The position numbers were made by a program, and so were the translations under genes. The notes under the pieces are model-generated. The model did no database searches, was not told where the DNA came from, and saw nothing but the letters and a program-made list of their open reading frames with translations. Positions 1 to 64,000 of a DNA stretch of 64,000 nt are shown piece by piece. The DNA lies in assembly GCF_000423445.1 (NCBI RefSeq), contig NZ_KE384019.1, forward strand, positions 1 through 64,000, read 5' to 3'. The stretch's first letter is position 1. Every line of letters starts with the position of its first letter. The DNA comes from Acidipropionibacterium thoenii DSM 20276 (GTDB lineage Bacteria; Actinomycetota; Actinomycetes; Propionibacteriales; Propionibacteriaceae).

Positions 1-258
1 CGCTTTTTTTAGGAACTCGTTCTCCATCCGGGCCTCACGGAGATCCTTCCTCAACCGTTCGAGTTCGGCCGACTCGGCACTGGTGAGGTTCTCGGTTTCC
101 GGGTCCGGATTCTTCTTGCGATACTCCTTGACCCATACGCCGACAGTCTGAGCGACAAGATTGTATGATTCTGCTACGGCTTTGATGGTGCGATGCTTGT
201 CCACGACTTCAAGAACGACCTGGTTCTTGAACTCCGGACTGTACTTCGATCCTGGCAT
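1..258 (-). pseudogene. IS3-family transposase OrfA, cut by window edge
   Basis: This is the first 86 codons of an IS3-type OrfA, the DNA-binding half of an IS3 transposase. The ATG is at 258 (MPGSKYSPEFKNQVV) and the frame runs open to base 1. An N-terminal helix-turn-helix (residues ~8-50, with the VGVWVKEYR recognition region) is followed by a charged leucine-rich segment ending ENEFLKKA, as in OrfA proteins before the frameshift into OrfB. A run of seven A on the minus strand (4-10) lies at the usual position of the programmed -1 slip. OrfB, if present, lies left of the window, so I cannot say whether the element is intact. Confidence 0.85.
3..10 (-). promoter_or_regulatory. Slippery A7G run, probable -1 frameshift site
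   Basis: On the minus strand seven A residues followed by G lie at the end of the visible OrfA frame, giving zero-frame codons AAA AAA GCG. IS3-family elements make the OrfAB fusion by -1 slippage on A6-A7 runs at this place. The downstream stimulatory structure is outside the window. Confidence 0.6.
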
Positions 259-370
259 GATGTGATCCTACCCGATTCTCGAAACTATGACTTTCCTCAG
301 AAGTCCGGGAAGCTTCACTCAGTCCACCCAGCACAGAAGAAACTGAAACATCTACGCGTTGATGCCACGT

Positions 371-496
371 CTATGCAGGTGTCATTGCCGGTCGCGATGA
401 CTTGGTGGGCTCAGCGCAGTGCGCTGCCTCGTACTCGGCGGGTGGGGCGTTGCCGAGGCGGGTGTGCGGGCGGGCGCTGTTGTACCTGTCGATCCG
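371..496 (-). pseudogene. IS3-family OrfB C-terminal remnant
   Basis: Read on the minus strand from about 496, the frame gives RIDRYNSARPHTRLGNAPP then AEYEAAH and a stop at 371-373. This is the conserved end of IS3-family OrfB integrases: the YNxxRPHxxLGxxPPxE motif that follows the DDE core. Everything upstream, including the catalytic residues, is missing because the sequence changes abruptly to ISL3-type coding on the other strand at about 496. It cannot be the OrfB of the OrfA at 1-258, which reads leftward away from it, so it is a remnant of a second IS3 copy. Confidence 0.75.
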
Positions 497-1074
497 GGAT
501 CCGCACCGCCCTGGCGGACGCGCGGATCGCAGTCGACAAGTGGCATCTCGTCGCCCTCGCCAACCTCATGGTCACCCAGGTCCGTCAACGGATCACCCGG
601 CAACTGCACGGCCGCCGCGGCACCGCCACCGACAAAGTCTGGGCCAGCCGGCAACTGCTGCTCACCGGCTACGAGCACCTCACCGTCAAGCAAAAGGCCC
701 GGTTCAACGCCGCCCTCGCCGCCGAGGATCCGACCAACGAGATCGCCGCCGCGCATGCCGTCAAGGAACGCCTGCGCCTGCTGCTGGCCGAACACCAGCC
801 GCACCAGATCCGGCGCAGGCTGTACGACTTCTACGACGCCGCCGCCCGCGCCGACATGGAGGAAACCAGCCGCCTGGCGACCACGATCGACACCTGGTGG
901 CCAGCGGTGCTCGTCGCGCTCACCGAGGATGTGACCAACGCCCGCACCGAGGGCTTCAACCGGATCATCAAGCAAACCAAGCGTGTCGGATGCGGCTTCA
1001 CCAACATGGACAACTACCGAAGGCGCATCATGGTCCACATCGCCCTCACCCGAGGGCAGAGACCAGCAGCATGA
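496..1074 (+). pseudogene. ISL3-family transposase, 5'-truncated
   Basis: The frame from about 496 (GIRTALADARIAVDKWHLV) to the TGA at 1072-1074 matches the C-terminal half of ISL3-family DDE transposases. It has the 'ARIAVDKWHLVALAN' core region, a helical insertion and the terminal NARTEGFNRIIKQTKRVG block typical of these enzymes. The N-terminal zinc-binding and first catalytic regions are absent. The open frame continues upstream to 193, but that part is non-homologous and antisense to the IS3 tail, so there is no genuine start. It is a non-functional remnant unless expressed as a fusion. Confidence 0.8.
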
Positions 1075-1090
1075 AATCAGCACACGCCCC

Positions 1091-1108
1091 GCTCAAATGC
1101 GGAGAGCC
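1091..1108 (+). repeat. Probable right terminal inverted repeat of the ISL3 remnant
   Basis: GCTCAAATGCGGAGAGCC lies 17 bp after the transposase stop and ends in the GAGAGCC/GGCTCT-type terminus seen in ISL3-family elements. The left end is lost, so target duplication cannot be tested. Confidence 0.45.
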
Positions 1109-1280
1109 GATAATCCACGCTGGAGGCATCGACAAAGCCTTCGACACGTCGGGGCGCTTAGAATTGTGACAGAGTCGACGCGCCGTCGCTGTGCTTCGCG
1201 CAGTGGGGAACGGAGCGGACTCGCCGTTGCTACCCTGCGTGGCAGCGGACGAATTTCATCAGGCCACGGAGGGAACGAAG

Positions 1281-1496
1281 ATGCCTGAAAGATTCAACAT
1301 CGGTGACCACGTCGCGTGGAATTCGGAGGCGGGGCACGTCTCGGGCACGGTGACCAAGGTGCACACGAAGGATTTCGACTACAAGGGCCACACTCATCGT
1401 GCGTCGGAAGACGACCCGCAGTACGAGATCAAGAGCGACAAGACCGACCACATCGCCGCCCACAAAGGCAGCGTCCTGACTCTGGTCGATGAGTGA
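1281..1496 (+). CDS. DUF2945 (Tudor-like) small protein
   Basis: This 71-aa protein starts MPERFNIGDHVAWNSEAG and continues with GTVTKVHTKDFDYKG, the pattern of the DUF2945 / 'hypervirulence-associated TUDOR domain' family: a compact beta-barrel with GD(H)VxWxSxAGxVxG at the N-terminus. The family is widespread in bacteria with no proven biochemical role. The ATG at 1281 follows a GGAGGGAACGAAG ribosome-binding region. The stop overlaps the start of the DUF488 gene by 8 bp, so the two are probably co-translated. DUF2945 and DUF488 genes often travel together in accessory DNA, which I take as weak support for a stress-related role. Confidence 0.75.
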   Translation: MPERFNIGDHVAWNSEAGHVSGTVTKVHTKDFDYKGHTHRASEDDPQYEIKSDKTDHIAAHKGSVLTLVDE

Positions 1497-2025
1497 GCCT
1501 TTCTTCACGATCGGTCACTCGACGCGAGCGCTCGACGAGTTCCTCGAACTGCTGCGTGACAGCGGGGTCGAGCTGATCGTCGATGTCCGGAAGCTCCCGG
1601 GGTCGACGCGGTATCCGCAGTTCGACCAGGACGCGCTCGCGTCGTCGCTCGAGGCGGCGGGCATCGGATACCGACGCGCCGATGGCCTGACTGGTCGCCG
1701 CCCGGTGAGCCGGGACGTGCCGTTCGCGATCAACGGCTGGTGGGAGAACCGCAGCTTCCACAACTACGCCGACCACGCATTGTCCGAAGAGTTCAAACAG
1801 GCTTTGACAGAGCTGCGGGAGCAGGGGAGCGCACAGCGCGCGGCCGTGATGTGCTCGGAGGCGGTCTGGTGGCGGTGCCATCGGCGGATCATCGCCGATC
1901 ATCTCCTCGCCCACGACGATCAGGTGCACCACATCCTCGGCGTCGATCACGTCGATCCGGCGCAACTGAGCCGCGGCGCGGTCATCGGGCCCGACGGCAC
2001 GGTGACGTACCCGGCCGACGAATGA
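1489..2025 (+). CDS. DUF488 family protein
   Basis: The 178-aa product begins MSEPFFTIGHSTRALDEFL. The FTIGHSxR opening, a VDVRKLPGSTRYPQF segment and a C-terminal CSEAVWWRCHRRIIADHL motif (Cys ~121, Cys-His-Arg ~129-131) identify DUF488. The conserved CxE...CHR residues suggest a metal or thiol site, but no activity is firmly established for the family. Its length is normal, so the gene looks intact. The ATG lies inside the end of the DUF2945 gene (8-bp overlap), implying translational coupling. No terminator is obvious in the 128 bp before the convergent hsdR remnant. Confidence 0.8.
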   Translation: MSEPFFTIGHSTRALDEFLELLRDSGVELIVDVRKLPGSTRYPQFDQDALASSLEAAGIGYRRADGLTGRRPVSRDVPFAINGWWENRSFHNYADHALSEEFKQALTELREQGSAQRAAVMCSEAVWWRCHRRIIADHLLAHDDQVHHILGVDHVDPAQLSRGAVIGPDGTVTYPADE

Positions 2026-2153
2026 CCAATGCGCCATTCGCTTCCGCACCCCGACCAGGGCTCGAAGACGCCCCGCCGATTTGGATCGCCCCGGGTTTAG
2101 TGGAGGGCTGGTTGTGCCGTCTCGGCGGTTGCCGGGGCGGTGGTCGTGTCAGC

Positions 2154-2741
2154 CTACCCTGACACTCCGCCAGCGAACACTTCTGCCTGCTCCAGCACCA
2201 GCTCGATTGCCTTAGCCTCCGCATCAGGTGGGTAGTCGTACTTGGCGAGGATGCGGCGGACCTTGGAGCGCATCGCTGCCAGCACGGACTCCTTGAGGTT
2301 CCAGTCGATCGTTGCTGATTGCCTGACAGACTTCACGAGCTCTTGCGCGATCGCCTTGAGTGTCTCGTCGCCCAGCTCCATCACCGCAGAGTCGTTCTGC
2401 ACTACAGCGTCATAGAAAGCGACCTCGTCTTCGCGCAGCCCGAGCTCCTCGTGCCGCTTCTGAGCGTCTCGCATCTGCTTCGCGAGCTTGACCAGCTCGG
2501 CGATGATTTCAGCGGTCGTCAACGACCGGTTCGTATAGCGGTTCACGGCCTCATCGAGCATCTCCGAGTACTTGCGCCCCTGGACGACGTTCGTTCGCTG
2601 CACCGTACGGATCTGGTCGCTCAGGAGACGCCGCAGCAGCCCCAGCTGAAGGTTTGGCTTGTCCTTCTCCGCAAGCGAATCGAGGAACTCATCGCTGAGG
2701 ATCGAGATCTCAGGCGTCTCGATCCCGGCGAGCTTGTACAC
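2154..2741 (-). pseudogene. hsdR: Type I restriction enzyme HsdR, C-terminal remnant
   Basis: The 195-aa frame starting near VYKLAGIETPEISILSDEF and ending in LVLEQAEVFA corresponds to the C-terminal helical domain (DUF3387/EcoEI_R_C type) of type I restriction subunits. This domain docks the motor subunit onto HsdM/HsdS. The nuclease and helicase motor domains (roughly the first 700-800 residues) are missing. Homology stops sharply at 2744-2750, where a VOC-fold tail begins on the opposite strand. There is no hsdM or hsdS nearby, so this is a non-functional relic. The in-frame ATG at 2741 is internal and not a real start. Confidence 0.8.
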
Positions 2742-2744
2742 GTC

Positions 2745-2962
2745 GACGAGGGGTCAACTTTCAGATCAGCGTCCCTGAGATCGAGCCCATCGTGGATTCC
2801 CTCCGGCATGCAGGTGTGGCTCTCTTCATGGAGCCGGAGACGAAGTGGTACCGCGTCAGTGACACCGAGGAAGCGGGTGTCCGCCAGTTCCTCGTGACTG
2901 ATCCGGATGGGTACCTGATTCGGTTCCAGAGTTCGATCGGACGGCGTGAACCCGCGGACTGA
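2745..2962 (+). pseudogene. VOC-superfamily (glyoxalase/bleomycin-resistance) C-terminal remnant
   Basis: From about 2750 the plus strand reads GVNFQISVPEIEPIVDSL, then FLVTDPDGYLIRFQSSIG and a TGA at 2960-2962. This is the second beta-alpha-beta-beta-beta module of a VOC-fold protein, with the DPDGYLIRF strand that carries the C-terminal metal ligand region. About 70 residues remain of a normal ~120, and the N-terminal module is gone. It abuts the hsdR relic head-to-head at 2744-2750, so one deletion or recombination event probably truncated both. The 12 bp from 2958 (ACTGATAGGCGT) recur exactly after the GNAT gene at 8081. Confidence 0.7.
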
Positions 2963-3317
2963 TAGGCGTGCGCTGTGCGACATCCCCGGACCACACCGCT
3001 AACGGTGACGTAACCCGATGGAGTTTGGGTTCTGAATCTAACCTCTGGCGTGGGACGGCGCCGGGAGCGTCCAGATCCAGCGGTGCCTGCGGGCGCTCTT
3101 CGACACGCTCGCCGGGCCGTGCGAGCTCCAGCAGCGAGCGGCCTGCTCGAGCGCCGCGTGGCGCTTCACCGTGGGCTCGAGCGCTGGTGACACGATCCGC
3201 TCGACCGCAGGCTGGCCGGTTGCGCGGATCCGCAGTGCCTGGGCCGGGCGCGGGGCACAGCGGCGCGCACCGAGCAGGCCCCCGGGCTCGAGGCTCCGCC
3301 GGCCTGAGCGCGGCGGC
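2963..3317. other. Gene-poor stretch, no gene recognised
   Basis: Apart from the dyad repeat at 3001-3051, I recognise nothing here. From about 3060 the base composition jumps to very high GC, like the following mug-ohyA block. A plus-strand frame around 3075-3200 has coding-like codon use but matches no family I know and has no start, so it may be a fragment of a lost gene. Confidence 0.4.
3001..3051 (-). repeat. Dyad repeat, copy C (divergent, inverted orientation)
   Basis: Read on the minus strand from 3051, this begins ACGCCAGAGGTTAGATTC, which aligns with copy B at 8095 (ACGCCAGAGGTTGATAC) and copy A at 6934. One base is inserted after the first 12 matching bases, then GAACC and AACTC blocks align. 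An internal inverted repeat AACCC/GGGTT is present. It sits between the VOC remnant and the GC-rich mug-ohyA block. Confidence 0.6.
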
Positions 3318-4043
3318 TCAGCCCCGCAGGGAGGCGGGCGGGGCGCCGGTGGCGGCCCACACCTCCCGCCACTTCTGCGCCAGCGTCGCGGCAGTCTCAT
3401 GGGCGTTGAGCCCGCTGGGGTTGGGCAGCGCCCACAGGGTCACCCCGTCCGGCCACCCGGGCACCCACGGCGCCCCGGACTCATCGGCCGCCGGCTGCAC
3501 CCCGAGCACCGCACCGGGACGGTCGAAGGCCTGACGGAATGCGGTGATGCCCACCACCGCGACGGCGCAGGGCCGCAGCACCGCGGCGCGCTGGATCAGG
3601 CGCCGCCCGCCCGCGCGCAGCTCTGCGCGGGTCAGCTGGGCGGCGCGCGCCGTGGTCCGACCCACGAGGTTGGCGATCCCGATCCCGCGCTCGGCCAGCA
3701 GCCGCTCGTCGTCCGGGCTCAGCCCCCGCGAGGCATCGACGGTACGGGGGAGAATGCCGGCCGCGGCGAGCGAGGGCCAGAAGCGGTTGCCCGGGCGCGC
3801 GAACGGGGCGTTGACCGCGGTCGTCCACGGGCTCGGGTTGATGCCCACGATGAGCAGGCGCACCAGGCCCGCGGACTCGGCATCGCCGGGCAGCGGCAGC
3901 ACGTCGTCGCGAGCCGGGCCCTCCGCCGCCGCGGCGAGCTGGGCCGGCGTGGGCCGCGCACCGGCCAGCGGCGAGGGCCAGCGCCAGGGCCGCCAGGCGG
4001 CGGGCAGCCGGGATTCGGAGCCGAGGGGAGCGGTGGGCGACAT
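3318..4043 (-). CDS. mug: Mug/TDG-type mismatch-specific uracil-DNA glycosylase
   Basis: The 241-aa protein excises uracil or thymine mispaired with guanine. Key motifs are LLIVGINPSPWTTAVNAPFA, with the catalytic GINPS/GxNPG loop and Asn at ~99, then GNRFWPSLAAAGILPR, GIGIANLVGRTTARA and the second active-site loop LPNPSGLNAH near residue 210. These are diagnostic of the Mug branch of the UDG superfamily. An N-terminal ~60-residue low-complexity extension is unusual for the family. The ATG at 4043 has no Shine-Dalgarno, but a TAGGCT box ends 6 nt upstream, suggesting a leaderless mRNA. The gene lies downstream of ohyA, separated by a strong hairpin. Codon use is extremely GC3-rich compared with the genes after 7000. 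Confidence 0.85.
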   Translation of the reverse strand: MSPTAPLGSESRLPAAWRPWRWPSPLAGARPTPAQLAAAAEGPARDDVLPLPGDAESAGLVRLLIVGINPSPWTTAVNAPFARPGNRFWPSLAAAGILPRTVDASRGLSPDDERLLAERGIGIANLVGRTTARAAQLTRAELRAGGRRLIQRAAVLRPCAVAVVGITAFRQAFDRPGAVLGVQPAADESGAPWVPGWPDGVTLWALPNPSGLNAHETAATLAQKWREVWAATGAPPASLRG

Positions 4044-4056
4044 GGGACCAGCCTAG

Positions 4057-4086
4057 GTGCGCCTCGGGACCGGGCCCGAGGCGCAC
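4057..4086 (-). terminator. Hairpin between ohyA and mug
   Basis: GTGCGCCTCGGG and CCCGAGGCGCAC form a perfect 12-bp stem with a 6-nt loop, 15 bp after the ohyA stop. There is no U-tract, as is common in high-GC actinobacteria. It should end ohyA transcription before the mug promoter. Confidence 0.65.
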
Positions 4087-4100
4087 CCGCGGCGGGGGGC

Positions 4101-5858
4101 TCAGATGAGGCTGTGCTCCTCGAGGAGCTGGCCGATCTCGCCGTGCTCGAGCCTGCCGCGCAGGTAGCCGCGCAGCGCGGCCGGGCCGGGCATCTCCACC
4201 TTCTTGCCGTCGCGCATGCGCGCCGAGGCCTCGAGCAGGTCGCGCACATCGTACGTGGAGCCCCAGGTCTCCGGCACCCCGCGCTCCACGTCGAGGAGTT
4301 CGTAGACGGCCTCCATACCGGTGCGCACCGAGTACTCGGTCGTGAAGATCGTGTCGCGGCCGGTCTCCGCGAACTGCCCGAGGAACGCGAAGTTCGCCGC
4401 CCCCTCCGGCACGACCTGCGGCCGGTCACCCGCGCGGCGGGGCATGAAGAAGCTCGTCACGTAGGGCATCATGACCGGCACGCACCGGGCGCCGGTCGCC
4501 GCGAGCCCGGGGATCTCCTCGACGGGCACGCCCAGGTGGTAGAGCCATTCCTGGGTGATCTCCTCGCCGGTGCACTGCGCCAGGGGCTTCTTCACGTAGT
4601 CGCCGTCGACGTCGACGAACAGTCCGTAGACCCAGACGACGATCTGATCCTTCGGCTGCTTCTTGAAGTGCGGCTGGCGATTGACCGTCCAACTCAGCAG
4701 CCAGGAGGAGTCCTCGGCGGTGACGATGCCGCCGGTGACCACGCGGCCGCTGAACGGATCGCGCTGGGCGATGCGCTCGATGTAGGCGGGGATGCGCTCA
4801 TCAAGCGTCGTGACGGTGGCCGATTCCCACTTCGTCTCCTCGATCGAGGAGCAGAAGACCTCCGGGCGCCCGAACGCCGTGTCCTTCTTCGCGATGCGCT
4901 TCCACAGGTCCCAGGCCGGGGCCGGGCCCTCGTTGAGGGCGGCGGGCGTGTGGTGGTCGCCGTCATCGGAGTTGTCCACGAGCGAGCCGATCGTCATGAG
5001 CGCGAGGTCGTGCGCGCCGAGCTCGATGGTCTCCTCGGCGCCGTCGCGGCGGCAGCGGATCGCGGTGGCGCGGATCTCGCCGTTGCGGTGGGCGAAGTCC
5101 ACATCGAGGACCTCGGTGCCGGAGCGGAAGACGACGCCGTGCTCGGTGAGGTAGTGCATGAGCGGCAGGACGAAGGACTCGTACTGGTTGTACTTCGTGA
5201 ACTTCAGCGCCGTGAAGTCGGGCAGCCCGCCGATGTGGTGGATGAAGCGGTGGAGGTAGAGCTTGAACTCGAGCGCGGAGTGCCACTCCTCGAAGGCGAA
5301 CATCGTCCGCCAGTACATCCAGAACGGCGAGTCGAGGAACTCGCGGCCCATCACCTCGTCGATGCGCTTGCCCTCCATCTCGGAGCGCTCGGCGAGGAAG
5401 ATCTTCAACAGGTCCTTCTGCGCCCGCTTCGGCAGGTCGAAGCGGCCCTCGTGGCCGGCGTCCTCGCCCCGGCGCACGGTGGCGCGGCGCAGCGAGTAGT
5501 TGGGGTCGTCCTTGTTGAGCCAGTAGAACTCGTCGAGCACGGAGGCGTCCTCGAGCTCCAGGGAGGGGATGGAGCGCATCATGTCCCACAGGCACTCCAT
5601 GTGGTTCTCCAGCTCCCGGCCGCCGCGGATGACGAAGCCCTTCTCCGGGACGTCGAGGCCGTCGAGCGCACCGCCGGCTATCCCGCCCTTCTCGAGGATC
5701 GTGACGTTGGCGCCGGGGACCCCGGCGTCGCGGATGAGGAAGACGGCCGCCGCGAGCCCAGCCAGCCCGCTGCCGACGATGTAGGCCTTCGTCTCCTGGG
5801 CGTGCCGCGCGGGGCGGGGGCGCGCGAATGCCTCGTAGTTGCCTGCCGTGTGTTCCAT
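4101..5858 (-). CDS. ohyA: Oleate hydratase (FAD-dependent fatty acid double-bond hydratase)
   Basis: The 585-aa enzyme adds water to the cis-9 double bond of unsaturated fatty acids (oleate to 10-hydroxystearate), a detoxification reaction at the membrane. An FAD dinucleotide-binding motif GSGLAGLAAAVF lies at residues 29-40. The FVIRGGRELENHMECLWD segment at ~76-92 holds the conserved catalytic Glu (E82) of the family. The long C-terminal region is collinear with 'myosin-cross-reactive antigen' proteins, and the length is normal. The start MEHTAGNYEAFARP fits the family start. It is transcribed divergently from a TetR gene, 87 bp away, with an inverted repeat between them. High GC3 and the island context suggest acquisition from another actinobacterium. 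Confidence 0.93.
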   Translation of the reverse strand: MEHTAGNYEAFARPRPARHAQETKAYIVGSGLAGLAAAVFLIRDAGVPGANVTILEKGGIAGGALDGLDVPEKGFVIRGGRELENHMECLWDMMRSIPSLELEDASVLDEFYWLNKDDPNYSLRRATVRRGEDAGHEGRFDLPKRAQKDLLKIFLAERSEMEGKRIDEVMGREFLDSPFWMYWRTMFAFEEWHSALEFKLYLHRFIHHIGGLPDFTALKFTKYNQYESFVLPLMHYLTEHGVVFRSGTEVLDVDFAHRNGEIRATAIRCRRDGAEETIELGAHDLALMTIGSLVDNSDDGDHHTPAALNEGPAPAWDLWKRIAKKDTAFGRPEVFCSSIEETKWESATVTTLDERIPAYIERIAQRDPFSGRVVTGGIVTAEDSSWLLSWTVNRQPHFKKQPKDQIVVWVYGLFVDVDGDYVKKPLAQCTGEEITQEWLYHLGVPVEEIPGLAATGARCVPVMMPYVTSFFMPRRAGDRPQVVPEGAANFAFLGQFAETGRDTIFTTEYSVRTGMEAVYELLDVERGVPETWGSTYDVRDLLEASARMRDGKKVEMPGPAALRGYLRGRLEHGEIGQLLEEHSLI

Positions 5859-5907
5859 GGTCCGTCCTTCCCGACGCGTGCCGGACGGCGGTCATCCGGC
5901 CTCGTAA

Positions 5908-5939
5908 TTGAGTGTACTCAATAATGAGTCGACTACAAT
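5908..5939 (+). promoter_or_regulatory. ohyA-tetR intergenic operator and tetR -10 box
   Basis: TTGAGTGTACTCAA (5908-5921) has perfect TTGAGT/ACTCAA arms around a 2-bp centre, followed by AGTCGACT (5928-5935). TACAAT at 5934-5939 is a good -10, six nt before the tetR ATG at 5946, so tetR is probably leaderless. The dyad would be bound by the TetR product to repress both genes; fatty acid as inducer is inferred. Confidence 0.6.
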
Positions 5940-5945
5940 CGCGGT

Positions 5946-6593
5946 ATGAGGACTCAAGATGCCATGCGGCACGGGCAAGCGGCGGTGCCGGGCAGGCGCG
6001 AGCGGGCCAAGGCGGACAAGCGCGCCCGCATCCTCGCCGCGGCGCGCGCGCTGTTCGAGGAGCGCGGGTTCGAGCGGACCTCGATGAGCGAGGTCGCGCG
6101 CGCCGCGGATGTGGCGCAGGGGACCGTCTTCCAGTACGCGGCCACGAAGGCGGAGCTGCTCATGATGGTCGCCGAGGCGCTCTGGGGCGCCCACGAGCAG
6201 GCGAACACGGCCCCGCCGCGCTCCGCGCCGGCGGCGGGGGAGCCCGCGGCCCAGATCGCGGCCCTTATCTCGCCGTTCGTCGTCGCGATGCGCCGCTGGC
6301 CCGAGCCCACGACGTGGGTCGCCCGCGAGATCCTCTTCGGTGCGGATATGCCGCACCGCCAGCGGGTCCTCGGCCGCGTCGAGGGGCTCGAGGAGCAGAT
6401 CGCCGCGCGCCTGCGCCACGACCGGGCCGGCGCCCCCGGCGCGGCTGCGGCAACCGGCGCCCGGCTCATCGTCACCGGGGTGCTCGCCGAGCTCAACCGC
6501 TCCCGGCAGGGGCGCATCGACGGCGAGGACGTCGATCTGGTGCTCCGCCGGCTCATCGACCTCGTGGTGGCGGGGGCGGGCGCCGCCCGGTGA
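5946..6593 (+). CDS. TetR/AcrR-family regulator, probable ohyA repressor
   Basis: The 215-aa protein has a TetR N-terminal helix-turn-helix at residues ~22-68 (KRARILAAARALFEERGFER, then SMSEVARAADVAQGTVFQY). The divergent C-terminal ligand domain is rich in Ala and Arg. It is transcribed away from ohyA with a shared operator-like dyad, so control of ohyA by a fatty acid or acyl-CoA ligand is the obvious hypothesis. The ATG at 5946 lies 6 nt after a TACAAT box with no Shine-Dalgarno. The alternative ATG at 5964 is possible. Codon use matches ohyA and mug, placing it in the same imported block. Confidence 0.85.
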   Translation: MRTQDAMRHGQAAVPGRRERAKADKRARILAAARALFEERGFERTSMSEVARAADVAQGTVFQYAATKAELLMMVAEALWGAHEQANTAPPRSAPAAGEPAAQIAALISPFVVAMRRWPEPTTWVAREILFGADMPHRQRVLGRVEGLEEQIAARLRHDRAGAPGAAAATGARLIVTGVLAELNRSRQGRIDGEDVDLVLRRLIDLVVAGAGAAR

Positions 6594-6751
6594 CCCGGAA
6601 GCCGTCCGGGCCGTTCGGGCCGCCGCTGGCACCGGCCGGCGCCGCCGCGATTGCCCACCGCGCGGCCGGCAGGCGCGTGCCCGCCACGGTCGTGTAGGGC
6701 CCCACGGTCAGGTCCTCGCCCAGCAGGGCGGGGGCGATGGCGCCATCGGAG
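6594..6751. other. Unassigned GC-rich fragment
   Basis: On the minus strand a frame with coding-like GC3 (DGAIAPALLGEDLTVGPYTT and onward) runs from the recombinase breakpoint to the end of tetR. I do not recognise it; it could be the tail of another truncated gene or a shadow of high GC. Confidence 0.25.
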
Positions 6752-6922
6752 AACTCCACTGCCGGAGATGTCGTTGTCCTCGTAGACCCCTGCTGGAGTC
6801 CATCCTCTAGCCTTGATGAGCGCCTCGGCGTCCTCCCTGTGGCGGTCCACACCCAGGCGACGGTTCTCGCGATCCTGAGAGATCCGCAGGTAGACGGCGG
6901 CCCGCCGAGGCTCAGCACTCAT
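6752..6922 (-). pseudogene. Large serine recombinase, N-terminal remnant
   Basis: Starting at ATG 6922 (MSAEPRRAAVYLRISQDREN) the frame encodes the first ~57 residues of a serine recombinase catalytic domain. It has the VYLRISQD strand with the nucleophilic serine, the RLGVDRHREDAEALIKARGW segment and YEDNDISGSG. This is the large (phiC31/TP901-type) class used by actinophages and integrative elements. Homology ends abruptly at about 6752, leaving no DNA-binding domain, so it is inactive. A longer TTG start at 6940 is less likely. The start lies 11 bp from dyad repeat A; the attachment site of such integrases normally lies beside the gene. Confidence 0.75.
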
Positions 6923-6932
6923 GGAGCCAATG

Positions 6933-6984
6933 GACGTCAAAGGTTATTCGGCTACGGAACGTGGTCGAGTTCCGGTTTAACGTC
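6933..6984 (+). repeat. Dyad repeat, copy A
   Basis: This 52-bp sequence matches copy B (8094-8145) at 37 of 52 positions without gaps. An inner stem CGGAAC/GTTCCG and an outer stem GTTA/TAAC are present. The outer pair at repeat positions 14 and 46 is A-T here and G-C in copy B, a compensatory change. It lies between the recombinase fragment and the higBA promoter and is in direct orientation with copy B. Confidence 0.7.
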
Positions 6985-7014
6985 TAGCGTTATTGACGCT
7001 CCGCGTTATAAAGT
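6978..7014 (+). promoter_or_regulatory. higBA promoter and probable HigA operator
   Basis: TAACG-tctag-CGTTA (6978-6992) is an inverted repeat, and GCGTTAT occurs twice (6987 and 7003). TAAAGT at 7009-7014 is a fair -10, six nt before the higB GTG, implying a leaderless transcript. HigA normally represses its own operon by binding such dyads. Confidence 0.5.
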
Positions 7015-7020
7015 GGTCAC

Positions 7021-7302
7021 GTGATCAGATCGTTCGGCAGCACGGACACCGAGCGCATCTGGCATGAGCAGTACGTCAAGCGCGTCGATCGCACCGTGCA
7101 GCGGTCTACTCTGCGGAAGCTCGAGCTGATCCACGCGGCAAAGGACGTCGAGGATCTCCGGATCCCGCCGGGGAATCGGCTGGAGCGGCTCACCGGTGAC
7201 CGTCGTGGCCAGCACAGCATCCGTGTCAACGCAAAATGGCGTCTCTGCTTCGTCTGGAGAGATGGAGGTGCGGACAATGTCGAACTCGTCGACTACCACT
7301 GA
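7021..7302 (+). CDS. higB: HigB-type toxin (RelE superfamily mRNA interferase)
   Basis: This 93-aa protein begins MIRSFGSTDTERIWHE and ends NVELVDYH, the layout of HigB/RelE-family killers of the plasmid-maintenance type. The RLERLTGDRRGQHSIRVNAK region and WRLCFVW strand contain the basic and aromatic residues used for ribosome-dependent mRNA cleavage. The GTG start at 7021 follows a TAAAGT box by 6 nt. The toxin precedes the antitoxin, which is the hallmark of higBA, and overlaps higA by 26 bp. Both genes appear intact. Confidence 0.9.
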   Translation: MIRSFGSTDTERIWHEQYVKRVDRTVQRSTLRKLELIHAAKDVEDLRIPPGNRLERLTGDRRGQHSIRVNAKWRLCFVWRDGGADNVELVDYH

Positions 7303-7597
7303 GGCCGATCTGATCGAACCGATCCATCCGGGGGAGATCCTGATGGACGACTTCATCGAGGGCTTCGGGATTACGCAGAACAAGCTCGCTGTGTCGATCG
7401 GCGTGCCGCCGCGGCGTATCAATGAGATCGTGCACGGCAAGCGGGGGATCACCGCGGACACGGCGATCCGTCTGGCGCGTTACTTCGGCACGTCCGAGGA
7501 GTTCTGGATGAACCTGCAGTCGAACTACGAGCTGCGCCTGGAGCGCCGGGCGCTGCGCGACAAGGTCGCTGCGATCACACCGCTGGCAGTCGCGTGA
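7277..7597 (+). CDS. higA: HigA antitoxin (XRE-type helix-turn-helix)
   Basis: The 106-aa protein reads MSNSSTTTEADLIEPIHPGE. The PIHPGEILMDDFIEGFGITQ opening and an HTH at ~42-65 (NKLAVSIGVPPRRINEIVHG), then ADTAIRLARYFGTSEEFWMN, are classic HigA/VapI features. It neutralises HigB and represses the operon. I chose ATG 7277 because GGAGG at 7264-7268 precedes it by 8 nt; the frame remains open to 7196, inside higB. Its stop overlaps the GTG of the next gene by 4 bp. Confidence 0.9.
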   Translation: MSNSSTTTEADLIEPIHPGEILMDDFIEGFGITQNKLAVSIGVPPRRINEIVHGKRGITADTAIRLARYFGTSEEFWMNLQSNYELRLERRALRDKVAAITPLAVA

Positions 7598-8085
7598 CCG
7601 GCGCTGCGTGGGTCGCTGAGCGCGACCAGCAGGTGCCTGATGACCTCGCACGATTGCTTGCCACGGTTCCAGAATGGTTTGGGCGGACAGAAGCCAACGC
7701 CGAATATATCGAGGCTGCTCGGACCAAGGAGACCTGGACCGTGCGCGACACGGATGGACAGGTCATCGGTGCGACGCTGGTGGATCGGCACTTTCCCTGG
7801 GCCGCGGAGATCCACATGACCGTGGTGGAGCGTTCGGCTCACGGCACCGGGGTTGGGACCGCAATGCTCACTGCGATCGAACGTGATGCGGTTCCCCGTG
7901 GAGTTCGCCTGTTGGAGGTCAAGACACTTGGTGCATCTGATCCGGATGAAGGCTACGCCCGCACGCGTCACTTCTACGAGAAGTGCGGGTTCCTGGCGCT
8001 TGAGGAGACCAACCTCTGGGGAGACGAGACCCCATGCCTGATCATGGTGAAGTCACTTGGGGAATCGGGGGTCGCGCCGCACTGA
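7594..8085 (+). CDS. GNAT-family N-acetyltransferase
   Basis: The 163-aa protein has the GNAT acetyl-CoA pyrophosphate loop ERSAHGTGVGTAMLTAIERD (residues ~79-98, R/H-x-x-G-x-G pattern). A motif B region, YARTRHFYEKCGFLALEE, follows near 127-144. The substrate is unknown. The GTG start overlaps the higA stop as GTGA, so it is translationally coupled to the toxin-antitoxin pair. It could be a passenger cargo gene or a third component; GNAT toxins of the TacT type normally pair with ribbon-helix-helix antitoxins, not HigA. The TGA is followed at once by TAGGCGT and dyad repeat B. Confidence 0.85.
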   Translation: MTGAAWVAERDQQVPDDLARLLATVPEWFGRTEANAEYIEAARTKETWTVRDTDGQVIGATLVDRHFPWAAEIHMTVVERSAHGTGVGTAMLTAIERDAVPRGVRLLEVKTLGASDPDEGYARTRHFYEKCGFLALEETNLWGDETPCLIMVKSLGESGVAPH

Positions 8086-8093
8086 TAGGCGTC

Positions 8094-8145
8094 GACGCCA
8101 GAGGTTGATACGAACCGGAACTCGGTGGAGTTCCGCTTCAACGTG
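8094..8145 (+). repeat. Dyad repeat, copy B
   Basis: This is the best-formed copy. CGGAACTC-ggtg-GAGTTCCG is a perfect 8-bp stem with a 4-nt loop, enclosed by an outer GTTGA/TCAAC stem with an internal loop. It starts 8 bp after the GNAT stop and lies upstream of the antitoxin-fic operon. Confidence 0.7.
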
Positions 8146-8222
8146 TGATCAGGTGGCTTTCTCGCGAGGGGCCGGGCCGTCCTAGTCTGGGAGACGAACA
8201 CACCCCCTCCAAGGAGGTCATC

Positions 8223-8423
8223 GTGAGCATCAAGGATCCTGTGGAGAGCCGTCGCCAGTCTCTCGAGGAGATCGCGGCGAGCTGGGACCTCGAAGGGGCT
8301 CTTCCGGATGCGGAGACCTTGGAGATCGCCCGACAGTACGCCGACGGCGCCTACGAGATCGAGGAAGCGATCGAGAGGATCCGTACGTCGACTCTGTCTC
8401 GATGCGCATCGCAGCAGGCATGA
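8223..8423 (+). CDS. VbhA-like antitoxin of Fic toxin
   Basis: This 66-aa protein starts at GTG 8223 after a strong AAGGAGG (8211-8217). It contains the Fic-inhibitory helix motif (S/T)xxxE(G/N) as S20-W-D-L-E24-G25 within EEIAASWDLEGALPDAETLE. In class I Fic systems that glutamate blocks ATP binding in the toxin active site. The remainder (RQYADGAYEIEEAIERI) resembles the VbhA antitoxin domain. The ATGA overlap with fic means the antitoxin is made first and coupled. The longer frame from 8145 lacks a ribosome-binding site. Confidence 0.85.
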   Translation: MSIKDPVESRRQSLEEIAASWDLEGALPDAETLEIARQYADGAYEIEEAIERIRTSTLSRCASQQA

Positions 8424-9049
8424 CCGAGATCACAGACCCGTACGTCTACCCGGGAACAGACGTTCTGCGCAACACAGTGGGGCTGATGGACCCCGATGAC
8501 GCCTTCCGGTTCGAGCGCAACATGTCGTTCGCGCGTCGACGACAGTTGGAGATCAACCCGGTCCAGGGCGAATTCGATCTCAGGCATCTCTGCCGCATCC
8601 ATCGGCAGCTCTATCAGGATGTGTGGGACTGGGCCGGGCAGATCCGCACGGTGGAAATCTCCAAGGGGTCCTCGCAATTCCATCCCCATACCCTCATCAG
8701 GCTCGCATTCGCCGGTGAGGTGGAGAAATTCCTGGCATCCAGCGCACTACTCAGCAACCCTCACGTCAACGATGATGCGTTCGTCCATGACGCCGCCGAA
8801 CTGCTGTCGATGGTTAACTACATTCACGCTTTCCGGGAGGGAAACGGCCGGACCCAACGGGCCTACATCGATCAGATCGCAGGGCTGAGTGGTCGCCGCC
8901 TGACCTGGCGGAACGTGAGCCGACTCGACAACGAGCAGGCCTCGATCCGCGCATTCAACAGCGCAGCGGGAGCTCCCCTCGAGCTGATGCTCAGGGCAGC
9001 TCTTGAGCCCCCTGCCGCCGGATCAGCAGTCCTGGGTAGCGAGATCTAG
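8420..9049 (+). CDS. fic: Fic-domain AMP-transferase toxin
   Basis: The 209-aa protein carries the Fic active-site motif HAFREGNGR at residues 136-144 (consensus HPFx(D/E)GNGR, with Pro changed to Ala). An upstream DVWDWAGQIRTVEISKG segment forms the usual Fic flap region. It is expected to AMPylate a target such as a topoisomerase, as VbhT and FicT do; the target here is not deducible. I chose ATG 8420, which overlaps the antitoxin stop as ATGA; a start at 8402 is also in frame. All catalytic residues are present, so the toxin should be active if released. Confidence 0.9.
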   Translation: MTEITDPYVYPGTDVLRNTVGLMDPDDAFRFERNMSFARRRQLEINPVQGEFDLRHLCRIHRQLYQDVWDWAGQIRTVEISKGSSQFHPHTLIRLAFAGEVEKFLASSALLSNPHVNDDAFVHDAAELLSMVNYIHAFREGNGRTQRAYIDQIAGLSGRRLTWRNVSRLDNEQASIRAFNSAAGAPLELMLRAALEPPAAGSAVLGSEI

Positions 9050-9247
9050 CCTGTCGAGGGCGGTTAACTCATCAACTCCCTCACTGGCGCGTGTCCGCGC
9101 GATTCCGCGAGGGGTCGGCCAATCCGAGCAGCTGAAGTTACGGGACGCGAGGTGAGTGCACTCGGTCGGGGCACCAGGCATGCAGACTCCCCGAACGGGT
9201 TGGCCAGAGACCATCAAGGGTCCCGTGCCGATCTGCAGCACACGTGG
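9050..9247. other. Intergenic, nothing recognised
   Basis: I see no supported gene, RNA or strong hairpin between fic and the small membrane protein. Confidence 0.4.
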
Positions 9248-9451
9248 TTACGCGCCGTTCTGTTTTCCTGGCTCAGATTCTTTCATCCGATCCATCGTCA
9301 CTCGTATTGCGATGACCACCGGGATGATGAACATCTCAATTCCAAGAAGGTATCGCGTTGGATTGTTGAGGATTATGAGCAACACGCCGAGGAAGATCCC
9401 CACCACGCCCAGTGAGAGAAGCGTGATCTTGTAGAAGTGTCGTAACGTCAT
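9248..9451 (-). CDS. Small two-TM membrane protein, function unknown
   Basis: The 67-aa protein MTLRHFYKITLLSLGVVGIF has two hydrophobic segments (residues ~9-29 and ~36-52) separated by NNPTRYLLG, and a charged C-terminal tail (DRMKESEPGKQNGA). A GAGGGG sequence lies 5 nt before the ATG on the minus strand, and base composition drops in GC across the gene, both of which support it being real. I do not recognise a family. It stands alone between the Fic module and the HIT gene and could be island cargo. Confidence 0.6.
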   Translation of the reverse strand: MTLRHFYKITLLSLGVVGIFLGVLLIILNNPTRYLLGIEMFIIPVVIAIRVTMDRMKESEPGKQNGA

Positions 9452-9707
9452 GGCGGCCCCTCATCTCATTTGCTCGTGTGCCAGCCCATGCCGGACGTCA
9501 ACGTCCAATCCAGAGCGAAGGTAACTCGCGGACCCCCGCTGGCTGAGGTGTATCACCATCTCAGATCATATGCAGATAGTTACTCGCATCTCATCCCGGT
9601 CGCACCACTTCGCCTGACCAGACATCACAGGTGTCCAGCTGGTGTCATGATCGGCTATCGGCGGCGCCAGGTGACGGGATTTCATCATCACCTCTATCGT
9701 CAGTCCC
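9452..9707. other. AT-richer intergenic at island edge
   Basis: No gene is recognised. The stretch is lower in GC than its surroundings. TATCGT at 9695-9700 is a plausible -10 for the next gene (7 nt before its ATG). Confidence 0.4.
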
Positions 9708-10199
9708 ATGGATTGGCGTGAAGACCGCATCGGCTCCGCTGCCAGAGGAGAGAACCCCACCGTTCTCGCTGAGCTCCCCAGTGGCTACGCCGTGATCGGT
9801 GACGTCCAGTTCCTTCCCGGCTACTGCGTACTACTCGGCAGGGATTCCCACACGAAGTCTCTTGCCGAGATGGCCCGCAAGGACCGAGTCCAGTTTCTGG
9901 CGGACTCTGACCTGCTCGCGACTGCGGTCGAACAGGCATGCCGCGATGCCGACCCTGCCTTCCGCCGCGTGAACATTGAAATCCTCGGCAACGCGGACGC
10001 CTTCCTCCATACCCACATCTGGCCGCGCTATGGATGGGAACCGCCCGAGATGATTCGGCGACCCGTCTGGCTTTACGGACCGGCCAGCTGGAAGGATCCG
10101 GCAACCGAGCTCGGCGACCGACACGACCACCTCCGCGCGGCCATCACCCGCCGTCTTCGGTCACTTGCCGGCGCTGACACTGTTCGCATTTCCGACTGA
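9708..10199 (+). CDS. HIT-like family protein (diadenosine polyphosphate hydrolase-type)
   Basis: This 163-aa protein begins MDWREDRIGSAARGENPTVL. It has the VIGDVQFLPGYCVLLGRD strand and the RRVNIEILGNADAFLHTHIW region of an actinobacterial HIT-like group. The usual HxHxH triad appears as F-L-H-T-H-I-W: the first His is Phe, while the middle (nucleophile) and third His are kept. It probably hydrolyses a nucleotide phosphoanhydride or phosphoramidate; activity is unproven. The ATG lies 7 nt after a TATCGT box without a Shine-Dalgarno. It begins the normal chromosomal part of the window. Confidence 0.75.
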   Translation: MDWREDRIGSAARGENPTVLAELPSGYAVIGDVQFLPGYCVLLGRDSHTKSLAEMARKDRVQFLADSDLLATAVEQACRDADPAFRRVNIEILGNADAFLHTHIWPRYGWEPPEMIRRPVWLYGPASWKDPATELGDRHDHLRAAITRRLRSLAGADTVRISD

Positions 10200-10253
10200 C
10201 CTTGGGTGACCGTCAAGACCCGGTCGACCGGCTCTCGTTCCTATCATTCGGGT

Positions 10254-11003
10254 ATGAGCGTCCCTGCTGTCGGTACTCCCGTTCCGGACGCCATCGAGCC
10301 GATGCTCGAGCAGGCGGGCCTCGGGGGGTTCGGCGTGCAGCCGGTCTGGGTCAACCAGGCCGGGGGATGGACTGTGGCCGTCCTTGGCCCCGACCGTCGA
10401 CCTCAGTGGTACGCCAAGTGGAACCCGCTGTCCTCAGGGGAGTCGCTGGCCCGGGAACGTGAGCGCCTCACCTGGTTGCAGCCCCGGCATCCGGTTCCCG
10501 AACCGGTCGGTTACGACTGCGATGAGGCTCAGGAGCTGCTGATCACCAGGGCTGTGGCGGGTCGGTCCGCGGTCAGCCCGAGGTGGAGGCGCCGTCCGGA
10601 TGTCGCGCTGGCGGCCCTGGGACGAGGCCTTCGCCGACTCCACCAGCTGCCGGTCGAGGACTGCCCCTTTGAGTGGGGCACCGAGACCAGGCTGGCGGGG
10701 CGAGACGTCGCAGACCTTCTCGGTGCCGACGAGCCGTCGATTGACCGACTGGTGGTGTGTCAGGGCGATCCGTGCGCACCGAACACCCTGCTCGCCGAGG
10801 ACGGCGGCTTCCTGGCTCATGTCGATGTCGGCCGGTTGGGGATCGCCGATCGCTGGGCCGATCTGGCCGTCATGACATTGTCGATGTCCTGGAACTACCC
10901 GACCTTCGACGAGTCGGTCTTCTGGAGTGCCTATGGGGTGGAGCCAGATCCACAGCGGATCGATTTCTACCGCCGGCTGTGGCAGGCCGAGGACCAGGGC
11001 TGA
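10254..11003 (+). CDS. Aminoglycoside 3'-phosphotransferase-like kinase
   Basis: The 249-aa protein has the APH/choline-kinase fold: an N-lobe with YAKWNPLSSGESLARERERL (Lys and Glu for ATP), then the catalytic loop CQGDPCAPNTLL near residue 170 and HVDVGRLGIADRWADLAV (Mg-binding Asp). The Brenner motif HGDxxxxN has Gln instead of His, but the catalytic Asp and Asn remain. It may phosphorylate an aminoglycoside or another small metabolite; resistance should not be assumed. I chose ATG 10254, six nt after TATCAT (10242-10247), over an upstream ATG at 10206 that would sit inside the promoter. Confidence 0.78.
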   Translation: MSVPAVGTPVPDAIEPMLEQAGLGGFGVQPVWVNQAGGWTVAVLGPDRRPQWYAKWNPLSSGESLARERERLTWLQPRHPVPEPVGYDCDEAQELLITRAVAGRSAVSPRWRRRPDVALAALGRGLRRLHQLPVEDCPFEWGTETRLAGRDVADLLGADEPSIDRLVVCQGDPCAPNTLLAEDGGFLAHVDVGRLGIADRWADLAVMTLSMSWNYPTFDESVFWSAYGVEPDPQRIDFYRRLWQAEDQG

Positions 11004-11074
11004 GAGCAAATCGGGTGCTGGCCCTCCGACGGCTGGCTCGACGCCCGATCGGCCTGGCTTCCTATGATGCGCAC

Positions 11075-12961
11075 ATGAGCATTGGTGGCATGGGCCCTGG
11101 CGGCGGTCGTCCCGGCGGTGGCCGACGGGGGATCGACGAGGCGGCCCAACGGGCCCTCAACGCCCAGGCCCCCGAGGTGGCCAATCTGCGCGGTCGGGTG
11201 CTGGGACTCTTCGCCCCGTACCGGGGCAGGATCCTGGTCACCTGCCTCATCGTGGTGATATCGGCAGGTCTGGGCGTCGTCCCGCCGTTGCTGGTCAAGA
11301 GGGTCTTCGACGACGCCCTGTTCCCGCCCGGCCGGCGGCCGGTGATGGGCCTGCTGGCCGTTCTGGTCGCCGCGATGATCTGCTTCTACCTGCTGACCGC
11401 TGCCCTCAACGTGCTGCAGACCTGGCTCACCTCCACGGTCGGCAACCTGGTCACCGGGGATCTGAGGGTCCGGCTCTTCGAGCACCTGCAGAAGATGGAA
11501 CTGGGATTCTTCACCCGGACGCGCACCGGTGTCATCCAGTCGAGACTGCAGAATGACGTCGGCGGCGTCTCCAGCGTGCTGACCTCCACCCTCACCTCCA
11601 TCCTGGGCAACGTCGTCACCGTGATCGCCTCGCTGGTGGCGATGATCCTCATCGACTGGCGGCTCACGGTGGTCGCCGTGATCCTGATGCCCATCCTGGT
11701 TCTGGTGCAGCGTCGGGTCGGTCAGATCCGCGCGCGGATCGCCGGCCAGACCCAGGAGTCCCTGTCGGAGCTCACCGCGATCACCCAGGAGACGCTGTCT
11801 GTCTCCGGGGTGCTGCTGGCCAAGTCCTTCAACCGGCAGGCCGGTGAGGCTGCTCGCTACCGCTCCGAGAACACCACCCAGATCCGTCTGCAGGTTCGGC
11901 GTGCGATGAGTGGCCAGGGGTTCTTCGCCATCGTCCAGGTGCTGATGGCCTCGGTGCCGGCGATCATCTACCTGCTCGCCGGATGGCTCATCATCGCCGG
12001 CAGATCCGGTCTGACCGCCGGTGCCATCGTCGCCTTCACCACGGTGCAGGCGCGACTGCTCAACCCGCTGGTGGGGCTGATGCGGGTGGCCCTGGACGTG
12101 CAGACCTCGCAGGCCCTGTTCGCTCGCATCTTCGAGTACCTCGACCTGGTGCCAGCGGTCGTCGACGCACCCGACGCCCGGCCGGTCGCCGAGGCCCCCG
12201 GACCGCGAGGGCGAATCCGCCTGGACGACGTCACCTTCCGTTACCCGGACGCTACGGCCAGCTCCCCGCCCATCCTGGACCGGGTGAGTTTCACCGTCGA
12301 ACCCGGCCAGCACGTCGCCCTGGTCGGCCCCTCGGGATCCGGCAAGTCCACCATCCTGTCGCTGGTGCCACGGCTGTACGACACCACCACCGGCCGGGTC
12401 GAGTACGCCGGCGCCGACGTGCGGACCCTGCAGCACTCCTCCCTGGTCGACGACGTCGGCATGGTCTCCCAGGAGACCTATCTGTTCCATGCGACGATCG
12501 CCGAGAACCTTCGATATGCCAGACCCGAGGCCACCGACGCCGAACTCATCGAGGCCTGCGCCGCGGCCAACATCCACCATGTCATCGTCGGCTTCGAGCA
12601 CGGTTACGACACCGTGGTGGGGGAGCGGGGCTACCGGCTCTCCGGCGGCGAGAAGCAGCGCATCGCGATCGCCCGAGTGCTCCTGAAGGATCCGCCGGTG
12701 CTGCTGCTCGACGAGGCCACGTCGGCACTCGACACCGTCTCCGAACGCCTGGTCCAGGACGCCATCGACGAGGTCGCCGACGGCCGCACCACCCTGACGG
12801 TGGCCCACCGGCTGTCCACGATCGTGGACGCCGACATGATTCACGTCATCAAGGACGGCCGGATCGTCGAGAGCGGCAGTCATCAGGAGCTGATGGACCT
12901 GGACGGGATCTACGCAGAGTTGGCCAGCCAGCAGCTGGCGGTGCCGGCCCATCACGGCTAG
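11075..12961 (+). CDS. ABC exporter, fused transmembrane and ATPase domains
   Basis: The 628-aa half-transporter has a glycine-rich N-terminus (MSIGGMGPGGGRPGGG), six TM helices at ~45-330 and an ATPase domain. Visible motifs are Walker A GPSGSGKSTI (~417), the ABC signature LSGGEKQRIAIAR (~521), Walker B VLLLDEATSALD (~540) and the H-loop VAHRLSTI. It belongs to the MsbA/LmrA-type multidrug, lipid or peptide exporters and probably works as a homodimer, since no partner is adjacent. The ATG at 11075 follows TATGAT (11063-11068) by 6 nt, so translation is leaderless; the frame is open further upstream but overlaps the kinase gene. Confidence 0.92.
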   Translation: MSIGGMGPGGGRPGGGRRGIDEAAQRALNAQAPEVANLRGRVLGLFAPYRGRILVTCLIVVISAGLGVVPPLLVKRVFDDALFPPGRRPVMGLLAVLVAAMICFYLLTAALNVLQTWLTSTVGNLVTGDLRVRLFEHLQKMELGFFTRTRTGVIQSRLQNDVGGVSSVLTSTLTSILGNVVTVIASLVAMILIDWRLTVVAVILMPILVLVQRRVGQIRARIAGQTQESLSELTAITQETLSVSGVLLAKSFNRQAGEAARYRSENTTQIRLQVRRAMSGQGFFAIVQVLMASVPAIIYLLAGWLIIAGRSGLTAGAIVAFTTVQARLLNPLVGLMRVALDVQTSQALFARIFEYLDLVPAVVDAPDARPVAEAPGPRGRIRLDDVTFRYPDATASSPPILDRVSFTVEPGQHVALVGPSGSGKSTILSLVPRLYDTTTGRVEYAGADVRTLQHSSLVDDVGMVSQETYLFHATIAENLRYARPEATDAELIEACAAANIHHVIVGFEHGYDTVVGERGYRLSGGEKQRIAIARVLLKDPPVLLLDEATSALDTVSERLVQDAIDEVADGRTTLTVAHRLSTIVDADMIHVIKDGRIVESGSHQELMDLDGIYAELASQQLAVPAHHG

Positions 12962-13081
12962 CCGGCACGGCGCAGACCGTGACGGCTGCATGGGATCCGG
13001 TCTGAACTGTGACGGCGAGGGGGAGACCGGCATGAGGTCAGACCCTCGGAACAGAGCCGATCGAGGGGACACAATGGCCAC

Positions 13082-13945
13082 ATGCCCGAGATGCCCGAGA
13101 TCGAGTCGCTGCGCCGGCTGTTGACCGGCAGGATCATCGGTCGCACCATCACCCGGATCGACATCGTGGCGATCAGCGCTCTGAAGACCGTCGACCCCGG
13201 CCCGCAGGCGCTCTGCCAGGAGCCGATCAGAGCCGTCGAGCGGTACGGCAAGTTCCTGGATGCCGACGCCGGGGCCGCCCATCTGGTGATCCATCTGGCC
13301 CGGGCCGGCTGGCTGAGATGGTCCCAGGACCTGCCCGGGACCCCGCCACGACCGGGCAAGGGCCCGCTGGCGGCCCGGGTGCACCTTGACGACGGGTCTG
13401 GATTCGATCTCACCGAGGCGGGCACTCAGAAGAAGCTGGCCATTCACATCGTCAGCGACCCCCAGCTGATCGACCAGGTGCGCACTCTCGGCCCGGACCC
13501 GGCAGCCGAGAGGTTCGACCGGGCGCAGCTGTCCGCAGTCCTCCACGGCGCCGGAAGGGCCTACCTCAAAGGGGTACTGCGCGACCAGCGGATGCTGGCC
13601 GGGATCGGGAACGCCTACTCCGACGAGATCCTGCACGCTGCGAGACTGTCACCCTTCAAGTCCGCCAACAGCCTGACGTCCGCCGAGATCGACGCGCTGT
13701 TCACCGCCATCAAGGCCGTCCTGGCCGATGCTCTGCGGCGCTGCGAGGGAGTGGCCGCATCCGATCTCAGGAAGGAGAAGAAGGTCGCCATGGCAGTGCA
13801 CGGCCGCACCGGCATGCCCTGCCCGGTGTGCGGGGACACCATCTGCCAGGTCTGCTACGCCGACCTCAGCCTGCAGTACTGCCCGACCTGCCAGACCGGC
13901 GGCACCCAGCTCAAGGACAGGCGGATGAGCCGGCTGCTGAAGTAG
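13082..13945 (+). CDS. Fpg/Nei-family DNA glycosylase-AP lyase
   Basis: This 287-aa base-excision repair enzyme removes oxidised bases. Its N-terminus MPEMPEIESLRRLL supplies Pro2 (Schiff-base nucleophile) and Glu3. A helix-two-turn-helix region, LRDQRMLAGIGNAYSDEILH (~165-184), binds DNA. The C-terminal zinc finger is CPVC-x5-C-x2-C with a further CPTC (residues ~244-271). The ATG at 13082 must be the start because catalysis needs Pro at position 2. The second ATG at 13091 would give MPEIE and is the alternative. CACAAT ends 6 nt upstream. Whether it prefers 8-oxoG (MutM) or pyrimidines (Nei) cannot be settled by eye. Confidence 0.9.
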   Translation: MPEMPEIESLRRLLTGRIIGRTITRIDIVAISALKTVDPGPQALCQEPIRAVERYGKFLDADAGAAHLVIHLARAGWLRWSQDLPGTPPRPGKGPLAARVHLDDGSGFDLTEAGTQKKLAIHIVSDPQLIDQVRTLGPDPAAERFDRAQLSAVLHGAGRAYLKGVLRDQRMLAGIGNAYSDEILHAARLSPFKSANSLTSAEIDALFTAIKAVLADALRRCEGVAASDLRKEKKVAMAVHGRTGMPCPVCGDTICQVCYADLSLQYCPTCQTGGTQLKDRRMSRLLK

Positions 13946-14022
13946 CCATCTCGACGACGCCGGGAGGATCTCGACGGCATCGACTGGATACCGGGGGCCA
14001 CCATGACGCAGGATGGAGGTCA

Positions 14023-14622
14023 ATGAGTAGTGATCTGGTCTGGTACGTCTCCTACGGGTCGAACATGAACGCCGCCCGGCTCGGCTGCTATCTGCGAGGC
14101 GGCTGTCCGCCGGGGGCGCGGTTCAGCTACCCCGGAGCCCGTGACCACACCCCTCCCCGGGCCAACGCTGCGGTGATGCTGCCCGGTCAGCTCTACTTCG
14201 CAGGGGTGTCGACGGTGTGGGGAGGGGGAATGGGTTTCTACGACCCGGACGCCGAGGGACCGACGCCTGGACGCGGCTACCTCATCAGCGTCGAGCAGTT
14301 CGCCGACATCGCCCGCCAGGAGATGCACCACCGCCCGGTGGCCGACAGCCCCCTGGAAGCAGCGGTGAGGTCCGGGGTGCCGGATGGTCGGTACACCGTG
14401 GGGCCGGGCCGGTACCAGACCCTGGTGCGGGTCGGGCAGCGCGACGGGGTCGCGATGCTCACCTTCACCGCTCCCGGACACTTGGGCGATGCGGACCTCA
14501 ACCAGCCGACCCCAAGCTACCTGCGGATGCTCGTTGAGGGACTGTCCCAGGCCCACGGCTGGAGCCAGCAGCGCTGCCAGCGCTACTTCGCCCGCTGCGG
14601 GGCCGACGCACTCGTGGCCTGA
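14023..14622 (+). CDS. Gamma-glutamylcyclotransferase-like fold protein
   Basis: The 199-aa protein opens WYVSYGSNMNAARLGCYLRG; the YGSNM motif is the substrate-binding loop of the GGCT/AIG2-like fold. Many actinobacterial relatives are labelled 'histone deacetylase' without basis. The family has a Glu general base further on; a candidate lies in the EQFADIARQEMHH region. The substrate is unknown (a gamma-glutamyl or amide compound). GGAGG at 14015-14019 precedes the ATG by 3 nt. It lies 77 bp after the glycosylase gene and may be co-transcribed with it. Confidence 0.65.
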   Translation: MSSDLVWYVSYGSNMNAARLGCYLRGGCPPGARFSYPGARDHTPPRANAAVMLPGQLYFAGVSTVWGGGMGFYDPDAEGPTPGRGYLISVEQFADIARQEMHHRPVADSPLEAAVRSGVPDGRYTVGPGRYQTLVRVGQRDGVAMLTFTAPGHLGDADLNQPTPSYLRMLVEGLSQAHGWSQQRCQRYFARCGADALVA

Positions 14623-14759
14623 GCCGGCTGGGTGGATGGGGCCGACCGGGAGCTGGCGCGCGGGCGGCAGGCCGGGGGAGAGCCGGCTGCGGCCTACAGT
14701 GTGCAGCAGCTTCCAGCCGGTCACGGTATGCCGGCAGTCACACATCCAGGAGGACCGCA

Positions 14760-15320
14760 ATGGCTCGGCCGACACCCTCTCGTGAGCTGGCGCACACAAC
14801 CATCGACACTCCGGTCGGGCCGCTTCTGCTGGTCGCCAGCGGGCAGGGGCTGGTCCAGATCTCCTTCGAGTGCGAGGGGTTCGACGAGGTCCTGGACGCT
14901 CTTGCCGGCACCCTTGACGGGCATCTGGTGAGCGGGCCGTCCGTGCTGGGGGCACCTCAGGAGGCAGCGCTGGGGCAGGCCGCCCGTCAGATCGACCAGT
15001 ACTTCCACCGGGCCCGGACCGCCTTCGAGGTGGCGATCGATCCCCTGGTGCTGGTGGGATTCCGAGGAGACGTGCAACGGCATCTGACCACCATCGGGTA
15101 CGGGCAGACCGCCAGCTACGCCCAGGTCGCCGAGGAGCTGGGCAGGCCAGGTGCAGTCCGGGCGGTCGGTACCGGATGTGCCACCAACCCCGTCCCCATC
15201 GTGCTGCCGTGCCACCGGGTGGTGCGCAGCGACGGGGCCCTCGGCGGATATCGGGGAGGGCTGGAGATCAAACAGAGACTGCTGGATCTGGAGGCCCAGA
15301 ATCTGGTGGCGGCCGGCTGA
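14760..15320 (+). CDS. ogt: Methylated-DNA--protein-cysteine methyltransferase
   Basis: The 186-aa suicide enzyme transfers alkyl groups from O6-alkylguanine to its own cysteine. The active site IVLPCHRVVRSDGALGGYRG (~145-164) contains PCHRV with the acceptor Cys. The preceding YGQTASYAQVAEELGRPGAV segment is the DNA-binding helix-turn-helix with its Tyr and Arg finger region. The N-terminal domain THTIDTPVGPLLLVASGQGL-like strand is present, and the length is standard for Ogt. An AGGAGG lies 6 nt before the ATG. Placement after the Fpg/Nei gene gives a small DNA-repair neighbourhood. Confidence 0.92.
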   Translation: MARPTPSRELAHTTIDTPVGPLLLVASGQGLVQISFECEGFDEVLDALAGTLDGHLVSGPSVLGAPQEAALGQAARQIDQYFHRARTAFEVAIDPLVLVGFRGDVQRHLTTIGYGQTASYAQVAEELGRPGAVRAVGTGCATNPVPIVLPCHRVVRSDGALGGYRGGLEIKQRLLDLEAQNLVAAG

Positions 15321-15357
15321 GGCCGGGTCTGCTTCCAGACGGGTGACGCTGCGCCGC

Positions 15358-15924
15358 TCAGCTCACCCAGCTGATCCCGGCCGCGGTGAATTCCTGGACC
15401 ACCCGGGCCACCGCATCCGGATGCACCGCAGCTGTCAGACCGCCGAGCACCCGGGTCTCGAATCCCGCCAGCTCGGCGTCCAGGGCGGTCGCCCGTACGC
15501 AGTAGTCGGTGGCGATCCCGCAGATGTCGACCTGGTCGACGGCTCGCTCGCGCAGCCACTCGGCGAGCGCCTCCCCGTCGTCAGCGCCGCCGATGGTCCC
15601 CTCGAAACCGGAGTAGGCGGCTCGATAGGAGCCCTTGTCGAAGACCGCGTCGAAGGCGACATCCCTGAGCGCGGCATTGAGCTGTTGGCCCGGCGTGCCG
15701 ACCACGCAGTGCGGCGGCCAGCTGTCGACGAAGTCAGGATGATCGGAGAAGTGGGTGCCCGGGTCGATGTGGTGGTCCCGGGTGGCCACCAGAAGGGAGT
15801 AGCCATGTGCTCCCGACAGCAACCCGGCGGTCCGGTGGGCGACGGCGTCTCCCCCCTGAACCCCCAGTGCGCCGCCCTCGCAGAAATCGACCTGGATGTC
15901 GACGACGATGAGTGCTGTGGCCAT
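15358..15924 (-). CDS. pncA: Nicotinamidase (PncA-like)
   Basis: The 188-aa isochorismatase-fold hydrolase converts nicotinamide to nicotinate for NAD salvage. The triad is visible: Asp in ALIVVDIQVDFCEGG, Lys in FDKGSYRAAYSGFEG and Cys in IATDYCVRATALDA. The metal site is in TRDHHIDPGTHFSDHP (Asp-x-His...His). I start at ATG 15924 (MATALIVVDIQ), which has GGAGGGG just upstream on the minus strand; the frame stays open to 15975. It is convergent with ogt. Confidence 0.9.
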   Translation of the reverse strand: MATALIVVDIQVDFCEGGALGVQGGDAVAHRTAGLLSGAHGYSLLVATRDHHIDPGTHFSDHPDFVDSWPPHCVVGTPGQQLNAALRDVAFDAVFDKGSYRAAYSGFEGTIGGADDGEALAEWLRERAVDQVDICGIATDYCVRATALDAELAGFETRVLGGLTAAVHPDAVARVVQEFTAAGISWVS

Positions 15925-16253
15925 GGCCCCTCCCGGCAGGTAGCGTGCGACCAGTTGCGACGAACCTAGTACCACCGGTCAATCCTGCATGTCCCCGCCG
16001 CTGAGATGCCGCACGACCCGAGCTGCCGGGTACCAGGCCGGATTGGCCGATAGTTGTGTCAGCCTCCGGAAAGTTCGGACGAAAGTTGCTGGTCCGCGGC
16101 CTGATGGCGGGGTTGAATACCTAGTGAGAGGGCCACCGAGCACTTCGGCGAGGGGTCTTCTGAGGGATCTGGGGACTTGAGCGGTCCGGTCGGGAAAGGT
16201 GTCACCCGGCCGGACCGCTCAAGCGTTGTACGGGGCTCTGCTGGACAACTCTC
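15925..16253. other. Intergenic between pncA and the kinase gene
   Basis: Apart from the terminator-like hairpin at 16177-16222 I see no gene or RNA. Its right end lies 31 bp after the histidine kinase stop. Confidence 0.5.
16177..16222 (-). terminator. Hairpin downstream of histidine kinase
   Basis: TTGAGCGGTCCGG and CCGGACCGCTCAA form a perfect 13-bp stem around a 20-nt loop, 31 bp after the kinase stop. It lacks a U-tract. Confidence 0.6.
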
Positions 16254-17492
16254 TCAGCTGGTGGACGCCGGATCGGGCAGGGTCAGGGTCATGAGCCATT
16301 CGTGCTGCTGGCCGACCGGGTGGGCCGAGACCACGCACTGTGCCTCCTCGGCCTCTTTCTGAAGCCCCCGGATGCCCAGCCCGGTCGACGCCTCGGGTCC
16401 AGCGGCGCCCATCTCGATGGTGTTGCGCAGGCTCACCTGCCAGCCATTCGGCACGGTGGCCGAGCCGATCGTCACACGCGCCCCCAGTCCGCCGTGCTTG
16501 GCGGCGTTGGTGACCGCCTCGCTGAGAAATCGTTGCAGCAGTGTCCGCTGCTGAGCGGTGGGCAGCAGCTCGGCGGTATCGGCGCTGATGGCGAGGTGGA
16601 CGTGGTCGCCGATCACCTGGAGGTCCTGGGCGGCGTCCTTGATCAAGGTGGCGACGGGCACAGCGCGATGATCTCCCGAGATCGGCAGCGGGGATCCCGC
16701 GATCGGCTCCGACTCGCCGTCGTCATTGAGCAGCCGCAGCACCCGTCGCAACTCATCGAGTGCTTTCCGGCTGGTCTGCTCGACGCTCCCCAGCAAGTCG
16801 ACATCCTGTTCGGGAGACTGCTGGGAGGCATTGCGGCGAGCCCGTGCCCCGGCCAGCCCGGCGACGATCAGGGTGAGTTCGTGGGCGACATAGTCGTGCA
16901 TGTCGTGGGCCAGCCGCTGCCTCTCATGCTCGGCGGCCTGCTCCACCTGCTTCTGGATGTCGGCGATCCGCTGCTCCTGGCGTCGGCGTTCGCTGCGGGC
17001 ATTGAGCACTGCGCGCAGCACCAGGCCGAGTGCGGTGCTGGCGACGAGGAGGAATGCGCCGGTCCACAGGATTGCCGACGGGTCGTGGGACCACTGCGCC
17101 CACTTGATCGCCATCGCTGTCGCACCGCTCACAAGCAGCGCGGTGTTCAGTGCGACGAAGGGGAGGGTGGCCGTCGCCGTCACGACAACGCAGACGATCG
17201 GCCCCACGACTGTCAGGAGCGCAATGTTGTTGGCAGCAATGCTGACGGGGATCGCCCCCCACAGCAGGAAGGCTGCGATGCGGGGAGACCAGCACACAAC
17301 CCCCAACGCTAGCGCACACAGCAGCAGTCGGACGAGCTCCACGACAGCACCGGGGGCGCCCAGTCCACGCGACGCTCCGACAAGATCGTCAAGGTTGAAG
17401 AGAATCGCGAAGCACGAGACGGTGATGGCTATCGCGCGGGGCAATGCGTGGGTTTCCTTCCAGAAACCCTCCCGTGAGCTCTTGAGTCTCAT
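16254..17492 (-). CDS. NarL-type sensor histidine kinase
   Basis: The 412-aa membrane kinase has about five or six TM segments in residues 18-165 with almost no extracytoplasmic domain. A coiled linker follows (RSERRRQEQRIADIQKQVEQ), then a HisKA_3 domain with RQRLAHDMHDYVAHELTLIV, where His199 is the phosphoacceptor. The HATPase domain has FLSEAVTNAAKHGG (N box) and GLGIRGLQKEAEEA (G box). It lies 40 bp downstream of the small secreted peptide gene on the same strand, and its presumed response regulator is divergent at 18033. This three-gene layout suggests the kinase senses the peptide or an exported product at the membrane. Confidence 0.9.
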   Translation of the reverse strand: MRLKSSREGFWKETHALPRAIAITVSCFAILFNLDDLVGASRGLGAPGAVVELVRLLLCALALGVVCWSPRIAAFLLWGAIPVSIAANNIALLTVVGPIVCVVVTATATLPFVALNTALLVSGATAMAIKWAQWSHDPSAILWTGAFLLVASTALGLVLRAVLNARSERRRQEQRIADIQKQVEQAAEHERQRLAHDMHDYVAHELTLIVAGLAGARARRNASQQSPEQDVDLLGSVEQTSRKALDELRRVLRLLNDDGESEPIAGSPLPISGDHRAVPVATLIKDAAQDLQVIGDHVHLAISADTAELLPTAQQRTLLQRFLSEAVTNAAKHGGLGARVTIGSATVPNGWQVSLRNTIEMGAAGPEASTGLGIRGLQKEAEEAQCVVSAHPVGQQHEWLMTLTLPDPASTS

Positions 17493-17511
17493 CGCTGCAT
17501 GCTGACCGGCG

Positions 17512-17526
17512 CCCCCGGGTCGGGGG
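17512..17526 (-). terminator. Stem-loop between peptide gene and kinase gene
   Basis: CCCCCG-GGT-CGGGGG is a perfect 6-bp GC stem in the 40-bp gap. It could partly terminate transcription so that the peptide is made in excess over the kinase. Confidence 0.5.
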
Positions 17527-17532
17527 AATGAC

Positions 17533-17715
17533 CTATCGGCAGTAATTGGGCAGCCAATAGCACATCATCGAGTTGAGACCCAAGGGCGTGACCTTCGTGG
17601 CGCTGCTCGGGCTGGAGCTGATCGGGGCGGCCTGGGCCGGCACGGCGCCCAATCCCAGCGAGGCGCTGAGCAGGACAGCGGCGACAAGAGCTCTGACGGA
17701 ACGGTGCGTTTTCAT
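17533..17715 (-). CDS. Small secreted peptide precursor, candidate signal for adjacent kinase
   Basis: This 60-aa protein has a clear Sec signal peptide: MKTHRSVR, a hydrophobic core (~9-23), then AVPAQA with cleavage expected after Ala29. The mature 31 residues end SMMCYWLPNYCR. Cys52 and Cys59 bracket the hexapeptide YWLPNY, so an 8-residue disulfide or thioether loop is possible at the C-terminus. An AGGAGA sequence 8 nt before the ATG supports translation. It lies immediately upstream of the histidine kinase and divergent from the response regulator. I recognise no family. A role as pheromone, small bacteriocin or envelope-stress peptide is inference. Confidence 0.7.
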   Translation of the reverse strand: MKTHRSVRALVAAVLLSASLGLGAVPAQAAPISSSPSSATKVTPLGLNSMMCYWLPNYCR

Positions 17716-17736
17716 CTCTGAATCTCCTGATGACTG

Positions 17737-17764
17737 TGAGGGACGCTGTAAATGATGAGGGACG
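17737..17764 (-). promoter_or_regulatory. Direct repeat in peptide-gene promoter
   Basis: TGAGGGACG occurs at 17737-17745 and 17756-17764, a 19-bp period (about two helical turns), 22 bp upstream of the peptide ATG. This is the geometry of a response-regulator dimer site. The adjacent divergent regulator is the likely binder. Confidence 0.45.
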
Positions 17765-17948
17765 GGGGCTCTGGGGCTTCGGACCGGTGGGCTCCGCCGA
17801 CCGCGCTCAGGCGGTCGATGCTGCCCACACTAACTGGTGCCCGGCGAGTCGTTGTCGGCGGGTTGATGAATGGCAGAAATGTATCACCGGGGCGCCAGCA
17901 GGGATCACCCTTCCCAGTCGTGAATGCTGTGTCGTCGGCGAACACCGG

Positions 17949-18010
17949 CATCGGCGGATCGGGGTCGCGGGGCAGGGGCATCGGCGAATCGGGGCATCGG
18001 CAGATGTCGG
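17949..18010 (+). repeat. Three near-identical 16-bp repeats before the response regulator
   Basis: CATCGGCGGATCGGGG (17949), CATCGGCGAATCGGGG (17979) and CATCGGCAGATGTCGG (17995) occur in the 80 bp before the regulator start, the last ending 10 bp before its -10 box. They could be operators for autoregulation or simple tandem duplications. Confidence 0.45.
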
Positions 18011-18032
18011 CACGAGCAGATACCCTGTCGGA

Positions 18033-18752
18033 GTGAGCAAGCTGAGAGTCCTGGTGGTCGATGACGACCAGGTCCTGCGCGACGGACTGGCAGCCTTGCT
18101 GCGCTTCGACCAGACGGTGCCGATCGAGTCCGTGGAGACCGCCCGTGACGGCCAGGAGGCACTGGTGAGGTGCATCGCCGATCCGCCCGATGTCGTCGTG
18201 ATGGACATCAGAATGCCGCGGATGGACGGCGTCGAGGCGACGCGCAGGATCGTTCGGGAGCACCCCGAGATCAAGGTCCTCGCGCTGACGACCTTCTCGA
18301 CCCAGGAGTACGTCGCCTCGATGCTGGCCGCAGGCGCCAGCGGCTACCTGGTCAAGGACAGCACCGAGGAGCTGTCGGAGGCGCTGCGGGCCGTGCTGGC
18401 TGACGAGTTCTACATCTCCCCGCGACTGTCCAGCGTGCTGGTGAAGATGGTGCGGGGCTCCGTAGCTGCGGTGGACTCGGGTCCCGCAGATGGCGACGAG
18501 CCGGCGTCTCACCCGGGGGGATCGCGGTTCCTTCCCGACCTTCCGCTGACGGAGCGAGAGTGCGAGGCAGTCGGCTGGTTGGCCCACGGCTACTCGAATG
18601 CCGAGATCGCAACGGCGATGGGTGTCTCGGTGGGATCGATCAAGGGATATCTCAGCAGAGCGGGCGAGAAACTCGGCGTCCGCGACCGCGTCCAGGTCCT
18701 TCTCGAGGCCGCCCGGCTCGGCATCGTCACACTCGGGACAGACGACGACTGA
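18033..18752 (+). CDS. NarL/FixJ-type response regulator
   Basis: The 239-aa regulator has a receiver domain (SKLRVLVVDDDQVLRDGLAA) with phosphoacceptor Asp58 in DVVVMDIRMPRMDG, Thr in LALTTFST and Lys in YLVKDSTEEL. A 45-residue linker (SGPADGDEPASHPGG) follows, then a LuxR HTH (LTERECEAVGWLAHGYSNAE, then IATAMGVSVGSIKGYLS). It should pair with the divergent HisKA_3 kinase. The GTG at 18033 lies 6 nt after TACCCT and has no Shine-Dalgarno, so it is probably leaderless. The frame is open upstream to 17730, but that region holds the promoter repeats. Confidence 0.9.
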   Translation: MSKLRVLVVDDDQVLRDGLAALLRFDQTVPIESVETARDGQEALVRCIADPPDVVVMDIRMPRMDGVEATRRIVREHPEIKVLALTTFSTQEYVASMLAAGASGYLVKDSTEELSEALRAVLADEFYISPRLSSVLVKMVRGSVAAVDSGPADGDEPASHPGGSRFLPDLPLTERECEAVGWLAHGYSNAEIATAMGVSVGSIKGYLSRAGEKLGVRDRVQVLLEAARLGIVTLGTDDD

Positions 18753-18851
18753 ACCTGATGCCGGGCTTCACGGCCCAGCTCGCCGGCGGTTCCCCTGTGC
18801 GCTTCCCCCTCCTATAGTTCGGGGAACATCAACCGTGGAGGGCAGACCGAT

Positions 18852-20351
18852 ATGGCAAGTGCACCAGACCGTGGCGAGGCATCACAGGCCGGTGAACCGC
18901 GACAGGATCGGCGTCTCGAGGTCTCCGACGTCACCGTCGTCGAGCCAGCAGTTCTGAGGAAAACCATCGCCGGCACCATCGTCGGCAACCTGATGGAGTG
19001 GTACGACATCGGGGTCTACGGCTATCTCGCGGTGATCATCGGCCGGGTCTTCATGCCCGGCGGTTCGCCCACCGCGCAGAACCTGTTCTCCCTGGGAGTC
19101 TTCGCGGTGACCTTCATCGCACGGCCGCTCGGCGGAGTGGTGCTCGGCCAACTCGGGGACCGAGCCGGCCGGCAGAAGGTGCTCGCCTTCACCCTGCTGA
19201 TGATGGCCTCGGCGACCTTCCTCATCGGGGTCCTGCCCGACTACTCGAAGATCGGGTTCTGGGCGCCGATCCTGCTGATCGTCCTCAAGCTGCTGCAGGG
19301 ATTCTCGACCGGTGGGGAGTACGCCGGTGCGACGACCTTCCTCACCGAGTTCGCCCCCGACCGGCGCCGCGGATTCCTGGCCGCCCTGCTGGACCTGGGC
19401 TCCTACCTGGGATTCGCCTTCGGCGCCGCGGTCGTCTCGGTGCTTCAGCTCACCCTCTCCCCGGACTTCATGGCCAGCTGGGGATGGCGTCTGCCGTTCA
19501 TGTTCGCCCTGCCCTTCGGGCTGGTGGCGCTGTACTTCCGCTCGCAGATCGAGGAGACCCCGGCCTTTCAGGAGGCCAAGAAGCTGCAGCAGGAGGAGGA
19601 CAGCAAGGGGCCCAAGTCCTTGCGGGAGGTGGTGGCCACCTTCTGGCGCGAGATCCTCGTCGCCATCACGCTGGTGGCCGCGGCCAACACCGCCGGATAC
19701 GCCCTCACCAGCTACATGCCGACCTATCTCACCAGCACGCTCGGCTACGACGAGGTGCACGGCACCCTGCTGACCTTGCCGGTGCTGATCGTGATGAGCC
19801 TGTGCATCCCGCTGGCCGGGGCCCTGTCAGACCGGATCGGCCGGCGGACGGTACTGCGGATGGCCTCGATCGGAGGCGTCGTGCTGGCGATACCGGCCTT
19901 CCTGCTGATGATGCACGGGGTCGTCTGGTCGACCCTGCTCGGGCTCTTCGTGCTCTCGGTGCCGGTAGCCCTCTACGTCTCCAATCTCGCCTCCTGCCTG
20001 CCGGCGCTGTTCCCGACCTCCTCCCGCTACGGGGGTATGGGCATCTCCTACAACATCGCAGCTGCGGTCTTCTCGGGCACCGCGCCGTTCATCATGGAGG
20101 CCCTGGTCGCCCTCACCGGCAAGGCGCTGGCCCCGGCATTCTGGGTGATCCTCACCTCGGTCGCCGGGTTCATCGCGATCTTCTTCCTGCCCGAGTCGGC
20201 ACGTCGTCCGCTGCCGGGCGGGATGCCGACGGTCTCCAGCGATCAGGAGGCCTCCCAGCTCGTGGAGGGGCAGGAGGCCAATCGGGACCTGGACGTCGAC
20301 GAGGTCTTCCGCCAGTTCGAGTTGGATCGCGAGGGGTCATCGGTTCGCTGA
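18852..20351 (+). CDS. MFS transporter, metabolite:H+ symporter (MHS/ProP-like) family
   Basis: The 499-aa permease has 12 predicted TM helices after a ~35-residue hydrophilic N-terminus. The VGNLMEWYDIGVYGYLAVII signature in TM1 (residues ~44-63) and the GQLGDRAGRQKVLAFTLLMM loop are typical of MHS members such as ProP, KgtP and CitA. LLQGFSTGGEYAGATTFL in TM4-5 is also diagnostic. The substrate (proline, betaine or a dicarboxylate) is not deducible. GGAGGG lies 8 nt before the ATG, and TATAGT at 18813-18818 is a good -10. It stands alone, in the same direction as the regulator 100 bp upstream. Confidence 0.88.
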   Translation: MASAPDRGEASQAGEPRQDRRLEVSDVTVVEPAVLRKTIAGTIVGNLMEWYDIGVYGYLAVIIGRVFMPGGSPTAQNLFSLGVFAVTFIARPLGGVVLGQLGDRAGRQKVLAFTLLMMASATFLIGVLPDYSKIGFWAPILLIVLKLLQGFSTGGEYAGATTFLTEFAPDRRRGFLAALLDLGSYLGFAFGAAVVSVLQLTLSPDFMASWGWRLPFMFALPFGLVALYFRSQIEETPAFQEAKKLQQEEDSKGPKSLREVVATFWREILVAITLVAAANTAGYALTSYMPTYLTSTLGYDEVHGTLLTLPVLIVMSLCIPLAGALSDRIGRRTVLRMASIGGVVLAIPAFLLMMHGVVWSTLLGLFVLSVPVALYVSNLASCLPALFPTSSRYGGMGISYNIAAAVFSGTAPFIMEALVALTGKALAPAFWVILTSVAGFIAIFFLPESARRPLPGGMPTVSSDQEASQLVEGQEANRDLDVDEVFRQFELDREGSSVR

Positions 20352-20425
20352 ACCAGGGATCGGCCAGGACCGGCGATCCTGGCGAACCATCGGCGGCACC
20401 GCTGCGCAGCCCGTAGGCTCGGACC

Positions 20426-21280
20426 GTGTCCAAGGCCGCCAGGAGTGTGCAGCAGTACTGGGCCGAGCAGGTCGAGTTGATGAGGACGCTGCCGGCCCAG
20501 GTAGCCCGCCGCGATCCCGATGGCATCCATGACCTTCGGGCAGCGGGACGCCGACTGCGGGCCACCATCCGGATCTACCGTCCATTGCTGCACCAGAAGC
20601 AGGCGGTCCGGCTGCTCGACGAGTTGCTCTGGTACAACGGCGTCCTCGGGCAGGCCCGCGACGCCGAGGTGGCCGCGCAGCATGTCAAGGAGCTGCTGGA
20701 GGCCGCCGGTCGTGGGTCGGAGCCGCACGACGCCGACCTCGAGGGTGCTGAGGAGTTGCTCCACCGCCTCGGCGCCGAGCAGGAGCGCACCGCACGGCAG
20801 GTCGATCAGATGCTGGCCGGCGACCGGTCGCAGGCTCTGATCGGCGAGCTGACGCAGTTCGCCTCCGATCCGTGGCGCAACTCGCTGGCCAGGTCCGGTA
20901 AGGGGCCGAGGAGGTCGAGGATCCTCGCCAGAGTGGCCTGGGCCGAGAACCGGGCCGCGGAGATCCGGGAGCAGCTCGATGACGTCGGTCTGGCCGGCGA
21001 GGCGCTGGCGCCGACCAGGCACCGGCTCCGTCGCCGGATCAAGGCCGCCCGGTATGCCCACGAGTCCCTCGGCGAGTCGGTCAAAGGAGCCGCCGAACGG
21101 GCCGATCGTCACGCCGAGGCAGCTGACGTGCTGGGCGAGATGCAGGACGCCGTGGTGGTGGCGCAGGTATTGGCCGGGGACTCCTCGCAGGCGGCTGAGG
21201 CGGTCATCGCCGAGCAGCGGAGACTCTCCGAGGACGCTGCTCGGCGTGCTCCCGGGATCGTTGACAGGGCCTTGTCATGA
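20426..21280 (+). CDS. CHAD-domain protein
   Basis: The 284-aa all-helical CHAD protein contains DGIHDLRAAGRRLRATIRIY (~32-51), a conserved HxxR(V)xxRRLR pattern. A second LAPTRHRLRRRIKAARYAHE block (~204-223) repeats it. CHAD proteins bind polyphosphate through these basic helices, but the usual partner CYTH triphosphatase domain is absent here. The GTG start lies 6 nt after TAGGCT. A role in polyphosphate granule binding is plausible because propionibacteria store polyphosphate; this is inference. Confidence 0.82.
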   Translation: MSKAARSVQQYWAEQVELMRTLPAQVARRDPDGIHDLRAAGRRLRATIRIYRPLLHQKQAVRLLDELLWYNGVLGQARDAEVAAQHVKELLEAAGRGSEPHDADLEGAEELLHRLGAEQERTARQVDQMLAGDRSQALIGELTQFASDPWRNSLARSGKGPRRSRILARVAWAENRAAEIREQLDDVGLAGEALAPTRHRLRRRIKAARYAHESLGESVKGAAERADRHAEAADVLGEMQDAVVVAQVLAGDSSQAAEAVIAEQRRLSEDAARRAPGIVDRALS

Positions 21281-21497
21281 CCGTCGAAACCTGTTCATCT
21301 GGCATGGTCGGTCCGACGACGGATGCCGAGTCGTGGGGCACGGTTGTGGCCGGCCGACACCGGCTCCGTGACGGCTTGTGGATGTGGCAGGATTGAGCAC
21401 ACGCTCGCAGCTCGCGGGTCAGGGGCTCCCGTATCCGGGGGCGCGGGAGGGATTCATGGCACCGGTCGATCTCACGATTACGGCGGAGTGATCGATC

Positions 21498-21908
21498 GTG
21501 TCCCAGTACGCCCCCAACGATGTGCTGTCCCAGCTGGTCGGAGACCGGTTGCGCGCCATCGAGATCGCAGCCGGTGAACCGCTGCGACTGGCGTTCTCGC
21601 ACCCGGGGCGGTCCACCGACCGGGTGTTCAGTACCCGCGTCTGGCCGAGCATCGAGAGGTCGGCCGGAACCTGGCGGGACGGCGACATGGGGTACACCGA
21701 CCTGCTGCGTCAGCTCATCGGCGCCGAGGTGACCGGGACCGTCGAGCGCAGTCGTCACGGGCTGCGTATCGACCTGACCCGGGGCTCGCTGATCCTGAGC
21801 CCGAGACGTGCCGACCCGTCCCGGGAGATCGCCCTGCTGTCAGGTTTCGAGGACGGCCGGTGGATGGCCTGGTGGCCCGGGGACTATGCCTTCGAGGATC
21901 TGGTCTGA
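21498..21908 (+). CDS. Conserved hypothetical protein
   Basis: This 136-aa soluble protein (MSQYAPNDVLSQLVGDRLRA) has no motif I recognise. It looks like a single mixed alpha/beta domain with the pattern FSHPGRSTDRVFSTRVWPSI and DLTRGSLILSPRRADPSREI, ending DGRWMAWWPGDYAFEDLV. Codon use is normal for the genome. The GTG start at 21498 has a weak GGCGGAG upstream. It is convergent with the HAD phosphatase gene. Confidence 0.6.
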   Translation: MSQYAPNDVLSQLVGDRLRAIEIAAGEPLRLAFSHPGRSTDRVFSTRVWPSIERSAGTWRDGDMGYTDLLRQLIGAEVTGTVERSRHGLRIDLTRGSLILSPRRADPSREIALLSGFEDGRWMAWWPGDYAFEDLV

Positions 21909-21984
21909 AGGCACTCGCGGCCACCGTCGGAGTACACCCACCGGCGCTGCGAACCCCGCAGTGGATCCGCTGGGGGAGGACCAC

Positions 21985-22650
21985 TCAACCGATCCTGTTC
22001 AGCAGGTCGGTCAACGCACCGATCTCGAAGCATCCGGCCGGCAGCTGCCCGGCGGCGCCGGCAGCAGCGGGTTGCTGCTCGCCACTTGGCCTCAGCAGGG
22101 CCCCCGCCAGCCCGGCGGCGGCGGCAGCCTGGACGTCGATCGGGCGGTCCCCGACGCACAACATCTGATCGGCCACCAGATCATGACGGGCCATCAGTAG
22201 CAGATACATCGCCGGATCGGGCTTGCGGGGATAGCCATCGGGGGCGCAGACCAGATCATCGGGGTGCAGTCCCAACCCGTCGAGCAGGGCCTGGGCGCTG
22301 GTGCGGTCGCGGTGGGTCGCCACCAGGTTCAGCCCGCCGGCGGCGTGCACAGCCGCCATCACCTGGGTGGCCCCGGCCATCAGCGGCGCGGGATGACTCT
22401 CCCAGCGCAGTTTCAGGGCGCTGTACGCCTCGTCGAGCCGTTCCCGTGGCACACCGTGGCGGGCAGACAGCACCTCGATGGCATGGTTGATCGACCGGGA
22501 CCTCAGTACGGCGACCTCCTGCAGGTGCTCGTGCCGGTCAGCGTCCTCGGGGGCGGCGGCGGTACCCCAGACGGCGTCCGCCAGCGCCCTGTCGACCTCC
22601 GGATAGGTGTCGACGAGGGTTCCTCCCATGTCCCAGATGATCGTGTTCAT
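21985..22650 (-). CDS. HAD-superfamily (subfamily IA) hydrolase
   Basis: The 221-aa protein has HAD motif I IIWDMGGTLVDT (nucleophile Asp7), motif II LVATHRDR, motif III Lys in GYPRKPDPAMY and motif IV CVGDRPIDVQAA. The +2 position after the nucleophile is Gly rather than Asp, as in some HAD-IA subgroups, so activity may differ from a simple phosphatase. A cap domain fills residues ~15-90. The ATG at 22650 (MNTIIWDMGG) is the natural start; the open frame upstream overlaps the divergent gene. Confidence 0.82.
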   Translation of the reverse strand: MNTIIWDMGGTLVDTYPEVDRALADAVWGTAAAPEDADRHEHLQEVAVLRSRSINHAIEVLSARHGVPRERLDEAYSALKLRWESHPAPLMAGATQVMAAVHAAGGLNLVATHRDRTSAQALLDGLGLHPDDLVCAPDGYPRKPDPAMYLLLMARHDLVADQMLCVGDRPIDVQAAAAAGLAGALLRPSGEQQPAAAGAAGQLPAGCFEIGALTDLLNRIG

Positions 22651-22702
22651 CACTGCCCAGTCTGGCAGGCGACCGGCAACCCCGCGAGTACCCTCACCCG
22701 GT

Positions 22703-23374
22703 GTGGCAGTTGAGCACGAACCGGATCCGTGGGCGATGCAACTGGTCGTGATGCGCGACCGGCACCACCCGGCACGCCAGGTCGACGTCTGCGAGGTGGC
22801 GGCCAGGGCTGTCGTCAGCCTGCTCGACGACCCTCGTTCGGCCGAGGGCGGGCGATGGTTCGCAGCCGTCCAGCACTGGAACGACAACCGGATCCGCAAA
22901 TTGGTCCGTCGCGCCGACGGCAAGCGCTGGACCGACGTCCAGCTGCTCGACGGGATCACCGTCAGCCAGCACGGTATCGAGGGCTTCGGGCCTGCTGCGG
23001 TGCGGGTCTTCGCGCCGGCTCCGGCCCGTCCGCTGCCCAAGGCACTCGACAAGCTGCAGGTCTCGGGAACCCACTTCCCCGACGAGGGCCTCAGCGCCAA
23101 CTCCGATGCCATCGTCACCATCGAGATCAACCCGAACCTGGAGATCACCAGCGGCAAGGCCGCCGCCCAGTGCGGCCACGCAGCCCAGCTGGCCCGCCAG
23201 ATGATGCCTCCCGAGGCGCTGGCGGCCTGGCGGGCCGACGGTTTCCGGGTGAGCGTCCGCACCGCCGGCCACCAGCAATGGGATGAGGCGGTCCGGCCGG
23301 TCTCGATCGTCGACTCCGGGTTCACCGAGCTGGACGGGCCCACCGAGACGACCCGGGCCTACTGGCGCGGCTGA
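22703..23374 (+). CDS. Peptidyl-tRNA hydrolase Pth2-domain protein
   Basis: The C-terminal third of this 223-aa protein (DAIVTIEINPNLEITSGKAA, then AQCGHAAQLARQMM) matches archaeal/eukaryotic-type Pth2, with the KxAAQCxHA active-site helix. The N-terminal half (WAMQLVVMRDRHHPARQVDV) forms an additional domain seen in actinobacterial homologues. Bacteria normally rely on Pth1, so this is an auxiliary or repurposed enzyme; substrate cleavage is inferred. I chose GTG 22703 near TACCCT (22689-22694); the longer frame from 22607 overlaps the divergent HAD gene. Confidence 0.8.
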   Translation: MAVEHEPDPWAMQLVVMRDRHHPARQVDVCEVAARAVVSLLDDPRSAEGGRWFAAVQHWNDNRIRKLVRRADGKRWTDVQLLDGITVSQHGIEGFGPAAVRVFAPAPARPLPKALDKLQVSGTHFPDEGLSANSDAIVTIEINPNLEITSGKAAAQCGHAAQLARQMMPPEALAAWRADGFRVSVRTAGHQQWDEAVRPVSIVDSGFTELDGPTETTRAYWRG

Positions 23375-23459
23375 TCGCCTCGCACGGGCGACGAGGCGAC
23401 CGGACGAGGCCCGTGGCCCCGGCCCGGCGCCGGCCGGCACGAACCGGTAGCATCTGGCC

Positions 23460-23978
23460 ATGGCACAGCTTCTATTGACCGCAGTCGGCGCCGACCGTCC
23501 AGGGATCGTGTCCTCGGTGGCGGCGAAGGTCTCCGCACACGGCGGCAACTGGCTCGAGAGTCGGATGGCCCTGCTGGCAGGGGAGTTCGCCGGCATTGTC
23601 CTGGTCGACATCGACGACCAGAAGGTCGAGGAGCTGCGTGCCGGACTGGCGGAGCTGGCCGCCGAGGGGCTGGATGTCACGGTGACGCCGACCAGACCGA
23701 TCACACCACCCGATCAGACGGTGTACGCGGTGCGCCTGGTCGGCCACGACCGCCCCGGCATCGTCAGTCAGGTCACCGGTGCGATGGCCGGCCTCGGAGC
23801 CACCATCGACGATCTGGACACCGGGGTGCGCGACGCGCCGATGGGCGACGGGGTGCTCTTCGAGGCCGAGGCCAAGGTGCGGCTCACCAGCGCCACCACT
23901 GTCGATGATCTGCGCGAGGCTCTTGAGCAGATCGCGTCGGAGCTGATGGTCGACATCGAGATGGTCGAGGCGGGCTGA
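23460..23978 (+). CDS. Double ACT-domain (GcvR-like) regulatory protein
   Basis: The 172-aa protein is two ACT domains: MAQLLLTAVGADRPGIVSSV (residues 1-80) and YAVRLVGHDRPGIVSQVTGA (~90-170). Each has the ligand-binding DRPGIV loop that senses small molecules, often glycine or another amino acid. GcvR in Escherichia coli represses glycine cleavage genes by binding the GcvA regulator; the role in actinobacteria is unproven. The ATG lies 6 nt after TAGCAT and is probably leaderless. A terminator hairpin overlaps the stop codon. Confidence 0.83.
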   Translation: MAQLLLTAVGADRPGIVSSVAAKVSAHGGNWLESRMALLAGEFAGIVLVDIDDQKVEELRAGLAELAAEGLDVTVTPTRPITPPDQTVYAVRLVGHDRPGIVSQVTGAMAGLGATIDDLDTGVRDAPMGDGVLFEAEAKVRLTSATTVDDLREALEQIASELMVDIEMVEAG

Positions 23979-23988
23979 GCTCAGCCCG
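23971..23988. terminator. Palindromic terminator shared by convergent genes
   Basis: CGGGCTGAGCTCAGCCCG is a perfect 18-bp palindrome overlapping the ACT gene stop and 10 bp from the stop of the convergent FhuF-like gene. It could act in both directions. Confidence 0.6.
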
Positions 23989-23997
23989 ACTGAGCAC

Positions 23998-24816
23998 TCA
24001 GCTGCTGGGCTCACGGTCCTGGTGCTCGTGGGGAGGGGTTCCTCGCCAGGTGTGGGTGCGTTCGGCCTCCTCCAGTTGACGCCGGTAGCGTCGTTGGAAT
24101 CCCGCCGATCCGGCCCGGTCGTCGTCCCGTTGGCGGACCATCCGGGTGTCGGCGTCGACCAGTACGCAGTTGGAGCAGATGTAGTGCATCGGAAGCTGCC
24201 AGATGAGGCAGCAGGACGACCGGACGAAGGGTCCCTCGGTGGTTCCCGAGCCACGAAGCTGCGGAGTGGTGAGCAGTCCGGCCCGTATCGTCTGTGCGGC
24301 GCCGGCCAGATCGGGCCGGGCTGCGCCGATCACCTCGCAGGATCCGACGACCGCGGCGGCGACATCCCCGATCAGGACCTTTCGGGACAACCGGCAGGAC
24401 TGCGAGATCACCGTGACCAATGGCAGCACCAGACCCTCGAGGGCGGCCAGTGGATCGGCGCGGGTCGGCGCAGCCGTGGTCGCCAGCGGGATGGGGCCGC
24501 GCTGGACCCGTCTGAGCCAGGTCGTCCGGGGATCCGCATGTAGCGTCACCGAGCCCAGTACGGCAGCCCCCAGCACCGGCGACAGCAGCCGGGAGAACAG
24601 ACCCAGGGCCATCGTCGAGGCCACCGCACGGACCTGTCGAGGCCCGTCCCCGATCCCGCCGATGGCATCACGGGTGTTCCTCACCCGCTCCATCACGGCC
24701 TCGGGGGTCAGCATCGCCGACAGCGGCATCCATCCGCTGGATGCCCTGATCTGCCCACCATCGGCCAGCTCGAAATTGGGACCGAAGATGTCTGCTGCGA
24801 ACGGCGAACCAGTCAT
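23998..24816 (-). CDS. FhuF-like (2Fe-2S)-binding protein
   Basis: The 272-aa protein ends with a Cys cluster SSCCLIWQLPMHYICSNCVL (C-C-x10-C-x2-C), the [2Fe-2S] motif of FhuF-type ferric siderophore reductases. The N-terminal ~200 residues are helical and Ala-rich (MTGSPFAADIFGPNFELADG). A role in releasing iron from siderophores in the cytoplasm is the family expectation. I chose ATG 24816 with AGGGGCAG upstream. A longer start at 24861 would overlap the start of the divergent lipoprotein gene. The gene is alone, with no siderophore transporter nearby. Confidence 0.75.
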   Translation of the reverse strand: MTGSPFAADIFGPNFELADGGQIRASSGWMPLSAMLTPEAVMERVRNTRDAIGGIGDGPRQVRAVASTMALGLFSRLLSPVLGAAVLGSVTLHADPRTTWLRRVQRGPIPLATTAAPTRADPLAALEGLVLPLVTVISQSCRLSRKVLIGDVAAAVVGSCEVIGAARPDLAGAAQTIRAGLLTTPQLRGSGTTEGPFVRSSCCLIWQLPMHYICSNCVLVDADTRMVRQRDDDRAGSAGFQRRYRRQLEEAERTHTWRGTPPHEHQDREPSS

Positions 24817-24859
24817 GACCTGCCCCTGTGAGCGCTTGGCCTTCTCATAAACTCTTTGC

Positions 24860-26062
24860 ATGGTAGACCGCCGCACATTCCTGGCAGCGATTCCGCTCCT
24901 CGCCCTGGCCGCCTGCACGGGCCGGGGTTCCGACGGGCAGCCTGCCCCCAGTCCCTCCGACCCATCGACCGGCGCGAGGTCGTCGGCGCCGTCCCCGACC
25001 GGCTCGGCGAGCGGGTCGGCCTCTGTCTCGACTGCCTCCGCCTCAGCTGCTCCGGCCACCGGCACGGTGGTGGTGAACCGCACCGTCACGACCGGGCTCA
25101 ATGTCCCCTGGGGGATGGTGCGACTGCCCGGCGGTGACGTCCTGGTGACCTCGCGTGACACCGCTGCCATCACTCGGATCAACCTGAGCTCCGGGGCCGA
25201 GACCGCGCTGGGCACCGTCTCGCAGTCGGTGAGCAATGTGTCCTCCGGTGGCGAGGCAGGCCTGCTCGGCATCGCGGCGTCCCCCGACTTCGCCTCCGAC
25301 CGGCTGCTCTTCGTCTACCACTCCACCGGCAGTGACAACCGGGTCGCGCGGCTGCGCTATGAGGAGTCGGCTCCTGCCGGCAGCCAGCTGTCGGGCTACA
25401 CCGCGGTTCTCACCGGGATTCCGCACGCCGTCCACCACAATGGCGGCGGGCTGGCATTCGGGCCCGACGCGATGCTGTACGCCAGCACCGGAGACGCCTC
25501 GCAGAGCTCTCGCTCCCAGGACCGCAATGATCTGGGCGGCAAGATCCTGCGGATGACGCCGTCCGGCCAGCCGGCGTCCGGCAATCCGTTCAGTGGTTCC
25601 GTGGTGTGGACGCTGGGACACCGAAACGTTCAGGGGATGGCCTGGGATGCCCAGGGTCGGATGTGGGCCTCGGAGTTCGGTGACCACCAGGCCGATGAGC
25701 TCAACCTCATAGAGAAGGGCCGCAACTACGGGTGGCCCGATGTCGAGGGAACCGGCGGTGGCTCCGGTCTCACCGACCCGGTCGCCACCTGGGGTACCGA
25801 TGTCGACTCCCCGAGCGGAATCGCGATCGCCGGCGGGTCGGTGTGGATGGCCGCTCTGCGCGGTGCGAGATTGTGGCGGGTCCCGCTGGCTGGGACGAAG
25901 CTGGTCGCCGATCCGGCCAGCTTCCTGCAGGGCAGCCATGGTCGGCTGCGCAGTGTGCTGGCCCTGGATGACCACACCCTGCTGGTGGGCACCAGCAATA
26001 CCGATGGCCGATCGCAGCCCGGATCCGGGGACGACCGGCTGTTGGAGCTCAAGGTGACCTGA
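24860..26062 (+). CDS. PQQ-dependent sugar dehydrogenase-like lipoprotein
   Basis: This 400-aa exported lipoprotein has signal peptide MVDRRTFLAAIPLLALAAC with the lipobox ending in Cys19. A Ser/Pro/Ala-rich tether follows to ~65, then a six-bladed propeller of the glucose/sorbosone dehydrogenase (GDH/ASD-I) family. The blades include GLNVPWGMVRLPGGDVLVTS, SSGGEAGLLGIAASPDF and HHNGGGLAFGPDAMLYASTG. Homologues oxidise sugars with PQQ, but many actinobacterial ones have no proven activity and the genome may not make PQQ. TAAACT ends 6 nt before the ATG, so it is leaderless and divergent from the FhuF-like gene. Confidence 0.85.
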   Translation: MVDRRTFLAAIPLLALAACTGRGSDGQPAPSPSDPSTGARSSAPSPTGSASGSASVSTASASAAPATGTVVVNRTVTTGLNVPWGMVRLPGGDVLVTSRDTAAITRINLSSGAETALGTVSQSVSNVSSGGEAGLLGIAASPDFASDRLLFVYHSTGSDNRVARLRYEESAPAGSQLSGYTAVLTGIPHAVHHNGGGLAFGPDAMLYASTGDASQSSRSQDRNDLGGKILRMTPSGQPASGNPFSGSVVWTLGHRNVQGMAWDAQGRMWASEFGDHQADELNLIEKGRNYGWPDVEGTGGGSGLTDPVATWGTDVDSPSGIAIAGGSVWMAALRGARLWRVPLAGTKLVADPASFLQGSHGRLRSVLALDDHTLLVGTSNTDGRSQPGSGDDRLLELKVT

Positions 26063-26134
26063 TCGGGTCCTGCGACATTCGTCGGAGCGGTGCCCGTGGC
26101 ACAATAGTGATACGTCAACAAGTTTGGAGAACTC

Positions 26135-27106
26135 GTGGTGCATTTCGCCGGTCAAGATCTCGACGTCCGCTCGCTGGTGCTGGGGGGCAACACCTTCGGA
26201 TGGACCAGTGACGAGAAGGAGTCCTTCGCAGTACTGGATGCCTTCACCGCCGATGGTGGGGGATTCATCGACACCGCGGACGGTTACTCGGCCTGGGTGC
26301 CGGGCAACCACGGCGGCGAGTCGGAGACCATCATCGGGCACTGGTTGAAGGCATCCGGCAAGCGCGACCAGGTGGTCATCGCCTCCAAGGTCGCCACCCA
26401 CCCGCAGTTCAAGGGACTGGCCCCCGACAACATCGCCGCCGCAGCCGACGCCTCACTGGCGCGGCTGGGCACCGACCACATCGATCTCTACTACGCCCAT
26501 TTCGATGACGACACCCAGACGGTGGCTGACATGGCACGGGCCTTCGACGCGCTGGTGCGCGCCGGAAAGATCGGACACATCGGGCTGTCGAACTTCTCGG
26601 TGGCCCGCGAGCTGGAGTGGTTCGAGGTCGCCGATCGCGAGGGGCTGGCCCGTCCGGTGGCCCTGCAGCCGCAGTACAACCTGCTCCACAGGTCGGATGT
26701 CGAGGGTCCCGCTGGTTACGGCGCCCTGGCGGCCGAGAAGGACCTGGCGCTGTTCAGCTACTTCTCCCTCGCCTCGGGTTTCCTGACCGGCAAGTACGCC
26801 AGCGTCGAGGACGTCAAGGGCGCCTCCCGGGCCAGTGGCATATCCGGCTACATGCCTGACGAGGCCGCGCGTTCTGCAGCATTCGGCGTGCTGGATGCCG
26901 AGCGTCAGATCGCGGCTGCCCACGGCGTCGAGATCACCAGCGTCTCGCTGGCCTGGTTGCTGGCCAAGGGGGTCACCGCCCCGATCGCCTCGGCCCGGGT
27001 CCCCGAGCAGCTGCCCGCTCTGCTGGCCGCCACCGAGCTGGAACTGGGAGCTGAGGAGGTCGAGGCTCTCGACAAGGCCTCGGCACCTTTCGTGGGCAGG
27101 TCCTGA
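26135..27106 (+). CDS. Aldo/keto reductase
   Basis: The 323-aa TIM-barrel NADPH oxidoreductase has the AKR tetrad: Asp and Tyr in GGGFIDTADGYSAWVPG, Lys in VVIASKVATHPQF and His in HIDLYYAHFDDD. NADPH-binding residues sit in the C-terminal ASARVPEQLPALLAATELEL segment. It resembles the YajO/Tas-like group that reduces various aldehydes. GGAGA precedes two tandem GTG codons (26135 and 26138); either may start translation. The gene stands alone between the lipoprotein dehydrogenase and tpx. Confidence 0.88.
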   Translation: MVHFAGQDLDVRSLVLGGNTFGWTSDEKESFAVLDAFTADGGGFIDTADGYSAWVPGNHGGESETIIGHWLKASGKRDQVVIASKVATHPQFKGLAPDNIAAAADASLARLGTDHIDLYYAHFDDDTQTVADMARAFDALVRAGKIGHIGLSNFSVARELEWFEVADREGLARPVALQPQYNLLHRSDVEGPAGYGALAAEKDLALFSYFSLASGFLTGKYASVEDVKGASRASGISGYMPDEAARSAAFGVLDAERQIAAAHGVEITSVSLAWLLAKGVTAPIASARVPEQLPALLAATELELGAEEVEALDKASAPFVGRS

Positions 27107-27228
27107 GCCCAGCGCGGGCATCTGGTGGGGTGGCCGCGGGTCGATGAGCTGCCCGAGCCTTCCGGCTCGGCTGTTCGTCGCTGGCGCAAGTCGTTGCGGC
27201 CGGTCAGGGGGCTCACAAGAATGGCCTC

Positions 27229-27732
27229 ATGGCCGAAACGAAGTTCAAGGGAAATCCCGTTCACACCGTCGGAGAGCTGCCCGCTGTCGGGGCGGCTCTT
27301 CCCGCGTTCACCCTCACCGGATCCGATCTCGGTGAGCTCACCAGCGACTCGCTGGCGGGCAGCACGCTGATCCTCAACATCTTCCCGAGTCTGGACACCG
27401 GCACCTGCGCCGCCAGTGTGCGGACCTTCAACAAGCAGGCGGCCGACCTCCCGGAGGCCACCGTGCTGTGCGTCTCCAACGACCTGCCGTTCGCCCAGTC
27501 GCGGTTCTGCGGGGCCGAGGGGATCGACAATGTCACGACGGCCTCGGGATTCCGTTCCAGCTTCGGTGACGATTTCGGCGTCACGATGACCGATGGGCCG
27601 CTGGCGGGTCTGCTGGCCCGTTCAGTGGTCGTCGTCGATGCCTCGGGGACCGTCACCTACACCCAGCTGGTCCCCGAGATCGCCGATGAGCCCGACTACG
27701 ACTCGGCTCTGGACGCCGCGTCCAAGGCCTGA
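27229..27732 (+). CDS. tpx: Thiol peroxidase, atypical 2-Cys peroxiredoxin
   Basis: The 167-aa Tpx reduces lipid and other peroxides using thioredoxin. The peroxidatic Cys is in [17 protein letters not shown] (residue ~60) and the resolving Cys in [11 protein letters not shown] (~94), the spacing characteristic of Tpx. The N-terminal [18 protein letters not shown] strand is also typical, and the length is exactly that of the family. AAGAAT lies 6 nt before the ATG. A 68-bp palindrome 40 bp after the stop probably ends transcription. Confidence 0.93.
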
Positions 27733-27772
27733 GGAGCCGCCGCTGCCGCTGCCGCCACTGGCGCTGCAGTCC

Positions 27773-27840
27773 ACGTTCGTCCTCAGATCCGACGTTCGTC
27801 CTGGAATTCCAGGACGAACGTCGGATCTGAGGACGAACGT
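27773..27840. repeat. 68-bp perfect palindrome between tpx and ugd
   Basis: Two 34-bp arms are exact reverse complements with no loop. Each arm holds two copies of ACGTTCGTCCT separated by CAGATCCG, so the site has four copies in total. It lies between convergent tpx and ugd and can serve as a bidirectional terminator, but it is far longer and more internally repetitive than needed, resembling a mobile extragenic palindrome. Confidence 0.8.
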
Positions 27841-27947
27841 CGTGAGGGGCCCCAGAAGCCAGCGGAGCCAACCTCGTCGATGCTGGCAGTTCCCACTTCG
27901 AGGGGGTGGTTGAGGGTCGGGACGGGGAGTGCCCTCCCAGACCCGGA

Positions 27948-29120
27948 TCAGTCGTTGCCGAAGAGGTCTCTGGTGTAGACCTTGTCGGCGACGTCGGCCA
28001 GGTCGGGGGTTCTGCGGTTGGCGATGATGAGGTCGCACTCCTTCTTGAAGGCGTCCAGGTCGTGGGTGACGGTGGACCGGTAGAACTCGTGGCCCTGGTA
28101 GGTGGGTTCGTAGACCACGACCTCGATGCCCTTGGCCTTGATCCTTTTCATCACTCCCTGGATGGAGGAGGACCGGTAGTTGTCGGAACCGGCCTTCATC
28201 ACCAGCCGGTAGACCCCCACCTTCTGCGGGTTGCGCGCCACGATGTCGGCGGCCACCCAGTCCTTGCGGACCGTGTTCGAGTCCACGATCGCCCCGATCA
28301 GGGTCTGGGGCACGTCCTGGTAGTTGGCCAGCAGCTGGCGGGTGTCCTTGGGCAGGCAGTAGCCGCCGTAGCCGAAGGACGGGTTGTTGTAGTGGTCGCC
28401 GATCCGCGGATCCAGGCACACCCCGTCGATGATCTGGCGGGTGTCCAGTCCCCGTTGGGCCGAGTAGGTGTCCAGCTCGTTGAAGAACGACACCCGCATC
28501 GCCAGGTAGGTGTTGGCGAACAGTTTGGTGGCCTCGGCCTCGGTGGACCCGGTCAACAGCACCGGCACCTCAGGGTCGGCGGCACCTTCGACCAGCAGGT
28601 CGGCGAACCGGCGGGCCCGATCATCGGTGCCCCCCACGATGATCCGGGAGGGATGGAGGTTGTCGGCCAGGGCCTGGCCCTCCCGCAGGAACTCCGGGGA
28701 GAACACGATGTGCAGTCCGGGGTGCTCGGCGCGGGTGGCCTGGGTGAACCCGACCGGCACGGTGGACTTGACGACCACGGTGGCATCGGGGGCCATCTGG
28801 GCGACCTGGTCGATGACCGAGACCACCGAGGAGGTGTCGAAGTAATTGGCGGCCGGGTCGTAGTTGGTGGGCGTGGCGATCACCACGACATCAGCGCCCG
28901 GGTAGGCCTGGGCCGGGTCGGTGGTGGCATGCAGGTCCAGATCACGATCTCCCAGGTACTCCTGGATCTGGGGATCGACGATGGTGGTGTGGCCGGCATT
29001 GACCAGATCCACCCGCTCAGGATTGATGTCAACGGCAGTCACCTCATTGTGCTGCGACAACAGCACCGCCATCGCCATCCCCACATAACCCAACCCAGCA
29101 ACCGCGATCCTCGTCTTCAC
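27948..29120 (-). CDS. ugd: UDP-glucose 6-dehydrogenase
   Basis: The 390-aa NAD-dependent enzyme oxidises UDP-glucose to UDP-glucuronate for capsule or exopolysaccharide precursors. The Rossmann motif [20 protein letters not shown], the KSTVPVGFT strand and the catalytic [15 protein letters not shown] segment (Cys ~250) are present. The 390-residue length fits the short Klebsiella/HasB-type class. I take GTG 29120, 7 nt after TAGAGT on the minus strand; the open frame continues far upstream but is antisense to the next gene. No other polysaccharide gene is adjacent. UDP-mannuronate-type relatives are the main alternative. Confidence 0.88.
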
Positions 29121-29198
29121 CGTCCACACTCTAGGGGGTCGGGCGCCGCTGTCCGCCTTCCGGGGAAGGATGGAGCTGCAGGAGATTAGTCTGGCGCC

Positions 29199-30161
29199 AT
29201 GGACTGCATCACTCTGACAGCTGACGACGGCGCCCAGATCGACGTGGTGGTCTGGCAGCCCGGTGCCGGGCCCGATGGCGCCGGGGTGCAGCCCCGGGGA
29301 ATCGTGCAGCTGGTCGTCGGAATGCGCGACTACGCCGCCCGCTACGATCAGTTCGCCCGTGTCCTGGCGGCCGACGGCTGGCTGGTGATCGCCGGTGAGA
29401 ACCGGGGCGGGGGCCCCCGGGCGCTGGTCTCGGGAGAGCTCGGGCAGATGCCCGATCGCGGCTACCACCAGCTCCTCGACGACATGTCGATGGTGATCGA
29501 TCACTTCCGGACCGGTCGGCTCAACCTGCCGTGGGTGCTGGTCGGGCACTCGATGGGCTCGTTCCTGGCACGGATGATGGCCGCCCGTCGCGGCCGGGAG
29601 CTCGCAGCCCTGGTGCTGATCGGCACCGGCTGGTCGCTGGACCCGATGACCTCGCTGGGGATCGGGGTGGCTGAGGCCCAGATCGCGCTGTCGGGTGAGG
29701 ATCGGCGCAGCCGGTTGATGAACACCCTGATCTTCGGCAGTTTCAATGCCGCCTTCCGGCCCACCAGGACCGATTTCGACTGGCTCACGCGGGATCGGAA
29801 GATGGTCGACGCGTACATCGCCGATCCACTGTGCAATTGCGTCTGCAGCGCGGACTTCTACCGTGAACTGCTGACCCTGCTGCGATCGGCCAACAGTGTG
29901 GACGTGATGCGGGCCACCCCGCCGCAACTGCCGGTCGGCCTGTTCAGCGGGGAGGCCGACCCGGTGGGCGCAGCCGGGCGGGGAGTACGTCAGGTCGCCA
30001 GTCGGCTGCGGGCCGACGGGGTCCGAGATGTCAGCGTGGTGCTCTACCCGGGCGCCCGCCATGAGATCCTCAACGAGATCAACCGGACCCGGGTCCACGA
30101 CGAGATCCGGCAGTGGATCGACGAGAAGGTCCCGGCGGCCCAGCTGACCCAGGCCTCCTGA
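29199..30161 (+). CDS. Alpha/beta hydrolase, monoacylglycerol lipase-like
   Basis: The 320-aa serine hydrolase has the nucleophile elbow [14 protein letters not shown] (GHSMG, Ser ~117), an acid within [16 protein letters not shown] and His in [14 protein letters not shown], which together form the triad. The pattern (Hydrolase_4, [20 protein letters not shown]) matches lysophospholipase or monoacylglycerol lipases. It is cytoplasmic, since no signal peptide is visible. TAGTCT ends 6 nt before the ATG (leaderless). It is divergent from ugd and upstream of the riboswitch-mutAB unit. Confidence 0.85.
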
Positions 30162-30231
30162 CCGGCGCCGTGCACGGATGCCGGGCCGGTGAACACCCCC
30201 ACCCCGGCGGTCGGCGCCAGAGCTTCTTCGA

Positions 30232-30486
30232 TACGATAGGGATCGCTGGTGTTGGGGTCTCGAGAGTGGTCCCGACCGAAAGAGGGAAGCCGGTGAGATT
30301 CCGGCGCTGCCCCGCAGCGGTGAGTGGGAACGACATCACCATCGCCGCCAGGTCCGCGGTCCAGATCGCGGGCTCGACGGTGATCAAGCACTGGGCCACG
30401 GCCCGGGAAGCGGTGACGTAGGACCTGCCAGTCGGCGAAGATCCGTCGACGGGCGGGGTGCCCGCAAGTCCGAATACCTGCCGGCA
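30232..30486 (+). promoter_or_regulatory. Cobalamin riboswitch with upstream -10, controlling mutAB
   Basis: Hallmarks of the B12 aptamer are clear: AGAGGGAAGCCGGTGAGATT then CCGGCGCTGCCCCGCAGCGG (30282-30320), the conserved core and B12 box region. The closing half is GTCCGAATACCTGCCGGC (30468-30485). TACGAT at 30232-30237 is a likely -10. The mutA ATG follows 96 bp later. The CG-rich GGGCGGGGTGCCCGC hairpin just before the 3' half may take part in switching. Control of a B12-dependent enzyme rather than of synthesis or transport is unusual, so it could be an ON switch. Confidence 0.88.
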
Positions 30487-30581
30487 CGTCTTCGCACCGC
30501 CGCGTGCGATGCGGTACCGCGGACCTCGAGGGGAGGTCTTCGGCACATGTCCATCCACAGCGGAGCAGGAGTCTGCAGAGT

Positions 30582-32489
30582 ATGACTGATCCCGACAACC
30601 CCGGCGAACCGGCGCAGTCCGACGTCCCCGAGGCGCTCACCCTGGCCGGGGATTTCCCGGCCCCCACGCAGGAGCAGTGGGAAGCTGAGGTGGCCAAGGT
30701 GTTCAACCGGGGCCGCCCCGAGGGCAAGCAGCTCACCTTTGAGCAGTCGTTGAAGCGCATGGAGCCGACCACCGTCGACGGCGTGCAGTTCGAGCCCATG
30801 TACACCCGGGCAGATGCCCCCGAGCACCTCGGTGCTCCCGGCGTCACCCCCTTCACGCGTGGCACCACCATCAAGACCGGGGACATGGACGCCTGGGACG
30901 TCCGGTCCCTCCACGAGGATCCCGACGCCGATTTCACCCGCAAGGCGATCATCGCCGACCTGGAGCGCGGCGTCACCTCCATCTGGCTGCGGGTCGGAGC
31001 CGACGCCGTCAAGCCCGAGGACATCGCCGGTGATCTCAAGGACGTGCTGCTGAACCTGGCCAAGGTCGAGGTCTCCAGCCGCGACGACCAGGCCGCCGCC
31101 GCCAACGCCCTTCTCGACGTCTACTCCTCCTCGGACCTGGCGCCCGAGGAGTTGTCCTTCAACCTGGGTATCGATCCCATCGGGCTCGCCGCTCTCAACG
31201 GCACCAAGGCCGACCTGTCCGGGATGTCCGAATGGGTCAAGAAGATCGAGCCCTACAAGAACTCGCGAGCCTTCGTCGCCGACGGCACCCTCTACCACAA
31301 CGCCGGCGCCGGGGACGTCGCCGAGCTGGCCTGGGAGATCGCCACCGCCGTCGAGTACGTGCGAGCCCTCATCGAGCAGGGAGTCAGCGCCGAGGAGGCC
31401 TTCGACGCCATCAACTTCCGCGTCACGGCCACCCACGACCAGTTCCTCACCATCTCCCGGCTGCGTGCCCTGCGGGTGCTGTGGAACCGGATCGGCGAGG
31501 TCTTCGAGGTTCCCGAGGCCAAGCGCGGGGCCCGTCAGCAGGCTGTCAGCAGCTGGCGAGAGCTGACCCGCGACGATCCCTTCGTCAACATCCTGCGTGG
31601 CACGATCTCCACCTTCGGTGCCGCTGTCGGCGGCGCCGAGGCGATCACCACACTGCCCTTCGACGGTGCCATCGGGCTGCCGAGGAATCAGTTCACCCGC
31701 CGGATCGCCCGCAACACCGGCATCGTGCTGTCCGAGGAGTGCAATATCGGACGGGTCAACGACCCGGCCGGTGGCTCCTTCTACGTCGAGTCCCTCACCA
31801 AGACCCTCGCCGAGGCGGCCTGGAGCAAGTTCCAGGAGGTGGAGGCAGCCGGTGGTTTCGCCGCCTTCCTCGCCGACGGCAAGGTGGAGGCCGAGCTGGC
31901 CACCCTGAACGCCGAGCGCGCCAAGCGGCTGGCCACCCGCAAGCAGCCGATCACCGCCGTCTCGGAGTTCCCGATGATCGGGGCCCGTTCGGTGGAGGCC
32001 AAGCCCTTCCCGCCGGCAGCGGCTCGCAACGGCCTGGCATGGCACCGCGACTCCGAGGTCTTCGAGGCCCTGGTCGACCGGTCGGGCAAGGCTCCCGAGC
32101 GCCCCGAGGTCTTCCTGGCCTGTCTGGGCACGCGGCGCGACTTCGGCGCCCGCGAGGGCTTCTCCGCGCCGATGTGGCACATTGCCGGCATCGAGACCCC
32201 AGAGGTCGAGGGCGGGTCCCTCGAGGACATCGTCTCGGCCTTCAAGAAGTCCGGGACCACCGTGGTGGACCTGTGCTCCAACAAGAAGGTCTACGCCGAC
32301 CAGGGCCTGGCCGTGGCCAAGGCCCTCAAGGAGGCCGGAGCCAGGAAGGTCTACCTGTCCGGCGCCTTCAAGGAATTCGGTGACGACGCCGCGGAGGCCG
32401 AGCAGGTCTTCGACGGTCGGGTCGCCATGGGGATGGACGTTGTCTCGGTCCTCTCCGACACTCTGGACACGTTGGGAGTTGCCAAGTGA
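30582..32489 (+). CDS. mutA: Methylmalonyl-CoA mutase small subunit
   Basis: This 635-aa subunit is the catalytically inactive partner of MutB in the AdoCbl-dependent mutase interconverting succinyl-CoA and (R)-methylmalonyl-CoA in propionate fermentation. Its barrel retains family segments ([40 protein letters not shown]) but lacks the DxHxxG cobalamin motif in the C-terminal domain. The length matches the 638-aa small subunit known from Propionibacterium. I chose ATG 30582 with GCAGGAG about 10 nt upstream; the frame is open to 30504, inside the riboswitch leader. Its stop overlaps the mutB GTG by 4 bp. Confidence 0.95.
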
Positions 32490-34672
32490 GCACCTTGCCC
32501 CGTTTCGATCAGATCAGTCTCGGCGACGCGAAGGTTCCTGCCGATGTGCAGGAGCGGTTCGCCAAGCTCGCCAAGGCAGCCGGTGAGAAGGAGCCGTGGC
32601 TGACCCCTGAGCAGATCCCGGTGGGCCACCTCTACAGCGAGGACGTCTACAAGGACATGGACTGGCTCGGCACCTATGCCGGCATCCCGCCCTTCGTGCA
32701 CGGCCCCTACGCCACGATGTACGCCTTCCGCCCGTGGACCATCCGCCAGTACGCCGGATTCTCCACCGCCAAGGAGTCCAACGCCTTCTACCGCCGCAAC
32801 CTGGCGGCCGGTCAGAAGGGCCTGTCGGTGGCTTTCGACCTGCCGACCCACCGTGGCTACGACTCCGACAACCCCCGCGTCCCCGGTGACGTCGGCATGG
32901 CCGGTGTGGCCGTCGACTCCATCAAGGACATGGAGGAGCTGTTCGCCGGCATCCCGCTGGACCAGATGAGCGTGTCGATGACGATGAACGGCGCTGTGCT
33001 GCCGATCCTCGCCCTCTATGTGGTGGCCGCCGAGCGCCAGGGCGTCAAGCCCGAGCAGCTCGCCGGGACGATCCAGAACGACATCCTCAAGGAGTTCATG
33101 GTTCGTAACACCTACATCTACCCGCCGCAGCCCTCGATGCGGATCATCGCCGACATCTTCGCCTTCACCAGCGCGAACATGCCGAAGTGGAACTCCATCT
33201 CGATCTCCGGCTACCACATGCAGGAGGCCGGCGCGACCGCCGACATCGAGATGGCCTACACCCTGGCCGATGGCGTCGACTACATCCGCGCCGGTGAGAA
33301 TGTCGGCCTGAAGGTGGATCAGTTCGCACCGCGGCTGTCCTTCTTCTGGGCCATCGGGACGAACTTCTTCATGGAGGTCGCCAAGATGCGCGCGGCCCGC
33401 ATGCTGTGGGCCCGCCTGGTCCACCAGTTCGGTCCGAAGAACCCCAAGTCGATGAGCCTGCGGACCCACTCGCAGACCTCCGGCTGGTCGCTGACCGCCC
33501 AGGACGTCTACAACAACGTCGTCCGCACCTGCGTGGAGGCGATGGCCGCCACCCAGGGCCACACCCAGTCCCTGCACACCAACTCGCTGGATGAGGCCAT
33601 CGCGCTGCCGACCGATTTCTCGGCCCGGATCGCCCGTGGTACCCAGCAGTTCCTCCAGCAGGAGTCGGGTACCACCCGGGTCATCGACCCGTGGAGCGGT
33701 TCGGCCTATGTCGAGAAGCTCACCCTGGAGCTGGCCCGCAAGGGCTGGGGTCACATCCAGGAGGTCGAGGCCGCCGGCGGAATGGCCAAGGCCATCGAGA
33801 AGGGCATCCCGAAGATGAGGATCGAGGAGGCCGCGGCTCGTACCCAGGCCCGTCTCGACTCCGGTCGTCAGCCCCTGATCGGCGTCAACAAGTACCAGCT
33901 CGACGAGGAGGAGCCCCTCGAGGTCCTCAAGGTCGACAACTCCACGGTGCTGGCCGAGCAGAAGGCCAAGCTCGCGGCCCTCCGCGCCGAGCGCGACGAG
34001 GCGGCCACCCAGGCCGCCCTGGAGAAGCTCACCTGGGCCGCTGCCAATCCCGATCCCACCGACGCCGACCGCAACCTGCTGAAGCTGTGCATCGAGGCAG
34101 GCCGGGCCGACGCCACGCTGGGCGAGATGAGCGACGCCCTGGAGAAGGTGTTTGGACGTTACACCGCCCAGATCCGTACCATCTCCGGTGTGTACAGCAA
34201 GGCATCGGGTTCCACCGAGACCTCCAAGAAGGTCCAGTCCATGGTCAAGGAGTTCGAGGAGAAGGAGGGCCGTCGCCCCCGTATCCTGATCGCCAAGATG
34301 GGCCAGGACGGTCACGACCGCGGCCAGAAGGTCGTCGCCACCGCCTATGCCGATCTCGGCATGGACGTCGACGTCGGCCCGCTCTTCCAGACTCCTGCGG
34401 AGACCGCCCGCCAGGCGGTCGAGGGTGACGTCCACGTCGTGGGTGTCTCCTCACTGGCAGCCGGCCACCTCACCCTGGTGCCCGAGCTGCGCAAGGAGTT
34501 GGACAAGCTGGGTCGTTCCGACATCATGATCGTTGTCGGCGGCGTCATCCCGACCCAGGACTTCCAGGAACTGCGGGACGACGGGGCCGTGGCGATCTAC
34601 CCGCCGGGCACCAATATCCCGGAGGCTGCTGTCGACCTGATGAGCAAGCTCCTCGAGCACGTCGAGGACTGA
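32486..34672 (+). CDS. mutB: Methylmalonyl-CoA mutase large (catalytic) subunit
   Basis: The 728-aa AdoCbl-binding subunit has the same length as the crystallised Propionibacterium enzyme. The substrate-binding TIM barrel includes [20 protein letters not shown] and [12 protein letters not shown]. The C-terminal B12 domain has [20 protein letters not shown], with cobalt-ligand His610 in DxHxxG, and [11 protein letters not shown] near 680. GTG at 32486 overlaps mutA (GTGA), giving 1:1 coupling. A strong terminator lies 30 bp after the stop. Transcription probably starts before the riboswitch. Confidence 0.97.
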
Positions 34673-34701
34673 GCCAGTTCGGCCTGCACCAGCGCACTCA
34701 T

Positions 34702-34747
34702 CCGACGGCCGGCTCCCGGGAGGACACTCCCGGGAGCCGGCCGTCGG
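34702..34747 (+). terminator. Terminator after mutB
   Basis: CCGACGGCCGGCTCCCGGGAG and its exact reverse complement form a 21-bp stem around a GACA loop, 30 bp after the mutB stop. This is the most stable simple hairpin in the window and separates mutAB from meaB. Confidence 0.85.
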
Positions 34748-34819
34748 CGTCCCGGGTGATCCGGCCGGGCGAGGTGCCGATAACGTAGGGGAGCAAGAAC
34801 CGATGGAGGAACTGATTCG

Positions 34820-35848
34820 ATGAAGATCGACGTCGCGGAACTGGTCGAAGGTGTCCTGTCGGGCAGCCGGGTGGACATCGCCCGGGCGCTCACCTTGGTC
34901 GAGTCCAGCAGGCCCGACCACCGGGAGAAGGCCCATCAGATGCTGCGCCAGTTGGCGCCGCACTCCGGAAATGCGATCCGGGTGGGGATCTCCGGGGTGC
35001 CTGGAGCTGGCAAGTCGACTTTCATCAACAAGATGGGCTGCAAGCTCATCGACGAGTACCACCACCAGATCGCGGTGCTGGCGGTCGACCCGTCCTCCAC
35101 CCGCACCGGGGGTTCGATCCTGGGTGATCGCACCCGGATGGCCGATCTGGCCAACCGCGACGAGGCCTTCGTGCGCCCCTCGCCCTCCGGTGGTCATCTC
35201 GGCGGGGTGGCCCGGGCCACCCGCGAGGCGATGATCGTGATGGAGGCGGCAGGCTACGGGGTCATCATCATCGAGACGGTCGGCGTCGGCCAGTCCGAGG
35301 TCGCGGTGGCCGGGATGGTCGACACCTTCCTGATGCTGGCGGTCACCGGCACCGGCGACCAGCTGCAGGGCATCAAGAAGGGCATCCTGGAGCTGGCGGA
35401 CGTGGTGGCGGTCAACAAGGCCGACGGGGACAATGCCGGCAATGCCCGGGTCTCGGCGCGCGACCTGTCGATCGCGATGAGGCTGGTCTCCTCGCAGGCC
35501 GACAAGCGCAGGGTGCCGGTGCTGACCTGCTCGGCCTACACCGGAGACGGCCTGGACGACGTCTGGAAGGCCGTGCTGGATCACCGCGCATACCTGGAGA
35601 AGGACGGCTTACTGACCCGTCGGCGGATCGACCAGCAGCGCGAGTGGCTGTGGAACATGGTCGAGAATGAGCTGCTGGAGTCCTTGCACACCGACCCGAC
35701 CATCCAGCAGGCGGCTGCCGGCATCGAGGCCGGGCTGGGCACCGAGGCCACCAATGCCCTCGACGGCGCCTCCCAGATTCTTCAGCTCTTCGCCCAGCGT
35801 GTTCCCGAGCTGTCCTGGGCCCATGGCGAGATGACCTCCGGCAGCTGA
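34820..35848 (+). CDS. meaB: MeaB GTPase, chaperone of methylmalonyl-CoA mutase
   Basis: The 342-aa G3E-family GTPase protects and reloads the B12 mutase. Its P-loop GVPGAGKST is at residues 59-67, followed by Switch-type LAVDPSSTRTGGSILGDRTR, IIETVGVGQSEV (G3) and NKAD (G4) in VVAVNKADGDNAGN. The C-terminal region holds the dimerisation helices. GGAGGA precedes the ATG by 9 nt. The gene follows mutB after a terminator and so probably has its own promoter. The conserved mutA-mutB-meaB order confirms function. Confidence 0.95.
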   Translation: MKIDVAELVEGVLSGSRVDIARALTLVESSRPDHREKAHQMLRQLAPHSGNAIRVGISGVPGAGKSTFINKMGCKLIDEYHHQIAVLAVDPSSTRTGGSILGDRTRMADLANRDEAFVRPSPSGGHLGGVARATREAMIVMEAAGYGVIIIETVGVGQSEVAVAGMVDTFLMLAVTGTGDQLQGIKKGILELADVVAVNKADGDNAGNARVSARDLSIAMRLVSSQADKRRVPVLTCSAYTGDGLDDVWKAVLDHRAYLEKDGLLTRRRIDQQREWLWNMVENELLESLHTDPTIQQAAAGIEAGLGTEATNALDGASQILQLFAQRVPELSWAHGEMTSGS

Positions 35849-35870
35849 GCCGATCCGACCGGCTCGGGGG

Positions 35871-36101
35871 TTACCAGGGGACGTCGATCTCGCCGAGTTC
35901 GACGGTCTCGTGCACCTCCTGGCCATCGCTGCGCACTGCCACATCGTCGCCGGGATGCAGTTGCCGTCCGCGACGCATCTCCTGCTCCCCGTTGACGAAG
36001 ACCAGGCCTTCGGCGATGATCTCTCGGGCCTGCCCGCCGGTCTCTGCCAGATTGGCGTACTTGAGGAACTGTCCCAGCCGGATCATGTCGTCGCGCACCA
36101 C
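35871..36101 (-). CDS. S4-domain RNA-binding protein
   Basis: The 76-aa protein is a single S4 domain: MIRLGQFLKYANLAETGGQA, then AREIIAEGLVFVNGEQEMRR and HPGDDVAV. It resembles YaaA/RlbA-type small S4 proteins thought to bind rRNA or stalled ribosomes. The GTG at 36101 is close behind a CAGACT box; a second in-frame GTG (36098) and ATG 36086 are alternatives. It is convergent with meaB and 86 bp downstream of the ABC transporter genes on the same strand. Confidence 0.82.
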   Translation of the reverse strand: MVRDDMIRLGQFLKYANLAETGGQAREIIAEGLVFVNGEQEMRRGRQLHPGDDVAVRSDGQEVHETVELGEIDVPW

Positions 36102-36187
36102 GGTCCCCAGTCTGTCACGCGGACAGGGCCGGCCGGGTGGGGGACCGGGGTCATGTCGCGTCCCCAGCCGGGGTACCCCTCAGCGAT

Positions 36188-37006
36188 TCAGAGCACCGAC
36201 TTGAGGAAATCCTGGAGTCGCGCGGACTGCGGACTGTCGATGACCTGCGTGGGTGCGCCCGCCTCGACCACCACCCCGTCGGCCATGAAGACCACTTGAT
36301 CGGCGACCTCTCGGGCGAAGCCGAGCTCGTGCGTCACGACCATCATCGTCATCCCCGAGCGGGCCAGATCCTTGATGACGCTGAGGACCTCGCCGACCAG
36401 CTCAGGGTCCAGGGCGGAGGTGGGCTCGTCGAAGAGCATCAGCTCGGGGTCCATCGCCATCGCCCGGGCGATGGCCACTCGCTGCTGCTGGCCTCCGGAC
36501 AGCTCGGAGGGATAGTGGCTGGACCGGTCGGCCATCCCGACCCGTTCCAGCAGATCAAGGGCCCGCTTTCGGGCCTGGGCCGCCGGCACCCTGGCGACGT
36601 GGATCGGCGCCTCCATGACGTTCTGCAGGGCGGTCATGTGGGGGAACAGGTTGAACCTCTGGAAGACCATCCCGACCCGGGACCGCTGGGCGGCGATCTG
36701 CTTCTCGGTGAGCCGGGCCAACCGGCCGTCCGGCAGCGGCTCGTTGGCGAATCCCACCCGGTCCCCGCCGACCCATATCTCGCCGGCCTCGAAGGTCTCC
36801 AACTGATTGATGCAACGCAGCAGGGTGGACTTGCCGGACCCCGAGGGTCCCAGCAGCACGCAGACCTCGCCGGCGCTGACGTCCAGATCGATCCCCTTGA
36901 GGATGTGCAGCGCGCCGAACTCCTTGTGGAGACCGGAGATCTGCACCATCGGGGAGCCCGGCGCGGGGCGGGAGCCCTCGTCCGAAGTGGTGGTGACGGT
37001 ACTCAC
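36188..37006 (-). CDS. Polar amino-acid ABC transporter ATPase
   Basis: The 272-aa ATPase energises amino-acid uptake. Walker A is LLGPSGSGKSTLLRCINQLE, the Q-loop GMVFQRFNLFPHM, the signature ELSGGQQQRVAIARAMAMDP, Walker B LMLFDEPTSALDPELVG and the H-switch VVTHELGF. This is the GlnQ/HisP (PAAT) class. The N-terminal 20 residues are a hydrophilic extension. Its GTG start overlaps the permease stop (GTGA), so it is last in the operon of two binding proteins, permease and ATPase. Confidence 0.93.
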   Translation of the reverse strand: MSTVTTTSDEGSRPAPGSPMVQISGLHKEFGALHILKGIDLDVSAGEVCVLLGPSGSGKSTLLRCINQLETFEAGEIWVGGDRVGFANEPLPDGRLARLTEKQIAAQRSRVGMVFQRFNLFPHMTALQNVMEAPIHVARVPAAQARKRALDLLERVGMADRSSHYPSELSGGQQQRVAIARAMAMDPELMLFDEPTSALDPELVGEVLSVIKDLARSGMTMMVVTHELGFAREVADQVVFMADGVVVEAGAPTQVIDSPQSARLQDFLKSVL

Positions 37007-37944
37007 TGCTCGACCTCCATTGACGGATCGGTGGTGGTGGTCCCGGCGGCATTGATGGCCGCCTGCCGCTTGGACCGGTTGGATCCGCCGGTGCTGAACC
37101 CGCGGCCGTAGTAGGCCTCCACGTAGTGCTGGCCCACCATCAGGACACTGGTCATCACCAGATACCAGAAGGCGGCCACGATGAGCAGCGGGATCGGGGC
37201 GTAGATGCGATTGGCGATGTTGTTGGTGGCGAACTGCAGATCCAGGGTGAAGGGCACCGCCAGCACCAGGGAGGTGGTCTTCAGCATCCCGATGGTCTCA
37301 TTGCCCAGCGGCGGGATGATGACCCTCATCGCCTGGGGGATGACGATCCGGCGCAGGATGAGCGAGGGCTTCATGCCCAGTGCCTTGGCCGCCTCCGCCT
37401 GGCCGCTGTCGACGGATTCCAGCCCGGAGCGGATGATCTCGGCCAGGTAGGCGCCCTCGTTGAGTCCCAGGCCGATGACGGCGGCCGCGAATGCTCCGAT
37501 GATGGCGGAGGTGTTGAAGGAGACGAACTGGGGGCCGAACGGGATGCCGAGCCCGATCACCGGGTAGAGCACCGCGACCAGCCCCCAGAAGATCAGCTGG
37601 GTGTAGACCGGGATGCCGCGGAAGACGAAGATGTAGGCCCACGACACCCCTCTCAGCACCGGGTTGGAGGCGGTTCTCATGATCGCCATCACCAGGGCGA
37701 GGATGGTGCCCAGGACCATCGAGCAGACGGTGAGCAGCAGGGTGTAGCCGATGCCCTCGATCACCTTGACATCGCGCAGGTACATCCAGACGATGCCCCA
37801 CTTGAAGTTGGCATTGGTGACCAGTCCGTGGATCAGCATCGCGGCCAGGATCGCGACGATGATCGCCGCGATGAGTGTGCCGGGATGGAAGACCTCCTTG
37901 GCTCTGATCCGGTTCGGGATCTGCGCGTGTTGCTCGTGTGCCAT
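37003..37944 (-). CDS. Polar amino-acid ABC transporter permease
   Basis: The 313-aa permease is of the HisM/GlnP type, with about five TM segments. The EAA loop QAEAAKALGMKPSLILRRIV followed by IPQAMRVIIPPLGNETIGML (~210-245) docks the ATPase. An N-terminal TM at ~25-45 and a long hydrophilic C-terminal tail (GGSNRSKRQAAINAAGTTTT) extend the usual ~220-residue core. I chose ATG 37944 because GTGGAG lies 8 nt upstream; GTG 37953 is also in frame. With no second permease, it should homodimerise. Confidence 0.9.
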   Translation of the reverse strand: MAHEQHAQIPNRIRAKEVFHPGTLIAAIIVAILAAMLIHGLVTNANFKWGIVWMYLRDVKVIEGIGYTLLLTVCSMVLGTILALVMAIMRTASNPVLRGVSWAYIFVFRGIPVYTQLIFWGLVAVLYPVIGLGIPFGPQFVSFNTSAIIGAFAAAVIGLGLNEGAYLAEIIRSGLESVDSGQAEAAKALGMKPSLILRRIVIPQAMRVIIPPLGNETIGMLKTTSLVLAVPFTLDLQFATNNIANRIYAPIPLLIVAAFWYLVMTSVLMVGQHYVEAYYGRGFSTGGSNRSKRQAAINAAGTTTTDPSMEVEQ

Positions 37945-37963
37945 GTCGGTCACTCCACTCTCG

Positions 37964-38905
37964 TCACTTCACCGGCGGATTGATCTGCGATGTCTTGATC
38001 ATGCCGTCCTCGTTGCCCCAGGTGGCCAGGATCTTCTTCATGGTGCCGTCGTCGATGAGTTTCTGGGTGGCCGCCTGGACGGCCTTGGACAGGCCGTCGT
38101 CCTTCTTGGCGGTGACGACTCCGAAGGGCTCGGCGTCGGTGATACCACCGAGCTGCTCCATGGCGCCGTTGGTCTGTTCAATGGAGTAGGCGATGATCAT
38201 CGAGTCGGCATAGGAGACGTCGGCCTTGCCGCCGATGACATTGGTGGTGGCGTCGGTCTGGGTCTTGTAGGACAGGATCTTGACCGCCGACTTCCCGTCG
38301 GCCCTGCAGGTCTTGTCCTGTGCCTGGGCATCGGCCTCCTCGGAGGTCCCGGTCTCCACCGCCACGGTGACCCCGCACAGCGAGTCGGCGGCGATCTTCT
38401 TCGGGTTGCCCTTGAGCACCGCCTTGGCCATGCCGGCGGTGAAGTAGGAGATCATGTTGACCTGCTTCTCGCGCTCGGCGGTGATCGTGAAGGAGGAGAC
38501 CGACATGTCGTACTTGGAGCCGACCGAGGGGATCAGGGTGTCGAAGGTGGCATTGGCGAAGCTCACCTTGACTCCCATCAGCTTGCCCATCGCCTCGGCG
38601 TAGTCGACGTCGTAGCCGATGATGGTGGAGCCGTCGGCCGCGACGAACTCCGCGGGTGCGTAGCTGGCATCGGCGCCGATGGTGAGGGTGCCCTTGTCGG
38701 CGATGGACTTGGGGACCAGCTTGGCGATCGCGTCGTCCTTGTCGATGGAGTCGATGAGCGTCTGGTTGGACGCCGTGGAGGCCGAGGCGGAGGCGCTCTG
38801 GCCACCGGAGGAGGCCGTCTGGGAGGCGTCGGTACAACCTGCCAGCGCCATCGCGGCGGCAATGCAGAGCGCCGCGATGGCGCGAGGAGTGGTGGTTCTG
38901 ATCAT
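37964..38905 (-). CDS. Amino-acid binding lipoprotein 1
   Basis: The 313-aa lipoprotein has a signal sequence ending ALAGC (Cys24 lipidated), a Ser/Ala-rich tether, then a PAAT solute-binding domain (LTIGADASYAPAEFVAADGS, GYDVDYAEAMGKLMGV, SSFTITAEREKQVNMISYF). It delivers a polar amino acid to the permease. It is closely similar along its length to the next protein upstream, so the two arose by tandem duplication. The gap to the permease is about 20 bp, with GTGGAG in it. Confidence 0.92.
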   Translation of the reverse strand: MIRTTTPRAIAALCIAAAMALAGCTDASQTASSGGQSASASASTASNQTLIDSIDKDDAIAKLVPKSIADKGTLTIGADASYAPAEFVAADGSTIIGYDVDYAEAMGKLMGVKVSFANATFDTLIPSVGSKYDMSVSSFTITAEREKQVNMISYFTAGMAKAVLKGNPKKIAADSLCGVTVAVETGTSEEADAQAQDKTCRADGKSAVKILSYKTQTDATTNVIGGKADVSYADSMIIAYSIEQTNGAMEQLGGITDAEPFGVVTAKKDDGLSKAVQAATQKLIDDGTMKKILATWGNEDGMIKTSQINPPVK

Positions 38906-38947
38906 GAGGTGTGTCCCTGATCTATCTGCAGATGTGTGGAGTGGGAG

Positions 38948-39901
38948 TTACTTGAGCGCCGGGTTGATCTCGGACTTGGTGATCATGCCGCCGTCGTTGC
39001 CCCAGGTGGCCAGGATCTTCTTCATCGTGCCGTCGTCGATGAGCTTCTGGGTGGCGGCCTGGATAGCCTTGGCCAGGGCGTCGTCGTTCTTGGCGACGAC
39101 CACGCCGAAGGGGGCCGCCTGGGTGATCCCGCCGAGCTGCTCGAGGGTGCCGTTGGTCCTGGCGACCGAGTAGGCGATGATCATCGAGTCGCCGTATGAG
39201 ATGTCGGCCTTTCCTCCGACGACATTGGTGGTGGCCTCAGGGAGAGTCTTGTAGGACAGGATGGTGGCCGGCTTCTTTCCTGCCGCCACGCACTCCTTCG
39301 ACTGCTTCTGGGCGTCATCGTCCTCGGAGGTGCCGGTCGAGACCGCCACGGTGACCCCGCACAGCGAGTCGGCCGGGACGTTCTTCGGGTTGCCCTTGAG
39401 CACTGCCTTGGCCATGCCGGCGGTGAAGTAGGAGATCATGTTGACCTGCTTCTCACGCTCGGCGGTGATCGTGAAGGAGGACAGTGCGATGTCGAATTTC
39501 GAGCCGACCGAGGGGAGCAGGGTGTCGAAGGTGGCATTGGAGGCCTTGACGTCGACCCCCATCAGCTTGCCCATCGCCTTGGCGTAGTCGATGTCGTAGC
39601 CGATGATCGTGGTGCCATCGGTGTCGGCGAACTCGGCCGGGGCGTAGTCGGCGCTGGAGCCGACGGTGATGACCCCCTTGTCGGCGATCTTGGACGGCAG
39701 CAGCTTGGCGATCTCGGGATCCTTCTGGATCGATGCAAGGAGGGCATCATTACCGTGACCCGCGTCGGCAGTGGCCGAGGAGGACGAGCCGGCTCCTGCT
39801 CCGTCGGAGCCGGTCTCCTGCTGGGATGCGTTGGTGCATCCGGCCAGGGCCAGGGCGAGCGTCACCAGGCCGACTGGGACGATACGGGTGAGCTTGTTCA
39901 T
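38948..39901 (-). CDS. Amino-acid binding lipoprotein 2
   Basis: The 317-aa lipoprotein is the first gene of the operon. Its signal peptide MNKLTRIVPVGLVTLALALA ends with a lipobox Cys22. The binding domain (ITVGSSADYAPAEFADTDGT, GYDIDYAKAMGKLMGV, ALSSFTITAEREKQVNMISY) is near-collinear with lipoprotein 1, with differences around the pocket and surface. Two receptors feeding one permease can broaden specificity. AAGGAAG lies 6 nt before ATG 39901. A good promoter with a palindromic spacer lies 45-73 bp upstream. Confidence 0.92.
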   Translation of the reverse strand: MNKLTRIVPVGLVTLALALAGCTNASQQETGSDGAGAGSSSSATADAGHGNDALLASIQKDPEIAKLLPSKIADKGVITVGSSADYAPAEFADTDGTTIIGYDIDYAKAMGKLMGVDVKASNATFDTLLPSVGSKFDIALSSFTITAEREKQVNMISYFTAGMAKAVLKGNPKNVPADSLCGVTVAVSTGTSEDDDAQKQSKECVAAGKKPATILSYKTLPEATTNVVGGKADISYGDSMIIAYSVARTNGTLEQLGGITQAAPFGVVVAKNDDALAKAIQAATQKLIDDGTMKKILATWGNDGGMITKSEINPALK

Positions 39902-39945
39902 GAATCTTCCTTGCGACGGGGCGCCGGTCAGCACCAATATTCACA

Positions 39946-39974
39946 TATTTATGCATTCGCATGCATATGTGCAA
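39946..39974 (-). promoter_or_regulatory. Promoter of the amino-acid transporter operon with palindromic spacer
   Basis: On the minus strand TTGCAC (39974-39969) and TAAATA (39951-39946) are separated by exactly 17 bp. The spacer includes most of ATGCAT-TCGC-ATGCAT (39951-39966), a perfect inverted repeat likely to be an operator. The region is notably AT-rich. Confidence 0.65.
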
Positions 39975-40032
39975 CTCGAGAGCGCTGATCGGGCGCGATG
40001 TCACGAAATTGCAACACAATGCAGGTTCAGAC

Positions 40033-41619
40033 TCAGCTCCAACCGAACAGGGGTGGGAACACCAGGGCCACGACCAGAGCCCAGCCCCCGAAGACCGGAA
40101 GCGCTGCGCACTGCCAGCGCACCAGGCGGGTGCTGGTCGCGACCGGTGAGGCCCGCCGTGCCAGGCAGATCCGCAGATACCACCAGGCCGATCCCGCCAG
40201 ATGTCCCAGCAGCAGGACATTCGCGCCCAGCCCGGCGATCTTGTTCGCCGATGGCCCCCACTGCGCCAGTCGCCCGGCCATCGCCCAGAGCATCACGAGG
40301 TCCACCACCAGGGCCACCACGATCAGCACCAGCTGCATCCAGTCCAGCGCGCCGCCTGGTCTCTCCGGGCTGCGGGCCGAGACCGTGAACAGTGCGATCG
40401 CGGCCACCGCGATGAGGACGGCGTCGAAGATGATGAGAACGTTCCGGTCGCTGTCGACCGGGTTGCCGGTGACCGCCAGGGCGATCAGGAAGGCCACCAG
40501 GGCGACGGTCATCAGTGGGGTGAATACCGCGGTGAGCACCGGGGCCATGTTCTCGATCACCGACTTCTTGCGCTCGACCAGCCACCCGCAGACGATGACC
40601 GCACCGACTGCGCAGACCGGCAGCACCCACCCCAGGATGCGGCCGAAGGCCGGTCCGGAGATGTCGATGGCCTTGAAGATCGCGGTCGAGATGACCGTCA
40701 GAACTGCGCCTCCCAGTGCCACCAGGATGTAGTAGAGGACCGCTTCGCCGAGGAACCGGACCCAGTCCATCCAGGCCTCGAGACTGCGCCAGCGATCGCC
40801 CAGATAAGCGATGCCGACTGCGACGGCCAGTGCGATGGGCAGGTGGATGGCGGTCAGCGCAAAGGTCTGCGAGCTGGGATCAGCCGGGTACAGGTTGACC
40901 AGGACTGCCGGCACCGCGAAGCCGACGGCCAGGGTGATGACGCCGGAGAGCCCGCCGATGCGGTCGATCCGGTCAGCCCCATCTGAGCGGTTGCGCCAGT
41001 GGCAGATGAGGAAGTAGCAGCCCAGTGCCGCCAGGACGATGAGGGCCACATTGCGCGGGTAGAAGCCCTCGACGTCGAGTCCGCGGATCAGGCCGTAGGG
41101 CAACCGGACTGCCAGGCCTGCACAGCATCCGAGGACCAGGGCCAGGATCAGGTCCCGATGAACCTCCCCGTCGCCGGGCGCCCCAGCGTGGTCGAGGGCA
41201 CCTGGGTGGTCGAGGGGACCTGGGTGGTCGAGGGGACCGGTCCGGACGTGGCGGCCGGGGCGGACAGCAGCTCTGCCGACCGGTGAGCCGGAGTCCGGCT
41301 GGGAGCCGAGGAGGAGCTGTCTCCACAGCCGGTCGGGGTGGGCCCGGGCGAACTCATCGCTGACGTCGTCACGGCTACCGATGCGGCGCACCGCGATGAG
41401 AAAGGCCTCATCGCGGGACAGACCGGCTGCCATCAGATCGAGCGTCTCGGTGTGCAGGTGGTCGGTCAGTTCGTCGAGGTCATCTGCGCTGATCCCGGGC
41501 CTGGACGCCATCAGCTCGCGCCACTGGGCCAGGCTGCCGTCGAGATCCGCGGTGGCGGGGCCGGCAGGGCCGTTGAGGGCGTCGGTGCCGCTGGAATGGA
41601 GTGATGAGGAGTCCGTCAC
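40033..41619 (-). CDS. Permease-prefix (HAAS-type) multi-TM membrane protein
   Basis: The 528-aa protein begins with a cytoplasmic helical module (WRELMASRPGISADDLDELT, HLHTETLDLMAAGLSRDEAF), the 'permease prefix domain 1' found with PadR regulators. A linker follows, then about ten TM segments from residue ~160 to the end. A repeated GPLDHPGPLDHPGALDH tract at ~133-150 is encoded by 18-bp tandem repeats. The GTG at 41619 has GAGG upstream overlapping the padR stop, so it is co-expressed with padR. Function is unknown; PadR-HAAS pairs usually sense envelope stress or drugs. Confidence 0.75.
   Translation of the reverse strand: MTDSSSLHSSGTDALNGPAGPATADLDGSLAQWRELMASRPGISADDLDELTDHLHTETLDLMAAGLSRDEAFLIAVRRIGSRDDVSDEFARAHPDRLWRQLLLGSQPDSGSPVGRAAVRPGRHVRTGPLDHPGPLDHPGALDHAGAPGDGEVHRDLILALVLGCCAGLAVRLPYGLIRGLDVEGFYPRNVALIVLAALGCYFLICHWRNRSDGADRIDRIGGLSGVITLAVGFAVPAVLVNLYPADPSSQTFALTAIHLPIALAVAVGIAYLGDRWRSLEAWMDWVRFLGEAVLYYILVALGGAVLTVISTAIFKAIDISGPAFGRILGWVLPVCAVGAVIVCGWLVERKKSVIENMAPVLTAVFTPLMTVALVAFLIALAVTGNPVDSDRNVLIIFDAVLIAVAAIALFTVSARSPERPGGALDWMQLVLIVVALVVDLVMLWAMAGRLAQWGPSANKIAGLGANVLLLGHLAGSAWWYLRICLARRASPVATSTRLVRWQCAALPVFGGWALVVALVFPPLFGWS
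41188..41240 (-). repeat. 18-bp tandem repeat, about 2.9 units, within a coding region
   Basis: Units at 41188, 41206 and 41224 share GTGGTCGAGGGgACCTGG with one or two changes. They encode the reiterated hexapeptide (G/A)PLDHP-like linker of the membrane protein, so unit number can vary without a frameshift. Confidence 0.75.
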
Positions 41620-41626
41620 GGCAGCC

Positions 41627-42010
41627 TCAGATCCCGCCGGCGGTGAGCGCCGAGCCCTCGGGCCATCGAGCCGGGAGCGCGGGGGAGGCGGGCAGCAGGG
41701 CATCGAGGGTCTGGACCACGAGGCGCCACTGAGTGACATGGGTCTCCAGCTCGCCGCGCCCGGCGGCGGTGATGGCGTAGTACTTGCGTCGTCTCCCCCC
41801 CGGCGAGGCTCCCCAACGGGAGGCGACCAGCCCCTGCTGCTCGAGCCGGTGGAGCAGGGGGTAGAGCATCCCCTCCTTCCACTCCAGCTGCGCTCCCGAG
41901 GCCTCGGTGACCCGGCGCATCAGGGAGTAGCCGTAGTCCTCGCCGCCGCTCAGCACTCCCAGCACGATGGGGGTGGCCGAAGCTGCCATCAGTTCCTTGG
42001 GTACTTTCAC
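41627..42010 (-). CDS. PadR-family transcriptional regulator
   Basis: The 127-aa winged-helix repressor has the PadR pattern: ATPIVLGVLSGGEDYGYSLM, EWKEGMLYPLLHRLEQQGLV (recognition helix) and ASPGGRRRKYYAITAAGRGE (wing). The C-terminal helix mediates dimerisation. Small-molecule ligands or a partner membrane protein typically relieve repression. The GTG 42010 has GAGG 6 nt upstream. It is first in a two-gene operon with the HAAS-type membrane protein and has a dyad 20 bp upstream. Confidence 0.9.
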   Translation of the reverse strand: MKVPKELMAASATPIVLGVLSGGEDYGYSLMRRVTEASGAQLEWKEGMLYPLLHRLEQQGLVASRWGASPGGRRRKYYAITAAGRGELETHVTQWRLVVQTLDALLPASPALPARWPEGSALTAGGI

Positions 42011-42029
42011 CTGTTGCCTCGCAGTCCTA

Positions 42030-42042
42030 GGTATGGGATACC
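42030..42042 (-). promoter_or_regulatory. Probable PadR operator
   Basis: GGTAT-GGG-ATACC is a perfect inverted repeat 20 bp upstream of the padR start, with a further GTATAC at 42062. PadR proteins bind such dyads and repress themselves. Confidence 0.45.
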
Positions 42043-42155
42043 CAGAAACCTAGCACGACGAGGTATACATCGGGCGGTCAGCACTCCGAATCGCCGCCAC
42101 GCGGCACGGCAGTGCCGATCGGGCAGGTTGCGCGGCGCTGGGGTTCCGCCGCAGC

Positions 42156-43010
42156 TCAGACCCGCCGGGACCAGCCCTGCCGGCGCCGCCAGGCGCCGAT
42201 CGGCAGGCAGACCAGGTAGATCACGAAGCTGATGGTGGTGACGTAGGGACTGATCGGCAGGCCGGGCCCCAGCGAGAGCAGGATGCCGCCGACCGCCGAG
42301 ATCACCGCGAAGACGATCGACAGCAGACACAGCGCCGATGGCCTGGCGGTCACCCTGGCCGCTGCGGCGGTCGGGGTGATGAGCAGACTGAGTACCAGCA
42401 GAGCCCCGACCAGTTGGATGGCCATCGCGGTGGTCAGCCCGAGCAGCACCATGAAGATGATCGACAGGGTCCGCATCGGGATGCCGCGGGCCTTGGCGAC
42501 CGCCGGGTCGACCGAGGCGAAGAACAGCGGACGCCAGACGACTGCCAGGGCCAGCGCCACCAGTGCGGCCACCAGGCACAAGGTGGTGAGCCGGGTGCTG
42601 TCGACGGCCACGATCTGACCTGTGAGCAAACCGAACTTGTTGGAGGATCGGCCCTTGTACAGGCTGAGGAAGAGCACGCCGATACCCATCCCGAAGGGCA
42701 GCATGATGCCGATCGAGGCATTGCGGTCCTTGGCGCGCACCCCGAGCAGACCCAGCACGACTGCGGCCACCAGTGAGCCGGCCACCGCCCCGGTGGTGAC
42801 GCTGACGCCCAGGAACAGGGCCACTGAGGCCCCGGCGAAGGACAGTTCGGAGGTGCCGTGGACGGCGAATGCCAGATCGCGGGCATGGATCATCGGGCCG
42901 ATCAGCCCGGCCAGCACGCCCAGCACAGTGCCCGCGATGATGGCTCCGCTGACCAGCGGTACCAGCGAGGAGAATCCCTCGAAGTTGATGATGGAGCTGA
43001 AATCAATCAC
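42156..43010 (-). CDS. znuB: Zinc ABC transporter permease (ZnuB-like)
   Basis: The 284-aa ABC-3 family permease has about eight or nine TM helices (SLVPLVSGAIIAGTVLGVLA and onward). The family signature VHGTSELSFAGASVALFLG gives the conserved histidine and glutamate of the metal path. SVDPAVAKARGIPMRTLSII is the ATPase-contact loop. The GTG at 43010 lies inside the end of the ATPase gene (8-bp overlap). It forms a zinc importer with the adjacent ATPase and binding protein; the metal is assigned from the Zur-like box upstream, and Mn or Fe is possible. Confidence 0.85.
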   Translation of the reverse strand: MIDFSSIINFEGFSSLVPLVSGAIIAGTVLGVLAGLIGPMIHARDLAFAVHGTSELSFAGASVALFLGVSVTTGAVAGSLVAAVVLGLLGVRAKDRNASIGIMLPFGMGIGVLFLSLYKGRSSNKFGLLTGQIVAVDSTRLTTLCLVAALVALALAVVWRPLFFASVDPAVAKARGIPMRTLSIIFMVLLGLTTAMAIQLVGALLVLSLLITPTAAAARVTARPSALCLLSIVFAVISAVGGILLSLGPGLPISPYVTTISFVIYLVCLPIGAWRRRQGWSRRV

Positions 43011-43866
43011 GAGTCGTCGCCTGGTGTTCTCCGTGGCTGTGTGGGGCGCGTTCCTCATCGGCCAGGACGATGATGCGGCCGTTGTGACGGAAGACCTGTA
43101 CCGGTGAGCCGTAGAGATCGCTGAGGGTCTCCGAGCGCATCACCTCGTCGGGGGTCCCCACCAGCACCCGGCCGCCGGCCACATAGGCGACCCGGTCGAT
43201 GTAGGGCAGCACGGGGTTGATCTCGTGGGTGACGAAGAGGATGCCGACATTGTGGGTCCAGCGCGACTGGTCGATGAGTTGGGAGACGGCATTCTGATGC
43301 CGGATGTCCAGGCTCAGCAGGGGCTCGTCGCACAGCAGCAGGCCGGGCTGGCTGACCAGGGCCTGGGCGATCCGCAGCCGCTGCTGTTCACCACCCGAGA
43401 GCTGGGAGATCGGGGCGTCGGCGTAGCTCGTGGCGCCCACCTCCGCGATGGCCCGGCGGACCTTCTGGCTGCGTGAGTGCGAGGGCCAGCGCGGCCCCCA
43501 GTGGTGGCCGTCGACCCCCATCGTCACCAGGTCGCGGCCGCGGATCGGGGCCAGCGCGTCCATGGCTCGCTGTTGGGGAACATAACCGATCTCGGCCGAT
43601 CCCTTGGTCACCGGATGACCGGCGATCGTGGCGACGCCCGACGACAACGGGATCTGGCCGAGCAGCACCCTCAGCATCGTCGTCTTGCCGGCCCCATTGG
43701 GACCCAGCACCGCGACGAACTCACCCTGATGGACAGTCAGGTCGACGTCGTGCCACAGCACCCGGTCGCCGAAGGTGACGCTGGCGCCGGCCAGTCGTGC
43801 CGCCTCGGGTCGTGGGGATGGGTCGAGCGGACCGGCGCCGGCCGGGCCGGCGTTGTCATCTGACAT
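43003..43866 (-). CDS. znuC: Zinc ABC transporter ATPase (ZnuC-like)
   Basis: The 287-aa ATPase has Walker [21 protein letters not shown], signature [20 protein letters not shown], Walker [21 protein letters not shown] and the H-loop [13 protein letters not shown]. The Glu-Pro-Leu-Leu variation after the Walker B Asp (DEPLLSLD rather than DEPTSGLD) is common in metal transporters. GGAGAGCTC precedes ATG 43866. It is downstream of the binding-protein gene but separated by a strong hairpin, and TATTAT on the minus strand near 43916 suggests an extra promoter. Confidence 0.87.
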
Positions 43867-43954
43867 GAGCTCTCCAAGTGTGAACCGGCCGCAGCTGTCT
43901 GCGGGTCGAGCGAAATAATACGGAGAATGAGTCCCAGTCCGTTAACGCGACAGG

Positions 43955-43995
43955 GATCGTCCCGCCGCGAGCTGGCGGCTCGCGGCGGGACGATC
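43955..43995 (-). terminator. Strong hairpin between binding-protein and ATPase genes
   Basis: GATCGTCCCGCCGCGAGC and its exact complement form an 18-bp stem around TGGCG, 91 bp after the znuA stop. It should terminate or attenuate transcription and protect the znuA message, giving more binding protein than ATPase. Confidence 0.75.
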
Positions 43996-44085
43996 CACTC
44001 GGTGCAGGGCTGATCGGGGTGCCGGGCCGGCCGGCACGCCGTGAATCAGTGCTGGGTCGATCAGTGCTGGGTCATTCGGTGCTGG

Positions 44086-45054
44086 TCACTTGGCCAGTGC
44101 CTTCGAGATATCGGTGATGGTGCCACCGATGAACTGGGCGTAGGTCGTGACCCCCTGGGGGAAGGTCTCGGTGACGCCGACACTCGGCACTCCGGCCTTC
44201 TGAGCTGCACTTTGGAGCTGCTTGGTGACGTCATCAGAGGTCTGACCGTTGACCACCAGCAGTCCGGCCTTCTTGGTGGTCAGCAGCGCCTCGGTGTCGC
44301 TGAGCACCTTGACCGAGGGGCCGGCGTCGGTCTCGGCCTGCTCGACGAAGGCCTCCGGGGTGATGTTCTTGATCCCCATGTCGGTGAGCAGGTAGCCGAC
44401 GACCGGTTCGGTGGCCACTGCGCTGGTGTTCGGGTGGGCCGCGCCAGCAGCCTTGGCCTGGGACTCGAACTTTCCGATCTCGGTACCGAAGGACTTGGCA
44501 TTCTGCGCGTAGGCCGAGGCATTGCTGGGGTCGAGCTTGCTGAGGTCGGTGGCGACCACGTCGGCGACTTTTCTCGCGGTGGCCATTGAGTAGAAGACGT
44601 GCTCGTTGAAGGGATCGGCCGAGGAGTCGAAGCCGGAGGTCTCAACGGCATCGACCACAGTGGCATCGCTGCCCTTGGCCAGGGTGGAGGCCCAGTCGTC
44701 GTAGCCGCCGCCGTTGACGATGGCGATCTTGGCGTTGGAGAAGGTGAGCTTGTCCTTGGCGGTGGCCTCGTAGTCGTGCGGGTCCTGGGCGGGGCTGGTG
44801 ATGATCGAGGTGACATCGGCGTGATCGCCGGCGACGGCCTGGGCGACAGAGCCCCAGACGTTGGTGGAGGCGACGATCTGGACCTTCCCGGAGGTGGTGG
44901 CCCCAGAGGATGCCGCACCGCTGGGGGCGGCCGAGGTGGAGCCCTCCGCTGATCCATTGCCCGAACACGCTGACAGGCTGAGCGGCAGGGCGGCGACCGC
45001 CACGGTCGCCAGCACCTTGCGGGGGATGGAGATGGTCAGGGAACGCGATGACAT
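44086..45054 (-). CDS. znuA: Zinc-binding lipoprotein (ZnuA/TroA-like)
   Basis: The 322-aa cluster A-I metal-binding lipoprotein has a signal peptide ending LSLSAC (Cys30). A Ser/Ala/Thr tether follows, then KVQIVASTNVWGSVAQAVAG, SPAQDPHDYEATAKDKLTFS (first His ligand) and DPFNEHVFYSMATARKVADV (second His), with further carboxylate ligands near the C-terminus. The usual His-rich loop of ZnuA is missing. AGGA precedes ATG 45054 by 6 nt. A 15-bp Zur-like box 26-40 bp upstream indicates repression by zinc. Confidence 0.87.
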   Translation of the reverse strand: MSSRSLTISIPRKVLATVAVAALPLSLSACSGNGSAEGSTSAAPSGAASSGATTSGKVQIVASTNVWGSVAQAVAGDHADVTSIITSPAQDPHDYEATAKDKLTFSNAKIAIVNGGGYDDWASTLAKGSDATVVDAVETSGFDSSADPFNEHVFYSMATARKVADVVATDLSKLDPSNASAYAQNAKSFGTEIGKFESQAKAAGAAHPNTSAVATEPVVGYLLTDMGIKNITPEAFVEQAETDAGPSVKVLSDTEALLTTKKAGLLVVNGQTSDDVTKQLQSAAQKAGVPSVGVTETFPQGVTTYAQFIGGTITDISKALAK

Positions 45055-45079
45055 GTAGGTCCTCAATTCAAGTTTTGAC

Positions 45080-45094
45080 TGATAACCATTATCA
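45080..45094 (-). promoter_or_regulatory. Zur-like operator upstream of znuA
   Basis: TGATAA-CCA-TTATCA has perfect 6-bp arms and resembles bacterial Zur boxes (TGATAATnATTATCA-like). It lies 26 bp upstream of the znuA start and overlaps a TTGATA -35-like element. Confidence 0.65.
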
Positions 45095-45152
45095 AGACGT
45101 CGGGGTTCTGACGCAAGTCGGGGTGAGTGCGCTGGGCCGATCCGGCCCCGGC

Positions 45153-45719
45153 TCAGGCCGGCGTCCGGTCGGCCAGGATCTCGTCAACGCTGCGCAGCCG
45201 GATCTGCGGTGCGTAGAGCCCCATCACGGTCATCGCTGCCTGGTGATGGCCCGGCGTCGACCCCGCGCAGGCGTCGGAGGCCACCTCGACCCAGGCGCCG
45301 GCATCGGCGGCGGCCAGTGCGGTGGAGATGACACAGCAGTCGGTGGCGACCCCGGACAGCACCAGACGGGGGTGGGCCCCGGTGATCGCGGAGAGCGCCG
45401 GTCCCCACTTGCCGAAGGTGGTGAGGTCCAGGGTCGGGGCTGCCGACCAGCCGAGGGCGGCGTCCACCAGATCGAAGCAGGGATCGCCATCCGGCCGGTC
45501 GGCGAAGCTCCAGCGATCGAAGTAGTCCGCCCAGGCGCCCCGGTGCTCGCTGCCGGGCAGCCATCTGGTCACCAGTACGCGCTCCCCGAAGTGCTCGGCA
45601 AGCCGGCCGATCGGGCCGACAATCGCCTCGAAGTCGTGGGCGCACCAGGGCGAGGCGGGGTCGGCGAATATCCGCTGGGGGTCGATGACGACCAGCCAGG
45701 GCGGATTGGCCCGCGCCAT
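45153..45719 (-). CDS. Isochorismatase-family cysteine hydrolase
   Basis: The 188-aa hydrolase has Asp in WLVVIDPQRIFADPASPW, Lys in DLTTFGKWGPALSA and the nucleophilic Cys in LSGVATDCCVISTALAAADA (two adjacent Cys). No PncA metal motif DxHxxxxxH is evident, so nicotinamidase activity is unlikely. Ureidoacrylate, N-carbamoyl or other amide substrates fit. Its ATG overlaps the stop of the upstream NCS1 permease by one base (TGATG), so the two are coupled and the substrate is probably a nucleobase-derived amide. This is inference. Confidence 0.8.
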   Translation of the reverse strand: MARANPPWLVVIDPQRIFADPASPWCAHDFEAIVGPIGRLAEHFGERVLVTRWLPGSEHRGAWADYFDRWSFADRPDGDPCFDLVDAALGWSAAPTLDLTTFGKWGPALSAITGAHPRLVLSGVATDCCVISTALAAADAGAWVEVASDACAGSTPGHHQAAMTVMGLYAPQIRLRSVDEILADRTPA

Positions 45720-47173
45720 CAGAAGGACTCCTGGTGGCGGACCCGGGAGCGACGGGCCAGGAAGGTCACCAGGAATCCCAGCACCAGGGCGGCGATGACC
45801 CCGATATTGGCCCACGCCCAGGAGCCCTCCCTGCCGCCCAGGCCCAACGGTCCGAGGAGGTATCCCTGCCAGTCGTTCCAGCCGACCCCCGGGTACTGGT
45901 TGATGACCAGACCCCAGCCGATCGCGGTGACCACGACGAGGGTGACCAGGGAGACCCAGTCCACCGCACCGTACCGACCCTCGGGGCGGAACAGATCTGC
46001 GTCGTCGTAGGCCCGGCGCCGCAGCGCGATGTCGGACATCATGATCCCCGCCCAGGCCGCCAGCGGAACTCCCAGGGTGACCAGGAAGGACTGGAAGGGG
46101 GAGATGAAGTTCGGGGAGAGGAAGACCACGTAGATGGTGCCGGCGGTGAGGATGACACCGTCGATGAGGGAGGCGGCGGGCCTCGGGATCCGGATCCCCA
46201 GGCTGAGCAGGGTGAGACCGGAGGAGTAGATGCCGTTGATCGCCCCCGACAGCAGGGAGAGCACCGCCACCACCAGGAAGGGCACCAGGAACCAGGTCGG
46301 CAGGATCGTCGCGAGGGCGCCGACCGGGTCCACCTGGACGGCCTCGGACAGGTTCTTCGAGGAGCCCGCCAGCAACAGGCCGAAGGTGATGAGGAAGACC
46401 GGCCCAAGGGACCCGCCGAAGGTGTTCCAGAACACGATCGAACCGCCCCGGGCCTCGCGGCTCTGGTAGCGCGACCAGTCGGCGGCGATGTTGACCCAGC
46501 CCAGCCCCATCCCCGTCATCACCATGGTCAGCGCCCCGACCACCGACTGCCAGGGTCCCGACGGGATGGCCGCGACGGCGTCCCAGTGGATCGCCCGCAC
46601 CGCCATCACGAGGTAGATGATCGTCACGATGCCGGTGACCCAGGTGAGCACCGACTGCATCCTCATGATGATGTGATAGCCGGCCACCGCCCCCAGCACG
46701 ATGAGCAGGGCGACGACGATCGCGGCGATGACCTTGACCGTGGTCCCGGAGCTCCAGCCGAGTCGGGAGAAGACCGTCGCGGTGGCCAGCACCGCGCTGA
46801 TCGCCAGGGAGGTCTCCCAGCCGATCGAGGTGATCCAGGAGATGATGCCCGGAACCTTGTTGCCCTGCACCCCGAAGGCCGCCCGGGAGGCGACCATGGT
46901 CGGCGCCGAGCCGCGCTTGCCGGCGATCGCGATCACCCCGCAGAAGATGAAGGAGACGACGACTCCCAGCAGGGTGGCGACCGTCGCCTGCCAGAAGGAG
47001 ATCCCGAAACCGAGCACGAATGCCCCGTAGGACATCCCGAACACCGAGATGTTGGAGGCGAACCATGGCAGGAACAGATTGCGCGGCCTGGCGGTGCGCT
47101 CGGATTCCTCGATGATCTCGATCCCGGTCATCTCGATGCCTGCGGAGCGACGTGTCGACTCAGATGCGGACAT
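45719..47173 (-). CDS. NCS1-family nucleobase permease
   Basis: The 484-aa permease has 12 TM helices. Family motifs include RNLFLPWFASNISVFGMSYG in TM1 and GWVNIAADWSRYQSREARGG in TM6-7, as in CodB and related cytosine/purine carriers. IAIAGKRGSAPTMVASRAAF follows TM2. I chose ATG 47173, which places GGAG 7 nt upstream; ATG 47179 is too close to it. It is translationally coupled to the downstream cysteine hydrolase, suggesting uptake and hydrolysis of one nitrogenous compound (pyrimidine, hydantoin or allantoin-like). Confidence 0.88.
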   Translation of the reverse strand: MSASESTRRSAGIEMTGIEIIEESERTARPRNLFLPWFASNISVFGMSYGAFVLGFGISFWQATVATLLGVVVSFIFCGVIAIAGKRGSAPTMVASRAAFGVQGNKVPGIISWITSIGWETSLAISAVLATATVFSRLGWSSGTTVKVIAAIVVALLIVLGAVAGYHIIMRMQSVLTWVTGIVTIIYLVMAVRAIHWDAVAAIPSGPWQSVVGALTMVMTGMGLGWVNIAADWSRYQSREARGGSIVFWNTFGGSLGPVFLITFGLLLAGSSKNLSEAVQVDPVGALATILPTWFLVPFLVVAVLSLLSGAINGIYSSGLTLLSLGIRIPRPAASLIDGVILTAGTIYVVFLSPNFISPFQSFLVTLGVPLAAWAGIMMSDIALRRRAYDDADLFRPEGRYGAVDWVSLVTLVVVTAIGWGLVINQYPGVGWNDWQGYLLGPLGLGGREGSWAWANIGVIAALVLGFLVTFLARRSRVRHQESF

Positions 47174-47236
47174 GGTCATTCTCCTGGTGGGCGGCGGACG
47201 GCTGCATGCGCGCCCAATTGTGTCAGCCCAGCGGTC

Positions 47237-48001
47237 TCAACGGGAGGAGTAGCGGCGTCGTGCCACCAGGACACCGATCAGCACGGCCAGCATGCCCCAT
47301 CCGAGAACGAGGAGGATCGCAGTCCGACGTGAGATGTCGATGAAGAGGATGCTCGCCGGATCGTGGTAGAGAAGCCGCCAGGGGCCACTCAGGGGATGGA
47401 GTACCTGAATGGCGGTCCGTCCCGTTCCCACGTACATGAGAACGGCCATGAAGGATCCAGCCATAACCAGCAGCACCACGAGGGCGGTCCTCGCCGACCA
47501 TCCGCAGGCGTGGCAGAGAAGGGCGGTCGCCAGGGTGGCGACGACGATCACCATGGTCGAGACGCCCGCCTCGCGCAGCGGATCGGCTCCTGCGAGGGAG
47601 AGGGCCGGAAGACCATCGCGCAGCCAGCCGCCCAGCCCGACCAGCGCGGCGACCAGGCAGCTGCCGGCCGCCAGCAGGAGGGAGGCGGCGAGGGCGCAGG
47701 CCAGGTCGAGGGCGATGCGGGTGTGTCCATGGGTCCCGCAGAGCCGCTGTTCGCGGTCCAGACCGGCGTCCCGGTCGGCTCCGCACAGCGACGCGGTGAT
47801 CGCCACCGCGGCCAGCCCTCCCGGCCAACGGCACAGTGTCAGGGCGGTGGTGGCTGCCCCGATGGGGTTGATGGCGGAGAGTCCGTCGATGAGCGGTCTC
47901 CACAGGCCGAGGATCCCGCCGGTGATCAGGGTCGCCGTCAGGAGTCGTCTCGTCCTCAGCCGACGAATGGCGATGAGGACACGGGTGTGCAGCTCGGTCA
48001 T
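47237..48001 (-). CDS. Membrane protein of an ABC-type operon (permease-like)
   Basis: The 254-aa protein has six probable TM segments (from LLTATLITGGILGLWRPLID to AILLVLGWGMLAVLIGVLVA). This resembles an ABC-2 type permease half without a recognisable family motif. ATG 48001 overlaps the stop of the upstream gene (ATGA). It is last in a five-gene minus-strand operon containing an ABC ATPase, so it and its neighbour probably form the membrane part of an exporter. Confidence 0.7.
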   Translation of the reverse strand: MTELHTRVLIAIRRLRTRRLLTATLITGGILGLWRPLIDGLSAINPIGAATTALTLCRWPGGLAAVAITASLCGADRDAGLDREQRLCGTHGHTRIALDLACALAASLLLAAGSCLVAALVGLGGWLRDGLPALSLAGADPLREAGVSTMVIVVATLATALLCHACGWSARTALVVLLVMAGSFMAVLMYVGTGRTAIQVLHPLSGPWRLLYHDPASILFIDISRRTAILLVLGWGMLAVLIGVLVARRRYSSR

Positions 48002-49167
48002 CGATAGCAGTCCTCCTGCTCCGAGACTCCGGAGACGAGCCAGCCCTTCTCGTTCTTCACCATGCAGAGCCCCATCTGCGAGCCGTTCACCCGCACCTGA
48101 GCGTGTCCCTTGTCGTCGACGCGGTCCAGCAGGACGGTGGCTCCGGACGGCAGACTGGCGAAGGCCCAGACGGAGTCTCCCAGGGTTCTTCGCGCCGAAC
48201 CGTCCACCGACAGCCTGTCGGCCCGGCTGGAGTTGGTGCGCAGGGAGAGCAGGAAGTCCTCGGCCCTCTGTTGGGGTGATGTACCGGCAAACCGCTCGAG
48301 CAGGAGGAAGGGCCGTGCATTCATCGGAACGGTGGCGGTCGCCAGGCCGGGGATCACAGCTCCGGCGGCCAGGCAGCCCGCCGCCAGGGGGATGGCGATC
48401 CATCCGCGCAGGCTCCGCCGCCGGTCCCCCCGGGTGGCCGTGGTGGTGGTCCGGGGTTCGCGGAGAGCGGGGCGGGAGAACAGGGCGTTGAGGGCGACCA
48501 CCGTCCAAACTGCCCCAGAGAGCAGACAGAGTTGCAGGACCCGCGTCCCGTAGGGGTAGTAGATACTGGGGGCGGCGTGCAGGGCGCGCAGAGCCGCGGT
48601 GGGCAGCAGTACGCGCACCAGGTCGAGGACAGGATTGTCGGGCAGGTACACCAGCGCCAGGGCGACTCCCACGGCAGCCACAGCCAGACCTATGGCTGGT
48701 CCGATACGTACCGCGTGGATCAGGGCTGCGGCCCAGGCTGTGACGAGGAGGCCGCGCAGCAGGATCAGCCCGATACTTGCCGGCCATGGGGCCAGAGCCG
48801 TCACCGTGAGAGCCGGGCCGAGCCGGGACAGGGCCAGTGACGCCCCACCGGCGAGCAGGCACCAGGCGAGAGCGAGAGTGCAGGCCACCAGAAGGCGCTG
48901 GGCGGTCCACCGGCGCTCGTCCAGGCCGGTGGACCGGCGATCTCGGCGAATGGAGTCCTGGGCGTCGGGTCCGAATACCCAGAAGGAGATGAGCACGCAG
49001 GTGGCGGGCAGGATCTGGTCGGCCATCGAGTCGAAACCGCCGAGCACTTGGCGCCAGTTGAGGGTGACGCCCTTGATGACGCCCATCCAGGCAGCGACGA
49101 CGGCCCACACGGCCAGCCCGACCACCAGGAGCGGCGAGCGCAGCGCGATGCGCCATGCGGTGCGCAT
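47998..49167 (-). CDS. Membrane protein with C-terminal exported domain
   Basis: The 389-aa protein has about six TM helices in residues ~12-220, one more at ~255-275, and then a ~115-residue hydrophilic C-terminal domain (NARPFLLLERFAGTSPQQRA to VSGVSEQEDCYR). Two Cys residues (LCMVKNE and EDCYR) could form a disulfide. The final domain has a cystatin or NTF2-like look but I cannot assign it. Its start overlaps the ATPase stop (TGATG), so it is co-translated. With the next gene it is the likely permease pair of the ATPase. Confidence 0.7.
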   Translation of the reverse strand: MRTAWRIALRSPLLVVGLAVWAVVAAWMGVIKGVTLNWRQVLGGFDSMADQILPATCVLISFWVFGPDAQDSIRRDRRSTGLDERRWTAQRLLVACTLALAWCLLAGGASLALSRLGPALTVTALAPWPASIGLILLRGLLVTAWAAALIHAVRIGPAIGLAVAAVGVALALVYLPDNPVLDLVRVLLPTAALRALHAAPSIYYPYGTRVLQLCLLSGAVWTVVALNALFSRPALREPRTTTTATRGDRRRSLRGWIAIPLAAGCLAAGAVIPGLATATVPMNARPFLLLERFAGTSPQQRAEDFLLSLRTNSSRADRLSVDGSARRTLGDSVWAFASLPSGATVLLDRVDDKGHAQVRVNGSQMGLCMVKNEKGWLVSGVSEQEDCYR

Positions 49168-49880
49168 CAGGTGAGGCCGATCGCGGAGAAGTACAGGTCC
49201 TCGATGGTGGCTCCCTCGGCGAGGTCGGCGGTGGCGCCTCCAAGGATCTGTTCGCCGCCGTTCATCATGACGTAGGAGTCGCAGATCTGCTGCACCTCGT
49301 GGAGCATGTGGCTGGACAGCACGATGGCGTGGCCGGCCGCCTTGAGATTGGCGACGATCTCGCGGAACCGGTGCAGGAAGACTGGATCGAGTCCGTTGGT
49401 GGGCTCGTCGAGAACGATGACGGGGGAGGAGCAGACGAGAAGCCGGGCGATCCCCAGGCGCTGCCTCATGCCTTGGCTGTACTTGGAATAGTGCAGCCGG
49501 GAGTCCTCCAGCTCGACGTTCGCCAGGGCTGCGGCGATGCGTCCGATGCGTTCGGAGTACCCGCCACTGAAGGCCCGCAAATTCTCCCGTGCCGACAGGA
49601 ACGGGTAGAAGGCGGGTTCCTCGATCATTCCGGTGATCGACACCTCGGGGCCCAGCCGTACGGGCTCCTTCCCGCCGACCGTGAGGGTTCCCGATGCGAT
49701 CGACGCCAGCCCGCAGATCATCTTGAGCTCAGTGGTCTTCCCGGCCCCGTTGGCGCCGACCAGCCCGAGGCACGAACCCGCTTCCACCGTGAAGGTGACC
49801 GGCCCGATGCGCGACCCGTTGGAGAAGGTGTGCGAGAGTCCGGACACCGCAAGGGTGCTGCTCACGGGTTCTTCCGCCAT
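49167..49880 (-). CDS. ABC transporter ATPase of the five-gene operon
   Basis: The 237-aa ATPase has Walker A LGLVGANGAGKTTELKMICG (Glu after the TT where Leu is usual), a YSQGMRQRLGIARLL signature (SQGMRQR instead of LSGGQ), Walker B VIVLDEPTNGLDPVFLHR and His in VLSSHMLHEV. The pattern is that of DrrA/BcrA-type drug or bacteriocin-immunity ATPases. It overlaps the upstream anchored-protein gene by 19 bp and the downstream membrane gene by one base, so the operon is tightly coupled. Confidence 0.9.
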   Translation of the reverse strand: MAEEPVSSTLAVSGLSHTFSNGSRIGPVTFTVEAGSCLGLVGANGAGKTTELKMICGLASIASGTLTVGGKEPVRLGPEVSITGMIEEPAFYPFLSARENLRAFSGGYSERIGRIAAALANVELEDSRLHYSKYSQGMRQRLGIARLLVCSSPVIVLDEPTNGLDPVFLHRFREIVANLKAAGHAIVLSSHMLHEVQQICDSYVMMNGGEQILGGATADLAEGATIEDLYFSAIGLT

Positions 49881-50950
49881 TCGACGTGGCCGTCGGGATA
49901 CAGCAGCACGAGGGCACCGGACGCGGTGAATCGGGAGGCGATAGCGCCCTTGTAGGTGGTCCGGATTCTCCCGTTCGCAGTGGACACCGCGATACCCTGA
50001 GGAGTCCGGAAACTGGCCGTCGACCCGTCGCGGGACGCGGTCGGAATTGACTCCGTCGGTTCCTTCACGGTTCGCAGAAGAGCTCCCTTGGAACTGAAGA
50101 ACCTCAGGACCGAGGTGTAGCTGGTCGTGGCTCCGAGACTGGCGCTGAGCGATGCGGTGATGAAACCGGTGCGGCTGATGGTGCAGGCTCCCAGATCGTT
50201 GGCCGTGACGCCCAGATCGAGGGGCAGGGTTCTGCCCTGCTGATCGACCAGCCGTGCCTGTTCGCCGATGGGGACGAGGGATGTCCCGTTGGGGCCGACG
50301 CAGTTTCCGCCCTCGCCCGCGATCTTGAACGGATGACCCAGGGACGGCTTGCCGTTGACCTGTGTGGCCACGGTGGCCCAGGTGGTACTGCCCTCGGTCG
50401 TCGTGATGACCCCGGGGCCGTCCTGCGTACCGCCCCAGGTGGGGGCGCGGCCGGGAATGCGGATCGGGGCCGACTCACCTGTGGCGGTGGCCCAGGTGGC
50501 TTTCGTGGTGCCGTCCTTGGAGGTGCGCAGGACGAGTACTGCCCCGCCCAGTCGTACCGGGGCCCACAGCTGGAAACCGTCGGCGAGGGGGACAGCGGGC
50601 TGGCCCCTGAGGAGTGGGGTGGGGGTCTTCACCACCGGCGAGTTCCATGCGTCGATGTCACCGGTGAGGATCGCGTTGGGGCACGAGTCGACGCAGACGG
50701 CGTTCGTCCTGGAGGACGGCCCCATCCACACCGTCCGGCCCGAGGAGGCGATCCCGCGGGTGCTGTCGGAGCTGGCGATCACCGCGCCACTGTCGTCGGC
50801 GGCGAGGAACATGAACGGTGTCAACGCGTCCTTGCCGGTGCTGAGATCCTCGGGGGACGGGCTCGAGGCGGACTGCGGCCTGAACAGCAGTACCGCCGCG
50901 ATCACGACTACGACCGCGGCGACACTGCTCACGAGGGCTTTCTTCTTCAT
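49862..50950 (-). CDS. Membrane-anchored extracytoplasmic protein, function unknown
   Basis: The 362-aa protein has an N-terminal anchor (KKKALVSSVAAVVVVIAAVL, residues 2-24). It is then wholly extracytoplasmic: Thr/Ser-rich, with repeated beta motifs such as VLVLRTSKDGTTKATWATAT, SYTSVLRFFSSKGALLRTVK and TANGRIRTTYKGA that suggest a propeller. Paired Cys at ~86/90 (AVCVDSCPNA) and two later Cys may form disulfides. I do not recognise a family. Its end overlaps the ATPase start, and it follows the secreted-protein gene by 12 bp, so it may bind or export that protein. Confidence 0.7.
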   Translation of the reverse strand: MKKKALVSSVAAVVVVIAAVLLFRPQSASSPSPEDLSTGKDALTPFMFLAADDSGAVIASSDSTRGIASSGRTVWMGPSSRTNAVCVDSCPNAILTGDIDAWNSPVVKTPTPLLRGQPAVPLADGFQLWAPVRLGGAVLVLRTSKDGTTKATWATATGESAPIRIPGRAPTWGGTQDGPGVITTTEGSTTWATVATQVNGKPSLGHPFKIAGEGGNCVGPNGTSLVPIGEQARLVDQQGRTLPLDLGVTANDLGACTISRTGFITASLSASLGATTSYTSVLRFFSSKGALLRTVKEPTESIPTASRDGSTASFRTPQGIAVSTANGRIRTTYKGAIASRFTASGALVLLYPDGHVEWRKNP

Positions 50951-50962
50951 GGTTGTGCGGGC

Positions 50963-51388
50963 TCAGAAATTCTTCCTGGCGGCGGTGCACTGAGGATCGA
51001 CGCCGGAACGATCGAAGATGGCCGTCCAGAAGATGGACTCATGATCAATAGGGCGAGTCTTGGCGTTCTGCATGCCGGTGTGGCCGTTTCCGAAGGGCAT
51101 GCTGTCGGGTGAGTTCCATGCCCACTTCTGAGTAGCACCAGAGTAGAGCCTGATGTTGACATTGTTCTTTCCGCCGGTCGGCGTGCCATTGATGGTCCAG
51201 CTCGCGAGCTTCCAGACGTGGTAGCCACCACTGTCGCTGTATGTGGCCTGCGCGTTGAGATTGTTTCCGCTCGCGGAACAACTCCCGGTTGCGGTGTAAT
51301 TGCCTGCCTCGGCTGCGGTGGGGACCCCCACAGCCAGAGCGATCGCGGCGGCAACGGCACCCGCCGCCCTCCATCGTGTGATGAGCAT
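50963..51388 (-). CDS. Small secreted protein leading the ABC operon
   Basis: The 141-aa precursor has a Sec signal peptide (MLITRWRAAGAVAAAIALAV, cleavage after AEA at ~28). The mature 113 residues contain GNYTATGSCSASGNNLNAQA, then YHVWKLASWTINGTP, KNNVNIRLYSGATQKWAW and SGVDPQCTAARKNF. Two Cys can make one disulfide. Size, Gly/Asn-rich beta character and an adjacent dedicated ABC ATPase with membrane proteins recall lactococcin 972-type bacteriocin operons, but the sequence does not match that family as I know it. AAGG lies 7-8 nt before ATG 51388. Confidence 0.65.
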   Translation of the reverse strand: MLITRWRAAGAVAAAIALAVGVPTAAEAGNYTATGSCSASGNNLNAQATYSDSGGYHVWKLASWTINGTPTGGKNNVNIRLYSGATQKWAWNSPDSMPFGNGHTGMQNAKTRPIDHESIFWTAIFDRSGVDPQCTAARKNF

Positions 51389-51772
51389 ATCGGACCTTAC
51401 TCGAACTGTCTGGTGTGACGCTAGCACCGTCCATGGATACGGAGTGTCTGCCATCGGCATCTTGGTCGAAAGTCACGGAATCAGGAGAGACGGTTTCCTT
51501 TTTCTCGGCATCTTGGTCGAAAGTCACGGCATCGGGAGGCGCATGTCGTTGGTGCCCACATCGCTGGAGTGAGGCCCACCTCGATCCAGGCTCCGCCGAA
51601 GTCCGCGAACTGGGGTCACGGGGCATGGACGCGACGGTTGTCCGACGGGAGTCACCTCGGTGGCCGGGATGGTTGACTCGCTGCATGTCGTCGGCGTTGT
51701 TCAGTGTGCGATCGTCGGTTGAGTTCACCCGAGGATCGAACACATACCGCCCGGCGGGACTATCGTCCCGTC
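51389..51772. other. Divergent regulatory region between secreted-protein operon and putA
   Basis: No gene is supported. It holds two 25-bp direct repeats (51454 and 51505) and, near putA, CGGGAC-TATC-GTCCCG (51755-51770) overlapping a TATCGT -10 box. Confidence 0.6.
51454..51529 (-). repeat. Pair of identical 25-bp direct repeats, 51-bp period
   Basis: TCGGCATCTTGGTCGAAAGT plus CACGG occurs at 51454-51478 and again at 51505-51529. The first copy ends about 65 bp upstream of the secreted-protein start. The 51-bp period is close to five helical turns, as for binding sites of one regulator. It is also 17 codons, so repeated coding cannot be excluded. Confidence 0.75.
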
Positions 51773-54700
51773 ATGGGCACCCACGGCACTGACCATGACG
51801 ACCGCCACGACGAGAACCCCGAGGATTCCTGGAGCTCTGCCGGTCCCCGCCCGGTCGAACTCGCCGATGAGGCCGTCCAGCTCGCCCGTCGATGGGCCCT
51901 CGACGGCTCTTCGCAGCAGGGCCGTACCGGATCGCAGCAGCTCCGGACCGGGACCGTCGCACGGTGGCGCGGGATGCTCCCCCGGGACCGCGGCAGGGTC
52001 GCCGCGACCCTGCTCTCCCAGGTTCTGAGGGAACCCTCCGGGCTGCCCTTCACCGTGGAGTTCATCGACCGGGTGATGCGCCCCGAGGACCCTGGCACCG
52101 CCGCGGCGGCCCTGGCGCGACTGTCCCGCACCGACGCATCCTTCCTTCCCCCGGTCCTGCGCGCCGGGGTCCGGATGGCCGGCCGGACCGCCCCCCACGC
52201 CCCCCGCCTGGTGGTCGGCCTGGCCCGTGGCGTGCTGCGACAGATGGTCGGACACCTCATCATCGACGCCCGCCCCCGGGCACTCGGCCGCGCCCTGCGC
52301 CGACTGCGCAAGGACGGTGTGAGGCTCAATCTCAACCTGCTCGGCGAGGCGGTGCTCGGCGACCGGGAGGCCGCCGCCCGACTGGCCGGCACCAAGAGGC
52401 TGCTGGCCCGCGACGACGTCGACTACGTCTCGGTGAAGATCTCGGCGGTGGTCAACCAGCTGGACCTGTGGGCCCACGACGCCACCGTCCAGGAGGTCGC
52501 CGACCGGCTCGCACCGCTGTTCAGACTGGCCGCCCGCTCGGCCACCGCCAAGTTCATCAATCTCGACATGGAGGAGTACCACGACCTGGACCTCACCATC
52601 GACGTCTTCCAGAACCTGTTGGACCGCCCGGAGTTCCTGACCCTGGAGGCCGGCATCGTGCTGCAGGCCTACCTCCCCGACTCCCTGGCCGCCGCCCAGC
52701 GGCTCACCGCATGGGCCGACCGGCGCACCGCCCGAGGGGGAGCCGGCATCAAGATCCGGCTGGTCAAGGGAGCCAACCTGCCGATGGAGAAGGTCGACGC
52801 CGAGCTGCACGGCTGGGCCCAGGCCCCCTGGCACTCCAAGGTCGCCACCGACAGCAACTACCTGCGCGTCCTGGACTGGGCGCTGACCCCCGAGCGCACC
52901 CGATCGGTGCGCTACGGGGTGGCCGGGCACAACCTGTTCTCCATCGCCATGGCCAAGCTGCTGGCCGATCGGCGCGGGGTCGGCGACCGGGTCGAGTTCG
53001 AGATGCTGCTCGGGATGGTCCCCGACCAGGTCGAACGGGTCGGTGCCGATGTCGGCGGGGTTCTGCTGTACACCCCGGTCGTCCATCCCGACCACTTCGA
53101 CGTCGCCATCTCCTACCTGGTGCGACGCCTCGAGGAGGGGGCCGCCGCCGAGAACTTCATGTCGGCGGTCTTCGAGCTCGGCCGCGACCCGGAACTGTTC
53201 TCCCGCGAGGAGGCCCGGTTCCGCGCCGCCCTCGACGGCTTGACCCGCACCGTTCCGGCGCCCAACCGGCACCAGGAGATCGACCGGGTGCCCGACCCGG
53301 CCAATGGCTACCGTCCCAGTACCGACTCCGACCCGGCCCTGGCCCCGGTGCGCGAGTGGGCCGCCGAGGTGGCGGCGGTGATGGACCACTGCCGACTGGG
53401 AGCCACCACGGTGGCCTCTCACCACCTCGCCAGCGTCGAGGAGGTCGACGACGCGGTCGCGACCGGCCTGGCCGCCCAGCCGGGCTGGAACGGTCTGGGT
53501 GCCGCCCGCCGTGCCGGGATCCTGCGGGAGGTGGCCGCCGAGTTCGCCCGACGTCGCGGGGACCTGCTGGCGATCGCCGGCGCCGAGACCGGCAAGATCG
53601 TCGCCGAGGGGGATGTTGAGATCTCCGAGGCGATCGACTTCGCCACCTGGTACGCCGACCACGCGATCGGCCTGGAACAGGTGGACGGGGCGACCTTCAC
53701 CCCGCCCCGGCTCACGGTGGTCGCCCCGCCGTGGAACTTCCCGCTGTCCATCACCGCCGGATCGGTGCTGGCCCCGCTGGCCGCCGGATCGGCGGTGCTG
53801 CTCAAGCCGGCCCCGCAGGCCCGACGCTGCGCCGCGGTGATCGCCGAGTGCCTCTGGGGGGCCGGGGTCCCGCGTGAGGTCCTCCAGCTGGGCGACGCCG
53901 CCGAGGACGAGGTGGGACGCCGACTCATCAGCCATCCCGACGTCGAGCGGGTCATCCTCACCGGGGCCCATGACACCGCGACGCTGTTCCGCTCCTGGCG
54001 CCACGACCTGCCACTGCTGGCCGAGACCAGTGGCAAGAACGCCATCATCGTCACCGAGAACGCCGACTACGACCTGGCCGCCGCAGACATCGTGCGCTCG
54101 GCCTTCGGCAACGCCGGCCAGAAGTGCTCGGCCGCCTCCCTGGTGATCCTGGTAGGTCAGGCCTACCGGTCCAGACGGCTGCGCCACCAGATCCTGGACG
54201 CCGCGGCCTCCCTGAGGCTCGGCGACCCCAGCGACCTGGCCACCCAGCTCGGGCCCCTCATCCAGCCCGCCGAGGGCAAACTCCTCGAGGGCCTCACCAC
54301 TCTGGACCCCGGACAGACCTGGGCCCTGAGACCCCGCCGGATCGACCCCTCGGGCCGGTTCTGGAGTCCCGGGGTGCGCGCCGGGGTGAGGCCGGGGGAC
54401 CGCTACCACCTCACCGAGTACTTCGGCCCGATCACCGGCATCATGTCAGCCCCCGACCTGGCCACCGCCGTCTCCTACCAGAACGGCACCCCCTACGGCC
54501 TGACCGCCGGTATCCACTCGCTGGATCCCGCCGAGATCTCCTGGTGGCTGGACCACGTCCAGGCCGGAAATCTGTACGTCAACCGCTCGATCACCGGCGC
54601 GATCGTCGGACGCCAGCCATTCGGCGGCTGGAAGAAGTCGGCAGTCGGCCCGGGGGCCAAGGCCGGCGGGCCCAACTACCTGGTGGTACAGGGCTCCTGG

Positions 54701-55354
54701 ACCGCCGCCGAACCCGCGGAACCGGCTCCCGGCGGACCGTTGGAGGACCGCGTCGACCAGTTCCTGTCCCACATCAGCCACCACCCGGTCGCACTCTCCG
54801 GCCGATCCCAGTGGCTGGTCGACGCCGCCCACCGCGACGCGGCCGCCTGGGCCGATGAGTTCGGGGTGAGCACCGACATCGGCGGGCTGGTCTGCGAACG
54901 CGACGAGTTCCGCTACCGGCCGGCCGACACCCTCATCCGGGTCTGCGCGGGGGCCGACCTGGCAGACGCCGCCCGGGCCTGCGCCGCCGGCCTGCTGGCG
55001 GCCGCAGACAAGCTGTCGGTCAGTATCGACCCCGCTGTCGATCCGGTGCTGGCATCGGCGCTGGTCGCGGTGGGGGTGGGCTGCGACGTGGTGTCCCAGT
55101 CCGAATGGCTGGTCGCGATGGCCGGCCCCGGCGCGCCCCGGCGGGTCCGACTGATCGGCGGGGACCCCGGCGAGGTCGCCGAGGCGGCCGGGGGGGACGC
55201 CGACCTCGCGGTCTGGGGATGGCCGGTGACCTCAGCGTCCAGGATCGAACTGCTGCCCTTCCTGCGCGAGCAGTCGGTCTCACTGACCGCCCACCGATTT
55301 GGCACCCCCACACCGCCTCTCGCGCCGGTCCCGCAGACCTCACGGTTGCCGTGA
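51773..55354 (+). CDS. putA: Bifunctional proline dehydrogenase / glutamate-semialdehyde dehydrogenase
   Basis: This 1193-aa enzyme oxidises proline to glutamate. The FAD-dependent PRODH barrel covers ~90-480 (DDVDYVSVKISAVVNQLDLW, FINLDMEEYHDLDLTIDVFQ, GIKIRLVKGANLPMEKVDAE). The aldehyde dehydrogenase covers ~530-1000, with Glu751 in LLAETSGKNA and catalytic Cys785 in NAGQKCSAASL, then EYFGPITGIM and NRSITGAIVGRQPFGGWKKS. A further ~190-residue C-terminal domain follows. There is no N-terminal DNA-binding domain, so it is not a self-repressor. The ATG lies 6 nt after TATCGT and is probably leaderless. Confidence 0.95.
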   Translation: MGTHGTDHDDRHDENPEDSWSSAGPRPVELADEAVQLARRWALDGSSQQGRTGSQQLRTGTVARWRGMLPRDRGRVAATLLSQVLREPSGLPFTVEFIDRVMRPEDPGTAAAALARLSRTDASFLPPVLRAGVRMAGRTAPHAPRLVVGLARGVLRQMVGHLIIDARPRALGRALRRLRKDGVRLNLNLLGEAVLGDREAAARLAGTKRLLARDDVDYVSVKISAVVNQLDLWAHDATVQEVADRLAPLFRLAARSATAKFINLDMEEYHDLDLTIDVFQNLLDRPEFLTLEAGIVLQAYLPDSLAAAQRLTAWADRRTARGGAGIKIRLVKGANLPMEKVDAELHGWAQAPWHSKVATDSNYLRVLDWALTPERTRSVRYGVAGHNLFSIAMAKLLADRRGVGDRVEFEMLLGMVPDQVERVGADVGGVLLYTPVVHPDHFDVAISYLVRRLEEGAAAENFMSAVFELGRDPELFSREEARFRAALDGLTRTVPAPNRHQEIDRVPDPANGYRPSTDSDPALAPVREWAAEVAAVMDHCRLGATTVASHHLASVEEVDDAVATGLAAQPGWNGLGAARRAGILREVAAEFARRRGDLLAIAGAETGKIVAEGDVEISEAIDFATWYADHAIGLEQVDGATFTPPRLTVVAPPWNFPLSITAGSVLAPLAAGSAVLLKPAPQARRCAAVIAECLWGAGVPREVLQLGDAAEDEVGRRLISHPDVERVILTGAHDTATLFRSWRHDLPLLAETSGKNAIIVTENADYDLAAADIVRSAFGNAGQKCSAASLVILVGQAYRSRRLRHQILDAAASLRLGDPSDLATQLGPLIQPAEGKLLEGLTTLDPGQTWALRPRRIDPSGRFWSPGVRAGVRPGDRYHLTEYFGPITGIMSAPDLATAVSYQNGTPYGLTAGIHSLDPAEISWWLDHVQAGNLYVNRSITGAIVGRQPFGGWKKSAVGPGAKAGGPNYLVVQGSWTAAEPAEPAPGGPLEDRVDQFLSHISHHPVALSGRSQWLVDAAHRDAAAWADEFGVSTDIGGLVCERDEFRYRPADTLIRVCAGADLADAARACAAGLLAAADKLSVSIDPAVDPVLASALVAVGVGCDVVSQSEWLVAMAGPGAPRRVRLIGGDPGEVAEAAGGDADLAVWGWPVTSASRIELLPFLREQSVSLTAHRFGTPTPPLAPVPQTSRLP

Positions 55355-55383
55355 GGGATGGCAGGGCCGGCGAGGGATGACCC

Positions 55384-56451
55384 TCAGCGGTTCGGGTCGA
55401 TGGCGATCTTGACCCCCAGGTGGTCTCGCACGGCGTCGATCGCCTCGGACCACTGGGACAGCCCGAAGGTGTGGGTGACGATCGGCGTCTCATCGATGAC
55501 TCCGGCAGCCAGCAGACGCACCGCGTCGTGGACGTCGGCCCGCCGCGCATTGGAACCACCGGAGACGGTGAGCTCCTGGTAGTGCACGGTGTTCGGGGTC
55601 AGTGGCGAGGTCGATCCCTTCGGGAAGCCGGCGAACCAGCTCACCCGGCCCCCCGGGGCCGCCAGGTCCAGCGAGGTCTCGGCCAGATCGGGGCGCCCGA
55701 TGGCGACCACCACCACATCGGCGCCCCATCCGCCGGTGAGATCGGCGACCGTCGCGGCGAGATCCTCGGGCCCGACCCCGATGGCCCCCAGACCGCGAGC
55801 CACCTCCCGGCGCTCCTCGTGCTTGTCGCACAGAATCACCTGGGCCGCTCCGCCGGCCACATTCAACTCCGTGTGCAGCAGGCCGATCGGGCCGCCCCCG
55901 ATCACCACCACCGTCTCACCCGGGTTCACCCCACCGTGGTTGTGGTGTCCGTTGAGGATGCAGGACAACGGCTCTGACAGTGCCAGCCGGTTGGCGGGCA
56001 GCTCGCCGGGGGAGACGATGACATTTCCCCTGGCCACCGCCCTGGCCGGGACCAGCAGATAGGGCGCCAGGCCGCCATCGATCGAGTAGCCCACCAGCTC
56101 CAGGTTGCTGCACAGCTGCTCGCGATCGGTCAGGCAGGCCCGGCAGGACCCGCAGGACACCACGATCGAGACGGTCGCCTGGCGTCCCACCTGCAACCCG
56201 GCTCCGGCGGCGGAGTCGACAACCCCTTCGCCCAGCGCCGCGATCCTGCCGGCCACCTCATGGCCCAGGGTGGCCCCCAGCCGCACCCCGCTGGTCTTCT
56301 CCCCGGAGATGATCCGCAGATCGGTACCGCAGATGGTGGTCGCCTCCACGGCCAGCAGCACCTCGCCGGGGCCCGGCACCGGCACCGGCTTGTCGGTCAG
56401 GGCGACATCGCCGGGGCTCTTCAGGGTCAGGGCGGGCATGGTCGAGGTCAT
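55384..56451 (-). CDS. Zinc-dependent alcohol (polyol) dehydrogenase
   Basis: The 355-aa medium-chain dehydrogenase has catalytic zinc ligands in ATTICGTDLRIISGE (Cys ~41) and GATLGHEVAGRI (His-Glu). A structural-zinc cluster is in VVSCGSCRACLTDREQLCSN (four Cys), and the NAD motif is VVVIGGGPIGLLHTELN. It resembles sorbitol, threonine or threitol dehydrogenases. GAGAGGA precedes the ATG by 8 nt. Divergent placement from the DAK-family kinase gene suggests it makes the ketose that the kinase phosphorylates, for example a polyol to a ketotetrose or ketopentose. Confidence 0.87.
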   Translation of the reverse strand: MTSTMPALTLKSPGDVALTDKPVPVPGPGEVLLAVEATTICGTDLRIISGEKTSGVRLGATLGHEVAGRIAALGEGVVDSAAGAGLQVGRQATVSIVVSCGSCRACLTDREQLCSNLELVGYSIDGGLAPYLLVPARAVARGNVIVSPGELPANRLALSEPLSCILNGHHNHGGVNPGETVVVIGGGPIGLLHTELNVAGGAAQVILCDKHEERREVARGLGAIGVGPEDLAATVADLTGGWGADVVVVAIGRPDLAETSLDLAAPGGRVSWFAGFPKGSTSPLTPNTVHYQELTVSGGSNARRADVHDAVRLLAAGVIDETPIVTHTFGLSQWSEAIDAVRDHLGVKIAIDPNR

Positions 56452-56655
56452 GGGCTCATCCTCTCTCTTCGGATGGATCCGCTCAGCTGGATCCGGGTGC
56501 GAGAACCGTCAGTGGCCCCACGCAGTCACGAGAAATTCTCACGAAACTATGTGAAAAGGGTAGCTTCCACTGTGGGCGGATGGCATCATCGAGACAGATC
56601 ACCGCTGATCGCCCTGCCAGCTCAGGCCCTCTCACACAGAAGTGGAGACGCAGAC

Positions 56656-58356
56656 ATGACTCGTGTCCTCAACGATCCCGACGACTTCCCCGGCCAGGCG
56701 GTGGCCGGACTGGCCAGCGCCTTCCCCCAGCACCTCAAGCCGGTCTTCGGGGGAGTGGCTCGGGCCACCGTCACCCGTCCGGGAAAGGTCGCCCTGGTGG
56801 TGGGCGGGGGATCGGGTCACTATCCGGCCTTCGCCGGCTGGGTGGGCCAGGGGTTCGCCGATGGCGCGGTCTGCGGCAACATCTTCTCCTCGCCCTCGGG
56901 CGCCCAGGCCTACTCGGTCTGCAAGGCCGCCGACCGCGGAGCCGGCGTCCTCATCGGATTCGGGAACTACGCCGGCGACGTGCTGCAGTTCGGCCAGGCC
57001 GCCGAGCGGCTCAAGAGTGAGGGGATCGAGGCCCGCTGCCTGCTGGTCACCGACGACATCGCCTCGGCCGGGCCCGAGGAGCTGGCCAAACGGCGCGGGA
57101 TCGCCGGGGACCTGCCGACCTTCAAGGTGACCGGAGCCGCCTGCGAGGCGGGGATGAGCATCGATGAGGTCGAGGCGGTCTTCAACCGGGTCAACCACCG
57201 CACCCGCTCCTTCGGGGTGGCCTTCAAGGGCTGCACCCTGCCCGGCGCCGACCATCCGCTGTTCGAGGTCACCGACGGCCGGATGGGCGTCGGAATGGGC
57301 ATCCACGGCGAACCCGGCATCCACGACGCCGATCTGGGCACCGCCGACGACCTGGCCAGGATGCTGGTCGACGGGCTGCTCGCCGACCGTCCTGACGAGG
57401 CCGGCAGCCGCGTCGTCCCGATCGTCAACGGCCTGGGGGACACGAAGTACGAGGAACTCTTCGTCATCTGGAACGACATCCGCCGACGTCTGGTCGAGGC
57501 AGGCCTGGAGATCGTGGACCCGCAGGTCGGCGAGTTCGTCACCAGCCTCGACATGGCCGGTCTCTCGCTGACCCTGCTGTGGCTCGACGAGGTGATCGAG
57601 CCGCTGTGGCTGGCTCCCTGCGACACCCCGGCCTATCGCCGAGGGGCGGTCTCCGAGGTCGAACTGGACACCGCCGAGCTGTCCCAGCAGGCCGAGGAGG
57701 TCACGGTCGCGACTGCTGGCAGCCCGGCATCCCAGGAGGTCGCCAACACCGTTGTCGGGGCCCTGGACCTGATCCGCTCGATCCTGATGTCCCGCCAGGA
57801 GGAGCTGGGACGTCTGGACTCCATCGCCGGAGACGGGGACCACGGGATCGGGATGACCCGCGGGTCCACCGCGGCCGTGGCGGCCGCTCGCGAGGTGGCC
57901 GCCGAGGGGGCCGGAGCGCTCACCACCCTGGCCGCTGCCGGGGCCGCCTGGTCCGAGCAGGCCGGTGGCACCTCCGGCGCTCTGTGGGGGGCCGCGCTGA
58001 CGGCCTTCGGAACCGTGCTGGGAGACGATCAGGGCTGTCATCCGGGAACTGTCGTCGAGGCGGCGGCGGCCTCCCTGGACGCCGTCAAGCGGCTGGGCGG
58101 AGCTCAGCTGGGCGACAAGACCATGATCGACGCCATGGAGCCCTTCGTGGAGACCCTCAGGGCCACCGGAACCGATCTGCCCACCGCCTGGGGAGCCGCT
58201 GTGCTGGCCGCCGACCAGGGTGCCCGCTCCACCGCCGGTATCGTCGCCAGGCTCGGGCGCTCCCGGCCACTGGGGGAGAAGTCGCTGGGCACCCCGGATC
58301 CCGGAGCAATCTCATTCGTCGACGTCGTGCGCGCCGTCGGCAGCGTGATCGGCTGA
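56656..58356 (+). CDS. Dihydroxyacetone-kinase-family (DhaK-DhaL fused) ketose kinase
   Basis: The 566-aa ATP-dependent kinase has an N-terminal DhaK domain (1-~335: LVVGGGSGHYPAFAGWVGQG, LIGFGNYAGDVLQFGQAAER, VAFKGCTLPGADHPLFEV) that binds the ketose covalently through a His. The C-terminal DhaL domain (~365-566) has LDSIAGDGDHGIGMTRG for Mg-ATP. Single-chain DAKs include dihydroxyacetone kinases and the erythrulose kinases of tetritol pathways. Nearby RpiB-like isomerase and polyol dehydrogenase favour a ketotetrose substrate over dihydroxyacetone; this is inference. GGAG lies 9 nt before ATG 56656. Confidence 0.88.
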   Translation: MTRVLNDPDDFPGQAVAGLASAFPQHLKPVFGGVARATVTRPGKVALVVGGGSGHYPAFAGWVGQGFADGAVCGNIFSSPSGAQAYSVCKAADRGAGVLIGFGNYAGDVLQFGQAAERLKSEGIEARCLLVTDDIASAGPEELAKRRGIAGDLPTFKVTGAACEAGMSIDEVEAVFNRVNHRTRSFGVAFKGCTLPGADHPLFEVTDGRMGVGMGIHGEPGIHDADLGTADDLARMLVDGLLADRPDEAGSRVVPIVNGLGDTKYEELFVIWNDIRRRLVEAGLEIVDPQVGEFVTSLDMAGLSLTLLWLDEVIEPLWLAPCDTPAYRRGAVSEVELDTAELSQQAEEVTVATAGSPASQEVANTVVGALDLIRSILMSRQEELGRLDSIAGDGDHGIGMTRGSTAAVAAAREVAAEGAGALTTLAAAGAAWSEQAGGTSGALWGAALTAFGTVLGDDQGCHPGTVVEAAAASLDAVKRLGGAQLGDKTMIDAMEPFVETLRATGTDLPTAWGAAVLAADQGARSTAGIVARLGRSRPLGEKSLGTPDPGAISFVDVVRAVGSVIG

Positions 58357-58422
58357 GGTCGAGATGTCAGGACCGAACGGGATCTCGGCGAGGCGGTGAG
58401 GATGCCCACCAGGACGACGCCC

Positions 58423-58962
58423 TCACTCGGCGGTGACTGCGCCGACGGCAGTCTCCGAGCGAGTCGCGGTCACCGGCGGCTTGGCGCTCCAGGGGAAGAC
58501 GATCCATCTGTCGACGGCCTTCCACTGGTAGTCGGGGTGCTCAACGGTGGTCGGCTTGGTGTAGAGCACCGCCGAGCGCACCTCGGCACCGGTGTCGCGC
58601 AGCAGCTCGAGGACCAGTTTGAGGGTTCGCCCGGAGTCGGCGACGTCGTCGACGACCAGGATCCGACGTCCCTTGATCGACGCCGTGTCGAGCATCGGTG
58701 CCAGCAGCACCGGATCCGGCAGGGTCTCGTTGACGTCGGTGTAGAACTCGACATTGACGGCGTCGGTCAGCTTGACCCCCAGGGAATAGGTCAGCGCCCC
58801 GCCCAGCAGCATGCCTCCTCGGGCGATCGAGATGAGGACCTCGGGCTGGAACCCGGAGTCGGCGATCTGCTGGGCGAGTTCCTCCTGAGCCTGCCCGAAG
58901 GTGGACCAGGTGAGCACCTCTTTCTCGGTCAGATCGGAGGAGTCGGCATGATAAGCGGTCAT
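58423..58962 (-). CDS. Purine-type phosphoribosyltransferase
   Basis: The 179-aa enzyme has the PRPP loop RRILVVDDVADSGRTLKLV (DDVADSG, residues ~102-120). The region EVLISIARGGMLLGGALTYS supplies the PPi loop, and WIVFPW near the C-terminus stacks the base. It resembles xanthine/hypoxanthine-guanine phosphoribosyltransferases for purine salvage. The ATG 58962 lies 6 nt after TAGTGT on the minus strand, so it is leaderless; GTG 58968 is in frame too. It is inserted between the kinase and the DeoR gene and may be unrelated to the polyol pathway. Confidence 0.85.
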   Translation of the reverse strand: MTAYHADSSDLTEKEVLTWSTFGQAQEELAQQIADSGFQPEVLISIARGGMLLGGALTYSLGVKLTDAVNVEFYTDVNETLPDPVLLAPMLDTASIKGRRILVVDDVADSGRTLKLVLELLRDTGAEVRSAVLYTKPTTVEHPDYQWKAVDRWIVFPWSAKPPVTATRSETAVGAVTAE

Positions 58963-59044
58963 GGACACACACTACCGAGAACGGCGCCGCCGCCCGGGGA
59001 CGCTCTCATCGTCTCCGGCATGACCACAGGAAGAGGCTAGGAAG

Positions 59045-59851
59045 ATGCCGACAGTTCCCACCGACCCGCCTTCCAGGCGCGGTCAGGACGGTCCCCGCAG
59101 CAGGCAACTGGCGATCGCCGAGACGGTGATCCGCAATGGCTCGGTCAGCGTCGAGGAACTCGTCACCCTCACCGGGGTCTCGGCGATGACCATCTATCGC
59201 GATCTCACGGTGCTCGAGGACAGCGGGGTGCTCACCCACCATCGCGGCCAGGTGGTCGCGGTGGCCAGCGGTCTGCACGAGGCCGACGCCGACTTCCGAC
59301 TGGAGCAGAGCTCCGCCGAGAAGCAGCAGGTGGCCGCCGAGGCGTCCACCCTGGTCACCAGCGGCTGCTCGCTGATGCTCGACGACTCCACCTCCGGGGT
59401 CTGGCTGCTGCGCTCGCTGGCCGACATCAGCAATGTCACGGTGGTGACGAACTCCCTGCTGGTGGCCAACGAGGTCACCAGCTGCCGGGGGGCCAAGTTG
59501 ATGGTCACCGGCGGGGAGTACCAGGCCTGGGCGCACTCCCTGATGGGCCCCGCCGCGGTGCGCGCCATCAGATCGATGCATGCCGACCTGTGCTTCGTCT
59601 CGGCCTCGGGGATCTTCGAGATGGGCTGCTACCACCCCTACCAGGAGGTCGTCGAGGTGAAACGGGCCATGCTGGACGCCGCCGAGACCAAGGTGCTGCT
59701 GCTGGATCACACCAAGTTCAACCGGCGCGCGCTGTTCAAATTCGCCGATCTCCAGGAGTTCGACCACGTGGTGGTCGACTCCAAGACCTCCCCGGAGGTG
59801 CTGCGCCATCTCGAGGAGACCGGCGTCCAGGTGCGGGTGGCACAGCCATGA
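59045..59851 (+). CDS. DeoR-family transcriptional regulator
   Basis: The 268-aa repressor has a DeoR-type HTH at residues ~20-60 (ETVIRNGSVSVEELVTLTGV, SAMTIYRDLTVLEDSG). The sugar-phosphate sensor domain follows, with MLDDSTSGVWLLRSLADISN, VTVVTNSLLVANEV, VSASGIFEMGCYHPYQE and LLLDHTKFNRRALFKFADLQ. Ligands of this family are phosphorylated sugars, fitting control of the surrounding ketose-phosphate genes. TAGGAAG precedes the ATG. The regulatory gap between it and rpiB is the likely operator. Confidence 0.9.
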   Translation: MPTVPTDPPSRRGQDGPRSRQLAIAETVIRNGSVSVEELVTLTGVSAMTIYRDLTVLEDSGVLTHHRGQVVAVASGLHEADADFRLEQSSAEKQQVAAEASTLVTSGCSLMLDDSTSGVWLLRSLADISNVTVVTNSLLVANEVTSCRGAKLMVTGGEYQAWAHSLMGPAAVRAIRSMHADLCFVSASGIFEMGCYHPYQEVVEVKRAMLDAAETKVLLLDHTKFNRRALFKFADLQEFDHVVVDSKTSPEVLRHLEETGVQVRVAQP

Positions 59852-60082
59852 CACCGAGTTCGCTGCCGGGGTTCCCCCCGACCACGGGCTCTCGTGGCTG
59901 TGAGCTTCCCACCAATCTCACACGAGTTATGGTGTTTTTGTCATGAACTGTGTTACTTTTGACGCTGTCAGCGCGACCCGCTCAGGCGGACCGCAGGACT
60001 CACCAGATTCTGGGGGGCGAGGGCAGTGAACAGCGTGCAGCCCGGCAGAACCGTTCCGAACGCAAGGAGGCTCGAAGGAGCG
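59852..60082 (+). promoter_or_regulatory. AT-rich promoter region before rpiB
   Basis: From 59910 to 59965 the GC content drops sharply (CACACGAGTTATGGTGTTTT, TGTCATGAACTGTGTTACTT). It has TTGTCA and TTGACG -35-like elements and several T-runs. It is the only such region in the locus, so it probably carries the main promoter and DeoR operator for the rpiB-FGGY genes. I cannot pick exact boxes with confidence. Confidence 0.45.
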
Positions 60083-60574
60083 ATGGGATTTCGAATCGTG
60101 GTGGCCGGGGACCCGGCCGGAGTGGATTACAAGGAGGCCATCAAGGCCGACCTGGAGGCCGATCCCCGAGTCGATGAGGTCATCGACGTCGGCATCACCC
60201 CCGGGGAGAAGACCCTGTACCCGCACATCGGCGTCGCGGGCGCCCGGGCGATTGCCGAGGGCAGGGGCGACCGGGGGATCTTCATCTGCGGCACCGGGAT
60301 GGGAATGGCGATCTCGGCCAACAAGGTGCCGGGCATTCGCGCCTGCACCGCTCATGACAGTTTCTCGGTGGAGCGCCTCATCATGTCCAATGACGCCCAG
60401 GTGCTGTGCCTGGGCGAGCGCGTCATCGGTCTGGAGCTGGCCCGTCGACTGGCTCGCGAGTTCCTCGACTACACCTTCGATCCCAGCTCCCATTCCAAGG
60501 CCAATGTCGACCTGATCAGCGATTACGAGGCCCAGGCCACCGGGCAGATCCCCGGAGCCCCGCAGGCCTGCTGA
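60083..60574 (+). CDS. rpiB: RpiB/tetrose-phosphate isomerase family protein
   Basis: The 163-aa isomerase has [20 protein letters not shown], with Asp in the pocket, the active-site [20 protein letters not shown] (Cys69) and [20 protein letters not shown] (~91-110). The HDSFSVER version is more like the tetrose-phosphate isomerases of erythritol/threitol pathways than canonical RpiB. It would convert erythrulose-4-P to erythrose-4-P, or ribulose-5-P to ribose-5-P. I chose ATG 60083 ([10 protein letters not shown]). Two Shine-Dalgarno-like AAGGAG sequences precede it, the nearer only 2 nt away, and a GTG start at 60026 is possible. Confidence 0.82.
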
Positions 60575-60824
60575 TCCATCCTGCCGGGACGCCGTCAGAC
60601 TGCCGATGACTCGTCGGCCGGACGGCGCCCCCACCCTGACCGGGGCCGCGCACGTCGGCCCCAGCCTCGCGAGTCGCACCCTCCCGGGTGCGGCGCAAGG
60701 CAAGCTCCCGTCGCTGTGCTGGAACCCCTGGTTCTCAGCACACCTCGGGGTTGCGCCTCGGTATCCGTCCGACGGCGTCCAGAAGCATGCGGGACCAACC
60801 CGCCTGACACCACTAGGAACACTG

Positions 60825-61901
60825 ATGTTCACAGCTTCGTTGGGAGTCTTCCTCTTCGGACTCCTCGCCGCGATCGCTGGCGGCGCTGTCGGCGCCGCCA
60901 TCGGCGGTAACTACGCATTCGTGATGACCGGCTTCATGGTGCTGGCCTCGTGGGGCATCTTCGCCGCCACCGGCAGCACCTTCGGCTTCGACTTCCTGGC
61001 CTTCGGGCCCTTCTTCGGCCCCTATGTGGCCTTCGCCGGGGGCGTGGCCGCCGCGATCTATGCCCGGTACAAGGGCTACATGACAGATGGCAAGGATGTG
61101 AACTCGCCGTTGGCCGGCCTCGGCAAGCCCGACATTCTCTTCGTCGGCTCGCTCTTCGGCGTCTTCGGATACCTCGTTCAGATCGGCATCTCGAAGCTCC
61201 CCTGGTTCGGCACCCACACCGACTCGGTGGCCCTCACCGTGCTCATCTCCGGCCTGGCGGCCCGCTGGGTCTTCGGCGCCAAGGACCGGAAGCTGTTCGC
61301 CGGCTCCCTGCACAACCCCGAGCTGTTCCACGAGGACGCGACATCCTTCCCGGCCAAGATCAAGCCCGGCCCCAACGGCCGCTGGCTGGAGTGGCAGGAG
61401 AAGCCCTCCCAGCTGCTCACCATCGGTTCACTGTTCGGCATCTTCGCCGGAACCGCATCGCTGTTCCTGGCCGCCAATGTCGGCGCCTACCTCACCTCCA
61501 AGGGGTTCGCCAATCACCTGGCCGCCGCGAACGCCAACAGCTTCGCCTTCGGCGTCTCGGCGATCATCATCCTGTTCCTCATCACCAACCGGAACATGCC
61601 GGTCCAGCACCACGTCACCAATATCGCCGGGTTGGCCGCCGTTCAGTTCTTCCCACTGCTGATGGGCAGCACCTTCGCCGCCTACAAGTGGACCTACACC
61701 TCCAGCTGGGACTCCCACACCTGGATGATGGCCCTGGTGGCCCTGCTGATCGCAGCCGTCTTCGGCATCGTCGCTGCAGTCCTGGCCGAGCTCGCCGCCC
61801 GGCTCTGGTACGACCGAGGCACCAGCCACATCGACCCGCCGGCCGCCTCGATCTGGATCTCCAACACCATCGTGGTCAGCCTGGCCGCGCTGCTGTCCTG
61901 A
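60825..61901 (+). CDS. Multi-TM membrane protein, unrecognised family, candidate polyol transporter
   Basis: The 358-aa integral membrane protein has about nine TM helices (MFTASLGVFLFGLLAAIAGG; NYAFVMTGFMVLASWGIFAA; DILFVGSLFGVFGYLVQIGI; QLLTIGSLFGIFAGTASLFL; others). A conserved-looking cytoplasmic loop sits in the middle (NPELFHEDATSFPAKIKPGP). The paired GSLFGVFGY/GSLFGIFAG segments suggest an internal duplication. I do not recognise the family. It is between an isomerase, a phosphatase and a sugar kinase in one run, with no other transporter in the locus, so substrate uptake is its likely job. AGGAAC precedes ATG 60825. Confidence 0.7.
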   Translation: MFTASLGVFLFGLLAAIAGGAVGAAIGGNYAFVMTGFMVLASWGIFAATGSTFGFDFLAFGPFFGPYVAFAGGVAAAIYARYKGYMTDGKDVNSPLAGLGKPDILFVGSLFGVFGYLVQIGISKLPWFGTHTDSVALTVLISGLAARWVFGAKDRKLFAGSLHNPELFHEDATSFPAKIKPGPNGRWLEWQEKPSQLLTIGSLFGIFAGTASLFLAANVGAYLTSKGFANHLAAANANSFAFGVSAIIILFLITNRNMPVQHHVTNIAGLAAVQFFPLLMGSTFAAYKWTYTSSWDSHTWMMALVALLIAAVFGIVAAVLAELAARLWYDRGTSHIDPPAASIWISNTIVVSLAALLS

Positions 61902-61975
61902 CCAGTCAGGCCCTCCCTCCCCATTCCCCACCAGCTGTCTGACCGCGGGTTGCCCCCGCCGACCAGGAGATCTCA

Positions 61976-62830
61976 ATGCATGACATCGTGAGTGCCCCGA
62001 CCGGGTTCCAGCAGGCCTATGTCTTCGACATGGACGGCACCATCTATCTCGGTGACCACCTGCTGCCCGGGGCCAAGCGGATGATTGAGGAACTGCGTCG
62101 GCGGGGGATCCCGGTCCGATTCCTGTCCAACAATCCCACCAAGGATCCCCGCCAGTACGTCGACAAGCTCGCCAGGCTCGGCCTGCCGACCGATGTCACA
62201 GATATCTCGAACACGGTGGTCACGACGACCAACTGGCTGAAGACCAACCATCCCGATGCGAAGGTCTTCGCGATCGCCGAGGAGCCGCTCAAGGCAAGTC
62301 TGCGGGACGCCGGGATCCAGCTCTCGGAGGACCCTTCCGAGATCGACATCGTGGTGGCCTCCTATGACCGCGGATTCGACTACCGCAAACTCCAGATCGC
62401 CTTCGACGCCATCTGGTTCCACAAACGGGCCATCCTGGTCCAGACCAACCCCGACCGGTTCTGCCCCTTCCCAGGAGGCCACGGCGAACCCGACTGTGCC
62501 GCCATCACGGCCGCCATCGAGGCCTGTACCGGCACCACCTGCCAGGTGAACTTCGGCAAGCCCTCCCCGGTGATGCTCACCGCGGCGCTGGCCGGACTCG
62601 ACGTCGCGGTGGAGCACTGCGTGATGGTCGGGGACCGTCTTCAGACCGACATCCAGATGGCCCTGGACACCGGCATGGGCTCTGCCTGTGTGCTCACCGG
62701 CGAGGCCACCGCGGACGACATCAGGGCGCTTGACGAGGCCCACCGACCGACCTGGGTTCTCGATCGGATCGACAAGCTCATCCCGGCCTCGGTCTGGGCC
62801 GAGCTCGGATGGACCGAGAACGACCAGTGA
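61976..62830 (+). CDS. HAD-IIA (NagD-like) sugar-phosphate phosphatase
   Basis: The 284-aa phosphatase has YVFDMDGTIYLGDHLLPGAK (nucleophile Asp18, acid Asp20), RFLSNNPTKDPRQY (motif II, SNN as in NagD) and MVGDRLQTDIQMALDTGMGS (motif IV). The C2B-type cap spans ~90-190. Such enzymes remove phosphate from sugar phosphates or p-nitrophenyl phosphate; in this locus it may drain a toxic sugar phosphate. CCAGGAG lies 6 nt upstream of the ATG. It follows the membrane protein by 74 bp and precedes the FGGY kinase by 87 bp. Confidence 0.88.
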   Translation: MHDIVSAPTGFQQAYVFDMDGTIYLGDHLLPGAKRMIEELRRRGIPVRFLSNNPTKDPRQYVDKLARLGLPTDVTDISNTVVTTTNWLKTNHPDAKVFAIAEEPLKASLRDAGIQLSEDPSEIDIVVASYDRGFDYRKLQIAFDAIWFHKRAILVQTNPDRFCPFPGGHGEPDCAAITAAIEACTGTTCQVNFGKPSPVMLTAALAGLDVAVEHCVMVGDRLQTDIQMALDTGMGSACVLTGEATADDIRALDEAHRPTWVLDRIDKLIPASVWAELGWTENDQ

Positions 62831-62917
62831 GCTCGGTCGCGTCCCCATCGATTTCTCAACGCAACAGTGCAGTTCCGAGGCGCCCACTGGAGGGCGCCCA
62901 CTCGAAGGAGAGACTCA

Positions 62918-64000
62918 ATGATTGACAACGGACCTTACGTCCTGGGTATCGACTACGGCACGGAGTCGTGTCGGGTCGCCATCTTCGACCTCGCCGGTCG
63001 GCCGCTGACCTTCGCCGCCACCCCCTACAAGACGAACTTCCCGCACCCCGGCTGGGCCGAGCAGGATCCCGACGAGTGGTGGAAGGCCCTGCAGGCCAGC
63101 GCCCACCGGGCCATCTCGAATGCCGGGATCTCCCCGTCGGCGATCGCCGGTATCTCCTACGACGCGACCACCTTCACGATGGTCACGCTGGACTCCAAGG
63201 GGGAGTCGATCCGCCCCGCGATCATGTGGATGGACAACCGCGCCACCACCCAGGCCGCCCGCGCCGAGCAGTCCGACTCGGTGGCCCGCCTGATGAACAA
63301 CGGCGGCAAGGGGGCCGCCCCGGCCGAGAACTTCCCGTTCAAGGCCGCCTGGCTCAAGGAGCACGAGCCCGAGAACTACGCCAGGGCGGCGCACATCGTC
63401 GATGCCGCCGACTGGGTGACCTACAAGCTCACCGGCGAGTGGACCGCCAACATCAACACCCACTCGATCCGCTCCTACTACAACCGCGCCCAGGGCGGCT
63501 GGCCGGTGGACTTCTACGAGGCCGTCGGGTGCGGCGACCTGTTCGAGAAGGTCCCCGACCGGGTGGTCAACCTCGGCGAGCAGATCGGCACGCTGGGAAC
63601 CATCCCCGCGCAGCTGCTGGGCCTGCGCCCGGGAATCCCGGTGGCCCAGGGGCCCGGCGACGCCTGGGCCGGCCAGATCGGTCTGGGCGTGCTCAGCCCG
63701 GGCGACTTCGCCCTCATCACCGGTTCCTCCCACGTGCTCAGTGGCCAGAGCGACCATGAGATCCACGGTGAGGGATTCTGGGGCTCCTACACCGACGCGG
63801 TGGTGCCGGGGCAGTTCACCGTCGAGGGTTCGGGAGTGTCCACCGGATCGGTGCTGAAGTGGTTCAAGGACAACTTCGCCTCCGACGTGGTCTCGGCCGC
63901 TGAGAAGGTCGGCCTCAACCCCTACGACGTGCTCAACGCGCAGTCCCGCGACATCCCGATCGGCTCCGACGGGCTGATCATCAACGAGTACTTCCAGGGC
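62918..64000 (+). CDS. FGGY-family carbohydrate kinase, cut by window edge
   Basis: The first 361 codons of a FGGY kinase are present and the frame is open to the last base. MIDNGPYVLGIDYGTESCRV contains the ATP-phosphate loop in the ribulokinase-type form (DYGTES). GWAEQDPDEWWKALQASAHR, IAGISYDATTFTMV and IMWMDNRATTQAARAE form the sugar pocket, and QGPGDAWAGQIGLGVLSPGD carries the catalytic Asp. The DYGTESxRV pattern fits D-ribulose/L-ribulose kinases rather than glycerol or erythritol kinases. GAAGGAG precedes ATG 62918. With RpiB upstream, ribitol or another pentitol is an alternative substrate for the locus. Confidence 0.9.
   Translation, partial: MIDNGPYVLGIDYGTESCRVAIFDLAGRPLTFAATPYKTNFPHPGWAEQDPDEWWKALQASAHRAISNAGISPSAIAGISYDATTFTMVTLDSKGESIRPAIMWMDNRATTQAARAEQSDSVARLMNNGGKGAAPAENFPFKAAWLKEHEPENYARAAHIVDAADWVTYKLTGEWTANINTHSIRSYYNRAQGGWPVDFYEAVGCGDLFEKVPDRVVNLGEQIGTLGTIPAQLLGLRPGIPVAQGPGDAWAGQIGLGVLSPGDFALITGSSHVLSGQSDHEIHGEGFWGSYTDAVVPGQFTVEGSGVSTGSVLKWFKDNFASDVVSAAEKVGLNPYDVLNAQSRDIPIGSDGLIINEYFQG

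Follow-up and report, generated by a model that had tools for sequence, protein, structure and literature searches.

Does a short open reading frame with two cysteines near its end, lying just ahead of a histidine kinase gene, encode the signal which that kinase perceives? The question concerns a locus in a stretch of 64,000 nucleotides, hereafter the window, for which an earlier note had proposed a peptide-signalling system comprising a secreted precursor, a NarL-type kinase and a divergent regulator, with no processing enzyme nearby.

Organization of the locus

The precursor gene (17533..17715, (-) strand, ATG start) encodes 60 residues and is supported both by the open reading frame and by relatives located directly 5' of the kinase gene in five genomes of the genus. 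It comprises a Sec-type signal peptide, a 22-residue spacer and C52-YWLPNY-C59-R, the C-terminal end, including Cys52 and Cys59, being SMMCYWLPNYCR. The signal peptide, assigned from the sequence, corresponds to residues 1-29 (17629..17715, (-) strand), with A-Q-A (residues 27-29) preceding the presumed cut. The putative ring C52-YWLPNY-C59 (17539..17562, (-) strand), of the form C-x3-P-x2-C, is deduced from the sequence and from the 8-residue rings of the relatives. The ribosome-binding site AGGAG is found at 17724..17728 on the (-) strand, where the letters AGGAGATTCAGAGATG are common to the window and the two copies of genome G003. The window peptide gave no significant match in Pfam, NCBIfam or solved structures; among 47 relative peptides, only weak family matches were obtained, including WGxxGxxG in five (best E 0.00087).

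The kinase gene (16254..17492, (-) strand), whose ATG lies 40 nt after the peptide gene, encodes a HisKA_3 sensor histidine kinase of 412 residues, the presumed receptor. This assignment is based on the HisKA_3 match (E 1.5e-12), on an AlphaFold model (mean pLDDT 82.5) and on DesK, which is the closest solved catalytic core by sequence and by fold; the HATPase_c match is below threshold (E 0.15), and an ATPase-like fold is present in the model. Six membrane-length helices are observed in the model (residues 16-41, 47-65, 70-91, 96-112, 115-135 and 138 onward), which are joined by loops of 2-5 residues and followed by a helix leading into the kinase core. As these loops are so short in the model, the kinase is predicted to lack an extracytoplasmic sensor domain. 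The membrane sensor domain (approximately residues 16-160; 17013..17447, (-) strand), delimited by the model helices and hypervariable in relatives, is presumed to bind the ligand. From about residue 190 onwards, the protein is an ordinary cytoplasmic kinase, with the phospho-acceptor region at residues 190-257 (16722..16925, (-) strand, from the HisKA_3 match). This region includes H199-D200, and the H and D are invariant among the 10 kinases compared. The 60-residue Sec-type precursor ending in a cysteine-flanked YWLPNY, its position 40 nt ahead of a HisKA_3 kinase and the divergent regulator, all put forward in the earlier note, agree with the coordinates and domains found here. The description of the kinase as nearly all membrane, without a sensor domain, holds only in part: no extracytoplasmic domain is present in the model, but the membrane portion is confined to the sensor half.

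On the opposite strand, divergent from the peptide and kinase genes, lies the gene for a NarL-type response regulator of 239 residues (18033..18752, (+) strand, GTG start; Response_reg 9e-27, GerE 9.2e-13). The intergenic region common to the regulator and the peptide (17716..18032) is presumed, from its position only, to be a site of autoregulation. No sigma-70-like promoter was found by a promoter scan of 15900-18900, and an Rfam scan of 15000-20000 gave nothing at the gathering threshold. Just 3' of the kinase gene, a strong hairpin (16175..16224, (-) strand; -38.6 kcal/mol, z -6.35) is terminator-like without a U tract; the terminator scan, for which a run of T is required, does not list it. 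In the window, the locus is flanked by an isochorismatase-fold gene and an MFS gene. When 16 stretches were compared across genera, no recurrent neighbour was found besides the kinase and the regulator. At the sequence level, the three genes are found together in different genera, while the genes around them change.

Occurrence of the precursor and diversity of its ring

In the genus of the window, presumably Acidipropionibacterium, a peptide was found ahead of the kinase, by similarity alone, in five of the five genomes examined, giving six copies, all of which keep both cysteines. For a wider survey, kinase profiles were searched against 198 genomes of the window's own family and 245 genomes of the Kocuria varians family, and the 142 best-scoring loci were examined; seven further matches in the own family (for the most part fragments or the second kinase of an operon) were passed over, as were eight in the Kocuria varians family. 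A precursor is located directly 5' of the kinase in 109 of these 142 loci, i.e., in two families of actinobacteria (52/72 in the own family and 57/70 in the Kocuria varians family). As the profiles were built from peptide-bearing kinases, this proportion is not an unbiased prevalence. According to the earlier note, its reading would have been refuted by related kinase loci consistently lacking the peptide gene or by non-conserved cysteines, and neither was encountered.

Some of the 109 peptide calls are weak (L105, L131 and L145). One further precursor, at L295 (CRYIPQLC), was missed by the script and counted as absent. Five loci were set by hand to no peptide (L134, L138, L143, L149 and L341); the peptide of L138 duplicates that of L101, and in L149 a plausible ring ORF lies 639 nt 5' of the kinase match. 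Loci without upstream DNA (L111, L121, L142 and L144) are still counted among the 142. The divergent regulator is present in 98 of the 109 peptide loci, versus 11 of the 33 loci scored without a peptide. The leaders of the relatives, scored with a simple heuristic and not with a signal-peptide program, exhibit K/R ahead of the core in 104/109 and A-x-A behind the core in 96/109.

The hydrophobicity threshold was not uniform between scripts (1.55-1.75). A strict pattern was defined as an ORF with a hydrophobic N-terminus and ending in C-x6-C plus at most 6 residues. Applied to 110 kinase loci with a total of 591,901 bp, it matched 43 times in sense (42 distinct, as L138 duplicates L101) versus 0 times in antisense, and all 42 distinct matches are the ORF directly 5' of a kinase. 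Two matches were obtained in the 64-kb window, the precursor and 37907-38186(+), and one in simulated Markov sequence (10 x 64 kb, both strands). For the peptide gene, 19 of the 20 pairs chosen have a pN/pS ratio below 1, which indicates that selection on it is mostly purifying. Short ORFs are common and the catalytic core is DesK-like, so a chance ORF adjoining an ordinary DesK-like kinase might be invoked; we give this virtually no credence, as it is already contradicted by the sense and antisense counts, by the pN/pS values and by a position conserved in 109 loci.

The search that gave the 109 loci required a cysteine pair, whereas the Pro/Gly and hydrophobic positions played no part in it. 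Rings of 8 residues are the most frequent (75), the others having 6 (1), 7 (12), 9 (7), 10 (8), 11 (1), 12 (1) or 13 (4) residues. Among the 75 C-x6-C rings, 38 have Pro and 32 have Gly as residue 5 (70/75), and large hydrophobic residues predominate at positions 4 and 7. The 109 loci comprise 91 distinct rings, and an aromatic residue is present in 94/109. Examples are CYYLPWLC in Raineyella antarctica, CSTPFFHLFC in Arachnia propionica, CGYFLYLFC in [Pseudopropionibacterium] massiliense, CRIMPWFC in Micropruina, CGYFPYLC in Kocuria varians, CGYLPLLC in K. salsicia and CHYWPVLC in K. marina. Bacteriocins are typically small, aromatic, rapidly diversifying secreted peptides, and some of them act as inducers. 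The peptides found here fit this description and could be small bacteriocins or antagonists, which the kinase and the regulator would sense in order to control immunity or the peptide's own synthesis. We consider this very unlikely, since no immunity, export or modification gene recurs in the 16 stretches, where only the kinase and the regulator do, and since the ring mostly has 8 residues.

A class-wide search of 393 genomes yielded 20 loci outside the own family, none with a convincing peptide, so the system is no general property of the class. Within the window's order, a kinase match at E 1e-60 was found in 45 of 293 genomes, 44 of them in the own family; the single genome outside it (G337) was left uninspected. 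In the order of Kocuria, a match at 1e-70 was found in 11 of 376 genomes, and 7 of 12 loci from this order exhibit a ring precursor, four of them new (L391, L393, L395 and L397). No peptide was found at the loci of Rothia (L183) and Corynebacterium (L184), and plasmid searches gave only distant kinases. Among other HisKA_3 loci of the window's genus (29 fetched of 58 listed, 28 judged, with L411, which ends at a contig edge, excluded), no convincing precursor was seen and one match was spurious; the same holds, with two spurious matches, for genus g13, which we tentatively take to be Cutibacterium (30 fetched of 48 listed). When mapped on a tree of 193 kinases, the presence of a peptide can be explained by 13 changes, versus a mean of 62.7 for shuffled labels (0/500 as low). 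The peptide is strongly clustered on this tree and tied to the present kinase clade; several related kinase subclades have no peptide.

Fused kinases of 744-784 residues, comprising two membrane-plus-kinase modules, are observed in 14 loci, all from genus g28, which includes [Pseudopropionibacterium] massiliense and Arachnia propionica. In 13/14, the first module exhibits ELR or DLR, versus ELHD in the second, and no first-module motif was found by pattern in L122. In the two fused kinases scanned by Pfam, only the second module was recognised. The first half of these proteins is likely a pseudokinase, judging from these motifs.

Divergence of the ring and the sensor domain

A ligand and a sensor that co-diverge as a cassette are a trait of peptide pheromone two-component systems, and this trait is present here among close relatives. 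In g13, where seven loci have a GC content of 0.57-0.62, the peptide kinases of different species (21 pairs) show protein identities of 0.83-0.93 in the catalytic part and of 0.40-0.75 in the membrane domain. Other HisKA_3 kinases of g13 served as the control (78 pairs): the 31 pairs with a catalytic identity of at least 0.82 have membrane domain identities of 0.59-0.99, with an average of about 0.87, and the more distant pairs have 0.20-0.85. Such a gap is mostly missing from the control kinases; one pair of them, L381/L373, also exhibits a fast sensor (0.59 versus 0.84 for the catalytic part).

At the DNA level, L320 and L327 show identities of 0.99 in the catalytic part, 1.00 in the leader and 0.63 in the sensor. 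Along the locus, their identity is 0.82-1.00 from the regulator side through the leader, drops across the part of the peptide gene that encodes the ring, down to 0.53-0.66 over the sensor, and reaches 0.99-1.00 in the catalytic domain and 0.97-1.00 beyond. The profiles of L306/L309 (catalytic 0.95, leader 0.97, sensor 0.65) and of L327/L342 are similar, and several close pairs exhibit about 0.9 or more in the regulator, leader and catalytic parts and 0.5-0.7 from the ring through the membrane domain. Over 47 close pairs, the mean DNA identity is 0.82 upstream, 0.85 in the leader, 0.74 in the ring, 0.67 in the sensor, 0.84 in the catalytic part and 0.74 downstream. A sensor dip was scored when the sensor fell short of the catalytic part by 0.20 or more and of the upstream part by 0.10 or more; it is observed in 20 of the 47. 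Pairs with the same ring (10) have 0.76 in the sensor and 0.86 in the catalytic part; pairs with different rings (37) have 0.64 and 0.84, respectively. This comparison omits kinases of more than about 530 residues and contains no peptide-free pairs, the g13 protein comparison being the sole control; the pairs have species in common and cannot be treated as independent. In genome G003, the rings of the two copies differ, while the sensor is nearly the same (0.97).

For all pairs of the tree set with a catalytic identity of 0.45-0.75, membrane identities of peptide and other kinases are 0.27/0.27, 0.35/0.41 and 0.48/0.47; above 0.75, they are 0.56/0.61 and 0.61/0.78, with only 9 and 6 peptide-free pairs. 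Ring identity correlates with the sensor (partial r 0.29) and with the catalytic part (partial r 0.19) over 341 non-independent pairs. The fast sensor is visible only among close relatives, and the broad tree-set comparison does not show it. The mosaic divergence is our strongest evidence, and it looks like the pattern expected of a co-evolving ligand-receptor cassette.

A bound subunit would likewise give coupled divergence. The peptide could be non-diffusible, held in the membrane or the wall as an accessory subunit of the kinase that senses envelope stress or redox through its two cysteines; its fixed genetic linkage to one kinase would suit such a role, as would the cysteines themselves and the weak match of 3/47 relative peptides to the lipoprotein attachment motif LPAM_1 (best E 0.0027). 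This explanation seems unlikely to us, given the A-x-A behind the core in 96/109 leaders; moreover, a redox sensor would not need 91 rings, or a membrane domain changing alongside them between close species.

Relation to known systems and proposed mechanism

For Firmicutes, quorum sensing by peptides is textbook material. The agr system of staphylococci (AgrBDCA) comprises a small cyclic peptide, a polytopic receptor without an outer domain and a hypervariable peptide-plus-sensor cassette, which the candidate small ring, the polytopic receptor without an outer domain and the variable peptide-plus-sensor cassette of the present locus resemble. In contrast, agr has a LytTR-family regulator, whereas a HisKA_3 kinase, a GerE output and a Sec-type leader are found here, and its peptide has one thiolactone cysteine instead of the two conserved in the genus, the chemistry of the ring being inferred. 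AgrB (PF04647) was detected in 0/57 relatives, including the window's genome; control genomes gave one sub-threshold match, and the sensitivity of this search is unproven. Membership of agr was rejected, as AgrB was not detected and the regulator is of the GerE and not the LytTR type. DesK of Bacillus is similar as the nearest solved catalytic core, the only part compared, and it is not known to have a peptide ligand.

The locus also resembles ComQXPA of Bacillus subtilis (ComX-ComP-ComA), with a small precursor gene adjoining a polytopic HisKA_3 kinase and a very variable peptide. The available parts of the sources describe ComQXPA as having a precursor beside a polytopic PF07730 kinase, ComP, with a highly variable peptide (PMC4008528), and a NarL-family output (PMC8895600). 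The polytopic kinase with HisKA_3 and ATPase domains is present here, with six helices in the model and HATPase_c only at E 0.15, and so is the adjacent NarL-type REC and GerE regulator, but divergent and on the other strand. ComQXPA has the isoprenyl transferase ComQ, whereas none is found beside the peptide among the neighbours of the locus, and its peptide has a modified Trp, in contrast to the two-cysteine ring and the Sec-type leader observed here. A Trp near the C-terminus is present in the window (Trp54) but is not recurrent across loci. Membership of ComQXPA was rejected on the absence of an adjacent ComQ and of a recurrent C-terminal Trp. Within the part available of the comQXPA census, no locus is reported outside Firmicutes (PMC4008528). 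The earlier note had presented the NarL-type rather than AgrC-type kinase as a departure; the domains (HisKA_3 and GerE) are as it said, but a NarL/HisKA_3 kinase is not an odd feature, since it is already described for peptide quorum sensing (ComP, PF07730; PMC4008528). What is unusual is a leader of the Sec type, a ring with two cysteines and surroundings in which no processing or modifying gene is conserved, the last being consistent with the note's remark on processing enzymes, none of which recurs in the 16 stretches.

No description of such a system was found in the open-access literature, for which titles and abstracts were covered, with most subscription papers and preprints outside the scope. 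For Propionibacterium, the available part of a 2016 review of Actinobacteria gives AI-2; for Kocuria and Arthrobacter, it gives only LuxR/REC-type homologues (PMC4748050).

We conclude with good confidence that the locus is a self-contained peptide-pheromone circuit, in which secretion, the disulphide, processing and kinase activation are inferred, and we regard this circuit as peptide quorum sensing in a new form. The peptide-signalling reading of the earlier note is supported by the 109/142 loci and by the coupled divergence of ring and sensor, signalling itself being unproven. The precursor would leave the cell by the Sec route. Cleavage would follow A-x-A and probably take place a second time close to the ring, and the two cysteines would be joined extracellularly by a disulphide. 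The ring, which is mostly aromatic and has a Pro/Gly turn at position 5, would then bind the membrane domain of a kinase of the same pherotype, as such specificity types are called, and the bound kinase would change the phosphorylation of the divergent regulator. As no AgrB was detected in the 57 relatives and no extra neighbour recurs in the stretches compared, a general signal peptidase and extracytoplasmic thiol oxidation, or an unlinked enzyme, would need to suffice.

It is also probable, with less assurance, that these loci represent an undescribed class of enzyme-free pheromones of Actinomycetota, common in two families and characterised by Sec-exported disulphide rings (mostly C-x3-[PG]-x2-C), HisKA_3 membrane receptors, exchangeable pherotypes and a g28 branch of fused pseudokinase-kinases, the first module of which would have lost the phospho-acceptor His. 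If this is true, dozens of different ring peptides, along with receptors to match, exist in two actinobacterial families. Between them, these families include inhabitants of skin, mouth, dairy products and soil. Activity would reside in a short peptide made of ordinary residues and closed by one disulphide, and thus directly synthesisable and testable, and natural pherotype pairs would provide ready-made specificity tests.

The divergent regulator would control unlinked genes and probably also the shared promoter region. No conserved local target gene was found among the stretches compared and none is evident nearby, and no common regulator-binding motif could be called in the window's genus or in g13. 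A conserved TTGAC box was observed in one group of Micrococcaceae.

Tandem kinases and a second HisKA_3 protein

Peptide genes at 14 of the compared kinase loci (L115, L116, L118-L120, L122, L123, L125, L127-L129, L133, L137 and L141) are followed downstream by tandem kinases of 744-784 aa, in which the phospho-acceptor His of the first module is replaced by Arg at 13 of the 14. Judged from sequence alone, the tandem kinases with this Arg are likely to represent a fused pseudokinase-kinase receptor, the receptor role being presumed. A separate arrangement is observed at L076 (4329-8138, genome G014), where the peptide and a short kinase are followed on the same strand by a second, long HisKA_3 protein; this order also occurs in G020, G053 and G177.

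Two copies in one genome, and upstream boxes

In the related genome G003, the whole system is present twice (C1:25173 and C24:6285, the latter on a 12-kb contig). The copies are much alike, with rings CFWLPNYC and CYWLPNYC and a sensor DNA likeness of 0.97. In a Micrococcaceae group (12 loci within L299-L321), a TTGAC box and a second, AT-rich box are conserved upstream of the peptide gene at all 12 aligned loci, tens of nucleotides before the peptide start.

Other precursor-like frames

A second ORF of the window (37907-38186, + strand), ending in CSMAPLVCSME, matches the strict ring pattern, perhaps by chance. L149 (G036), scored by hand as lacking a peptide, exhibits a plausible ring precursor ending in WLCQWIPYLEGCPKR about 639 nt upstream of the kinase match, with a gap of about 500 nt to the kinase frame.
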